From contig CAMBVX010000008.1 in assembly GCA_945871085.1 (NCBI GenBank), forward strand, positions 1-46,327: 46,327 nt of DNA. The letters are read 5' to 3'. Positions 1 to 46,327 of the stretch are shown here, piece after piece; position 1 is the first letter of the stretch; every line of letters starts with the position of its first letter. Made by a program: the position numbers and the translations under genes. The DNA is from Opitutus sp. GAS368. GTDB taxonomy: Bacteria; Verrucomicrobiota; Verrucomicrobiia; Opitutales; Opitutaceae. The notes under the pieces are model-generated. The model did not search any database, was not told where the DNA came from, and worked only from the letters and a program-made list of their open reading frames with translations.

Positions 1-1259
1 TGGCCGTGGTCGCTCTCGACTCCGATGGGACCCGTGGCCGGCACCGTAAACGCATCGACGAGCACCTCCCCGTTGCACGTCGCGCGGGCGAGGCCGCCCC
101 GCACCGTGATCACGATCTCATTCCAATCCAGCGGACGATAGTGCTTCAAAGTGAGCCACGGCCCCGCGATCGGAAAGTCGCGCATCTGGAGTTGCGGCTC
201 ACGGACGAAGACTCCGCTGTCGGCGTTGGGACTCGCCCGGAACTCCATTTTCAACACGAAGTCTTTCGGGAATTTCCGGATCGTCATGAGCTTCCGGTGG
301 GCCCGCTCCTCGCGTGCCACCGTGACGATCAACCGGCCGTTGCGCGCGGCAAATCGCCCGTCGTCGCTCTCCATTTTACCGTCGAACGCTGGCTTATCCA
401 AGTAGCCCCAGCCGGTCAGATCGCGGCCGTTAAACAGACTCTCGAATCCGGGCTCGGGCGAAAAATCATCGGGCCACGCCGGTGCGAGCCCGACGGCTTC
501 CATGATCGGCCGCAATGCCGCGGACAATTTGATGTACCCCGCCGAATTGGGATGAAGCAGATCGGGAAACTCATCGGGCTTCGCGTCGCCCTGCGCGTTG
601 GCGAACAACGACCACGTGTCCAACAGCGTAACCTGCGGCTCGTCCTTGAGCAGCGCGTAGCAGAGTTGGTTGATTTTTTTGATCTGGTCCGCCGGTCGCT
701 TCTTCGTCGCCGAACTAGGAAACACGTTGCACAGCACGATCGGCATCGCGGGGTTGTGCGCTTTCAGCGCAGCGAGGATCAACTTGAGATTGCTTGCGGT
801 GGATTCTGGTGGCGCGACCTCCTCCAGATCGTTGGTGCCGATGAGCAACACGATGCCGCGCGGCTTCAGCGCGAGCACATCTTCCTGCAGGCGCAGCAGC
901 ACGCCGCGCGTCGTGTCGCCGCTGATCCCGCGATTGACGGTCTTGATCCCGGGAAAAAGCTGATTGAGGTTCGCCGCCCAACCTTGGGTGATCGAGTCGC
1001 CGAGAAACACGACGCCGTTCTGATCTTGCTTTACCCGCTTCGCCCACGCGCTGCGTTTCTCCGTCCAGATTTTCTGAAACCAATCGTAGCGGCGGATCGG
1101 CCCGGTGCCGGGTAGCCCGTCGTCAGTCGCCGGCAGGGCGAAATCGTGTTGGGGTGAGACCGCGGGAGCGGCCGCTGTCGCGGGCGCGGGTTGCGCTTGG
1201 CTCGCCAGAGCGCACAGCGAGGCAAGGCCCAGAACAAAAAGGGAACGAGGTATTTTCAT
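1..1259 (-). CDS. Secreted SGNH/GDSL hydrolase fused to DUF1080 domain (C-terminus beyond window)
   Basis: Open frame from ATG at 1259 to the left edge, about 419 residues visible and no stop reached. A signal peptide spans residues 1-22 (MKIPRSLFVLG start, ASQA cleavage region). Residues about 80-255 are an SGNH hydrolase: block I GDSIT with Ser89, block II NRGISGD, block III GTND with Asn143, block V DLLHP with Asp233 and His236. From about 270 a DUF1080 (LamG-like, 3-keto-disaccharide hydrolase) domain begins with LFNGRDLTGW and continues with VFVREPQL and WNEIVITV motifs. SGNH enzymes are usually esterases; DUF1080 members include 3-keto-glycoside-cleaving enzymes. It is the last visible gene of a minus-strand run with a GMC dehydrogenase, which fits oxidative glycoside breakdown. 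The substrate is not predictable. The family calls are secure; the pathway is inferred. Confidence 0.9.
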   Translation of the reverse strand, partial: MKIPRSLFVLGLASLCALASQAQPAPATAAAPAVSPQHDFALPATDDGLPGTGPIRRYDWFQKIWTEKRSAWAKRVKQDQNGVVFLGDSITQGWAANLNQLFPGIKTVNRGISGDTTRGVLLRLQEDVLALKPRGIVLLIGTNDLEEVAPPESTASNLKLILAALKAHNPAMPIVLCNVFPSSATKKRPADQIKKINQLCYALLKDEPQVTLLDTWSLFANAQGDAKPDEFPDLLHPNSAGYIKLSAALRPIMEAVGLAPAWPDDFSPEPGFESLFNGRDLTGWGYLDKPAFDGKMESDDGRFAARNGRLIVTVAREERAHRKLMTIRKFPKDFVLKMEFRASPNADSGVFVREPQLQMRDFPIAGPWLTLKHYRPLDWNEIVITVRGGLARATCNGEVLVDAFTVPATGPIGVESDHG

Positions 1260-1317
1260 AGGAAAGTTTGCGTGGTTCAGAGCAGCAATCGGCGCGCGAC
1301 ACGCGCCGCACGGGCGC

Positions 1318-1893
1318 TCATATCGCCAGAGTTTTTTCGATCCGGCGGTCCGGGATCATCCACATGATCGCGACCAGGACATTCATCGCGATGCCGAGTG
1401 CGGGGTGCACAAACGTGAGTCCAATCCCCACGCCATAAATCACCAGCGAAATTTTGCCTTTGGAGTCCGACCCGACCGCGCGAACCAAGGCGGAATCGGT
1501 GTCGTGGCCGGCGACCAGCGTGCGCGTCAAAATGTAGTAGGCCGCGCCCGCCATGATGAGCACGAAACTGTAGAGGGCGACTGGCCACGTCCCGAAGTGG
1601 TTCTCCCCCATCCAGCCGGTGGCAAACGGCAGCAGCGAGAGCCAAAACAACAGGTGCAGATTCGCCCACAGCACCGGGCCGTTGACCTGCTTCACCGCCT
1701 GAAAGAGATGGTGGTGGTTGTTCCAGTAGATCCCGACATTGATGAAACTCAGCACGTAGCTGAAAAACACCGGCCAGATCCCCTTGAGCGTGTCGAGGTC
1801 CGCCCCGTGCGGCACCTTCATCTCCAGCACCATGATCGTGATGATGATCGCGATGACTCCGTCGCTAAACGCTTCGAGCCGGCCTTTGTGCAT
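1318..1893 (-). CDS. TMEM175-like (DUF1211) potassium channel protein
   Basis: 191 residues, mostly hydrophobic, with about six predicted membrane segments. The N-terminus (MHKGRLEAFSDGVIAI) carries the RxxxFSD signature of the TMEM175/DUF1211 family, with Arg5, Phe9, Ser10 and Asp11. Bacterial members are tetrameric K+-selective channels in the inner membrane, and the length fits a single-repeat bacterial subunit. The gene lies 30 bp downstream of the small dehydrogenase subunit and 58 bp upstream of the SGNH-DUF1080 gene, so it may be co-transcribed although no functional tie is obvious. The start has the only weak Shine-Dalgarno-like stretch noticed in the window (CTGGGGA). The family is confident; K+ selectivity is assumed from the family. 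Confidence 0.85.
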   Translation of the reverse strand: MHKGRLEAFSDGVIAIIITIMVLEMKVPHGADLDTLKGIWPVFFSYVLSFINVGIYWNNHHHLFQAVKQVNGPVLWANLHLLFWLSLLPFATGWMGENHFGTWPVALYSFVLIMAGAAYYILTRTLVAGHDTDSALVRAVGSDSKGKISLVIYGVGIGLTFVHPALGIAMNVLVAIMWMIPDRRIEKTLAI

Positions 1894-1923
1894 AAAAATC
1901 CCCAGGTTGATCGGCCGGCCGCC

Positions 1924-2523
1924 TTATTTCGTCCACGCGCGGTTGCCCACTTCGGCCAACGGAAGACACGCGTCGAAACGACCGGGCACGGGATCATAGT
2001 GCAGCACGGTTTTTCCGACGGTTTCGCAGGTAAAATACCCGAGCACCGTCAGCTCCTTGATCTGATGGAAAAACGTCCGCGCCTTGGTCTTCGAAGCTTC
2101 GGCCAGCTTCGTAAGCAAGGCGTCCTGCTGCGCCGCCGTCAGCTGGACAAAAATCTTTTTGTGCGCGGCGAGGCTGGTCGCGTCGACCTCCGCCAAACCG
2201 GCGGCCACAACCTGCTGGTCCTCCGGCGCGAGATACTTTCCGAACATCAGATCGATAAAAGCCGGCACGCCCACATCGAGTGCGCCCGGCGTGTCGGTGC
2301 GCGGGAGGATGCGTTCCGCCACGCCGCCGACGATTTCGAACTGCTTCGCCGTGAGGTAAACGGGCTTCGCACCGGCAGCCCCGGCCGCCTCGGCGGCCTG
2401 CATGACGCCCTGCAACAACGACGGCGAAAATGCGACGCCGAGAAACAAGGTCGCGCGTTTGATCGCCTCACGACGGGACATCGCCCGCCCCTCATTGGAT
2501 TCGGATAAAGTGGAAATATTCAT
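1924..2523 (-). CDS. Gluconate 2-dehydrogenase subunit 3-like protein with Tat signal
   Basis: 199 residues resembling the gluconate 2-dehydrogenase subunit 3 family (PF13618). The N-terminus has a twin-arginine motif (MSRREAIKRATLFLG) followed by a hydrophobic stretch. A later ATG at 2481 would start directly at MSRRE; the longer start is kept because it sits 18 bp after the GMC gene and Tat proteins often have such leaders. Helical segments contain AERILPRTDTPGA and FFHQIKELTVLGYFT, typical of the family. In related dehydrogenases this small subunit carries the Tat signal and exports the folded flavoprotein as a hitchhiker. The partner GMC protein next door has no signal of its own, which supports that role. 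No cytochrome subunit is visible. Confidence 0.88.
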   Translation of the reverse strand: MNISTLSESNEGRAMSRREAIKRATLFLGVAFSPSLLQGVMQAAEAAGAAGAKPVYLTAKQFEIVGGVAERILPRTDTPGALDVGVPAFIDLMFGKYLAPEDQQVVAAGLAEVDATSLAAHKKIFVQLTAAQQDALLTKLAEASKTKARTFFHQIKELTVLGYFTCETVGKTVLHYDPVPGRFDACLPLAEVGNRAWTK

Positions 2524-2541
2524 GGTCCGGATTTCTTGGGC

Positions 2542-4257
2542 TTAGAGGTTGGTTTTCTTCAGCTCGCTGACCGCATGGTCGCACGCCCGCGCCGTGAGTG
2601 CCATGTAGGTGAGCGATGGGTTGACGCACGCACCGGAGGTCATGCACGCGCCATCCGTCACAAAGACGTTCGGCGCGGCGTGGACTTGGTTCCATTTGTT
2701 CAACACCGAGGTCTTAGGATCGCGGCCCATGCGCGCGGTGCCCATCTCGTGGATGCAATTGCCCGGCGCACTGTTCACCACATCGTCGAAGCCCGTGACG
2801 TTTTTCAGTCCCGACGCCTCCAACATCTCGACCGCCGAGGCCTGCATGTCTTTGCGCATGGCGTATTCGTTTTCTTTCCAACCGCAGTCGAACGTGACTG
2901 TCGGCTGGCCCCATTTATCGCGGAGGGCCGAGTTCAACGTGATCCGATTGGCATGATACGGCAGACACTCACCCCACGAACCGATGCCGAAACGCCACGG
3001 GCCGGGCGCGATTAAATCGGCCTTAAACTTCCCCCCGAACTGACTCAGTTCTTTGATATTGCTGGCCCAATCCAGCCGGCTCGCGCTGCCCTGGTAGCCA
3101 AAGCCCCGGACGTAGTCCTTGCGCGTCGTTTCCTTGTTCAAATTCCGGAACCGCGGGATGTAGATGCCGTTCGCGCGCTGGCCGCGAAAATACTTGTCGG
3201 CAAACCCGGCGGAAATGCCGCTGGCGCCCACCTTGAAGTGGTGGTCCATCAAGTTATGGCCGAGTTCGCCGCTGTCGTTACCGAGTCCGTTCGGAAAACG
3301 ATCCGACTTCGAGTTCATCAAGATAAACGTCGAGGCGACGGCCGATGCGCAGGAGAAAATCACTTTGGCGTAATACTCGATCACCTCATTCGTCTCCGCA
3401 TCGATGATGCGCACGCCGGTCGCGCGGCCTTTGTCCTTGTCGTAGATGATCTGATTAACGATCGAGAAGGGCCGCAACGTGAGATTTCCCGTCGCGTAGC
3501 CGGCCGGTAACGTCGACGCATTGCTGCTAAAATACGCGCCGTAGGGGCAGCCGCGAATACAGCGGTTCCGATACTGGCAAGTCCCGCGGCCATTGAGCTC
3601 CTTCGTGAGGTTTGCGACTCGACCAATGATCATCGGGCGCCCGCCAAAAGCATCCGCAATGCGACGCTTCACGTCCTTCTCGAGGCAATTCATGTCCATC
3701 GGCGGCAAGAACTCGCCATCCGGTAAATGCGGCAAATTTTCTTTGCTCCCGCTGATGCCGGCAAATCGTTCGGCATAATCATACCAGGGCGCAATGTCGG
3801 CGTAGCGGATCGGCCAGTCGATCGACATGCCGTCTTTGGCGTTGGCCTCAAGATCGAGATCGCTCAACCGGTAGGACTGCCGTCCCCAGAGCAAAGATCG
3901 TCCTCCGACGTGATAGCCGCGCATCCAGTCGAAACGCTGCGCCTCCGAGTAGGGATTTTCGAGATCATTGACGAACCAGTGCGCCGACGCCGGGTGCGTC
4001 GTGTAGCCCGTGCGCGCCTGCTTGAGCTGTTTGGCGCCGTCCGCCGCCGAGATCTTGTTCCGCCCTTCGAACTCCCAGCTCTCCTTCATCGCGGTCGGGT
4101 AGTCGCCATGTTTCACATCGCGCCCGCGCTCGAGGACGAGGGTCTTGAGGCCCTTTTCGCTCAGCTCCTTCGCGGCCCAGCCGCCGCTGATACCCGAGCC
4201 GATGACAATCGCATCATAGGTGTTTTGTTTCGTGCCTGCGCCTTGAATAGTGGCCAT
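2542..4257 (-). CDS. GMC-family FAD/3Fe-4S dehydrogenase large subunit
   Basis: 571 residues from ATG at 4257. An in-frame ATG at 4350 adds 31 poorly conserved residues; the shorter start lies 13 residues before the FAD motif and is preferred. The dinucleotide-binding motif is GSGISG (Gly20, Gly22, Gly25) with a downstream VLERG. Cys227, Cys233 and Cys237 have the C-x5-C-x3-C spacing known for the 3Fe-4S cluster of FAD-dependent glucose dehydrogenase alpha subunits. The C-terminus has HEMGTARMG with the likely catalytic His503 and VNPSLT with Asn546. No signal peptide is seen, so export probably rides on the Tat subunit encoded 18 bp downstream. Likely role: periplasmic oxidation of a sugar or glycoside hydroxyl, passing electrons to a cytochrome not encoded here. 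C3-glycoside oxidation is a plausible activity given the DUF1080 neighbour. Confidence 0.92.
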   Translation of the reverse strand: MATIQGAGTKQNTYDAIVIGSGISGGWAAKELSEKGLKTLVLERGRDVKHGDYPTAMKESWEFEGRNKISAADGAKQLKQARTGYTTHPASAHWFVNDLENPYSEAQRFDWMRGYHVGGRSLLWGRQSYRLSDLDLEANAKDGMSIDWPIRYADIAPWYDYAERFAGISGSKENLPHLPDGEFLPPMDMNCLEKDVKRRIADAFGGRPMIIGRVANLTKELNGRGTCQYRNRCIRGCPYGAYFSSNASTLPAGYATGNLTLRPFSIVNQIIYDKDKGRATGVRIIDAETNEVIEYYAKVIFSCASAVASTFILMNSKSDRFPNGLGNDSGELGHNLMDHHFKVGASGISAGFADKYFRGQRANGIYIPRFRNLNKETTRKDYVRGFGYQGSASRLDWASNIKELSQFGGKFKADLIAPGPWRFGIGSWGECLPYHANRITLNSALRDKWGQPTVTFDCGWKENEYAMRKDMQASAVEMLEASGLKNVTGFDDVVNSAPGNCIHEMGTARMGRDPKTSVLNKWNQVHAAPNVFVTDGACMTSGACVNPSLTYMALTARACDHAVSELKKTNL

Positions 4258-4626
4258 GGGGATAATAGAGTTTTCTGTCGCGAGTTCCGACGGGGTGAAT
4301 GGGAGGCGCAAGGGTGAACAGACGAAACCGTCGCGTTGCAACTCGGACATTTGCCACGGGAAAAACAGTGCAGGGGTGAACTGACTTACTCAACCGCCCC
4401 GCATCGGCTTCGTGCATACCCACCGCCCCTTTTGTTTCACCGCGCAGGCTCGACCCGGCGCTCCATCGCCTCGATCCGCTGCTAACCTATCACGATTTAT
4501 TTCACGGCATGATCGGCAACGACTACCCAATTTCATCACGCGCGGTCCGAATGCAACTGTTGAATGAAATGAAACAAAAATCAGATTGATTCTTTCACAG
4601 AGGCTTTCACCGTGTCGCGGTTTCCC
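4258..4626. promoter_or_regulatory. Divergent intergenic region with four TTTCAC hexamers
   Basis: About 370 bp between the minus-strand dehydrogenase operon and the plus-strand sulfatase locus, holding no convincing gene. It must contain promoters for both directions, but no clear -35/-10 pair could be fixed. TTTCAC occurs at 4435-4440, 4500-4505, 4593-4598 and 4605-4610, all on the plus strand, and the 4560-4575 stretch is A-rich with two TGAAAT/TGAAAC words. These could be half-sites for a regulator such as the LacI-type protein at 8578-9675. That assignment is a guess. Confidence 0.45.
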
Positions 4627-7170
4627 ATGAATTACCCCTCTTCAAGGCGCGGCGCACCCTCGCGGCCAATCGTCGCTGGCACTTGGGCGTTGGCCATTTG
4701 CCTGGGCGCGGCCGCTCACGCTGCAGACGTCCCGGTCGCCTTCACCAATTCTCTCGGCATGCGTATGGTGCCGGTCAAACCCGGCACGTTCCGCATGGGT
4801 GAAACGCGGGCCACGCCGCGCCAAGTTTTCGGCCAAGCGGACTACCTTACCCGCGGCGACTGGGATGAACATCCCACCCATGAAGTCGCGATCACTCAGC
4901 CGTTCCTCATCGCCGACCAAGAGACAACCGTCGCGCAGTTTCAGAAATTCCGGGCCGGCTTTCTTGGCGCCGCCGAATTCGCGCCGCACGCGTCCGGAAT
5001 CAGCTGGGATGAGGCCACCGCATTTTGCGTCTGGCTCAGACAGCAAGAGGGGCGGCCTTACCGACTCCCCACGGAAGCGGAATGGGAATTTGTGTGTCGC
5101 GCCGGCACAGATACGTCGTTCTCGTCCGGGGAAAAACCCCCGGCCCCCGGTCAGCCCAACGCCTGGGGCGTAAAAAACCTCCACACGGGCGTCGCGGAAT
5201 GGTGTTACGATTGGCACGGCGAATATCCTGCCGCGCGCCAAGTCGATCCCATCGGCCCCGCCGGTGGCGTGGCACGCGTCGTGCGTGGTGGCGGCCTCGA
5301 CAAACTTTCCCCGTATTACGCACGCTCCGCCAACCGCGCCGGCGCTCCCCCGAATTTTCCGCCGCGCTCGGTCGAGGACATGGCGGCGATGATTCAGCGC
5401 TCGCCCGCCGCCGCCAACACCGACAAAGCTGCGGCGCAAAATTTCAAGAGCGAGATGCTCTACAAGAATTTCGTCCGCTCGACTCCCAACCACCAAGGTC
5501 AACATCCGATCGGTTTTCGAGTCGTGTGCGCGCCGTTACCCGCCACGCCGCCCACTGCGGCACACGTGGCCTTCGCAACCCTCGGTGTTTCCCAATCCGG
5601 TCCCCCCGCCAGCATCGGTCCGAATCCTGCGCGTCCGTGGTTTCGGAAACGCTTCATGCTCCCGACGCCGCCCGAAAACACCGCGCCCGCGCAGCTCGTC
5701 GCGCATCGCGCCCTCGGCCTGCATCCCGCGTTTCTCCGCCACCACCACAGTCCCGCGCTCGAGGTTTGCGCCAACGGCGACGCGCTCGCCGTCTTCTTCA
5801 CCGCCGTGTCCGAAACCGATCCCGATGTCGCGTTGATCACCACGCGTCTGCGTTTCGGCGCGGAGGCCTGGGATCCACCCGATCTCTTTCTCGACCTGCC
5901 CGACATCGACGACCACGCCCCGATGTTGTGGAACGACGCCGGCCAGCTGTGGTTTGTCTGGGGCGCCAACAAACTCGACTCCGGTTTCCCGTTCCAATGG
6001 ATGACCTCGCCCGATCACGGCGCGACGTGGAGTGCCGTGCAACTTCCGCTCTTTACCACCTCGGTCGGCGGCTACTCCGCTCAGCCCATCACCAATGCGT
6101 TTCGCGACCGTGCCGGCGTGATCCGCATCGCCAGCGACGGCGTCGGACCGGAGTCCGTCCTCTGGGAAAGTTCCGATCACGGCGCGACGTGGCGTGACCC
6201 CGGTAGCCGGAGCGGCGGCCGGCACACGGCGTTTGTCGAACTGCGCGACGGCCGCATTCTCGGTATGGGTGGCAAAAGTTCGCAGATCGACAACTTCATG
6301 CCGCGCTCGATTTCGTCCGACGGCGGCCGCACATGGGCAATTTCCAAATCGCCCTTCAGCTGGCTCGGCAGCAATCAACGTCCCGCCCTCATTCGCCTCG
6401 CGAGCGGCCGCCTGTTTTTCGCGGGCGACCTCCAAAACGAGAAAGGCTCGCAGCCCGCCGGCTTCACCGAGCGTGGGGCCATCGTCGCGCTCTCCGACGA
6501 CGAGGGCGAAACGTGGCACACGCGCAAACTCATCGGCACGCAGCCCCACGATACTCCCGCACGCGCGAAACAGCTCGGCGGCGACACCCTCGGTTACACC
6601 GTCGCCCGGCAGGCCCCGAACGGCGTGATTCACCTGATCGCTACCATGACTGAGCCCTGCCTTCACTTTGAACTCAACGAGGAGTGGATTCTGCGTGGCG
6701 ACGAACGCCTCGCCCGGGCCGACGATGCGACCCTCCGGCGCAACTCCGCCACGCTGGTGCGCGACGTCCGCGACTTCGTCGAGCGCGACGCCCAGGGCCG
6801 CGTCCGTTTGCGCTATTCCGGCGGCATCGCGGATGATGGACGGTTTTTGCTGCACGGCGCCTCTACTTGGTTGCTCCCCGATGGACGCCCGCAACGCACG
6901 GCTACCTACGCTCTGGGTGGGCTCACCGGCCGAGAGACCTTCCACGCGCCTGACGGCGCACTCGCGTGGACACGCGATCACCGTCGTGACGGCACCTCGG
7001 AACATGTGACCTATTGGCCGACCGGCGGCGAGCGCACGCGTTCGTCGTGGCGCGACTTCCACGCGGAAGGCCCGGCTGTGCTCCTCGCTCCTGACGGCCG
7101 CGAAGTCATGCGGGCGGAGTTCGCATACGGCCGCGTGAAATCCGTCATCGGCGATCCGACCGACTACTGA
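4627..7170 (+). CDS. Secreted FGE-fold (SUMF1-like) domain fused to sialidase-like propeller and MORN-like tail
   Basis: 847 residues from ATG 4627; a GTG at 4612 is an in-frame alternative. A signal peptide (about 1-33) precedes an FGE-sulfatase fold: SLGMRMVPVKPGTF, RLPTEAEWEF at about 146-155, GVAEWCYDW at about 188, RVVRGGG at about 217 and GFRVV at about 296. The FGE active-site Cys pair normally lies just after the RGG motif; here that stretch (RGGGLDKLSPYYARSANR) has none, so formylglycine-generating activity is doubtful. Residues about 320-690 form a propeller-like region with four Asp boxes (S-x-D-x-G-x-T-W type) near 461, 515, 563 and 623, as in sialidases and related exo-enzymes. 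The C-terminus has MORN-like repeats. First gene of the plus-strand block, 3 bp before a sulfatase. Possible role: carbohydrate binding or exo-hydrolysis in the periplasm. Confidence 0.85.
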   Translation: MNYPSSRRGAPSRPIVAGTWALAICLGAAAHAADVPVAFTNSLGMRMVPVKPGTFRMGETRATPRQVFGQADYLTRGDWDEHPTHEVAITQPFLIADQETTVAQFQKFRAGFLGAAEFAPHASGISWDEATAFCVWLRQQEGRPYRLPTEAEWEFVCRAGTDTSFSSGEKPPAPGQPNAWGVKNLHTGVAEWCYDWHGEYPAARQVDPIGPAGGVARVVRGGGLDKLSPYYARSANRAGAPPNFPPRSVEDMAAMIQRSPAAANTDKAAAQNFKSEMLYKNFVRSTPNHQGQHPIGFRVVCAPLPATPPTAAHVAFATLGVSQSGPPASIGPNPARPWFRKRFMLPTPPENTAPAQLVAHRALGLHPAFLRHHHSPALEVCANGDALAVFFTAVSETDPDVALITTRLRFGAEAWDPPDLFLDLPDIDDHAPMLWNDAGQLWFVWGANKLDSGFPFQWMTSPDHGATWSAVQLPLFTTSVGGYSAQPITNAFRDRAGVIRIASDGVGPESVLWESSDHGATWRDPGSRSGGRHTAFVELRDGRILGMGGKSSQIDNFMPRSISSDGGRTWAISKSPFSWLGSNQRPALIRLASGRLFFAGDLQNEKGSQPAGFTERGAIVALSDDEGETWHTRKLIGTQPHDTPARAKQLGGDTLGYTVARQAPNGVIHLIATMTEPCLHFELNEEWILRGDERLARADDATLRRNSATLVRDVRDFVERDAQGRVRLRYSGGIADDGRFLLHGASTWLLPDGRPQRTATYALGGLTGRETFHAPDGALAWTRDHRRDGTSEHVTYWPTGGERTRSSWRDFHAEGPAVLLAPDGREVMRAEFAYGRVKSVIGDPTDY

Positions 7171-7173
7171 ACC

Positions 7174-8565
7174 GTGAAACGGCTCCTCGTTTCTTTTTTC
7201 GCGACGGCCGGCTTAAGCGTAGCATTGCCCGCCGCCGGGCCGACTAACGCGTCACGTCCGCCCAACATCGTCTTCATTCTCGCCGACGACATGGGCTGGA
7301 ACCAAGCAGGCTTCAACGGTTCCGCCTTCTACGAGACGCCCAACATTGATCGGCTCGCGCGTGCGGGCGTGCGCTTCAGCGACGCCTATTCAGCCGCGCC
7401 GATTTGTTCGCCGACGCGCGCGGCGTTGATGACCGGAAAATATCCGGCGCGTCTCCACCTCACCGACTACATTCCCGGTCGGCAATGGGAGGGAAAACCG
7501 CTCGTCACCCCGAAGATGCAGCAGGGCCTGCCACTCGCCGAGCGGACGCTCGCCGAGCGACTCAAGGAACGCGGCTACGCCACGGGCCTCTTCGGCAAAT
7601 GGCATCTCGCGGCCGACTACGATTACCAGCCGCATCGTCCCATGGACCCGGAGTCCCAGGGCTTCGATACGGTTTTCCACACCCGCAAACCGGAGCAAGC
7701 CGACGTCGATCCGATCAAGCCCGACGCGCACAACGCCGTCGAAATCACCGACCGTGCAATCGCGTTCATTCACGCCAACCGCGCGCGTCCGTTTTTCTGC
7801 TACGTCGCGCACAACGTTGTGCACACGCCGCTGGGGGAAGAGCCGGCTCTGGTGGAGAAATACCGGCGCAAACCCGGCGCCGATCGGCCCGAAAACATCC
7901 CCGTGATGGCCGCGATGATCGAGCGCATGGACCACGGGGTCGGCCGCCTGCTCGCGGCACTCGGGACGGCCGGGCTCGCCGAAAGCACCCTCATCGTTTT
8001 CACTTCGGACAACGGCAACATCGGGCCCCAGCAAGCGCAGACGCCCTTTCACGGAGGCAAGGCGACGCTCTGGGAAGGCGGCATCCGTGTGCCGCTCGCG
8101 ATTCACTGGCCGGGCGTGACGCGCGCCGCGGCGACGAGTGCCGAGCCCGTGATCACCCACGACCTGTTTTTCACTCTGCTCGCCGCGGCGGACATTGCCG
8201 CCTCCGATTTTCCGCCTGACGGGGTCAGCCTCCTGCATCACCTGCGCAGTGGCGCGCCGCTCGGTCGCGACGCGATCTACTGGCACTATCCGCACTATCA
8301 CCACCTCGGTGACATGCGCCCCGCCAGCGCAATTCGATCCGGCCGCTACAAACTGCTCGAGTGGCAGGAGGGTGCGCTCCTCGCCCGGGGACCCGCTGTT
8401 AGCCTTTTCGATCTGACCGCCGATCCGGGTGAGGCCAACGATCTCGCCGCAGCCCAACCCACGCTCGCCGCCGAATTGTGCGAAAAACTGCTTCGCTGGC
8501 GCGCTTCTGTCGGCGCGCAGGAAATGACCGTCCGTCTCGCCGCTCCGCGAACGCCGGCCCGCTAG
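7174..8565 (+). CDS. Secreted Cys-type sulfatase
   Basis: 463 residues, GTG start 3 bp after the preceding stop. The signal peptide covers about residues 1-21. The alkaline-phosphatase-like sulfatase fold starts with NIVFILADDMGW (metal ligands Asp38, Asp39). The maturation motif is Cys78-Ser-Pro-Thr-Arg82, so the active form needs conversion of Cys78 to formylglycine. Further family motifs are FGKWHLA, FTSDNGN and EGGIRVPL. Expected role: periplasmic or extracellular hydrolysis of a sulfate ester on a carbohydrate. It shares distinctive tail motifs (HYPHYHHLG, SVGAQEM) with the sulfatase at 13978-15351 and is its paralogue. The neighbouring FGE-like protein lacks the catalytic Cys, so maturation must come from another locus. 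Substrate unknown. Confidence 0.94.
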   Translation: MKRLLVSFFATAGLSVALPAAGPTNASRPPNIVFILADDMGWNQAGFNGSAFYETPNIDRLARAGVRFSDAYSAAPICSPTRAALMTGKYPARLHLTDYIPGRQWEGKPLVTPKMQQGLPLAERTLAERLKERGYATGLFGKWHLAADYDYQPHRPMDPESQGFDTVFHTRKPEQADVDPIKPDAHNAVEITDRAIAFIHANRARPFFCYVAHNVVHTPLGEEPALVEKYRRKPGADRPENIPVMAAMIERMDHGVGRLLAALGTAGLAESTLIVFTSDNGNIGPQQAQTPFHGGKATLWEGGIRVPLAIHWPGVTRAAATSAEPVITHDLFFTLLAAADIAASDFPPDGVSLLHHLRSGAPLGRDAIYWHYPHYHHLGDMRPASAIRSGRYKLLEWQEGALLARGPAVSLFDLTADPGEANDLAAAQPTLAAELCEKLLRWRASVGAQEMTVRLAAPRTPAR

Positions 8566-8577
8566 TCTCCTTTGTTC

Positions 8578-9675
8578 ATGGCCAAACCTTCCGCTCCACC
8601 CACCGTTGTCGATGTCGCCGTCGCCGCCGATGTCGCCATCGGCACGGTCTCACGCGTGCTCAACACCCCCGACGCCGTGCGGCCCGATATTCGCCAGCGA
8701 GTGCTCGATGCGATCACGCGGTTGGATTACCGCCGGCTGCGCCAACGCCGCATTCCCGTCGCAACCGAGACCGGCCGCCGCCGCCGCCGCGGCAACCTCG
8801 GCATCGTCCTGATCGGGATGGACGAATCGCTGGCCCATCTCCCGGTGATCACCGAGGCCATCCACGGCGTCGAACTCGCGACCGCCGCCGAGGGCATCAA
8901 TCTCATGCTCGCCAATGTGCCACAGGCCAACCGTGTGCCCGCTTTCCTGACGCGCAATCAGGTGGACGGCCTCATTGTGAAGAGTCCGCTCCTCGGCGAT
9001 TTCAAAGCCTGCGCCAGTGCCGAACTCGTCGCCGCCATCGCCCGCGTCCCGCACGTCTGGCTCATCGGCCGCCCGGACAACGCCACCGGCGATGTCTGCG
9101 CCGTCGACAACGACGCCGGAGCCCGGCTCGCCGCCGACTATCTGCACGCGCACGGCCACCGACGGATCGGATTTCTCCATCCGCGCCCGGGCCAGACCCG
9201 TTCCGAAAGTCTTAAGCTCAACTTCACCATGCACGCGCAGCGCCTCGGCCTGAGCGTGCAACCCTTCGAAAAACCGCTGACCGATCCGGTGCGCTGGCCG
9301 CTGCCGGCCATCACGCAGCCCACCGACCTCATGCCGCTGCTCGACCGCTGGGCCGCCCTCGCGCCTGGGGTGCGTCCCACCGCCATGCTCGTGCCGGCCG
9401 ACAGCATCGCCGTCCAACTCTACGCCGCCCTGCGCCAACGCGGTCTGCACGTCGGCCGCGATCTCAGCATCCTTTCCTTCAACCACGAACGTCCGCTCGT
9501 GATGGGCCTCGCACCCGCTCTCACGACGATCGATATCCGCGCCGAAACGATCGGCCGGCGCGCCGTCGAGCGACTGCTCTGGCGCATCGATCATCCCGAA
9601 GATCTCGTCCCCACCAAAATCGTCGTCGAACCCATCCTCGTCGAGGGCGGCTCCGTTTCGACTCTGCACCCATGA
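8578..9675 (+). CDS. LacI-family transcriptional regulator
   Basis: 365 residues from ATG 8578; a TTG two codons upstream is less likely. The N-terminal helix-turn-helix (about residues 9-60) has VDVAVAADVAIGTVSRVLN, the LacI signature, followed by the hinge region. Residues about 75-360 are a periplasmic-binding-protein-like effector domain, with motifs VDGLIVKSP, HRRIGFLHPR and LTTIDIRAETIG. It begins 12 bp after the sulfatase gene and overlaps the next gene by ATGA, so it is made with the operon it probably controls. The effector is presumably a sugar or sugar acid released by the pathway. Candidate operators are the TTTCAC words at 4435-4610 (inference). Confidence 0.93.
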   Translation: MAKPSAPPTVVDVAVAADVAIGTVSRVLNTPDAVRPDIRQRVLDAITRLDYRRLRQRRIPVATETGRRRRRGNLGIVLIGMDESLAHLPVITEAIHGVELATAAEGINLMLANVPQANRVPAFLTRNQVDGLIVKSPLLGDFKACASAELVAAIARVPHVWLIGRPDNATGDVCAVDNDAGARLAADYLHAHGHRRIGFLHPRPGQTRSESLKLNFTMHAQRLGLSVQPFEKPLTDPVRWPLPAITQPTDLMPLLDRWAALAPGVRPTAMLVPADSIAVQLYAALRQRGLHVGRDLSILSFNHERPLVMGLAPALTTIDIRAETIGRRAVERLLWRIDHPEDLVPTKIVVEPILVEGGSVSTLHP

Positions 9676-11345
9676 AAGCTCTCCACCGCGGACTCCGCGT
9701 GCTCGTCCTTGCCGCATCCCTGTTCATCGGCGGCACTCTCTCCCTTCGCGCCGCTCTGCCCCGCGAGGTCGGTCCGAAGTCGCCCGTCGTCAATCTCACC
9801 GGCTACGCTACCGTGGCCTACGTCGATGCCCGACAGGGTAACGATCTCACGGGCAATGGTTCGCGCGCCAAACCGTGGGCATCGCTGCCACGCGCGCTCG
9901 AATCCGTCGCGCCCGCCGCGGGCTCCCGCGCGGCGTTGCTCTTCTCCGCCGGTCGCTACACGCAGCCGACCTTCGCCCTCAAGCCACGCGTCGATCTTTA
10001 CGGCGGCTTCGCTTCGCCGGGCGGCGCCCGCGACATTTATGCGCACGCCACGGTCCTCGACGGTGAGGAAACCCAGCGCATCGCCATCGGTTGCGACGAC
10101 GCCCGCGTCGATGGTTTTCATTTCACGCGGGGCCGCGTGCGGGGCAAAGGCGCGGCGCTTTTTTGTGACGGCACCTCGCCGGTGATCGCCAACTGCGTGT
10201 TCACGCTGAACCGCACGCTCGTCCCACAGCCGTGGGCGCCGGCGCTGCTCCACGAAACCGCTCACGACGGCGGCGCCATATTTTGCACCAACACCGCCGC
10301 ACCGCGGATTGAGCACTGCTATTTCTACGACAACACCACCGAGTGCGGTCGGGGCGCCGCGCTCGCCGCCGACCGCCGCGCCGCGCCGCGCATCACCGCC
10401 AGCGTGTTCGCCAACAACCGCAGCGGCATCGACGATCCGCTCCGCAGCAGCGATGGCGGCGCGATTTCGTTTTTCGGTTGGTGCGGGGGCGCGGTCTCCG
10501 GCTGCGTGATTTCCGCGAACATCTCCCTCGCCCGCAATGACGCCGGCGGGATCTTCCTCGCACTCTGGTCCGCTCCCCGCATCGCCGACAACGTCTTCAC
10601 GGCTAATGACGGGGGTGACGATGCCGGTGCACTCTTCATCGGCGGCCAGGAACATCGCTATGGCGTGCCACTCGACGCCTTTCCGTCGGCCGAAAAATTC
10701 CACGTGTTCGTCGAGCGCAATGTTTTCGTCGGCAATACCAACTCCGCGAAAAACTCCGGCGCGATGCGGGTGACGATGGAGTCGCGCGCGACGTTTCGTG
10801 ACAACCTCATCACGGAAAACCAGGGCGGGTTTTATCTCCAACGCTCCGAAATCATCGCCGAGCGCAACACCGTCTGGCAGGACTGGCGCTTCGTGGAAGA
10901 CAAGCCCTCGCTCGGCCCGAGCGTGTTGACCGGCAATATTCTTAAAGGTCCCTTCGATGGCAAAGTCGAGGTGCGGGCAACCCTCTCGCGCAACATGGCC
11001 GAGCCATCCGCCGGTGGACTTGATTCGCTTCCGGTCACCGATGTGTTTCTCGCCGATGGTCAGACCGGTGAGATCGCCGGTCTCCACTACGACCCCGCGA
11101 CCTTCACGACGGTCGTGACCACCACCGCACCCCTCTCCGCACCGGATCGCTTGACCGGTCGCCCTGTGAAATTTGCTCAGGGCAAAAATGGGCAATGGGG
11201 CGTGATCAAATCCGCGCGCGCGCGCGAATTTATGGTGTGGGGACGCTTGGAGCCCGAGACGAAACACCCCAAGGCCTTCGAAGTTCTGCGCACGTTCACC
11301 CTCAAACCCGACGCGCCCGCCGGTATCGGCGCACGCGTGAAGTAG
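9672..11345 (+). CDS. Secreted right-handed parallel beta-helix protein
   Basis: 557 residues; the ATG overlaps the LacI stop codon as ATGA, implying translational coupling. A signal peptide covers about residues 1-28. YVDARQGNDLTGNGSRAKPW near the mature N-terminus is the opening typical of DUF1565/pectate-lyase-like beta-helix proteins. Repeating coil motifs follow (IANCVFTLN, IEHCYFYDN, ITASVFANN, IADNVFTAN, VERNVFVGN), each about 20-35 residues apart. Such folds serve as polysaccharide lyases, esterases, sulfatase partners or binding scaffolds. No catalytic triad could be assigned. In this locus it most likely acts on or binds the glycan outside the cytoplasm. Confidence 0.85.
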   Translation: MKALHRGLRVLVLAASLFIGGTLSLRAALPREVGPKSPVVNLTGYATVAYVDARQGNDLTGNGSRAKPWASLPRALESVAPAAGSRAALLFSAGRYTQPTFALKPRVDLYGGFASPGGARDIYAHATVLDGEETQRIAIGCDDARVDGFHFTRGRVRGKGAALFCDGTSPVIANCVFTLNRTLVPQPWAPALLHETAHDGGAIFCTNTAAPRIEHCYFYDNTTECGRGAALAADRRAAPRITASVFANNRSGIDDPLRSSDGGAISFFGWCGGAVSGCVISANISLARNDAGGIFLALWSAPRIADNVFTANDGGDDAGALFIGGQEHRYGVPLDAFPSAEKFHVFVERNVFVGNTNSAKNSGAMRVTMESRATFRDNLITENQGGFYLQRSEIIAERNTVWQDWRFVEDKPSLGPSVLTGNILKGPFDGKVEVRATLSRNMAEPSAGGLDSLPVTDVFLADGQTGEIAGLHYDPATFTTVVTTTAPLSAPDRLTGRPVKFAQGKNGQWGVIKSARAREFMVWGRLEPETKHPKAFEVLRTFTLKPDAPAGIGARVK

Positions 11346-11391
11346 GCTCGTCGATCCCTACACCACAAATCCCCCTTCCCCCAATCCACCC

Positions 11392-12363
11392 ATGAAATAC
11401 TGCCTCCTCGCGCTCCTTCTCGCCATTGGCACCGCCGGTTACGCAGCCGAAAAATCGAACTCCGCCGCACCCAAGCCCACTCGCGTCAACAAGGCCATCG
11501 AGCTCCTCGCTGCCGGCCAGCCCGTCTACTACGACTACGGCCGCGGCGGTGCCGAGGAGGGCAAAGAGGCGGCGAAGACGTGGGCGGACGTTTTGATGTA
11601 TGACATGGAGGGCGCCGCGCTCGATTTCACTAAACTCCGAGCGTTCATGAAGGGCCTCGCCGATGCCGGCCCCACCGCAAGCGGTCACCGCACGCCCGCC
11701 GTGTTTGTCACCTTGCCGCTCTACGGCCTCGACGCCGCCACCGTGCAGGCCAACCACTGGATGATCCAGCAGGCGCTCGCCGCCGGCGTGCACGGCCTGC
11801 ACATCTGCCATGCGCGCAACCCCGAAGCCGTCGCGATGTTCATCCGCGCCGCGCGCTACGAGATCCACCGGCAGGCCGTCGGCGCGGGCCTTGAGGAAGG
11901 CTTACGGATGTTCGGTGCGCACGAGTTCGCTTCCGGCATCTGGGGTGTTTCCGCCAAGGACTACTATTCCCTCGCCGACGTCTGGCCGCTCAATCCCAGG
12001 GGCGAACTCATGATCGGCGTGAAGATCGAGGACAAGGTCGGCCTCACCAACACCGCGGCGATCGTGCGCGTGCCCGGCGTGATTTTCGCCGAGTGGGGGC
12101 CGCGCGATACGAGCTACGCCAACGGTTTCCTCGACGTGGCCTTCGACTACGGCCGCAAGCCCGGGGTTGTCGAGCCCCCGCCGCTCAAGGCCGCCGCCGA
12201 CCGCGTGATCGCTGCCAGCAAGGCCGCGAAAGTCTTCGTCCTCGACAACGCCCGCGCCGAAACCGTCGTGCCGCAAATCGACGCGGGCATGATGATCATT
12301 GCCGGCGGGCTCAAGGAAGTCGCCGAGATCGGCCGCAAACACACGAAGCGCACGGCGCCCTAG
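11392..12363 (+). CDS. HpcH/HpaI aldolase-like protein with signal peptide
   Basis: 323 residues, starting 46 bp after the beta-helix gene. An N-terminal signal peptide (about 1-19, ending GYAAE) is unusual for this family, whose members are normally cytoplasmic class II aldolases. The TIM-barrel pattern is recognisable: VLMYDMEGA (residues 68-76) at the DGEH site, VKIED (210-214) at the VQIET site with Glu213, and GPRD (236-239) at the GPAD site with Asp239. The catalytic His of DGEH is Gly74 here and the pyruvate-binding Arg after the second strand is not apparent (AVFVTLP). The metal-ligand acids are thus kept but the classical base and Arg are lost. It may be a lyase of altered chemistry or a binding protein. 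Followed 45 bp later by the symporter gene. Confidence 0.8.
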   Translation: MKYCLLALLLAIGTAGYAAEKSNSAAPKPTRVNKAIELLAAGQPVYYDYGRGGAEEGKEAAKTWADVLMYDMEGAALDFTKLRAFMKGLADAGPTASGHRTPAVFVTLPLYGLDAATVQANHWMIQQALAAGVHGLHICHARNPEAVAMFIRAARYEIHRQAVGAGLEEGLRMFGAHEFASGIWGVSAKDYYSLADVWPLNPRGELMIGVKIEDKVGLTNTAAIVRVPGVIFAEWGPRDTSYANGFLDVAFDYGRKPGVVEPPPLKAAADRVIAASKAAKVFVLDNARAETVVPQIDAGMMIIAGGLKEVAEIGRKHTKRTAP

Positions 12364-12408
12364 TTTCCCGCGTTGTTTTCCCTGGATCCACTCAACCCCC
12401 AATCCTGC

Positions 12409-13977
12409 ATGTCCCTCCATTTTCTCGACGTCGTCGTCATCGGCATCTACTTCGCGGTGATCGCCGGCATTGGTTACTACGCGACGCGCGGCACCAAAAC
12501 CTCCGAGCAATATTTTGTCGCCGGCCGCAACATCCCGATGTGGGCCGTCTCGTTTACGATTATGGCGACGATTATCAGCACCGGGACGTTCGTCGGCCAC
12601 CCGGGCACAGCCTACCAGAAAGGTCTTATTCTGCTCGTGCCGCATCTGCTCGTGCCGTTCGTGTTGCTCGCCGTGGCCAAGGTCGTCGTCCCGTTCTACC
12701 GCCGCGTTGTGCGCATGAGTGCTTACGAATACATCGGCCAACGCTTCGGCATCGGCGGGCGGTTCTATACGTCGTTTGGATTTCTGGCCGACCGCATTTT
12801 CGATTTGGGTGTCACGCATGTGACCACCGCCCTCGCGATCAATGTGCTCACGGGCTGGGACCTGAAAACGGTCATTCTCGCCGTCGGCGTGTTCACCATC
12901 ATTTACACCATGGCGGGTGGCATGGAAGCCGTTGTGTGGACAGATGTCGTGCAGGGCATCGTGCTCATGGTCGGCGGCGTTTTTGTGCTGGGCCGTCTGC
13001 TCTTTGCCCCCGAAGCGGGCGCGCCCTTCGCCGTCGTCGCCGAAACGTGGCGCATGGGAAAACTCACGCTCGGCTCGTGGGATTTTTCGTTGGCGAGTTT
13101 TACCAATCCCACGCTGACCACGACGTGGCTCTTCTGCCTCGCTTACGCGGTGCAGTGGACGCGCCGCTACGCGACCGACCAGCACATCGTGCAACGCTAC
13201 CTCGTCGCCGAATCGGACGATGCGGCGAGCCGCGCGGCATTTTGGAGCGCCATGCTGTGCGTCCCGGTGTTCGTCACGTTCATGTTTGCCGGGGCCTGTC
13301 TCGCGGGATTTTTCGCCCTCGCCCAAGTCCCGCCGCCCGCCGTGGCCGACAGCGCGATGCCCTATTTTCTCGCCCACTTCATGCCCACCGGACTGCTCGG
13401 CCTCGTCGTCGCCGCCATCTTGGCGGCCGCGATGTCCACGGTGAGCGCGGACCTCAGCAGTGTCGGCACGGTGCTCACGGTCGATTATTTTCAACACTTC
13501 TATCCCAAAGCCTCCGACCGCGCGCGTCTGCTCTGCGGGCGGATCATGATCGCCGCGGCCGGAGCACTGACCGTGGTGGCGGCCTGGCTGCTGCTGCCCG
13601 AGAAGGACTCGGCGCCCCTGATGGAACGGGTCATCATGATCGCGTCGATTCTCTCGGGCGGGACGCTCGGGCTGTTCTGCCTCGGCTTCCTGACGCGTTC
13701 GGCCACGCGCCAGGGCTGTTACATCGGCGTCGCGTGCTGCGCCGTCTTCACCGCGTGGGCGATTCTCACCGAGCCGCGCCATCGAGTGCTCGATCTCGGC
13801 ATCAACTTCCCGCTCAACCCCATCCTCATCGGCGTGTGTGGCCATGCGGTGCTGTTTGGCACGGGCTGGCTCGCGAGTCGCATCTTCGGTGGGGATCGGC
13901 CCGCCGACGTCGAGCGGTTGACCTATTACGGATTGAAACAGGTCAAGTCCGCCTCCGCGTCTCCGACCGCCTCATAA
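12409..13977 (+). CDS. Sodium:solute symporter (SSS family)
   Basis: 522 residues from ATG 12409; an upstream TTG at 12373 gives a less natural N-terminus. The protein is hydrophobic with about 13 membrane segments and SSS motifs: GIYFAVIAGIGYYATRG in the first helix, KTSEQYFVAGRNIPMW after it, GGMEAVVWTDVVQG mid-protein and AAAMSTVSADLSS later. Members carry sugars, sialic acid, acetate and similar solutes across the inner membrane with Na+. Its stop TAA directly abuts the ATG of the signal-less sulfatase at 13978, which suggests that the imported solute still carries a sulfate ester. The exact solute is unknown. Confidence 0.92.
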   Translation: MSLHFLDVVVIGIYFAVIAGIGYYATRGTKTSEQYFVAGRNIPMWAVSFTIMATIISTGTFVGHPGTAYQKGLILLVPHLLVPFVLLAVAKVVVPFYRRVVRMSAYEYIGQRFGIGGRFYTSFGFLADRIFDLGVTHVTTALAINVLTGWDLKTVILAVGVFTIIYTMAGGMEAVVWTDVVQGIVLMVGGVFVLGRLLFAPEAGAPFAVVAETWRMGKLTLGSWDFSLASFTNPTLTTTWLFCLAYAVQWTRRYATDQHIVQRYLVAESDDAASRAAFWSAMLCVPVFVTFMFAGACLAGFFALAQVPPPAVADSAMPYFLAHFMPTGLLGLVVAAILAAAMSTVSADLSSVGTVLTVDYFQHFYPKASDRARLLCGRIMIAAAGALTVVAAWLLLPEKDSAPLMERVIMIASILSGGTLGLFCLGFLTRSATRQGCYIGVACCAVFTAWAILTEPRHRVLDLGINFPLNPILIGVCGHAVLFGTGWLASRIFGGDRPADVERLTYYGLKQVKSASASPTAS

Positions 13978-15351
13978 ATGTCGCCGCGTCCGCCCAACAT
14001 TTTGCTCATCATTGCCGATGATTTCGGCGTGCACCAACTCGGTTGCACGACGCTCGGCGGCGCGGGATTTTTTCAGACGCCGCACCTCGATCGACTCGCC
14101 GCCGAGGGCGTGCGGTTCGCGCGCGCCTACGCGACCGCGCCCGTTTGTTCACCGTCGCGCGCGAGCCTCTACACGGGCCTGCACCCCGCTCGACTCCATC
14201 TCACAGATTTTATTCCGGGTTCTCTGGTCACCAATCCACCGCTGCTCACCCCGGCGTGGCAACGCGGTCTGCCCGTTTCGGCGATCACGCTCGGTGACGC
14301 CCTGAAAGCGCGCGGCTACGCGACCGCGCATTTCGGGAAATGGCATCTTGCCGCCGACTACAATTACCAACCCGGCCGGCCGATGGACCCCGAATCGCAA
14401 GGTTTCGACGAAGTGCTCGTCACGCGCAAACCCGCGCCCGACGCCGACCCTGAAGCCGATCCGCACCACATCCACGCGCTCACGAGGCGCACGATCGAAT
14501 TTGTCACGCGCGAGCGCACGCAGCCATTTTTCTGTGTGCTCGCGCACAACGCCGTGCATCGCCCGGAGTTCGCTCCCGCCGCCCTTGTCGCACGCCACGC
14601 GGCGCGGCCCGGTGCCGATGCCGAGGTCAACCGTCCCGTCCTCGCCGCGATGATTGAGGATCTGGATCGTGCGACCGGGCACTTGCTCGACGCTCTCCGC
14701 ACTGCGGACCGCGACCGGGATACCCTCGTCATTTTCACCGCCGACCACGGCGCGTTCGGTGCGTCCGAACACCGCAAACCGCTCCGCGGCGCGAAGGCCG
14801 ATCTCTACGAAGGCGGACTCCGCGTCCCGCTGCTCCTGCGTTGGCCCGGCCAGATCGCTGGCGGTGCCGTGCGCGATCAGGTGGTCAGCGGCACCGATCT
14901 TTTTCCCACGCTACTCGCCGCCGCCGCCGCGCCCGTCGGGGCCACGAATGATGGCTGCAATCTCTGGCCTCTCATCCGCGATGCCGAACACTGCCTCCCG
15001 CGCGAAGAACTGTGCTGGCACTATCCACACTACCACCACCTCGGCCTCGCGCCGGCGGCGGCCATCCGGATCGGTGATTTCAAACTCATCGAGTGGTTCG
15101 AGTCTGCCTTGGGCGCGCCTCGCGCAACCGGTCCGGCCTGCGAACTCTTCGATCTCGCCTCCGATCCGGGGGAGACGCGTGACCTCTCCGCTGCACAACC
15201 CGCCCACCGCGACGCGCTGCTGCACCGTCTGCGTGAGTGGCGCCGCGCGGTCGGTGCGCAGGAAATGCCGCTCAACGCCGACTACGATCCCGCCGCCGCC
15301 ACGTGCGTCGCGCCACCCGTCGGTGATCGCCAACCACTCGAAGTATTATGA
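13978..15351 (+). CDS. Cys-type sulfatase without signal peptide (probably cytoplasmic)
   Basis: 457 residues with ATG immediately after the symporter stop. The protein begins MSPRPPNILLIIADDFG, so the metal-binding Asp pair (Asp13, Asp14) lies almost at the N-terminus and there is no export signal. The maturation motif is Cys57-Ser-Pro-Ser-Arg61. Other motifs are FGKWHLA, FTADHGAFG and EGGLRVPLLL. It is a paralogue of the secreted sulfatase at 7174-8565, sharing DPESQGFD, HYPHYHHLG and VGAQEM. The last 4 bp overlap the alcohol dehydrogenase gene. Inference: it removes sulfate from an imported mono- or oligosaccharide in the cytoplasm. This requires a cytoplasmic maturase not present in the window. 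Confidence 0.93.
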   Translation: MSPRPPNILLIIADDFGVHQLGCTTLGGAGFFQTPHLDRLAAEGVRFARAYATAPVCSPSRASLYTGLHPARLHLTDFIPGSLVTNPPLLTPAWQRGLPVSAITLGDALKARGYATAHFGKWHLAADYNYQPGRPMDPESQGFDEVLVTRKPAPDADPEADPHHIHALTRRTIEFVTRERTQPFFCVLAHNAVHRPEFAPAALVARHAARPGADAEVNRPVLAAMIEDLDRATGHLLDALRTADRDRDTLVIFTADHGAFGASEHRKPLRGAKADLYEGGLRVPLLLRWPGQIAGGAVRDQVVSGTDLFPTLLAAAAAPVGATNDGCNLWPLIRDAEHCLPREELCWHYPHYHHLGLAPAAAIRIGDFKLIEWFESALGAPRATGPACELFDLASDPGETRDLSAAQPAHRDALLHRLREWRRAVGAQEMPLNADYDPAAATCVAPPVGDRQPLEVL

Positions 15352-16493
15352 ACACCGTCCTGCTCCAGCAGCCCAAGCGTCTCTTCTTCGGCCCCGGCTG
15401 TGCTGCGCGCGCCGCCGACGAATTTTCGACCGCTGGCCTGCGCCGCCTCTTCGTGGTCTCAAGTCCCAGCGCCGCGCGCCACAGTGCCGGTCTCTTGGAG
15501 GCTTGGCGCAGCTCCGGTTCTGCCTTGGAGATCAACACCTCCGTGAGCCGCGAGCCAGAAATCGCGCTCTTCGAGTCCGTGCTAGCGGACGCCCGCCAAT
15601 TCGCGCCCGACGCCGTGATCGGTCTCGGCGGTGGCAGCCCGCTCGACGTCGCTAAACTCGTCGCTGCACTCCTCGACGGTCGTCAGGCGATTCGCGACGT
15701 TTTTGGTATCGGCAATCTACGCGGCCGCGCCGTTTATCTCGCGTGCGTGCCGACGACGGCAGGCACGGGCAGTGAAGTTTCACCCAACGCCGTTCTCATC
15801 GACGAAGGCGAACGCGTGAAGAAGGGCGTGATCAGTCCGCATCTCGTGCCCGACTCGGCGTTTCTTGATCCGATGTTAACGCTCTCAGTTCCCCCGGGAG
15901 TCACCGCGGCCGTTGGCCTCGATGCGCTCGTCCATTGCATGGAGGGCTACGCCAACAAATCCGCCCACCCGGCCGCCGACGTTTTCGCGCTCGAAGGCAT
16001 CCGGCGTATCGGCCGCAGCATTTCGGTGGCGGTCGCGCACGGCGATGATCTCGCGGCGCGCACTGAGGTGATGCTCGGCGCTCTCTACGGCGGCCTGTGC
16101 CTCGGTCCCGTCAACACGGCCGGCGTGCACGCGCTGTCCGCGCCGCTGGGCGGAGAGTATCGCATCGCGCACGGCGTCGCGAACTCGCTGCTCGTGCCGC
16201 ATGTCTTCCGCTTCAATCTCCCGGCCATGCCTGATCGTTACGCCGACATCGCCGTGGCTCTCGGAGTCGCGCCGAGTGGGAGTAGCGAGACGACCGCCGC
16301 CGCCGGACTCGAGCGGCTCATCGAGCTGTCGCGTGCGTGCGGGGTGCCGCAGCGGCTGCGCGACGTGAGCATCCCCGAATCCGACCTGCCGCGCCTCGCG
16401 CGCGAGGCGTTCAAGGTGCAGCGTCTCTTGAAAAACAATCCGCGTAAAATCACCGAGGCCGATGCCCTCGCGATCTACCGCGCCGCATACTGA
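15348..16493 (+). CDS. Iron-containing (type III) alcohol dehydrogenase
   Basis: 381 residues; the ATG overlaps the sulfatase stop (ATGA). The nucleotide-binding motif GGGSPLDVAK is at 94-103 and PTTAGTGSE at 136-143. The metal ligands typical of the family are present: Asp192 and His196 in GLDALVHCMEGY, His261 in GVHALSAPLG and His275 in YRIAHGVA. The length is usual for the family. It probably interconverts an aldehyde or ketone and an alcohol, using NAD(P)H, within the sugar-acid pathway. It is followed 1 bp later by the PdxA2-type dehydrogenase, so the two likely act in sequence. The substrate cannot be fixed. Confidence 0.93.
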   Translation: MNTVLLQQPKRLFFGPGCAARAADEFSTAGLRRLFVVSSPSAARHSAGLLEAWRSSGSALEINTSVSREPEIALFESVLADARQFAPDAVIGLGGGSPLDVAKLVAALLDGRQAIRDVFGIGNLRGRAVYLACVPTTAGTGSEVSPNAVLIDEGERVKKGVISPHLVPDSAFLDPMLTLSVPPGVTAAVGLDALVHCMEGYANKSAHPAADVFALEGIRRIGRSISVAVAHGDDLAARTEVMLGALYGGLCLGPVNTAGVHALSAPLGGEYRIAHGVANSLLVPHVFRFNLPAMPDRYADIAVALGVAPSGSSETTAAAGLERLIELSRACGVPQRLRDVSIPESDLPRLAREAFKVQRLLKNNPRKITEADALAIYRAAY

Positions 16494-16494
16494 T

Positions 16495-17499
16495 ATGACC
16501 GTCCCGTCCAAACCGATCCTCGCCGTCACCATGGGCGACGCCGCCGGCAGCGGCCCCGAATTGATCACGAAAGCGTTTATCGATCCCGAGGTCCGCGCCG
16601 TCTGCCGGCCACTCGTCGTCGGTGACGCGGCCACTCTGCGTGCCGCCCTCGCGATCACGGGAGTGGGTGCAACTGTTCGCCCGATTGCGCGCCCGGCTGA
16701 CGTGGCCGACGAGACCGGGACCATCGACGTGATTGACCTCGCGAATCTCGATGCGAACCAACTCGTGCGCGGCCAAATCAGTGCCACGACGGGACGCGCG
16801 GCCTACGAATCCATCAAGCGCGCCGTCGAACTCACCCTCGCCGGAGAAACCCAGGCCGTGGTCACATCCGCGATCAACAAGGCAGCGCTGCATGCGGCCG
16901 GTTATCTCTACGACGGCCACACCGAGCTGCTGGCCGAACTGTGCGGTCAGCCCAAGGTCACGATGATGCTAGTCGCCGGCAAACTCCGCATCTGCCACGT
17001 CAGCACTCACGTCTCACTTGCAACCGCGATCACGCGCGCGCGGCCCGAGCGGATTTTGCAGGTCGTGCAGCTCGCGCATGACGGCGTGCGCCGGCTCGGG
17101 ATCGAGCGACCGCACATCGCCGTGGCCGGCCTGAATCCCCATGCGGGCGAGGGCGGACTTTTCGGGACCGAGGAAATCGAGTTCATCGCTCCCGCCATCA
17201 AGGAGGCAAACAGCCGCGGCTTTCACGTGAGCGGACCTTTTGCCGGCGACACCGTTTTTTTCCGCACACTCCAGGGCGAGTTCGACTGCGCGATCGCGAT
17301 GTATCACGACCAAGGCCACGTCGCCGCCAAGATGCTCGGCATCTGGCAAGGCGTGAACGTCACACTTGGGCTGCCCATCATCCGCACCTCCGTCGAGCAC
17401 GGCACCGATTTCGCCAACGCCGGCCGGGGCACCGGCGATCCGCGCAGCCTCGTGCAAGCGCTCAAACTCGCGGCCGTCATGGCGAAAGCCGAAAAATAG
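16495..17499 (+). CDS. pdxA2: PdxA2-type 4-phospho-sugar-acid dehydrogenase
   Basis: 334 residues from ATG 16495, one base after the upstream stop; a start at 16462 inside the preceding gene is rejected. PdxA-family motifs are complete: MGDAAGSGPE near the N-terminus, GHTELLAE at 141-148, metal-binding His172 (STHVSL), His216 (NPHAGE) and His271 (MYHDQGH). Classical PdxA makes pyridoxal phosphate precursors. PdxA2 paralogues beside DUF1537 kinases instead oxidise D-threonate- or D-erythronate-type 4-phosphates to a beta-keto acid that decarboxylates to dihydroxyacetone phosphate. A DUF1537 kinase lies at 22412-23533 in the same transcription unit, which favours the catabolic role. The kinase substrate stereochemistry is not predictable. 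Confidence 0.88.
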   Translation: MTVPSKPILAVTMGDAAGSGPELITKAFIDPEVRAVCRPLVVGDAATLRAALAITGVGATVRPIARPADVADETGTIDVIDLANLDANQLVRGQISATTGRAAYESIKRAVELTLAGETQAVVTSAINKAALHAAGYLYDGHTELLAELCGQPKVTMMLVAGKLRICHVSTHVSLATAITRARPERILQVVQLAHDGVRRLGIERPHIAVAGLNPHAGEGGLFGTEEIEFIAPAIKEANSRGFHVSGPFAGDTVFFRTLQGEFDCAIAMYHDQGHVAAKMLGIWQGVNVTLGLPIIRTSVEHGTDFANAGRGTGDPRSLVQALKLAAVMAKAEK

Positions 17500-17523
17500 T
17501 TTGTATCAGCCCCACCGAAAATC

Positions 17524-19971
17524 ATGCGTGCGTTATCCTACCTCCTCCTTACCGCCGCCGTGGCAGTCGCTACCCGTGCCGACACCGTTGCGCTCTGGCT
17601 CTTCGACGAGCAAGTCGGTGTTTACCCGAGTTCCGTGCTCAACGATACAGGTCCGGCGAGTCATTTTTTGATTCTTGGCCGCGGTGCCGAACTCGTGCCC
17701 GGAAAATTCGGCCGCGCGTTGCGCCCGATCACTCCGCTGGCACTGACCATCCAGTATCGGGGCTCGGGCCCGGCCTCCGACGCGGATAGTGGGGGCAGTG
17801 CGGTGACCTTCGGCCTGCGTCCACCGCCCATGAAGCCGGGACGGACTCAGCCGCCGTTGACGTGGGAGAACGCGCACTTCGCAGCGCTGACCACCACGGG
17901 CGACGCGCATTTGCGGCGCGCGCCGTTCACAAATGCGACAGACTCCAAGTTAAACCTTGGCACCGGCGATTGGACGATTGAGTGCTGGCTGCGACTCGAT
18001 CCTGCCGCGCAAGCCGAAGGCACGATCTTCGAAATCGGTGCAGGCCCACGGGGCGAGAATGAACACCTCACCCGCTTCAGTGTGCTACCAGAGCAAAACG
18101 CGTTTGCGTTGACCCAGCGTTCGCCAGTGACACTTGCGCTGGGCACCGAAAAGCTCGCACCCAACGACTGGATCCACGTGGCGTTGGTGCACACCGGCGC
18201 GACGGGCGAGTTGCGATTGTTTGCGAACGGAAAATCCCGGGCCAGCGCGTCGGTGAAAATGGACGCATTGCCGCACGGTGATGAAGCCTACGTCTCCATC
18301 GGTCGCGACGGCCGCTGGGCACGACCGCTCCTCGGGGTGATCGACGAACTGCGTATCAGCGACCACGCGGTCTACACCGCCGACTTTGCACCGCCCGCGA
18401 GTTTTTCGCGGATGCAACGCGCGGTGCGCCCGCCCCCGCTCGCGGGCTTGCCGCTCTTGTTCGGAGCCGAAGCGAAAGCCCCCGTGGTTGAGCTCGGCTC
18501 GCGGCGCCATCTCCTCCTCGACGACGCGTTGCTGGCCTCGCGCGAGAACATCACTTTCACGCCGCACGCCGCGCGGATGGCCGAGCGCGTCGTCGAGGGC
18601 AGCGGCTGGATTTCCATCGTCGACGCGGGCCCACAGGACATTCGGCTCTACCTGAAAGGGCCGCAAAACAGTCTCGCGGTGCTCGTCTCCAAGGACGGTG
18701 TGAACTTCACGGCGCCCGATCTGGGTCGCGGAGAATTCCACGGACAGCGCAACATCGTCATCACCGATTCGGCGTCGGTGGGCACCGTGTTCATCGACCG
18801 CAATGGCCCGCCTGAAGAACGCTGGAAAATCGTCACCGGCCTGCGCAGCCGCGGCGGAATTTTTGTTTACACGTCTCCGGACGGATTCACCTGGCAACGC
18901 CACGAGTCGGCTTCGCTCCCGTTTTGGGCCGGTTCGGCGGTGAACGTATTTTACGACGACCAGCGTCGGCGCTACGTGATTCACAACCGGACCGATTACT
19001 ACCGTATGGCCGGCGGCAGCACGAACCGCAAATCGCTCCTCACGGAGGTTGAAGACTTGCTCGCGCCGTGGCCGTTCACGCCGGCCACGCCGGAAGTGAC
19101 TCGTGCCACGACTGCGCGGGGCGTGCTCACCCACGTGGATCAACTCGACCCGTGGTGGCTCGACAATGGACCGCTCGCCCCCGGCGGTTTCGGGCTCGAG
19201 TATCCCATCGCGTTTGAACCCGATCCGAAGATCGATCCGGTCGGCACCGACATCTACAATACACGCGCTCAAAAATATCCGTGGGCCGACGACGCCTACG
19301 TGGCGTTTCCGCTTTTCTTCTTCCACTATCCGAAGGAGGGCCCGCCCCAGCGCCAAGTCCTCGGCTCTGCGGCGGAGGAACGCGGCTCCGGCCTCCTCGA
19401 GACCCAACTTGCAGTCAGCCGCGACGGCCTCGCGTGGAGCCGGCACCCACGTCCCGCCTACGTCGGCATCGGCGACGTCGACGGTTATCCGGTGCGGCGC
19501 TCCTATGTCGGCTACGGTTTCGTGCGACGAGGCGCGCAGCTGTGGCAATATTCCTACACGCGCTCGTCCTACCACGACTCCCATACCAAGAAGGACCGCG
19601 CGCCCGATGTCATCCACCGTCTCGTGCAGCGCGTGGACGGTTTCGTTTCCCTCGATACGCCTTACACGGGCGGCGCGTTCATGACGAAGCCGCTACGTTT
19701 CACCGGCAACCGGCTCGTGCTCAATGTCGACACCGACGCCGCCGGCTACGCCCAGTTTGGTTTCATCGATGAACAGGGCGCACCCATTCCGGGGTTTTCG
19801 GTCGACGAGTGTGTCTACGTGAACGGCGACGAAATCGACTACGAGGTGCAGTGGCTCGCGAAAGAGGGGCAGAAAACCAAAGACCTGTCCGCGCTCGCCG
19901 GCCGCACGGTGACGCTCGTCGCACGCCTGCGGGGCACGAGTCTCTACGCGTTGCAATTTGTTGCCCGGTGA
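17524..19971 (+). CDS. Secreted LamG plus GH43/GH32-like propeller protein, copy A
   Basis: 815 residues. The signal peptide (1-19) precedes VALWLFDE, the start of a LamG/concanavalin-like domain to about residue 290 (INxTDSKLNLGTGDWTIECW region and GVIDELRISD at its end). From about 315 (HLLLDDALLASRENI) a five-bladed propeller-like region follows with VSKDGVNF, NGPPEERWKIV, YTSPDGFTWQRH and VFYDDQRRRYV motifs, a pattern seen in GH43/GH32-like proteins of Planctomycetota and Verrucomicrobiota. A C-terminal beta-sandwich contains NRLVLNVDTDAAGYAQFG and SVDECVYVN. It is probably a periplasmic glycosidase. It is followed by a paralogue of exactly equal length with a GTGA overlap. Catalytic acids were not assigned. 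Confidence 0.82.
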   Translation: MRALSYLLLTAAVAVATRADTVALWLFDEQVGVYPSSVLNDTGPASHFLILGRGAELVPGKFGRALRPITPLALTIQYRGSGPASDADSGGSAVTFGLRPPPMKPGRTQPPLTWENAHFAALTTTGDAHLRRAPFTNATDSKLNLGTGDWTIECWLRLDPAAQAEGTIFEIGAGPRGENEHLTRFSVLPEQNAFALTQRSPVTLALGTEKLAPNDWIHVALVHTGATGELRLFANGKSRASASVKMDALPHGDEAYVSIGRDGRWARPLLGVIDELRISDHAVYTADFAPPASFSRMQRAVRPPPLAGLPLLFGAEAKAPVVELGSRRHLLLDDALLASRENITFTPHAARMAERVVEGSGWISIVDAGPQDIRLYLKGPQNSLAVLVSKDGVNFTAPDLGRGEFHGQRNIVITDSASVGTVFIDRNGPPEERWKIVTGLRSRGGIFVYTSPDGFTWQRHESASLPFWAGSAVNVFYDDQRRRYVIHNRTDYYRMAGGSTNRKSLLTEVEDLLAPWPFTPATPEVTRATTARGVLTHVDQLDPWWLDNGPLAPGGFGLEYPIAFEPDPKIDPVGTDIYNTRAQKYPWADDAYVAFPLFFFHYPKEGPPQRQVLGSAAEERGSGLLETQLAVSRDGLAWSRHPRPAYVGIGDVDGYPVRRSYVGYGFVRRGAQLWQYSYTRSSYHDSHTKKDRAPDVIHRLVQRVDGFVSLDTPYTGGAFMTKPLRFTGNRLVLNVDTDAAGYAQFGFIDEQGAPIPGFSVDECVYVNGDEIDYEVQWLAKEGQKTKDLSALAGRTVTLVARLRGTSLYALQFVAR

Positions 19972-22415
19972 ATGTCCGCCTGAGAGATCTGAGCGCTGGT
20001 GGCGTATCCGCGTTGGCGGTGATGTGCGCGTGGCCAGCGCACGCGCAACCCGCGCCGGGCGTCGTGACGGTTGCGCAGTGGACATTTGATGAATCGGCGT
20101 GGCTCTACCCCAGTCACGTGATGGATACGACGGCCGGCATCGACGCTCCACTCGTGCTCGGGCTCGGAGGTCGGCTCGTCAACGGCCGCTATGGAAATGC
20201 GCTGTCGGCGGAGCCCTTCCCGCCGATCGTGATTCCTACCGAGGGCCAGCGAACGGCGTCGTTGGCGCGGCTCCCGGTGCCGGCGGGTCGCACTCAGGAA
20301 CCGCTGACTTGGCAGATCGCTCAGTTTTGCGCGCTGATGACCGGTGGAGAGCGGCACCTACGGAAGGAAGTGTCGTTCGCTAATCCCACGGCCAGTGACC
20401 TCAACTTGGGTGCGTTCGATTGGACCGTGGAGTTTTGGCTGCAACTCGCGCCGTCGGCCCCGTCGGGCGGTGTGATTTTCGAGATCGGCACCGGACCACG
20501 GGCCGAAAACGATGTTGTCACGCGACTGACGATCGACCCGACAGCCGGAGAATTTTCCTTCTTCAACCAACCGACCGGAGCGAACGTGCGTCTCCCCATT
20601 CCGCGGGCGGCGCTCGTGGCGGGCAGCTGGCACCACCATGCTTTGGTTTTCAACGCGGCTGCAGCGGAACTCCGGATCTTCGTCGACGGACAACCGCAGG
20701 CGCCCGTAGCGTCCGTGCGCTTGCAGTCATTGCCGAAGGGCGAGGAGGCTTACCTTTCACTCGGCCGCGATGGCCGCTGGAATCGGCCGATGCCGGGAGT
20801 GCTCGATGAGCTGCGGTTCTCCCGCGGCTGTCGGTATCGGGGCGCGTTCACGCCACCGGCCAGCTTCGCGCCGTCGCCACCGTCGATTGCGCTGCACCGC
20901 ACCGAGCCCTTGCGCTTTCCCCAGAATGCTCCGCGGACCGGGGTCGTGGCACTCGGGTCGCAGAAACATGTGTTTATCGATGATGCGTTGTTGGAGCGCA
21001 GCGAGGGGCTGACCTTTCACGTGCATCCGCCCCGGCAGGTCGAGCGCGTCATGGAGAATATCGACGGTCAATTCCGCAAACATCTCACGGTGATCGAGGA
21101 CGAGCGCGGCGTGATCCGACTCTACAATCCGGGACCGGACGATTTTTATATGGTCCATGTGTCGCGTGACGGCGTGCACTTCGAGGCGCCGGACACCGGG
21201 CTCCAGCACAAAGGTCGACGCAATATCGTCATTGCCGAAGACGCTCCCATGGGCCGGCCCATCATCGATCCCAACGGACCGCCCGAGACGCGCTGGAAAC
21301 TGGTGAGCGGCCACGAAGGCCGCGGCATTTATCTCTACACCTCGCCCGACGGATGGAAATGGACACGGCAACGCACGGCGGTGCTGTCGTTCCGCCTCGG
21401 TTCGCAATCGAGTTTTTTCTACGATGATCAACGGGGACTGTATGTGGGCTACCATCGCACGGGCTTTCCTCGCCTCGCGAGCGGCGGCACCCAGCGGGAA
21501 TTTGTGATTTCGGAGACCGCGGACATCCACCGGCCGTGGCCGATCACGCCGCTGACTCAGGCGCAGTTGTGGGAAATTGCCAAGACCCGTCCCTTGCGCG
21601 CACCGCAACCCTGGTGGCTCGACAACGGCCCGCTCACACCGGGCGATGTGGGCATTGAGCTGCCGACGGCATTTGCCCCGGACTTCGCGATCGATCCCCC
21701 GGGCAGCGGCGTCTATGTGCCGAAGGCCACGAAGTATCTGTGGGCACCGGACACCTACGTCGCGTTTCCCGCGATGTATTTCGGCTACGAGGATCCCGAA
21801 CCCCGCACGCGGGCGACCTTGTTCGAGCCGGCACGTGGCCTCGGCTCCGGTACAATGGAGGCGCACGTCGCCGTGAGCCGCGACGGTGTGTCCTGGAAAC
21901 GTTTTCCCCGCCCGGCGTATATTCCGATGGCCCGCTACCAAGGCCGTGAGTTGCATCAGATTTATCCGGCCGAAGGGCTCGTGCGGCGCGGCGACGAGAT
22001 CTGGCAGTATTTTTATGGGCAGGAAGAATACCACTCGCCCCGCGAGAAAAAGCCCTCCGGCAATGGCGTGTATCGAACGGTGCAGCGCCTCGACGGCTTC
22101 ATCTCGGCCGACGCACCGTATGATCGCACGCTCACGCTCCTCACTCGCCCGCTGACGTTCACGGGGAAACGGCTGGTCTTGAACATCGACACCGGCGCGC
22201 TCGGTTTTGCGCAGATCGGCTTGCTCGACGAGCAGGGCAACGCGGTGCCGGGTTTTTCGGTCGACGAGTGTGTTTATGTCAACGTGAACTCCGTCGCGCA
22301 CCCGGTGGAATGGATCGGGCGCGGAGATGTGTCCACGCTCGCAGGTCGAACGGTGCGGCTCGTCGTGCGGCTGCGCGGCGCCAACCTGTATGCGCTGCAA
22401 TTCGTCGAACGATGA
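19968..22415 (+). CDS. Secreted LamG plus GH43/GH32-like propeller protein, copy B
   Basis: 815 residues from GTG 19968, which overlaps the stop of copy A as GTGA; the frame also stays open upstream inside copy A, but that part has no signal peptide and is rejected. Signal peptide about 1-26 (ending AHAQ). The domain order is the same as in copy A: LamG (VAQWTFDES to GVLDELRFSRG), then HVFIDDALLERSEGL, VSRDGVHFEAPD, NGPPETRWKLVSG, YTSPDGWKWTRQ and FFYDDQRGLYVG, and a C-terminal beta-sandwich (KRLVLNIDTGALGFAQIG, SVDECVYVN). It diverges from copy A throughout, so the duplication is old. The two copies may cleave or bind different linkages of the same glycan. It overlaps the DUF1537 kinase by 4 bp. 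Confidence 0.82.
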   Translation: MNVRLRDLSAGGVSALAVMCAWPAHAQPAPGVVTVAQWTFDESAWLYPSHVMDTTAGIDAPLVLGLGGRLVNGRYGNALSAEPFPPIVIPTEGQRTASLARLPVPAGRTQEPLTWQIAQFCALMTGGERHLRKEVSFANPTASDLNLGAFDWTVEFWLQLAPSAPSGGVIFEIGTGPRAENDVVTRLTIDPTAGEFSFFNQPTGANVRLPIPRAALVAGSWHHHALVFNAAAAELRIFVDGQPQAPVASVRLQSLPKGEEAYLSLGRDGRWNRPMPGVLDELRFSRGCRYRGAFTPPASFAPSPPSIALHRTEPLRFPQNAPRTGVVALGSQKHVFIDDALLERSEGLTFHVHPPRQVERVMENIDGQFRKHLTVIEDERGVIRLYNPGPDDFYMVHVSRDGVHFEAPDTGLQHKGRRNIVIAEDAPMGRPIIDPNGPPETRWKLVSGHEGRGIYLYTSPDGWKWTRQRTAVLSFRLGSQSSFFYDDQRGLYVGYHRTGFPRLASGGTQREFVISETADIHRPWPITPLTQAQLWEIAKTRPLRAPQPWWLDNGPLTPGDVGIELPTAFAPDFAIDPPGSGVYVPKATKYLWAPDTYVAFPAMYFGYEDPEPRTRATLFEPARGLGSGTMEAHVAVSRDGVSWKRFPRPAYIPMARYQGRELHQIYPAEGLVRRGDEIWQYFYGQEEYHSPREKKPSGNGVYRTVQRLDGFISADAPYDRTLTLLTRPLTFTGKRLVLNIDTGALGFAQIGLLDEQGNAVPGFSVDECVYVNVNSVAHPVEWIGRGDVSTLAGRTVRLVVRLRGANLYALQFVER

Positions 22416-23533
22416 GCGATTATTTTCTCGCTGACGACTTGAGCGGTGCCCTCGACGCAGCGGCGGCTTTTCACCACGCGGGACGGCGCGTGCGGGTCGT
22501 GCTTTCCCCCGTCGATTGGACGTCGCGCGACCCCGATGAAGTCATCGGTGTGACCACGGAGACGCGCAACGCGCCGGCCGAGGTCGCGTCGGCCACGGTG
22601 CTAAACGCCATCGCTCACGGACGCGCCCAAGGCGCCCGCTTGATCTACAAGAAAATCGATTCGACGCTCCGCGGCCCGGTCGCCGCGGAACTCGGCGCAG
22701 TCGCGGCGGCCATGCCGGACGCACGGATTCTTTTTGCGCCCGCCAATCCTGCGGTCGGGCGCACGGTGCGCGCTGGCCGGTTGCTCGTGCGCGGTGTGCC
22801 GGTGGCCGAGACAGAGTTTGCCCGTGATCCGCTGAGTCCGGTCACCCAGAGCGAACTCCGCGCCCACGTGGGCGACCTCAACGGGGAACGAGTGGTCATT
22901 CCCGATACCGCCACGGAAGCGGACCTCGCTGCCAGCGTGGCGCGCATGGACGCCCACGGTCCAAACTGGGTCCCCGTCGGCTCAGGGGCACTCGCCCGCG
23001 CAGTGGCGGATCGGAGCGCGCACTCGGCGGTGCCGCGACCCGCCGTGACCGCCCTCGTGGCGGCGGGTCCGATTCTGCTGGTCTGCGGCAGTGCGCATCC
23101 GCTGAACCGAACGCAAGCGGAGGAACTCCAGCGGCAACGCGGCGTGCCCGTGTGCGAACTGCGGATCGAAGACATCGCGGGCACCGTGCACGCGGCGGTG
23201 GACACCCTCCGCAGCTCCGGTTCGCTGTCGCTGGTGGTCGGTGCCACCCGCACCGATAGCGCGGTGGCGTTGCGCGCAATTGCCGCAGTAGCCGCCCAGG
23301 TTATCTCCCGCGCGAAGGTGCCCCGCCTCTTCGTGACGGGCGGCGAAAGTGCCTTTGCGATTTGCCGCGCGCTGGAAATTTCGGCCCTCGATCTCTTGGC
23401 GGAGATCGAGCCCGGGGTGTGCCTCGCTCAGGCCGTGGCTCGCGATCGCGGGCGGCTGCTGGCGGTTAAGCCCGGTGGCTTTGGCGGGACCGATACGTGG
23501 GTCCGCGTTTGGGACAAACTTCGCGCGGCGTGA
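22412..23533 (+). CDS. DUF1537 four-carbon acid sugar kinase
   Basis: 373 residues; the ATG overlaps the preceding stop (ATGA). The N-terminal sugar-binding domain has the ADDLSGALD motif at 7-15 and YKKIDSTLRGPV at about 82. The C-terminal nucleotide-binding domain has FVTGGESAFAICRAL and AVKPGGFGGTDT. This is the DUF1537 (SBD_N plus NBD_C) architecture, which phosphorylates four-carbon acid sugars such as D-threonate, L-threonate or D-erythronate at O4. With the PdxA2-type enzyme at 16495 it would form the known kinase-dehydrogenase pair leading to dihydroxyacetone phosphate. It is the last gene of the plus-strand block before a 223-bp gap. The exact acid is unknown. Confidence 0.93.
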   Translation: MSDYFLADDLSGALDAAAAFHHAGRRVRVVLSPVDWTSRDPDEVIGVTTETRNAPAEVASATVLNAIAHGRAQGARLIYKKIDSTLRGPVAAELGAVAAAMPDARILFAPANPAVGRTVRAGRLLVRGVPVAETEFARDPLSPVTQSELRAHVGDLNGERVVIPDTATEADLAASVARMDAHGPNWVPVGSGALARAVADRSAHSAVPRPAVTALVAAGPILLVCGSAHPLNRTQAEELQRQRGVPVCELRIEDIAGTVHAAVDTLRSSGSLSLVVGATRTDSAVALRAIAAVAAQVISRAKVPRLFVTGGESAFAICRALEISALDLLAEIEPGVCLAQAVARDRGRLLAVKPGGFGGTDTWVRVWDKLRAA

Positions 23534-23756
23534 TTCCTTATTTCATCTAATAATCAACTTCGTTGTTTAGGACGAATGAGTCAGTTGACGATGGAGATGG
23601 CAAAAATGCCACCGCGGATCTGTTTCAAAATTGACAAGTTACTATTTCAATTCTGCCTTCAAACCACTCCACCGCGCACGTTTCTGTCCCACTCGTTTTG
23701 CGCCCCTCATCTGCCGGTGTTTCCCCGTCGCTTTTAATCACCCCAACGCCTTCGCC
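23534..23756 (+). promoter_or_regulatory. Leader region upstream of TonB receptor
   Basis: 223 bp without a gene. It is AT-richer than its surroundings. A TTGACA word at 23631-23636 resembles a -35 box, but no good -10 lies 16-18 bp downstream. A small inverted repeat TCAA-AA-TTGA is at 23625-23634. An independent promoter for the receptor is likely; its exact place is uncertain. Confidence 0.35.
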
Positions 23757-26621
23757 ATGACCCCAAGTATCCTGACTCGCTTTCACCACGGCCGACTCAC
23801 TCTCGTCGCCATGTTCACGTTGGTCGCGTCCTCTGCATCCCTCGCACGCGCCGGTGATGTCGTCGGCCGGGCCACCGACTCCAATTCCGGCAACTACTTG
23901 GCCGGTGTGACGGTGACGGTGAGCGGCACCGATTTGAGTGCGGTCACCGACCGCGAAGGCCGCTTCTCACTTCCGAATGTGCCGGCAGGTTCCTATAAGA
24001 TTTCCGGCGATTATTTCGGCTACAATCCCGTCTCCGCAACCGTCACGGTAAGCGCTACCGGCAGCGCGACGGCCGACTTGGCGTTCGGCAACGAGGTCGT
24101 AACGCTCGGATCGTTCACCGTGGAGGGTTACCGCGAGGGCCGCTCCAAAGCTCTGCAGCAAAAACGCACGGCGGACAATGTGATGGATATCATCTCCGCT
24201 GACTCGATCGGCAACCTGCCCGACCGCAACGTCGCCGAGGCCATCGCTCGCGCCCCGGGCGTGAACCTTTCCCTCGAGCAGGGTGAAGGTCGCTACGTCA
24301 GCATCCGTGGCGTTGAGCCCAACCTCAATCAGGTTCTCCTCGACGGTGCCACCATGGCCGCGCCCGGCGGCTCCCGACTCGGCCGCGCGGTGCCGTTGGA
24401 TTCGCTCGGCACCGGCCAGATCGCGCAAATCGAAGTGATCAAGAGCGCGACGCCCGACATGGATGCCAATGCGCTCGGCGGCACGTTGAACCTAAAGACG
24501 GCGAGTCCGTTCGACCGCAAGGGTCGCCATCTCTCCGGCTCGCTCGCCGGTAATCACAACGAGACCAGCGCGAAAAACGACGTCGAGGCGCGGCTGGCCT
24601 TTTCCGATACGTTTGGCCCGGGCAACAAATGGGGTCTCGCGGCCGGCGCCAGCTACGAAAAACGCCACTACTCCAACAACTGGGTGCAGGCTTCCGGCTG
24701 GAATCTGCGCGCGATCAATGGCGTCAATGTCTACCTGCCCAGCGGCTTCGAAATCAAACCGGAGTCTGGCAGCAACGCCCGCAGCGGCGGAAATATCTCC
24801 CTCGAATTTCGACCCGACCAAGACACGCAGTTTTTCCTTCGGCCCACCTTCAGCCGCACCTCGCGCAAAGAACAAACCGTCGAAGTGCTTCATTCGGTCG
24901 ACAACTCCACCGCCCGCACGACGCTGACTTCGCCGACAGCCGGCACCTTTGCGGGTGCCGGAGTGCGCACCGAACGCCGCGATTTCGACAGCCTGAAGAC
25001 ACAGGATCTGTTCAGCGTCGCGAGCGGGATCAAGAAAGTCATCGAAAACTTCACCATCGAGCCCATGGCCACTTATTCGGCGGCGAAGGAAGAAACCCCT
25101 TACAACCGCGTGCTCGCCTTCCGCAACGGCACCGGTGGCACGGGACCGGTCAACTTCGATATCAGCGCCTTCGACTTCACTCGGTGGGATGTAGACCCGG
25201 CGATCGACCTGCCGTCCAAATACACGCTTCGCCGCACGCGCGACGACACCGGGGTCGTCGATGAAAACACGCTGACGGCGAAGATCGACGTGCGCTGGGA
25301 CGCCCGCGGGCTCATCGGCCGGCCCAGTTTTCTCAAGACGGGATTCAAGTATCTCTCCCGGGATCGCACCGTCGATCTTGAGTCCAAGCGCCTCGTCCCG
25401 GTCGGCAATTGGAACCTCGGCACTATCGGCGTAGATCCCGCGGTCTCGGTCTACGACGGCCGCTACTCCAGCGGATTCCTGCTCAACGCGCCCAAGACAT
25501 GGGCGTATATCGCGAACAATCCCGCGCTCACTGTTTTCGATCCGGTCGACTCGAACACCAACTCGATCGAGGATGACTACAAAATTAAAGAGTTCATCTA
25601 CGCCGGCTATGCGATGGGCAATGTGAAGTTCGGTGCGCTCACGCTCTTGGGCGGTCTCCGCTGGGAACAAACCGATGCGACGATCCGCGCCGTCGAGGCG
25701 CGCTCGGTCGGCACCACGCTTCTCGGGCGTTTCCCCAAGTCCGGCACGACCCGCTACGACAAGCTCTTCCCTAATCTTCAAGGCGTTTATCGCTTCACGG
25801 ATCGGCTCCTGCTGCGCGCGGCGATTACCGAGACCATCGGCCGCGCCGCCTACGAAGACGCGCGCCCGCTGGCCATCTTCCGCTACGACCCGCTCGGTGC
25901 GGCGACGCTCAATCCCGCGTTCCCCTTCACGGGCACCGTCAACGTCGGCAATCCCGCGCTCAAGCCCTACGAGGCACGCAACTACGACTTGTCGCTGGAG
26001 TGGTATCTCAAGGGCAGTGGCATTCTCTCGGTGGCGGCCTTTCGCAAAGAGGTTGGCAATCCCATCTACACCTATTCCGAAACGCAGCGGAACGTGGTCT
26101 ACAGCGGCGTCTCGCTCGACTCGCTCAGTCTCACGAGCAAACGCAACGCGACGAGTGGAGAGATTTCCGGCCTCGAATTGAATCTCTACCAGCCGTTCAA
26201 ATTTCTCCCCTCGCCGTTCGACGGTTTTGGCCTCGACGCCAACTTCACGCGAATCACCTCCGAGGAGGTTGTCCCGACGCGCCCCGGCGAAGATTTGCCG
26301 TTCTTCCGCCAGCCCGGAAAAATCGCAAACGTCACGTTCTTCTACGAAAAATACAATTTCTCGGCCCGCGTCGCGTGGTCGTATGCCGACCGCCAGATCT
26401 ACTCGCTCGGCTCCAACGTGCTGAACGACATCTACCGCAATCCGCGCGGCCAATACGACGTGCAGCTCCGCTGCCGGATCAGCAGCCGCTACTCCATTAC
26501 GGGCTCGGTCCGCAACCTGACCCGGGAGAAAGAACAGTTTTCCTACGGTGTAAACGGCCTCGTGCGCACCAGCCGTTTGCTCGACCGCGACTACAAGCTC
26601 GGCGTCGGCTTCAATTTCTGA
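23757..26621 (+). CDS. TonB-dependent outer-membrane receptor
   Basis: 954 residues from ATG 23757; an in-frame TTG at 23631 is rejected because the signal peptide starts at the ATG. After the signal (about 1-32, ending SLARA) comes a carboxypeptidase-like regulatory domain (VVGRATDSNSGNYLAGVTV, REGRFSLPNVPAGSY). The plug follows (IGNLPDRNVAEAIARAPGVN, VSIRGVEPNLNQVLLDG). The rest is a 22-strand barrel ending YKLGVGFNF with a terminal Phe, as expected for BAM-assembled porins. This type imports oligosaccharides or other large ligands. Its position after the sulfatase/sugar-acid block suggests that it takes up the sulfated glycan fragments. No SusD-like lipoprotein accompanies it. Confidence 0.94.
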   Translation: MTPSILTRFHHGRLTLVAMFTLVASSASLARAGDVVGRATDSNSGNYLAGVTVTVSGTDLSAVTDREGRFSLPNVPAGSYKISGDYFGYNPVSATVTVSATGSATADLAFGNEVVTLGSFTVEGYREGRSKALQQKRTADNVMDIISADSIGNLPDRNVAEAIARAPGVNLSLEQGEGRYVSIRGVEPNLNQVLLDGATMAAPGGSRLGRAVPLDSLGTGQIAQIEVIKSATPDMDANALGGTLNLKTASPFDRKGRHLSGSLAGNHNETSAKNDVEARLAFSDTFGPGNKWGLAAGASYEKRHYSNNWVQASGWNLRAINGVNVYLPSGFEIKPESGSNARSGGNISLEFRPDQDTQFFLRPTFSRTSRKEQTVEVLHSVDNSTARTTLTSPTAGTFAGAGVRTERRDFDSLKTQDLFSVASGIKKVIENFTIEPMATYSAAKEETPYNRVLAFRNGTGGTGPVNFDISAFDFTRWDVDPAIDLPSKYTLRRTRDDTGVVDENTLTAKIDVRWDARGLIGRPSFLKTGFKYLSRDRTVDLESKRLVPVGNWNLGTIGVDPAVSVYDGRYSSGFLLNAPKTWAYIANNPALTVFDPVDSNTNSIEDDYKIKEFIYAGYAMGNVKFGALTLLGGLRWEQTDATIRAVEARSVGTTLLGRFPKSGTTRYDKLFPNLQGVYRFTDRLLLRAAITETIGRAAYEDARPLAIFRYDPLGAATLNPAFPFTGTVNVGNPALKPYEARNYDLSLEWYLKGSGILSVAAFRKEVGNPIYTYSETQRNVVYSGVSLDSLSLTSKRNATSGEISGLELNLYQPFKFLPSPFDGFGLDANFTRITSEEVVPTRPGEDLPFFRQPGKIANVTFFYEKYNFSARVAWSYADRQIYSLGSNVLNDIYRNPRGQYDVQLRCRISSRYSITGSVRNLTREKEQFSYGVNGLVRTSRLLDRDYKLGVGFNF

Positions 26622-26677
26622 GGAGAAGGGAGCATTTTCCGATCGGACTCGATCTCCTCCGCTCGGCGCCATTTTTT
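26620..26677 (+). terminator. Possible weak terminator after TonB receptor
   Basis: GAGGAGA at 26620-26626 pairs with TCTCCTC at 26653-26659 across a 26-nt loop. A T-run at 26672-26677 lies after a GGCGCC word. The long loop and the distance to the T-run make this a weak candidate. Confidence 0.25.
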
Positions 26678-26712
26678 CGCACCAAAAATTCTTGCAGCCG
26701 ACTTCGTGACCA

Positions 26713-27536
26713 TCACATCGGCGACCCCGTCGCCATCAACGCATTGATGTCGCGATACGCCGTCGCACCGTCGGTGAGCGGCCCGGAGGTTCCGCTTCGC
26801 AGGAACTCCGCGACCAGCGTCGCCGTCCGACCAAGCATCACTTCCGGAATGGCCGAACCGGCGCTGAGCCGCCGCGCCCCCAGCGTGGCCAACTCCGCTG
26901 CCGCCGGCAGTCCCGCCCGCGCCTTCACATTGAGCAGCAGCTTCACCGCCGCCGCGATTAGGCGGATTTCCTCTGCGTCCACCAAACCCGGCACAAAGAT
27001 CCCGCTGACCCCCGCCCCGCGGTAGCGCTCCGCCCGCGCGAGCGTTTCCGCGACGCGCACCTCGGGCGCGCAGGTGTTGCGCAGATAGGTGTCGGTGCGT
27101 GCGTTAATAAAAAGGTCCACTCCCAGTCGTTCACCCTCGCGTCGCACCTCCTCGATCTTCGCGCAGAGCAAGTCCGGGCTACCCGTGCCGTCTTCGAGGT
27201 TGATTCCCACTGCTCCCGCTCCAATCACGGCGGCCACGTTCTCACCAACCGTAGCCACATCGTCGGAGTAGCCGGCTTCAGCATCGACTGAGAGAGGCAC
27301 CTGAATCACGCGCGCAATCCGCTCAACCGTTTCCACCAGCAGCCGCACCGGCAGGTGACCGCCGTCCGCAAACCCGAGCGACCACGCGACGCCGGCACTC
27401 CTGGTCGCAATTGCTTTGGCCCCAAACTTTCCACCAAGCGCGCATCCCCAGGGTTGCAGACGTTCGCGAGCAACAAAATCCCTTCAGCGTGCAATCGGTT
27501 AAAGAGGCGGGCGCGGTCAGATTGGCGGGCATTCAT
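26713..27536 (-). pseudogene. Isocitrate lyase/PEP mutase-family gene with -1 frameshift
   Basis: The reading frame starts at ATG 27536 (MNARQSDRARLFNRL, then LLLANV and RLVESLG) and is lost at a C-run, plus-strand 27420-27423. One added base there restores AKAIATRSAGVAWSLG and then the rest of the family: DAEAGYSDD, VGINLEDGTG, INARTDTYL and a C-terminal tail to 26713. The repaired protein would be about 274 residues, normal for the PEP mutase/isocitrate lyase superfamily, which acts on C-C or C-P bonds of 2-oxo or 2-hydroxy acids with Mg2+. Either the gene is newly inactivated or the base is a sequencing error in a homopolymer. It is convergent with the TonB receptor gene. Confidence 0.82.
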
Positions 27537-27629
27537 GATTTTTCAGCGATAAAACTGCACCGCATGTCTCATGAAATCGCCCCCCCCTTGCGCTGCGTCG
27601 GGCGAAAATCTTCCGGAGTGTATCGGTCT

Positions 27630-29330
27630 CTATGTTCCGCGTACCCGCAGCCGGGCCGTGAAGCTCCACTGTCCTTTCACGTTCTGAATTTTGAGCAGAA
27701 ACTGATTCTTCCCCTTTTTCAGCCGCAACGGCACCACGTCATCGTCGAGGCGACTCGGCCGGTCGATCCACCGATCAACCGCCATTTCGCCATTGAGCCA
27801 GAGTTTCATGCCATCGTCGCTGCCGACGCCGAGCCATGCATCGGTGTCGTTAGCGACGTCGATTTCGGTCCACGCGTAGCCGACGCAGTAGTCGAGGTCG
27901 CCGTTGCTGGCACCATCCATGAAATCCACGAGCCCTTCCTCCGGATTCATTTTTTTCCACGTAAGTTTGGCGCCGTCGATCGTGAGTTTCTCCCCGGCCG
28001 TCGGACGCACCGTCCCGGCGCCACCGTTGTCCTCAAACCAATCGCTGTTAAATGAATTCGTCTGCGAGGCCTTCGAGATACCTTTGCCCGTGCCCGCTTT
28101 GACCGTCTGCATCATGAGCGTGCCATCCGCGCCGACGCTCGCGACCTTTGAAAACGACTGCTCCGGCACCTGGATCGCTTTCAACACCAGCCAACTCTTG
28201 AAGGGCAAATCGACGCGCGCCTCGCCGTTGATCCACGCCGCATCGGCTGCCAACTGTGCGTCAGGCGGCCCCACTTTGACGGAATAAGTGTAGTGGCCCG
28301 GCACCGGCACACCGTTCTCGATCGCCGGCACAAAGAGCGCCATCTTCCGCAGGGCCTCGGCGATCGGCGCCTTCACCGCGCCAGGCATTTCGGATCCGGG
28401 CAACAACTCCACGGTGCCGACCGCGCCGTCGGCCGCGACCGCGAGCTTGGCCTCGATGCGCGCGATGCCATTTTGCCTCAGCCCTTCGAGCCGAAACAGG
28501 TCGGCCAACAGCAGCGGCTCCGCCCGGCTGTGGGCAAACTCCCGCGGCCGCACCGCGCCGAGGTAGTGGGCCCGGTCCCGCGCGGTGCGCGGATTCGCCG
28601 GGTTGAGCTGCCAAAGCATATTGCTCACGCCGTCCACGAAACGCATGAGATCAACGACCTCGTTGGCCGGCCCGCCGAAGAGCGGCACGCCCTCGCGCGT
28701 CATCAACATCATCACAAATCCGCCGCCCGGCACAAAACGCGAGAGGAGCTTCATGTCCGATTGTTTCTTGGGATCGACGATGTTCCAGGCGCGATTCGCC
28801 GGCAGCGCCCTCGCATCGAAGCCCGAATCCCACGTGCTCATCACCACCGACGCCACGCGGCCGGGATAGACGCGTTGGATCCGGCTGAGGAAAGGCGCGA
28901 GGTTGTCGAACAGCCGCCACGAGCCACCGCTCTGCCGCGAGCGAAAGAGCACAATGAACAACTCCGGCTCGGGCAACTTAGTCAGGTCCACCTCCTTCAG
29001 TTTTCCACTCTCCACGCGCATCAGGCGGCCGATGAATTCGCTCGAGGTCTTGCCCTGCGCCTCACTCCATTTCGCCGCCCGTGGCGGTCGCCCTGCCGTC
29101 GCCTCATGAAACCGCACGCAATCCTCCGGCGAGAACGCGCGCATCGGCAGAAACTTGCTGGTCGTCCCTCCGGTGCGAAACAGCATGAGTGGCCCCATCG
29201 CCTCGACGGGTTCGCCCTTGAACCTCCCACCCTTGACGTCCTTCCACTCCGTCATGACCGCATCCGCCGCGCGACCAGACGGCACGACGAGACCGAGGAA
29301 GACGACGACCGACCAAATGGATTTTGGCAT
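27630..29330 (-). CDS. Secreted multidomain protein (SHD1-like, thioredoxin-like, C-terminal beta-sandwich)
   Basis: 566 residues from ATG 29330; the frame stays open upstream but the signal peptide (1-22, ending SGRAADA) starts here. Residues about 27-78 (WKDVKGGRFKGEPVEAMG, FSPEDCVRFHE) look like the SLA1-homology SHD1 module common in Planctomycetota/Verrucomicrobiota. Residues about 115-250 (LFIVLFRSRQSGGSW, VVMSTWDSGF) recall a thioredoxin-like fold without a CxxC. A middle region resembles a TonB C-terminal-like segment (VAADGAVGTVELLPGS). The end (about 440-566, GVGSDDGMKLWLNGEM, LRLKKGKNQFLLKIQN) is a jelly-roll domain of the carbohydrate-binding kind. No function is assigned. It is divergent from the amidohydrolase. 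Confidence 0.75.
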   Translation of the reverse strand: MPKSIWSVVVFLGLVVPSGRAADAVMTEWKDVKGGRFKGEPVEAMGPLMLFRTGGTTSKFLPMRAFSPEDCVRFHEATAGRPPRAAKWSEAQGKTSSEFIGRLMRVESGKLKEVDLTKLPEPELFIVLFRSRQSGGSWRLFDNLAPFLSRIQRVYPGRVASVVMSTWDSGFDARALPANRAWNIVDPKKQSDMKLLSRFVPGGGFVMMLMTREGVPLFGGPANEVVDLMRFVDGVSNMLWQLNPANPRTARDRAHYLGAVRPREFAHSRAEPLLLADLFRLEGLRQNGIARIEAKLAVAADGAVGTVELLPGSEMPGAVKAPIAEALRKMALFVPAIENGVPVPGHYTYSVKVGPPDAQLAADAAWINGEARVDLPFKSWLVLKAIQVPEQSFSKVASVGADGTLMMQTVKAGTGKGISKASQTNSFNSDWFEDNGGAGTVRPTAGEKLTIDGAKLTWKKMNPEEGLVDFMDGASNGDLDYCVGYAWTEIDVANDTDAWLGVGSDDGMKLWLNGEMAVDRWIDRPSRLDDDVVPLRLKKGKNQFLLKIQNVKGQWSFTARLRVRGT

Positions 29331-29463
29331 GGGGTGGAACGAATCAAAACGATCTGTTGGAGAAAACAATATTTCGGTTGCGCAGCGCGAGCTGCCATTT
29401 TCCAACCCGCATAAACACGATTCGCTTTCCCTTTTGCGCTCCGCCCGGCATGACTCACCGCCC
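29331..29463. promoter_or_regulatory. Divergent intergenic region
   Basis: 133 bp between the two divergent starts at 29330 and 29464. It must hold promoters for both genes, but no convincing -10/-35 pair or operator was seen. Confidence 0.35.
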
Positions 29464-30465
29464 ATGAACGCTTCCCCTGCACTCTCCCGGCGTGACTTCC
29501 TGCTTTCTTCCGCCGCCGCCCTAGCCACCGCCCACGTCCCACTTTCCGCCGCGACCACCGGCCCTGGGCTGATCGCCGAGCCTATCATCGATATTCACCA
29601 GCACACGAACTACGGCGGCGCTCGCGACGCCGCGTTCCGGCAGATCTCACCGGCCCGCACTCACGCCCAACTCCGAACTCACCAACTCGGCCTCGGCGTC
29701 ACCAAGACCATTTTACTCCCGTCGGGCCGCGACGCCTTTCGCCCCTCGACCATCAACGGCCGCTCCAACGGCCTCGAAAGCACGATTACCGGCAACGAGG
29801 ACTGCCTCGCTTTCGTGCGCGCTTTTCCGGACGAATTCGTCTTCGGAGCCAACGAGATCAGCGACCTCGCCGACGCAACCACCGTCATCGAAAAATATCT
29901 CAAACTCGGCGCCGTCCTCATCGGCGAACAGAAATTCAACGTCGAATGCGATTCAGCCGAGATGCAGAAACTCTATCAACTGGCCGAGGCCTACCGCGTG
30001 CCGATTTTGATGCACTGGCAGATCGGCAGCTACAATCAGGGCTTCGACCGTTTCCACACGATGCTGAAGAAATATTCCAAGGTAAACTTCATCGGCCACG
30101 CGCAGACTTGGTGGGCCAATATCGACCAGGCCTGCGACAACGACCCGCGAAATCTTTATCCACGCGGCAAATTGACCCCGGGGGGCCTGACGGACCGCTA
30201 TCTCCGCGACTACGCCAACATGTTTGGCGATCTTTCGGCCGGCTCCGGAGAAAACGCGTTCAAGCGCGACCCGGATCACGCGCGCGCCTTCCTCGCCCGC
30301 CACCAAGACAAATTAATGTTCGGCAGCGACTGCGTCGACCCCACCGCCAACCTCGCGGTCTGCTCCGGCGCCCGGCAACTCGCCCAAGTCCGCAACTTCG
30401 CTCCCAACAAAATCGCCGAGCGAAAAATGCTCTACGAAAACGCGAAGCAGCTGTTTCGGCTCTGA
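29464..30465 (+). CDS. Tat-exported amidohydrolase 2-family metalloenzyme
   Basis: 333 residues from ATG 29464. The twin-arginine signal is LSRRDFLLSSAAALATA (Arg9, Arg10). The mature part is a TIM-barrel amidohydrolase (PF04909 type): metal-binding His45 and His47 in IIDIHQHTNY, later His residues in ILMHWQIGSY and NFIGHAQTWW, and the catalytic Asp in LMFGSDCVD. Members hydrolyse lactones or decarboxylate acids. Tat export suggests periplasmic action after folding and metal loading in the cytoplasm. It is convergent with xerD, and no operon partner is evident. Confidence 0.9.
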   Translation: MNASPALSRRDFLLSSAAALATAHVPLSAATTGPGLIAEPIIDIHQHTNYGGARDAAFRQISPARTHAQLRTHQLGLGVTKTILLPSGRDAFRPSTINGRSNGLESTITGNEDCLAFVRAFPDEFVFGANEISDLADATTVIEKYLKLGAVLIGEQKFNVECDSAEMQKLYQLAEAYRVPILMHWQIGSYNQGFDRFHTMLKKYSKVNFIGHAQTWWANIDQACDNDPRNLYPRGKLTPGGLTDRYLRDYANMFGDLSAGSGENAFKRDPDHARAFLARHQDKLMFGSDCVDPTANLAVCSGARQLAQVRNFAPNKIAERKMLYENAKQLFRL

Positions 30466-30482
30466 GGGTCGGATTGCTCGGA

Positions 30483-31412
30483 CTACTTCGCGCGATTCCG
30501 CGGATGAAATTTCGCGTGCTGGTCGATCAATCGCTGCGGTTCTACCGCCGTGTAGATTTGCGTCGTCGCGATGCTCGCGTGCCCGAGCATTTCTTGGATG
30601 GCCCGGAGATCTGCGCCGCCCGAAAGCAAGTGCGTCGCGAATGAGTGACGCAGCCCGTGGGGTTTCACGTTTTTCGCGATGCCCGCCCGCTGGGCATATT
30701 TTTTCACCAACATCCACAGCATCACGCGCGACAGCGCACTCCCGCGGTTGTTGAGAAAAAACTGACTGCCCGTCCTGGGCTTCACCAAGTGCGGGCGACC
30801 GGACAAGAGATAGGTCGTCAGCGCATCCTGGGCCTTGCCGCCCACCGGCACGATGCGCTCCTTCGCACCTTTGCCAAATACGCGGATGAAACCGTTCTCG
30901 AGATCCACCTGTTGCAGCATCAACGCGGCCAGTTCGGAAACCCGCAGTCCGCTCGAGTAAAAAAGCTCCAACAACGCTCGGTCGCGCAGCGCCCGTGGAG
31001 TGCCACCATTCGGGGCCATGAGTAGCCGGGCGACATCGTCGGCGGAAAGGGTGCCCGGAATTTTCCGGACGAGCTTCGGTCCCGACAACAACGCCGTGAA
31101 ATCATCCTCACGGAGTTTTTCGCGCACCAAGAACCGAGCGAGCATACGAACCGCCGTGAGTTTGCGGGCCAGACTCGCGGTCTTGTAGCGCTTACTGTCG
31201 AGCGAGTGAATCCACGCTCCGATCTCTGCCCGCGTGACGCCGCGCCAGTCGGTCACCTTACTCCGGGCGAGAAACGCCGCGGCCTGATCGAGGTCACGTC
31301 GGTAGGCCGCGATGGTGTTCTTGGCCAGCCCACGTTCCAATCCGATGAACGCCAAATAGGCATCGATATCGTTGGCAAACGCCCCCGGGGCCTGGCTGTG
31401 GTCGGCGCGCAT
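30483..31412 (-). CDS. xerD: Tyrosine recombinase XerD-like
   Basis: 309 residues. The N-terminal SAM-like core-binding domain (about 12-105, YLAFIGLERGLAKNTIAAYRRDL) is followed by the catalytic domain with all key residues: Arg157 (SSGLRVSEL), Lys181, His252 and Arg255 (HGLRHSFATHLL), His278 (LGHASI) and the nucleophile Tyr287 (QIYT). Length and motifs match chromosomal XerD/XerC, which resolve chromosome dimers at dif with FtsK. The gene lies downstream of infA behind a terminator, with no integrase-type neighbours or attachment sites, so a housekeeping role is favoured. XerC versus XerD cannot be separated with certainty by eye. Confidence 0.9.
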   Translation of the reverse strand: MRADHSQAPGAFANDIDAYLAFIGLERGLAKNTIAAYRRDLDQAAAFLARSKVTDWRGVTRAEIGAWIHSLDSKRYKTASLARKLTAVRMLARFLVREKLREDDFTALLSGPKLVRKIPGTLSADDVARLLMAPNGGTPRALRDRALLELFYSSGLRVSELAALMLQQVDLENGFIRVFGKGAKERIVPVGGKAQDALTTYLLSGRPHLVKPRTGSQFFLNNRGSALSRVMLWMLVKKYAQRAGIAKNVKPHGLRHSFATHLLSGGADLRAIQEMLGHASIATTQIYTAVEPQRLIDQHAKFHPRNRAK

Positions 31413-31420
31413 GGCAGAAA

Positions 31421-31449
31421 ATAAAAAGACGCCGCGGGCGGGCGACGTC
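31421..31449 (-). terminator. Intrinsic terminator of infA
   Basis: On the minus strand GACGTCGC (31449-31442) pairs with GCGGCGTC (31435-31428), with one G-U pair and a 6-nt loop, followed by TTTTTATTTT. It separates infA from xerD, whose start lies 9 bp downstream. Confidence 0.7.
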
Positions 31450-31473
31450 GATTTTCAAATGGGCGGAAACCGC

Positions 31474-31737
31474 TCAGTATTTGCGGCGGCGCGGCGGCGG
31501 GACGTAGTTGGAGTTCGTCTCCTTCATCCGGAAAGTAATCCGCGCCTTCTCCAAATCGTAGGGGCTCATCTCCATTTTCACCATGTCGCCCGCTGCGATT
31601 TTGATAAAATTCTTCCGGAGCTTACCCGAAATGTGCGCGAGCACCACGTGCTCATTGGCCAGTTGGACCTTGAACATCGTGCCCGGGAGCACGGCAATCA
31701 CGCGGCCCTCCACTTCGATCGAATTGCTATCAGCCAT
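31474..31737 (-). CDS. infA: Translation initiation factor IF-1
   Basis: 87 residues; the S1/OB fold is recognisable from [33 protein letters not shown] and [15 protein letters not shown]-1 binds the A site of the 30S subunit during initiation. It is longer than the usual 72 residues because of a tail ([16 protein letters not shown]) rich in Pro and Arg. No Shine-Dalgarno sequence precedes the ATG (CCGTTAACC directly upstream). It is encoded alone, with a hairpin terminator just after it. Confidence 0.97.
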
Positions 31738-31796
31738 GGTTAACGGGGAGTTGGTGCGCGGAGCGGATCATCATAAGTGCGGTCTTCAAAAGCACC

Positions 31797-31827
31797 TTGT
31801 AAGGCAGATCGCAGCCGCCTTAGTCAA
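31797..31827 (-). promoter_or_regulatory. Possible infA promoter
   Basis: On the minus strand TTGACT (31827-31822) is followed 19 bp later by TTACAA (31802-31797), about 60 bp upstream of infA. The -35 word is good; the -10 word and the spacing are poor. Weak candidate. Confidence 0.25.
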
Positions 31828-31865
31828 GGTTTCCCTCTGATCCACGCCCTCCCGCGCCCGACGCT

Positions 31866-32390
31866 ATGCCCGATTCGCCCGAGCTCCCACCCTTCTGCCC
31901 GTTTGAAAAACGCTTCCCGTCGCAACTCGTGCGTGACGATGCGTTTTTCATGAGCTTAGCCTACAATCAGGCGATCGACGCTTGGCGGCAAGACGAGGTT
32001 CCGATCGGCGCGGTCATTGAAATTGGAGGCGAAGTTTTCGGCTCCGCCCACAATACCGTCGAGCGCGCGAAAGATCCGACCGCCCACGCCGAGATGCTCG
32101 CTATCACCCAGGCCGCTGCGAAGCTCGGCGACTGGCGACTTTCCGGCGCCACCGTCTACGTCACCAAGGAACCCTGCCCGATGTGCTCCGGCGCCATGCT
32201 GATGTCGCGGGTGAAACGTGTCTGTTACGCCGTGCCCGACGCGAAGATGGGCTGCCTCGGCGGTGCCACCAACCTGAACGATCTGCCCCGGGTGAATCAT
32301 CACGTCGAACTCACGGCCGGCGGTGCGCTGGAAACCGAATGCCGCGAAATGCTCCAGGCATTTTTCAAGCTGAAGCGCGCCGCTGAGTAG
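31866..32390 (+). CDS. tadA: tRNA-specific adenosine deaminase-like nucleoside deaminase
   Basis: 174 residues. The zinc-dependent cytidine/deoxycytidylate deaminase fold shows the HAE motif (PTAHAEMLAI) with the catalytic Glu, and PCPMCSGAML with the two zinc Cys residues. TadA-specific features include VPIGAVI, ARDP-like AKDPTAHAE and the C-terminal FFKLKR. It probably converts A34 to inosine in tRNA-Arg. An N-terminal extension of about 20 residues precedes the usual TadA start. Divergent from infA. A general guanine/adenosine deaminase is a less likely alternative. Confidence 0.92.
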   Translation: MPDSPELPPFCPFEKRFPSQLVRDDAFFMSLAYNQAIDAWRQDEVPIGAVIEIGGEVFGSAHNTVERAKDPTAHAEMLAITQAAAKLGDWRLSGATVYVTKEPCPMCSGAMLMSRVKRVCYAVPDAKMGCLGGATNLNDLPRVNHHVELTAGGALETECREMLQAFFKLKRAAE

Positions 32391-32503
32391 GGTGTAGACC
32401 CACCGGGTAAGTCACACCGCAAAGTTGACGCGCCGCCCGGCCGATGCATTGGTTTCCGCTCGCATCCCGCGTTTCCGTTTAATCCGAAAAATAAATCACA
32501 CCC

Positions 32504-33136
32504 ATGCCCTTCACCCTCCCGACCCTGCCTTACGCCCTCGACGCCCTCGCTCCGCACATCGACGCGAAGACGATGGAAATCCACCACGGCAAGCATCACC
32601 AAGCCTACATCACCAACGCCAACAACCTGCTCAAGGACCACGCCGCCCTCGCCGCGTTGGACGTTCACACCCTGATCGCCGACCTCAGCAAAGTCCCCGA
32701 CGCCATCCGCGGCGGCGTCCGCAACAACGCCGGCGGCCACGCCAACCACTCGTTCTTCTGGACCGTTTTGGCCCCGCACAATCAAGACGCCCCGTCCGGT
32801 CCCCTCGCCGCCGCGATCGACGCTCAGCTCGGCGGACTCGCGAAATTCAAGGAAGACTTCGCCAAGGCCGGCGCGACCCGTTTCGGCTCCGGTTGGGCTT
32901 GGCTCATCGTCACCGCCGACAAGAAACTTGCCGTCGGCTCCACCGCCAATCAAGACAGCCCGTTGATGGGCAAGGCCGTCGCCGGAATCGAAGGCAAACC
33001 CGTCCTCGCCCTCGACGTCTGGGAGCACGCCTACTACCTCAACTACCAAAACCGCCGTCCGGATTACATCACCGCGTTCTGGAACGTCGTGAACTGGAAG
33101 GCGGTCGAGGCCAATTACGCCGCCGCGATCGCGTAA
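32504..33136 (+). CDS. sodA: Superoxide dismutase, Mn-type signature
   Basis: 210 residues, complete Fe/Mn-SOD. Metal ligands are His27 ([10 protein letters not shown]), His82 ([10 protein letters not shown]), Asp171 and His175 ([10 protein letters not shown]). The active-site Gln lies in STANQDSP (Gln150), the position typical of Mn enzymes, while FeSODs carry it near residue 69. There is no signal peptide, so it acts in the cytoplasm on superoxide. A strong terminator follows 21 bp after the stop. Metal choice is inferred from motifs only. Confidence 0.96.
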
Positions 33137-33157
33137 GCCAGTCGAGAATTTCAAAAC

Positions 33158-33189
33158 AAAAGCCGCACCGGCCAGGGTGCGGCTTTTTT
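33158..33189 (+). terminator. Intrinsic terminator after sodA, probably bidirectional
   Basis: AAAAGCCGCACC (33158-33169) pairs perfectly with GGTGCGGCTTTT (33176-33187) around a 6-nt loop and ends in TTTTTT. The A-run on the other arm also gives a U-tract for the convergent TolB-like gene, which ends at 33236. Confidence 0.9.
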
Positions 33190-33235
33190 CATGTCCGCCC
33201 GCGATCACAACCGCGGCCTCTCGCCACACTGAGGA

Positions 33236-34429
33236 TTACTGCGCCAGCACACTGGCCTGCGCCACCGGACCGAGGTTGGACGCGGAGATCCGACGGCTAT
33301 TACCCGTCTCGGTATCAAGGATACTCAACACACTCGAGGTGCGATCGCGCGCGGTGTAAACGAGGTGGCGCCCATCCGGCAACCAGCTGGCCTCGACGCC
33401 GTCGAACGCCGCCTTGGAAACGACTCCGGCTTTGCCAGCAGCAAAGTCGTAAACGGCGATCTGATATTTTCCGCCTTCAACCCGGACCGTGCACGCGATC
33501 TTTTGCGGATTCCCACGACTCCAATCCGGCTCGGCCGCATAACGGAAACCCGTGACGAGCCGCTGCGGCGATCCGCCAGCCGTCGACATCACGTAGAGCT
33601 GCGGGCCCGGCTCCATTGTAAACACCAACCGCCCACCATCGGGTGAAAAACACGGGGAAGATTTGACGGCGTCAGAACGCGTCTTGCGCGACACCTGGCG
33701 CCCCTGACCGTTGCTCAAATAAATTTCTGGCGTGCCCTCGCCACTCAACACCATGGCCACTTGTTGGCCATTGGGACTGAAACGTGCGCCTTGGTTCGTG
33801 CCACGGAAACTCACAAATGTCTCGTGCCGACCGCTGGCGACATCGAGCAGGAAAATATCGGGGAACCCAGACTTATAGAAACTCGTATAGATAATCTTCG
33901 TGCCGTCGGGCGACCATCGCGGCATGAGCGCCAGTGCCTTGTCGTGGGTAATCTGCTTCGCTTCACCAAAAAATAAATCGGCCACACACACCTCCTTGAC
34001 CCGACCCTGGTCACGGATAAATGCGACCTTCGAGGCGAAGAATCCCTTCAAGCCGACCCCATTGGTTTTCACGACCGCGACGTCGGCAGCGCGCAAAAGC
34101 GCATTGCGCGGGCTCGTGCCGGTGACGACTTCCGAGGCGACCGGCGTCGCCGCCGCGCCTTTCGTGATGTCCACGCGCACCTGCGTGGCACCGGCGGCCG
34201 TGAACTTGATGTCGAAGGCCTGCCCGCTGGCGACGAGTTTGTAGCGCCCATGTGAGGCAAACGCCTGAAGTGCGAGGTCATTCAACTCCGACGTGTTCGC
34301 AGCGACGCGAATCAGCACAGTATTCTTGTCGATACCGACGACCACGTCGCCGATGCTGGTGCCACGTTGCGCCCGAACCGGCACAGCGAACAAAACGATG
34401 AGCAAAAATACGTGTAAGATTGATTTCAT
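33236..34429 (-). CDS. TolB-like beta-propeller protein
   Basis: 397 residues from ATG 34429; an in-frame start at 34459 is less likely because the signal peptide (MKSILHVFLLIVLFAVPVRA) begins here. An N-terminal alpha/beta domain of about 120 residues precedes a six-bladed propeller with WD40-like TolB repeats: PRWSPDGTKIIYTS, ARFSPNGQQVAMVL, PCFSPDGGRLVFTM and EASWLPDGRHLVYTA. TolB works in the periplasm with Pal and the TolQRA motor in outer-membrane constriction. None of tolQ, tolR, tolA or pal is adjacent, so a Tol role is likely but not proven. Confidence 0.85.
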   Translation of the reverse strand: MKSILHVFLLIVLFAVPVRAQRGTSIGDVVVGIDKNTVLIRVAANTSELNDLALQAFASHGRYKLVASGQAFDIKFTAAGATQVRVDITKGAAATPVASEVVTGTSPRNALLRAADVAVVKTNGVGLKGFFASKVAFIRDQGRVKEVCVADLFFGEAKQITHDKALALMPRWSPDGTKIIYTSFYKSGFPDIFLLDVASGRHETFVSFRGTNQGARFSPNGQQVAMVLSGEGTPEIYLSNGQGRQVSRKTRSDAVKSSPCFSPDGGRLVFTMEPGPQLYVMSTAGGSPQRLVTGFRYAAEPDWSRGNPQKIACTVRVEGGKYQIAVYDFAAGKAGVVSKAAFDGVEASWLPDGRHLVYTARDRTSSVLSILDTETGNSRRISASNLGPVAQASVLAQ

Positions 34430-34536
34430 GAAGGAAAATTGCGCGCGAACGAATTGCACGAATCCGCATTTCTATTTGCGCGGCACCGTCGCATAACAAC
34501 TCTTATTTACTCACAATCTCGAACACCTCCCAAACC

Positions 34537-35628
34537 GTGAACTCCGACGAAATCAAAGATCATCTGAAACAAGTAAAGTATCCCGGCTTCAGCCGCGACA
34601 TCGTGTCCTTCGGGATCGTGCGCTCCGCGGGCATGTTCGACGGCGTGGCGAAAGTCTCGCTCGCACTCACCACGAGCGATCCAAAAGTTCCGCTCCACCT
34701 AAAAACCGAAGTCGAGAAATGCCTGCGCGCTCTTCCCGGAGTGACGGAAACTCTCGTCGAAATCTCAGTCGCTCCCGCTAAGGCTCCACCGACCGCGGGC
34801 GCAGCCAACGGGGGCAACCTGGGCGGGAACAGCGCGGCCCCTCGCGCCATTCGCTACGCCGTCGCCATCGCGTCGGGCAAGGGCGGCGTCGGCAAGAGCA
34901 CCTTTTCAGTCAACCTCGCGGCTGCACTCGCTCAGCTCCTCACCGCGCAGGGCAGCCCCAACCGCGTCGGCCTGATGGACTGCGACATCTACGGTCCGAG
35001 CGTGCCCCTCATGATGGGGATTCAAGGCCGCCCCGAGGTAGATGGGGACTCACTCGTGCCCTTGGAACGTCACGGCGTAAAGGTCATGAGCATGGGCTTC
35101 CTCGTGGACGACAACACACCGGTCGTGTGGCGCGGGCCGATGATCATGAAGACCATTCAGCAATTCGTGCAAAACGTCCGCTGGGGCGAATTGGAGATCT
35201 TGCTGATCGACTTGCCGCCCGGCACCGGCGACGCCCAACTCTCCCTCGTCCAAACCATTCCGCTCGACGGCGCGATCATTGTGACGACACCGCAGCCGGC
35301 CGCGACCAACGTCGCGCGCAAGGGCGGCCTCATGTTCCAAAAGGTCAACGTGCCGATCATCGGCGTCGCGGAAAATATGAGTTTCTTCATCGATCCCGCA
35401 GGCCACAAGCACACCCTCTTCGGTTCGGGCGGCGGCATCGTTACGGCGGAAAAACTCGGCACCGTGCTGCTCGGTCAAGTCCCGCTCATCCCGGAAATCC
35501 GCGAGGGCGGTGACTCGGGCACGCCGATCGTTGTCAGCCAACCGGCCAGCGTCGCCGGCCAGACCTTTCGAGACATCGCCACAGATTTACTCGCGCGGCT
35601 CGCCAAACCCGCCGCGCCAAGGTCGTAA
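34537..35628 (+). CDS. mrp: Mrp/ApbC-family P-loop ATPase (Fe-S carrier type)
   Basis: 363 residues from GTG 34537. An N-terminal MIP18/DUF59 domain (about 5-78) precedes the deviant Walker A motif GKGGVGKST at 114-122; LLIDLPPGTGD at 222-232 is the Walker B region. Family members load Fe-S clusters onto target proteins as dimers that use a CxxC near the C-terminus. Here the matching segment, ENMSFFIDPAGHKHTLFG at 279-296, has no Cys at all. It may therefore act differently or be an Fe-S-independent regulator. Divergent from the TolB-like gene; a small unassigned gene follows 69 bp later. Confidence 0.92.
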   Translation: MNSDEIKDHLKQVKYPGFSRDIVSFGIVRSAGMFDGVAKVSLALTTSDPKVPLHLKTEVEKCLRALPGVTETLVEISVAPAKAPPTAGAANGGNLGGNSAAPRAIRYAVAIASGKGGVGKSTFSVNLAAALAQLLTAQGSPNRVGLMDCDIYGPSVPLMMGIQGRPEVDGDSLVPLERHGVKVMSMGFLVDDNTPVVWRGPMIMKTIQQFVQNVRWGELEILLIDLPPGTGDAQLSLVQTIPLDGAIIVTTPQPAATNVARKGGLMFQKVNVPIIGVAENMSFFIDPAGHKHTLFGSGGGIVTAEKLGTVLLGQVPLIPEIREGGDSGTPIVVSQPASVAGQTFRDIATDLLARLAKPAAPRS

Positions 35629-35697
35629 CGATTGTGAAAAATTGCAGGCATTGACACGCCGAGCCCACTCCCTCTCATTCCGCCAGCGTCACGCCGC

Positions 35698-35970
35698 ATG
35701 ACTCCATCTGTTCAAGAGCACACGACCTCCCGCGAGTTCGTCAAACAATCCAGCCTCTACCAGGAATTCCTGGCCGAGCGGGAGGAAATCCTGAAGCACA
35801 AATGGCTCGAGTCGGAACGACTCGGCTACGATGTCGGTTTTGAGCGCGCGCTGCTCGACTGGATTCGCAAGCACCGCGAGAGCTGGCGGGCCGCGCGCCG
35901 CCAGCAAAGTGGACCCGCCGGGACCGCGACCCCGTTCGCCACGTCCATTGGCGACAAGCGAACCACCTGA
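35698..35970 (+). CDS. Small conserved-looking protein of unknown function
   Basis: 90 residues from ATG 35698. The central part (EFLAEREEILKHKWLESERL, then GYDVGFERALLDWIRKHR) is amphipathic and helix-forming, rich in Glu, Arg and Trp. No signal peptide or membrane segment. The C-terminal 25 residues look disordered. I do not recognise the family with confidence. Codon usage resembles its neighbours, and it lies in the same direction as mrp, so a shared transcript is possible. Confidence 0.65.
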   Translation: MTPSVQEHTTSREFVKQSSLYQEFLAEREEILKHKWLESERLGYDVGFERALLDWIRKHRESWRAARRQQSGPAGTATPFATSIGDKRTT

Positions 35971-36007
35971 TCCGGTCGCGGCGCTGGGTGCGGCCAAGTG
36001 CGCAATG

Positions 36008-36031
36008 AAAAAGCCGGGCTTGCGGCCCGGC
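36008..36031 (-). terminator. Intrinsic terminator of rpmG
   Basis: On the minus strand GCCGGGC pairs with GCCCGGC (36031-36025 and 36019-36013) around a 5-nt loop, followed by TTTTT. It lies about 40 bp beyond the rpmG stop. Confidence 0.8.
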
Positions 36032-36068
36032 CTGAAAATCAGCCTACGCGCGACGGCGCAGAACCAAG

Positions 36069-36233
36069 TTATTTGATCTCTTTGTGGAGAGTGTGCCGCT
36101 TGAGATGGGGATTGTATTTCTTCTTCTCGATGCGCTCGGTCACGGTCTTCTTATTACGGAACGTGAGATAACGGGAGACGGGTTTACCCTCTTTTTTGGC
36201 TTCTGTGCACTCTAGTGTGACAAGTTCTTGCAT
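36069..36233 (-). CDS. rpmG: 50S ribosomal protein L33 (zinc-free type)
   Basis: 54 residues, read from ATG 36233 to TAA 36069-36071. The sequence starts [18 protein letters not shown] and continues with [19 protein letters not shown] and [14 protein letters not shown], a clear L33. The zinc-binding CxxC pairs of C+ L33 are absent: only Cys9 is present and the second pair is replaced by NPHLKRH, so this is a C- form that does not need zinc. L33 binds near the E site of the large subunit. The gene stands in the same direction as the diadenylate cyclase fusion, with an 88-bp gap, and has its own terminator. Confidence 0.95.
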
Positions 36234-36321
36234 GGTTATAAATAGTTGAAAGATGAGGAGGAAAGGGCGCGCCCGGGCCGGTGCAACTCCAAACTTATCC
36301 CGTTTTCTCGCGACCTGCGCC

Positions 36322-37665
36322 TTACCGTCGCTTTTCCGTCAACGGCAACAACACGCCACGGCGGAAGAGCGTCACCTGACTGGTGCTCGACGAGACGACG
36401 ATGGAAATGCAGTTGGCCGCCACGCTGATCGCCGCCGCCGCCGCGTGGCGACTGCCCAACCCACTGGGCAACGGGTGATCGCGATCGGTCGCCTGGATGA
36501 GACTGCCCGCCGACTCCACGACCCCATCCCCGCGAATAATAAAGGCCCCGTCGATCGAGGAAAACTCTTTCACCGTCTCATCCATGAAAGGGTTCAGGAT
36601 GTTGCGCTCCTCCTCTTTGTAACCAAAAAATGGATTGAGCACGAGCGGCTTGATGAAGGTCGCGACTTTTTCGTTGTCCCCGACGACGAAGAGACAACCG
36701 ACCGGACGACCCTCGCGGCCCTCGACGGCGAGTTCGGTGGCGACCGCGATCACCCGCTCGAGCACTTCCGGTTTCACATCCTCCGGCAAGAGGTCAGAGG
36801 TCTGGCCAGTGAGCAGAGTCTGAAACTCCCGCTCGATATCGACGACCACCAGCGTGTCGAACTGGTTGCTCCCAGTCATGCCATCGAGGCAGCAGATCCG
36901 ATCATTAAACGAAATCACGCCGCGGGTGAGGGCCACCAGAATTGCACTGCGCAATTGCGCCATCCGCTGATTCGAGAACGACCGCACCTGAATCGTCTCC
37001 GCAAACGCACGTTCATCCTCCCCCGGCTCGATCGGATTACGTGTGACGAGGATCGTCTTCAGCTTGGACTCGATCGCGCCGCGCTCGATGCCACCCACAA
37101 ACGTATCCCCAAACACCATGATCGCCCCACAATCCGCACCCTTCGCAACCCTTTCGGCCTCGCGAAACATCAGCCGGTTCACCCGATTTTGCTGGGCCTG
37201 AACAGGACGGATACCGCCGAAGCCACCGACGAGTTGCTCATGCAACGCATCCAAATCGGCGGAGCCGACCAAGCGATCGACCAATTCTTTTTCCTTCACC
37301 TGCCGCGCGATCGACGCGAGCACTTGCAGGTAGTCCCGCGCCTTCTCGCCCGCAATCAGCATCACGATCAAATGCACGCGCTCGTCCGCCAACGCACCGT
37401 CGTGGCGAATGCCGACCCGACTGCGGCCGATCGCGAGGATGTAGCGGCGACTCATCTTCACCCGCACGTGGGGGAGGGCCACCCCGAGGCCAAGATACGT
37501 CGTCATCGTGCTCTCGCGGGCGAGCAAGCCCTTGAGCAACGCCTCCGGTTTCAGGTCTGAAAAACTCCCGACGCAGACGGCGAGCAACTCTTGGAGTGCA
37601 CCTTCGAGGTCATGGCTGCGCAGGTCGATGATCCGGCCACGCGCGATGATTTTGTCGAGCCGCAT
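36322..37665 (-). CDS. PTS EIIA-like / PK_C-like / diadenylate cyclase (DAC) fusion
   Basis: 447 residues. Residues 1-150 are a PtsN/EIIA-type domain with the phosphorylatable His66 in GVALPHVRV. Residues about 160-300 resemble a pyruvate-kinase C-terminal (PK_C) domain ([27 protein letters not shown]), the arrangement also known upstream of archaeal DAC domains. Residues about 310-447 are a DisA_N/DAC domain: DGAFII at 372-377 and [11 protein letters not shown] at 404-414. Typical DACs have T-RHR; here Ser405-Arg406-His407-Ala408, and the usual VSEET is VSSST. Cyclic di-AMP synthesis is therefore plausible but not certain. No membrane segment, so cytoplasmic. It starts 48 bp after nuoA. Confidence 0.85.
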
Positions 37666-37700
37666 GGCGAGATTAGTGCAGATCCTTCGCGGCGCTCAAG

Positions 37701-37717
37701 GTGACGCGGCGCGTCAC
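37701..37717. other. Perfect hairpin over the nuoA stop codon
   Basis: GTGACGC and GCGTCAC (37701-37707 and 37711-37717) form a 7-bp stem with a 3-nt loop. It covers the nuoA stop codon and has no U-tract on either side, so it is not a standard terminator. It may act on mRNA stability between nuoA and the DAC gene. Confidence 0.4.
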
Positions 37718-38088
37718 TTCTCCCACTCGAGCGCGCCCTTCTTGATTTCGTAAACTAGGCCCAAGATGAGCACGCCGATAAAAAACAAAATCGGACCGAG
37801 AATGGGGATGTGGTTGGCGAGGAATTCCCGATAGATGAAAGTCCACGGTACCAGAATCACGATTTCCAAATCGAACAACATGAAGAGCAATGCGGTGACG
37901 TAAAATTTCACCGAGAACCGCGTGTGCACGATGCCCGCGTCTGAGATGCCGCACTCGTAGGCCGAGTCTTTGATCTTCGTGTGTTTGGCCCGTTGACCAA
38001 AAAAATGGCTCGCACCGATAATAAACGCGGTGATCCCGCCCGCGAGCAGGGCCTGGATCAGAAACGGAAGATAGGCTGCGGAAGTCAT
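37714..38088 (-). CDS. nuoA: NADH-quinone oxidoreductase subunit A
   Basis: 124 residues with three membrane segments. Signature motifs are SAYECGISDAG, RFSVKFYVTALLFMLFDLE and the C-terminal LGLVYEIKKGALEW. NuoA is a small membrane subunit of complex I near the quinone site. No nuoB or other nuo gene follows within the window; downstream are the DAC fusion and rpmG. The remaining complex I genes must lie elsewhere. The start has no Shine-Dalgarno sequence (GTTAACCGAC upstream). Confidence 0.95.
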   Translation of the reverse strand: MTSAAYLPFLIQALLAGGITAFIIGASHFFGQRAKHTKIKDSAYECGISDAGIVHTRFSVKFYVTALLFMLFDLEIVILVPWTFIYREFLANHIPILGPILFFIGVLILGLVYEIKKGALEWEK

Positions 38089-38192
38089 GTCGGTTAACGA
38101 CTCTGAATTGGGCGCAGCGTCTGCCGCGCCGCAAGCGGGAATTTTTGCGCCGGTATTTTTGTGCCGGCGAATTTCCCTCGCCTCGTCGCGCT

Positions 38193-39236
38193 TCAGTCCA
38201 CTGGCACAATCTTCACCAATTTCGTCTTCGTCGAACCGACGCCGAGCGATTCGGCGAACTCCAAGGTCCGAATCTCGTCGGAGATATCGACGAAGCCGCC
38301 CTTTTTGCGCAGGGAGTTCATACGATCCCGCACGAGCGCATCAAGCATTACCGGGTCCGTACTCAGCCAGAGCAACGGCTCCGAGTTTGAGTAGAGCGAA
38401 TTGAAGAAAGGGCCGCCGATAAATTGGTAGTGCTGCAGGCTGGTGAGGGTGAACATCCACGTCTGCCGCAACTCCGGAATCGCGCTCATCTCCGCCACCG
38501 CCGCAGGGGCATTGGCTGGCGAGCGGAAAAAGCGCGCCGTGTTCGATGCGTTCCACAGTGTCGCGTTCACGAGCGCACCGTTCACGCCCAGCGTCGGGTG
38601 GTCGGTGTAGACCGGCAGGTTGATCCAAAAATCAGCATCGAGGAACAGCGGAGTCGCGAGGAAACTTTTCCGATCCTCGTCCTTGGACGACGTGTTCGAA
38701 ATGCCTTCGGTCTGCTTCTCGGCAAAAATCGGATCGAAGCGCTGCGGCAACGGTGAGTCGTAGAACCAAACCGGATCATAGTAGCGGCCCGACTCAAGCA
38801 CGTAGACCGGGTTGCCATTGAAGGGCGTTGATCCTGATACGAGCGAGGGCAGAAAGCCGGTCATGCGGAGCCGCAGCGCGTTGAGGCCGACGAGAAAGAT
38901 GTCCTTGTTGTCGAAACCCCGCCGCACCAGCGCCTCGATCACGGCTTTAACCAGCGGGACGGGCGTCGCCATGCCCGGACCCGAATCGGTATAGACCTTC
39001 AGCCCCGCCTTCTTCTTCAATCCCGGGACGAGTTTCTTGCCGTAAACTTTCTCGTAGTTGGCGATCAGCAACTCGACCTGCTTCGCATAGGTGGCCTCGT
39101 CAAACGTCGCAAGCGTCGCCTGCCACACGGGCTGTTGGGTCGGTGCCTTGGCCGCGAGCGCGGGGGCCGCCGCACGCAGCGCAGGAGAAGCAGCCAACAA
39201 GGCCGCACCGAAAAACGAGAGAACAGGAAAACGCAT
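38193..39236 (-). CDS. Secreted DUF362-like protein
   Basis: 347 residues from ATG 39236; an in-frame upstream start at 39296 is rejected because the signal peptide (about 1-23, LAASPALRAAA) begins here. DUF362 features are GPGMATPVPLVKAVIEALVR, WINLPVYTDHPTLGVNGALV and WLSTDPVMLDALVRDR. Many DUF362 proteins carry ferredoxin-like Cys motifs, but this one has no cysteine at all. The biochemical role is unknown. It lies upstream of nuoA in the same direction with a 104-bp gap and is divergent from dnaG. Confidence 0.75.
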   Translation of the reverse strand: MRFPVLSFFGAALLAASPALRAAAPALAAKAPTQQPVWQATLATFDEATYAKQVELLIANYEKVYGKKLVPGLKKKAGLKVYTDSGPGMATPVPLVKAVIEALVRRGFDNKDIFLVGLNALRLRMTGFLPSLVSGSTPFNGNPVYVLESGRYYDPVWFYDSPLPQRFDPIFAEKQTEGISNTSSKDEDRKSFLATPLFLDADFWINLPVYTDHPTLGVNGALVNATLWNASNTARFFRSPANAPAAVAEMSAIPELRQTWMFTLTSLQHYQFIGGPFFNSLYSNSEPLLWLSTDPVMLDALVRDRMNSLRKKGGFVDISDEIRTLEFAESLGVGSTKTKLVKIVPVD

Positions 39237-39407
39237 GATGGTGTGTGTCGCGTGAGATTGGGTGAAGTTTCCTCGGATGCCGCGAAACTTCGTCAAAGGC
39301 GCGCGAACTTGACAGCCGAGTCGGTGAGTTGAAAGTGCATTCTTTTTGGCTCACTTCGCGTCCTGTGACAGCGGGGATCGCTCCCCGTCTCGACAATTCT
39401 CTGCCCC

Positions 39408-41276
39408 ATGCCCGTCATCAAACCCACCTGCGTCCGCGACCTGAAGCTGCGAGTCAACCTCGCCGACGTCGTTTCGCGCATGGTCACTCTGCGCAAGGCG
39501 GGCGGCGCGCGGCTCAAGGGACTGTGTCCATTTCACAACGAGAAAACTCCGTCCTTCAACGTCGATCCCGACAAGGGCTACTACCACTGCTTCGGTTGCG
39601 GCAAGAGTGGCGACATCATCTCGTTCGTCCGCGACACGGAGCAGTTAAATTTCTCCGAAGCCGTCGAGGCGCTCGGCAAACGCTTCGGGATTCCCATCGA
39701 ATACGAAGAAGGCTCCGGCGGCCCGAGCACGGCAGACCGCACGTTGCGTCAAGAGGTCTTCGACCTCCACGACGCGGCCGCAGAGCATTTTTCCCAAGCC
39801 TTCAAGGCCAAGGACGCGACCGGCGAGGCCATGCGCCACCTGTGGACCGACAAGCGCCGTTTCACCGCCGAGCTGGCCGACGAGTTTAAGATTGGTGCCG
39901 CCGATGCGACCGGCAGTGGGCTCGGTGCGGCGATGATGCGACGAAAATTCTCCGAAGAAGCGTTACGACGCTGCGGATTATTTTTCATCTACGATGATGC
40001 CGCGATCACGCTCCAGACGCTACGTCCCCGTTTTCGCGGCCGGCTGATGATTCCCATTCGCGACCATCAAGGCCGCGTGTGCGCCTTCACCGCGCGCCAA
40101 ACCGAGCTCACCCCCGAAGATGACCCCGCCAAGGACGCCAAATACGTCAATTCCCCCGAAACCCCGATTTTTACGAAAGGAAATTTACTCTTCAACCTCG
40201 ACCGCGCCCGCACCGCCGTCGGGGAAGGCAAACCCTTCGTGATGGTCGAGGGCCAACTCGATGCCCTCCGCTGCTGGTCCGTCGGGCTCAAGACCGCCAT
40301 CGCACCTCAAGGCACCTCGATCACCGAGGGTCAGCTCGTGTTGATGCGTCGCTATCACACCCAAGTGGAGTGCTTTTTCGACAGCGACGGTGCCGGGCAG
40401 AAGGCCGCCTTGCGTTTCCTCCCGATGGCGCTGAAGGCCGGTCTTGAGATCCGTTTTCTCACGCTGGCCGGCGACAGCAAGGTCGATCCCGACTTGCTCT
40501 TCCTCGAGCGCGGTCTCGCCGCGTATGACGAAGTCCGCCGTGGCGCGCAAAGCGCCATGGTCTTTGCCTGCCGCGCCGCCCTGCCCGATCCCCACGTGGC
40601 GTCCGCCGAGCTGAAATCACGCGCCGCCCAGACGGTTTTCGAAATCATCGCCAACGCCGAGAGCGCCGTCACCCGATCCGAGTTCGTCAATGAAACCGCG
40701 GCCCATCTTCGGCTCCCGCTAGCCGCCGCCCAAAAAGATTTCCAGACCTTTCTCCAACGCCAAAGTCGGCAAGCCGCCGCGCGTCCTGCCAGCGCCGCCC
40801 CCGCCGCCGCAGCCCCAGGGGTCCCCCACACGACCCATACCTCCGAGCGCGACCTCCTCCTGCTCTGCCTGCACTTCGAAGACATCGGCAAACCCCTGAG
40901 CCACTCCCTTCCCCACGATTGGATCGACCTGAGCCATCCCGCCGGGGCCCTCCTCAACCGCTTCCTCGGTGAGTTCGAACACGGTCTCTGGCCCGGCAAG
41001 GATCACCTCGAAAACCTGCTCGAAACCGACGCCGAGCGCTCGATGGTCGCGAGCCTGCTGTTTGCGACCCCCGGCTTCGAAGACCCGCTCAAGGTCGCGC
41101 AAGAGGGTCTGCGCCAGTTGCGCACCCGGGCGCTGGAACCCCGCCTCCGGCAAATAGAACTTGCCTTGGCCAACCCCCATGCGGAAATTGAATCTGACCC
41201 AATTTCACTCTTGAAAGAACGTTCCGAACTGCACCGTCTGCTCCGCCAACCGATCACTTTGGCGGCTTCGGCCTGA
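39408..41276 (+). CDS. dnaG: DNA primase
   Basis: 622 residues. The N-terminal CHC2 zinc finger has Cys40, His43, Cys61 and Cys64 ([25 protein letters not shown]). The catalytic core has the TOPRIM acids Glu281 (VEGQLDAL) and Asp325/Asp327 (FFDSDGAG). The C-terminal part, after an Ala/Pro-rich linker near 460-480, is the helicase-binding region. DnaG makes RNA primers at the fork. The gene is 32 bp upstream of rpoD, the classic macromolecular-synthesis arrangement but without rpsU in front. Divergent from the DUF362-like gene across 171 bp without another gene. Confidence 0.97.
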
Positions 41277-41308
41277 CCATTTTCTGTCCGTTTCGTCTTA
41301 CCATTACT

Positions 41309-43189
41309 ATGCCGCGCAAAGCCAAGTCCGCCTCTGTTGATTCCGACCAGTCCGAAGCCGTCGAGGCCGTCCTCGCCAAAATCCCGCCTTCCACTGGCGC
41401 GGGTGCCGTCCCGGGAGCCGATACGACGCCCGGCGGCATCAACGACAAAATCCGCAACCTGATCCGCCTTTCCAAGGAACAGGGCTACCTGACGTTCGAC
41501 GACATCAACGAGGCCCTGCCCGAGTCCGTCGAAAACCAGGAGGAGATCGATAACGTCCTCTCTATTCTGCAAAATCTGGAGATCGAAATTCTTGAGCCCG
41601 ACCAGGTGGAAGATTACAAGGCGCGCCAGGAAGAAGCCGAAGAAGAGGAGAGCCGTACCTCACAGAACGACATCCTCGACGATCCCGTCCGGATGTATCT
41701 GAAGCAAATGGGGCAGGTCCCGCTGCTCACGCGCGAGCAGGAAGTGGAAATTTCCAAACGCATCGAAAACGCCGAACTGAAGGCGCAAACCGCCCTCTTC
41801 GAGGCCTCGGCCGTCGGTGCCTACATCGGCACCCTCGGCGCGAAGCTGCTGAACCGCGAAGAGCGCTTCGACCGCGTCGTCATCGACAAGAAAATCGACT
41901 CCCGCGAAGCCTACTTTAAGGGCCTCCCAAAGCTCGTCGAAAACACCCAAAAATCTGAGATCGGCACCGCCGAAGCCTGGGCCGAATACCTCAAGGCCAA
42001 GACCGAGGCCGAAAAGAAAAAAGTTCTGTCGAAGTTCAAGAAACGCGAATCCGTCCTCCGCGCGTTCTTCTCCAAATTTTTCTTCAAGCTCAAGGTCTAC
42101 GAGGAATACCTCGAGCAACTGCGGCCGACGATCGAAGAGATCGAGGCGATCAACGTTCAGTTGGATCGCTCCAAGCACCCGAAGACGAAGAAAGACGCCG
42201 GGATTGATACGAAAACCATCCACGCTCGCCTGAAGCAGATCGAGGCCACGCAGCGCATCGCCCCGCAAGAGATGCTGCGAGTGTTCAATCAAACCTTTGT
42301 CCACGTCCGCGAGGCCCACAAGGCCAAGACCGAAATGGTCGAGGCCAATCTCCGCCTCGTCATCTCCATCGCGAAAAAATACACCAACCGCGGGCTTTCC
42401 TTCCTCGACCTCATCCAAGAGGGCAACATGGGCCTCATGAAGGCCGTCGAGAAATTCGAGTATCGCCGCGGCTACAAATTTTCCACCTACGCCACGTGGT
42501 GGATCCGCCAGGCCATCACCCGCTCCATCGCCGACCAAGCGCGCACCATCCGCATCCCGGTCCACATGATCGAGACCTTGAACAAGGTCATGCAGGTGCA
42601 GAAACAACTCCTGCAGGAATACGGCCACGAACCCACCCCCGACGAGGTGGCCGATGAGATGAACCTGCCCGTTGAGCGCGTGCAGCAAATCATGAAGATG
42701 GCGCAGCAGCCCATCTCGCTCCAGTCACCCGTCGGCGACGGCGACGACACCTCGTTCGGCGATTTCATCGAGGACAAGTCCGCGGAAAACCCCTACGACA
42801 TGACGGCTTACTCGCTCCTCCGCGAAAAGATCGTCGACGTCCTCGACTCCCTCACCGAACGCGAGCGCCGCGTCCTCTCCCTGCGTTTCGGCCTCGTCGA
42901 TGGCTACAGCCGCACGCTCGAAGAGGTCGGTAAACAATTCAAAGTCACCCGCGAGCGGATCCGCCAAATCGAGGCCAAGGCTCTCCGCAAAATGCGTCAC
43001 CCGACACGTATCCGCCAGCTCCACGGCTTCTTCGATGCCGAGCAGATTGATAACGCCCAAAACCTGATGAAAATCGCTGCGACTTCACGGCCGGGCGGTG
43101 CGCCCGCCGCTCCTGGGATTGGTTCCGCCAACCCAGTGAATCTCGGCAATCTGCCGGGCGGTCTCGGATTTCCTAAGCCCAAATTCTGA
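41309..43189 (+). CDS. rpoD: RNA polymerase primary sigma factor
   Basis: 626 residues. Region 1.1 ([20 protein letters not shown]) and region 1.2 ([20 protein letters not shown]) are present, then a long non-conserved region of about 190 residues rich in Lys and Glu. Regions 2.1-2.4 ([38 protein letters not shown]), region 3 ([18 protein letters not shown]) and region 4.2 ([20 protein letters not shown]) are complete. The C-terminus has a Gly/Pro-rich tail of about 50 residues beyond region 4. It follows dnaG, probably in the same operon, and a lipoprotein gene comes 36 bp later. Confidence 0.97.
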
Positions 43190-43225
43190 CCAAAGCCGAA
43201 GCCGCGACGCCCGTCGCGTCGCGCC

Positions 43226-43624
43226 ATGCCTCTCACCGCCAGACTGCTCACGCTGCTGGCGGTGATTTTTTTTGCGCCTGGCTGCGCCACCGTGGCCCCG
43301 CCCACCCCAAATCCCGCGGTGAGCCCTCGCCAGCCTCCAGCCGCAATTCCGCCCCCGGCCGCTGCGCTCGGGCTGAGCCCAAACAAAATCGTCGGACGCA
43401 TTTTGGCGATCGATGCCACCCGCGGCTTCGCCTTCGTCACACTCACCGCAGCCGCTCCCGCCGCCGCTCTCGTCGCAGGTGCCGCGCTCATCGTGCGCTC
43501 CGACGATCTCACCGAGACCGGGTACCTCCGAGCTTCCCGCTACACTCGCGGACGCACGCTCGGCGCCCAAATTATCTCCGGTCAGCCAACCTTGGGAGAC
43601 GAAGTGGTGTTTCACGCGCCCTGA
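43226..43624 (+). CDS. Small predicted lipoprotein
   Basis: 132 residues. The N-terminus MPLTARLLTLLAVIFFAPGC has a lipobox-like end with Cys20 as the acylation site. A Pro-rich stretch (about 25-47) is followed by a compact domain (NKIVGRILAIDATRGFAFVT, GYLRASRYTRGRTLGAQII) that looks like a small beta barrel, perhaps related to FlgH/SlyB-type surface proteins. I do not recognise the family. Outer-membrane or periplasmic anchoring is likely. Same direction as rpoD and tatA. Confidence 0.7.
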   Translation: MPLTARLLTLLAVIFFAPGCATVAPPTPNPAVSPRQPPAAIPPPAAALGLSPNKIVGRILAIDATRGFAFVTLTAAAPAAALVAGAALIVRSDDLTETGYLRASRYTRGRTLGAQIISGQPTLGDEVVFHAP

Positions 43625-43653
43625 CGAAATCGCATTCCTGACGAAATCGCTTT
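43620..43653 (+). repeat. Two tandem 17-bp units over the lipoprotein stop
   Basis: CCTGACGAAATCGCATT at 43620-43636 is followed directly by CCTGACGAAATCGCTTT, 16 of 17 bases alike. The first unit contains the stop codon of the lipoprotein gene. It is probably a small slippage duplication. Confidence 0.85.
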
Positions 43654-43695
43654 CCCTCTTTACAGGTCGAGCCCCCCACCTACCCTCACTTCCTT

Positions 43696-43932
43696 ATGAC
43701 CACGCACACAACCATTGCCATCATGGGTCTCGGGCCCACCGAACTCATCGTTATTCTAGTCATTCTCCTTGTGTTGTTTGGCGGTTCGAAGCTCCCCCAA
43801 CTCGCCAAGGGCCTCGGTCAATCCATCAAGGAATTTAAGAAGTCCTCCAAAGAAGACGACAGCGACGCGAAACCTGCCGCCGCGAGCGAACCAAAGAAGG
43901 TCGAACCCGTCAAAACCCACGGCTCGAACTGA
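43696..43932 (+). CDS. tatA: Twin-arginine translocase subunit TatA/TatE
   Basis: 78 residues. One N-terminal membrane helix ([20 protein letters not shown]) with the conserved [14 protein letters not shown] hinge, an amphipathic helix (SIKEFKKSS) and an acidic then basic disordered tail. TatA oligomers form the translocation pore for folded proteins with Tat signals. This fits the Tat-dependent proteins in the window (amidohydrolase, dehydrogenase subunit 3). An internal ATG at 43723 is an alternative start. tatB and tatC are not adjacent. A strong terminator follows. Confidence 0.95.
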
Positions 43933-43974
43933 GTTCCTCCGACAGCGCGTCTCGCGCATTCTCCCTGCCGTCCC

Positions 43975-44002
43975 AAACGCGCCCCACCCGGCGCGTTTTT
44001 TT
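43975..44002 (+). terminator. Intrinsic terminator after tatA
   Basis: AAACGCGCC (43975-43983) pairs with GGCGCGTTT (43990-43998) around a 6-nt loop, and the T-run continues to 44002. It lies between the convergent tatA and antiporter genes; the minus-strand U-tract is short, so it serves tatA best. Confidence 0.9.
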
Positions 44003-44007
44003 CATTT

Positions 44008-46326
44008 TCAATCGGCCTTTACGTCGACCGGCTCCTCGTCGAATCGCGCTCGCAGCCAGATTTTGAATTTCGCGATCTGTATCGGTGCCCCAAGCACGAG
44101 CACCTCATCCCCCGCGCGCAAGATCTCTGCCGCGGTAGGATTGAGCACACGCAGGCCATGACGATTTACTCCGGCGATCTGCACCCCGTGGACCTGCGCC
44201 GGTGAGAGCGCGCTCAAGGTCCGACTGGCCGCGCGGCTCCACGGCGGCACGACCATCGCCTCCATCCGCACTTCCTCGAACAACGAATCAGCCACGGCCA
44301 CGCCCGAGACCGCCCCAAGGAACGCCTTGCCCGCGATCACTTGCTCCGCCGTGCCCAACAAGAGCACCTTGTCCCGAGGAAAAAGCACGGCCTCCGGGGG
44401 CGGGAGCGGGATCATGAATCCCTGGCGCTCAATCCCGACGACCGAGCAACCAAAACGACTCCTCAGTCCGAGCTCCGCAATTTTCTTCCCCTGGCAATCC
44501 GCCAAATCCGGCAAAGTGCAGTCGATCATATTCAGGTTCCATTCGCCGTGCGGCTGGAGCCAAGGCGCCGTCGTCGCTGTCATCTTATTATCCCCGGTCT
44601 CAATCACGCTCATCAGCTCGACCTCCATTTCACTGTGCCAATAGATCAGCTTCCGGCGCAGGACGAGCAAGGCCACCCCCGCGATGAGCGCGCTAAACAG
44701 CAGCAACCATTTGCCTTTCCCTTCCGCGGGTTGGATCGACGCCAGCCATATAAACATGCCGCCTCCCGCGAGGATTTTCAGCACGGTTTCCACCAAGACC
44801 CGCAGCCGCTTCGCGTGCGGATGCCCTTTCGTCGAAACCTCCGCGTAGAGCATAGCCATGGCCGAAACATTGCGCCAAATCGCGACCAACGGAGCGAGGA
44901 TCAGCAGCACGAGAGTCGCACTAAAGATCAGCTCGAGATCGTGCGGAAAAAGGCGACCCCGTCCGAGCCACCCTTCCGCCAGAGAAAAAAACTGCTCGGA
45001 GAAAACCACGACGCCCGTCACGAACAACATGCCCATGCTCACCTGCACGAGTCGCTTGCGACTGAGTTGCCAAAGTATGTTGCGCGCACGCCGTTGGTGG
45101 AAAACTTCCAACCACCCGTGGTAGGCTCCCACCCAATCCGCCAGCCAACGCGGTTGTCGGCTGATCACCGCTCCCGCGATCCGCTCCGAATTTCTCGTGA
45201 GCATCGGTGCCAACAACGTCGTCAGGAGCGAAACCCCGACCGCCAACGGATAAAATCGCGCCGGCACGACGGCGGCGGTCACGCCCAGCTGAGCAATGAT
45301 AAACGAAAATTCGCCGATCGGTGTGCCCGTCAACCCGGTGCGCAACGCATCCTTGAGCGGAGTGCCAATCAGCGTGAGCCCGCCCGTCACACTCAACGGC
45401 CGGGCCAGCAGGGTAAATCCCGCGACTCCGACGATCAGCCCGGCCGACGCCCACAGCTCACGCACATCAATCTGCATCCCGATCGCCACAAAAAAAACCG
45501 CGCTGAACACATCGCGCATCCCTTCGAACGTCCGCTCGACTTGATGCCGGTGCGACGTCTCCGCGATGATTGTCCCCAATAAGAACGCGCCGAGCGCCAA
45601 GGAGTATCCCGCCAGCGCCGCGACGACCGCCATGCCAAACAACAACGCCGCCAGTCCCAACGTTTGCAGTTCCTCGTCCGCCGAAACGCTCATCCGTTTC
45701 AACAACCACGGCACCAGTAACAGACCCAAAATCCCCGTCAGCACCACAAACGCCCCGAGCTGCAACAACGTCGTCCCCAGTTTCGCGCCGCCGCCCTCGC
45801 CGATCTGCATCATCGAATTCAGCAACGTCAGCATCACCACGGCGACCACGTCTTCCAGCACCGAAATCCCCATGGCCAATTGCCCGGAGCGTTCATGATT
45901 CGTCCCCGTTTCGTGCAGAATCTTCCCAATGATCGCCGAGGACGAAACCATCAACATCCCGGCCAGAAAAAGGCCTTCGGTGTGTGACCACCCGAGCGCC
46001 GCACTCAACAGCCGCGACAGGTAATACATCGTGATCGCCCCCGCAAACGTCGCCAGCATCAAACCCGGCCCCAAGCGCCTCATCTTGCGAAGACTCAGGC
46101 CCAGCCCGATCGCGAACATCAGAAACACGAGCCCCACCTGCGCCAAGGTCTCGATACTCCCCGCGTCCTGCACCAACGCGAACAGCGGAGATTTCGGACC
46201 CGCCACGATCCCCGCGACGAGAAACCCGACCACGACCGATAGCCCGCTGCGTTGGCACAACCACCCCACGACGCCTGCCACGACGAGCACCACCGCGAGA
46301 TCCTGGATGAAGTGAATTCCGTGCAT
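44008..46326 (-). CDS. CPA2-family cation:proton antiporter with two RCK_C domains
   Basis: 772 residues from ATG 46326, one base from the right edge; the natural N-terminus MHGIHFIQDLAVVL suggests it is complete. Residues about 1-390 are the Na+(K+)/H+ exchanger membrane domain, with LEDVVAVVML as the conserved helix and its acidic pair. A further membrane module (about 425-580, four segments) follows. Residues about 594-670 and 700-765 are two RCK_C/TrkA_C domains (GKKIAELGLRSRFGCSVVGI, GDEVLVLGAPIQ). A TrkA_N NAD domain is absent. RCK_C domains can bind cyclic di-AMP in other antiporters and K+ channels. Likely K+ or Na+ efflux coupled to H+ entry at the inner membrane. Confidence 0.92.
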   Translation of the reverse strand: MHGIHFIQDLAVVLVVAGVVGWLCQRSGLSVVVGFLVAGIVAGPKSPLFALVQDAGSIETLAQVGLVFLMFAIGLGLSLRKMRRLGPGLMLATFAGAITMYYLSRLLSAALGWSHTEGLFLAGMLMVSSSAIIGKILHETGTNHERSGQLAMGISVLEDVVAVVMLTLLNSMMQIGEGGGAKLGTTLLQLGAFVVLTGILGLLLVPWLLKRMSVSADEELQTLGLAALLFGMAVVAALAGYSLALGAFLLGTIIAETSHRHQVERTFEGMRDVFSAVFFVAIGMQIDVRELWASAGLIVGVAGFTLLARPLSVTGGLTLIGTPLKDALRTGLTGTPIGEFSFIIAQLGVTAAVVPARFYPLAVGVSLLTTLLAPMLTRNSERIAGAVISRQPRWLADWVGAYHGWLEVFHQRRARNILWQLSRKRLVQVSMGMLFVTGVVVFSEQFFSLAEGWLGRGRLFPHDLELIFSATLVLLILAPLVAIWRNVSAMAMLYAEVSTKGHPHAKRLRVLVETVLKILAGGGMFIWLASIQPAEGKGKWLLLFSALIAGVALLVLRRKLIYWHSEMEVELMSVIETGDNKMTATTAPWLQPHGEWNLNMIDCTLPDLADCQGKKIAELGLRSRFGCSVVGIERQGFMIPLPPPEAVLFPRDKVLLLGTAEQVIAGKAFLGAVSGVAVADSLFEEVRMEAMVVPPWSRAASRTLSALSPAQVHGVQIAGVNRHGLRVLNPTAAEILRAGDEVLVLGAPIQIAKFKIWLRARFDEEPVDVKAD

Positions 46327-46327
46327 A

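Follow-up and report, generated by a model that had tools for sequence, protein, structure and literature searches.

A probable DacD-class diadenylate cyclase carrying PtsN-like EIIA and pyruvate kinase C-terminal-like domains in Opitutus sp. GAS368

Genomic Locus and Domain Organisation

The stretch of DNA under consideration, hereafter the window, comprises 46,327 nucleotides from Opitutus sp. GAS368 and encodes on its minus strand a protein combining a PTS EIIA domain, a segment resembling the C-terminal domain of pyruvate kinase (PK_C-like) and a diadenylate cyclase (DAC) domain (Table 1). All three are recovered in Pfam above their cut-offs, namely (i) PTS_EIIA_2 (PF00359; E-value 1.4e-16, 61.2 bits against a cut-off of 27), (ii) DacZ_P (PF21755; E-value 7.7e-30, above the curated cut-off), and (iii) DAC (PF02457; E-value 9.3e-21, 74.1 bits against a cut-off of 27). 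Homologues of full length, 41–95% identical, occur across the family and order, with the whole 447 residues aligning from end to end. As such, the first-pass annotation, which had read the three domains as parts of one protein from the sequence alone, is borne out, and the possibility it had raised that the EIIA domain belongs to a separate gene can be set aside. The joining of separate genes by a frameshift or by assembly is likewise ruled out, open frames of about 450–500 aa being found in many independent assemblies.

Table 1. Coordinates of the features discussed, in the window unless another contig is given.
Feature	Position	Strand	Remarks
EIIA-PK_C-like-DAC fusion gene	36322..37665	-	447 aa; ATG at 37665, stop at 36322; probably DacD-class diadenylate cyclase
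PTS EIIA-2 domain, residues 24-144	37234..37596	-	Pfam and model against PtsN; fold closest to PtsN/EIIANtr
DacZ_P domain, residues 160-283	36817..37188	-	Pfam and fold of pyruvate kinase C-terminal domain
DAC catalytic domain, residues 313-438	36352..36729	-	Pfam, whole-genome match, conserved residues
nuoA (NADH-quinone oxidoreductase subunit A)	37714..38088	-	directly upstream of the cyclase gene
CPA2-type cation/proton antiporter	44008..46326	-	two TrkA_C (RCK_C) domains; not adjacent to the cyclase gene
c-di-AMP riboswitch	L162:2727-2900 (G000:C452)		precedes a 643-aa Band_7/SPFH (flotillin-like) gene

A full-length AlphaFold2 model built from 69 relatives reached a mean pLDDT of 90.6, with a single weak linker at residues 152–155. 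Its EIIA part is nearest to PtsN/EIIANtr structures (TM-scores of 0.79–0.88 when normalised by target length, the best reaching 0.85–0.88), and for its DAC part the nearest structures are those of CdaA and DisA. When residues 158–300 were modelled alone (pLDDT of 87), the middle domain matched the C-terminal domain of pyruvate kinases with Z-scores of 12.6–13.6 over 113–120 residues, and the best 50 entries of the structure search were all pyruvate kinases. Since the isolated model retrieves this fold, the PK_C-like segment proposed at first pass is confirmed.

Regarding the gene neighbourhood, the nuoA-dac pair is kept in 36 of the 37 order-level loci (relatives L003–L046), the two genes lying within about 165 bases of each other in nearly all of them, and the nuoA gene beside the cyclase is the only one of the genome. 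A link of the cyclase to complex I is possible. Across phyla, no recurring neighbour family was found, nor anything pointing to a PTS or K+ partner; nuoA in the Opitutales and an acyltransferase in the Fibrobacterota are clade-specific only and were thus not retained as partners. Of note, in Pontiellaceae (L079 and L034), an amino-acid permease with a C-terminal EIIA is encoded downstream of the EIIA-DAC gene (L079:5498-7366, plus strand) and a further EIIA-containing gene lies upstream, while in Chitinispirillum a stand-alone EIIA gene (L106:4273-4776, plus strand) shortly follows the fusion gene.

Catalytic Motifs and Affiliation of the Cyclase

The DAC domain exhibits DGA at residues 372–374, where it had been located at first pass, GLGSRH at 402–407, SRHA at 405–408 and VSSST at 424–428, i.e., the catalytic motifs of DAC enzymes are present as D372-G373-A374 and R406-H407, with an alanine after RH. 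While the DAC fold and the DGA and RH catalytic columns are common to CdaA/DacA, the fusion protein differs from the latter in lacking a transmembrane N-terminus and in displaying SRHA and VSSST where CdaA has TRHR and VSEET. It was on this last difference that the first-pass annotation had dwelt; literally true with respect to CdaA, the comparison is misleading with respect to DacZ-type enzymes. Archaeal and some bacterial cyclases of the DacZ (DacY-CdaZ) type likewise possess a PK_C-like domain followed by DAC and share the same motif shape, and DacZ is the best match of the fusion protein in NCBIfam. As the PK_C-like domain is shared with DacZ/CdaZ and the DacZ model scores best, the protein is placed by its sequence in the DacZ branch; it is nonetheless set apart by the extra EIIA domain and falls outside the haloarchaeal DacZ equivalog (NF041371), scoring 115.9 bits against a cut-off of 430.

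Within 69 diverse aligned rows, D372, G373, G402, G404, R406, H407, S425 and S427 are invariant, and the catalytic columns are common to haloarchaeal DacZ. The motifs of the latter are TRHH and LSESD, the sequences GLGTRHHAAAAIT and LSESD being those of two proteins encoded on haloarchaeal plasmids and annotated as DacZ. Across the branch, RH may be followed by A, R, H, S, E, Q, T or M, and S stands throughout where VSEET has its second E. Judging from these alignments, SRHA and VSSST are normal traits of the DacZ branch, of which the DacZ of H. volcanii is both active with Mn2+ and essential (PMC6741144). Enzyme activity of the fusion protein is considered very likely.

A DacD class of cyclases has been defined (Corrigan and Gruendling, 2013, cited in Braun et al., 2019, PMC6741144), for which the citing paper gives as representatives Lacunisphaera limnophila, Puniceicoccaceae, Coraliomargarita and an Opitutae bacterium. 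These belong to the same group as the present organism, the Opitutae, where the fusion is the usual sole DAC and where named Opitutaceae are among the relatives found. Considering this taxonomy, together with a PTS domain that we presume, with some uncertainty, the DacD class to carry, the EIIA fusion probably corresponds to DacD. A literature search on diadenylate cyclase in combination with EIIA and domain architecture retrieved nothing, and neither a phosphorylation nor a cyclase assay was found in the literature consulted for the EIIA-bearing DAC class.

Cyclic di-AMP Signalling in the Genome

As the first-pass annotation had proposed, a second DAC gene was sought in the genome of Opitutus sp. 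GAS368 (95.8% complete), where none was found; as a control, the same search returned no DAC domain in the genome of E. coli. At the level of the order, 80 of 87 genomes possess a DAC, nearly always as a single ORF of about 450–470 aa. A few genomes of the order encode a further DAC ORF, namely L040 (G172:C1:3446926-3447618), which lacks EIIA and is 300 aa long, as well as G309 and G326 (322–438 aa).

The genome further encodes a homologue of the PgpH-type 7TM-HD phosphodiesterase. A c-di-AMP riboswitch (RF00379) was also detected, its score of 52.9 bits exceeding the gathering score of 38. With both of these elements accompanying the only DAC found, it is very probable that the organism makes c-di-AMP. 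The flotillin-like gene downstream of the riboswitch is, to our knowledge, an uncommon target. Such riboswitches had been predicted earlier in Verrucomicrobia (PMC6488665). The contig bearing the riboswitch is 5.5 kb long with 65% GC, and its 4-mer distance to the window (0.195) compares with 0.166–0.244 for other contigs; base composition gives no sign of a foreign origin, which is possible given a genome contamination of 4.3%. No c-di-AMP riboswitch was found beside the fusion gene at 17 loci of other groups. By its domains only, the CPA2-type antiporter of the window is a candidate c-di-AMP target; the two other genes with TrkA_C pairs encode transporters of the CitMHS/DASS type (L132) and AspT/YidE type (L135).

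Distribution and Origin of the Fusion

Beyond the order, full-length homologues are present in another class of Verrucomicrobiota at about 33% identity and, in a wider scan with one genome per species, in Fibrobacterota, Spirochaetota, Planctomycetota, Kiritimatiellae, Hydrogenedentes and one Wallbacteria genome, the Wallbacteria homologue lacking the stretch around His66. This spread exceeds the Opitutae and is not mentioned in the available part of the paper describing DacD (PMC6741144). Relatives devoid of EIIA were found in the same scan in Thermodesulfobacteriota, Nitrospinota, Tectomicrobia and some Planctomycetota. In a tree built on the PK_C-like and DAC domains (92 rows), EIIA-bearing cyclases form one clade and the presence of EIIA requires two changes, one of which is due to L039, where the gene is cut by the contig start. 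In the tree of EIIA domains, for which the stand-alone sample stems nearly all from one phylum, a branch with moderate support (SH-aLRT of 84) separates 77 fused from 23 stand-alone domains. Both trees fit a single old fusion that would have been inherited afterwards.

Phosphate Donors and Conservation of His66

The phospho-acceptor His66 sits within LPH of the EIIA-2 domain. In known EIIANtr (PtsN), the fold and active-site motif are the same, but here the EIIA domain is fused to a cyclase and the EI of the genome is of the PtsI type, lacking a GAF domain, and not PtsP. Since the genome encodes HPr as well as this EI, a phosphate donor is available for the fused EIIA; a second, stand-alone EIIA is also present. 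Of 110 rows with an EIIA domain (near-duplicates included), 99 from several phyla retain the residue, and among these 99, R50 is found in 96, E51 in 98 and P65 in all. In an order-level test set of 36 sequences, the most distant of which share about 51% identity with the protein of the window, neither P65 nor H66 varies. The phosphorylatable histidine claimed at first pass is thereby upheld for most relatives.

In the 11 remaining relatives, His66 is replaced with the DAC motifs intact, namely by Q in Fibrobacterota, Y in Puniceicoccales, S in one family of the Opitutales (f3) and K in one row, while R50, E51 and P65 are mostly kept. Considering the starred branches of the tree, the state of His66 must have changed at least four times. 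Loss of the PTS as the cause is ruled out, as EI and HPr are still encoded in 10 of the 11 genomes, EI being absent from that of L103 alone. In family f3, the EIIA domain is the most diverged (27–32% identity, against 45–55% in relatives); two members of one genus (L032 and L033) have lost the phospho-histidine and other members (G102, G328 and G346) lack a DAC. The divergence of EIIA together with the missing DAC suggests a decay of the system in this family, which would then offer a natural series for such decay. The loss in Fibrobacterota does not look like decay. These repeated losses show that phosphorylation is dispensable in some relatives.

Proposed Mechanism and Alternative Explanations

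DAC catalysis occurs in transient face-to-face dimers (PMC11066881), so that an attached domain can tune a DAC through its assembly. On this basis, it is proposed, at slightly better than an even chance, that PTS phosphorylation of EIIA tunes c-di-AMP synthesis by the sole detected DAC via its assembly, the PK_C-like domain probably providing a second input. Phosphate from PEP would pass through PtsI and HPr to His66 of the PtsN-like EIIA, whose phosphorylation state would alter the assembly or contact of DAC domains and, in turn, the rate at which this DacZ-branch enzyme would convert two ATP into c-di-AMP upon face-to-face contact between two DAC domains. The messenger would then act on its receptors, including the riboswitch preceding the flotillin-like gene, and thereby on K+/osmotic and membrane functions. 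Strong confidence attaches to the enzyme activity, moderate confidence to phosphorylation of His66, and weak confidence to an effect of EIIA phosphorylation on the cyclase and to its direction; by likeness to dephospho-PtsN acting on K+ transporters, we lean towards dephospho-EIIA raising c-di-AMP. As to the PK_C-like domain, a probable metabolite-binding input, its counterpart in pyruvate kinase binds FBP. An archaeal relative bound FMN (PMC6741144).

The repeated loss of His66, with intact DAC motifs and mostly in genomes that retain EI and HPr, and the character of the loss in Fibrobacterota indicate that EIIA probably also has a role independent of phosphorylation. Such a role might be all there is, EIIA anchoring the enzyme in an oligomer or at a partner and the histidine being a remnant or lineage-limited; the pocket mostly kept in His-less relatives agrees with this, as does the EIIA domain, which in every pair compared has diverged faster than DAC, but the retention of His66 in most rows of several phyla, always together with P65, and the invariance of both residues in the order make it rather unlikely. 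Information could also flow in reverse, the cyclase or its occupancy by ATP or c-di-AMP governing the binding of EIIA as an output arm on transporters. PtsN does bind TrkA, KdpD and YcgO (PMC13104625; PMC11808508), and the fused EIIA has a PtsN-like fold. However, the gene lacks a recurring transporter partner beside it, and catalysis resides in DAC, the only source of c-di-AMP detected, by which this arrangement is deemed improbable.

That the DAC is degenerate and makes no c-di-AMP, in line with the altered or lost activity considered at first pass, would be drawn from the departure of SRHA and VSSST from the motifs of CdaA. This suggestion finds no support, because the motif shape is common to haloarchaeal DacZ and the whole DacZ branch, including the active and essential enzyme of H. 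volcanii (PMC6741144), and because the genome holding this sole DAC also holds the riboswitch and the PgpH homologue; it is regarded as highly improbable.

Significance

Judging from the literature consulted, what appears new here is the breadth across phyla, the fold evidence for the PK_C-like domain, the repeated loss of His66, the pairing of nuoA with the cyclase gene and the co-occurrence of a riboswitch in the genome. The signals controlling c-di-AMP synthesis are largely open, and PtsN and c-di-AMP have been studied separately as regulators of K+ homeostasis. In E. coli and other proteobacteria, K+ transport is under PtsN, via TrkA, KdpD and YcgO (PMC13104625; PMC11808508), while K+ is under the control of c-di-AMP in Bacillus and others, according to the abstracts of PMC7857571 and PMC7900238; c-di-AMP is absent from a 2026 review of PTSNtr (PMC13104625). 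As each controls K+, the fusion would join two regulators of one process; a PtsN-like domain fused to a cyclase would constitute a direct physical link and allow a simple in vitro test. The PTS domain at the front of the enzyme suggests a messenger level that would be set directly by carbon or energy status. Whether PTS phosphorylation so sets c-di-AMP, linking it to PEP/pyruvate status in about six phyla while the PK_C-like domain supplies a second metabolic input, is evenly balanced; if true, carbon-energy status would be coupled to c-di-AMP inside one protein family.
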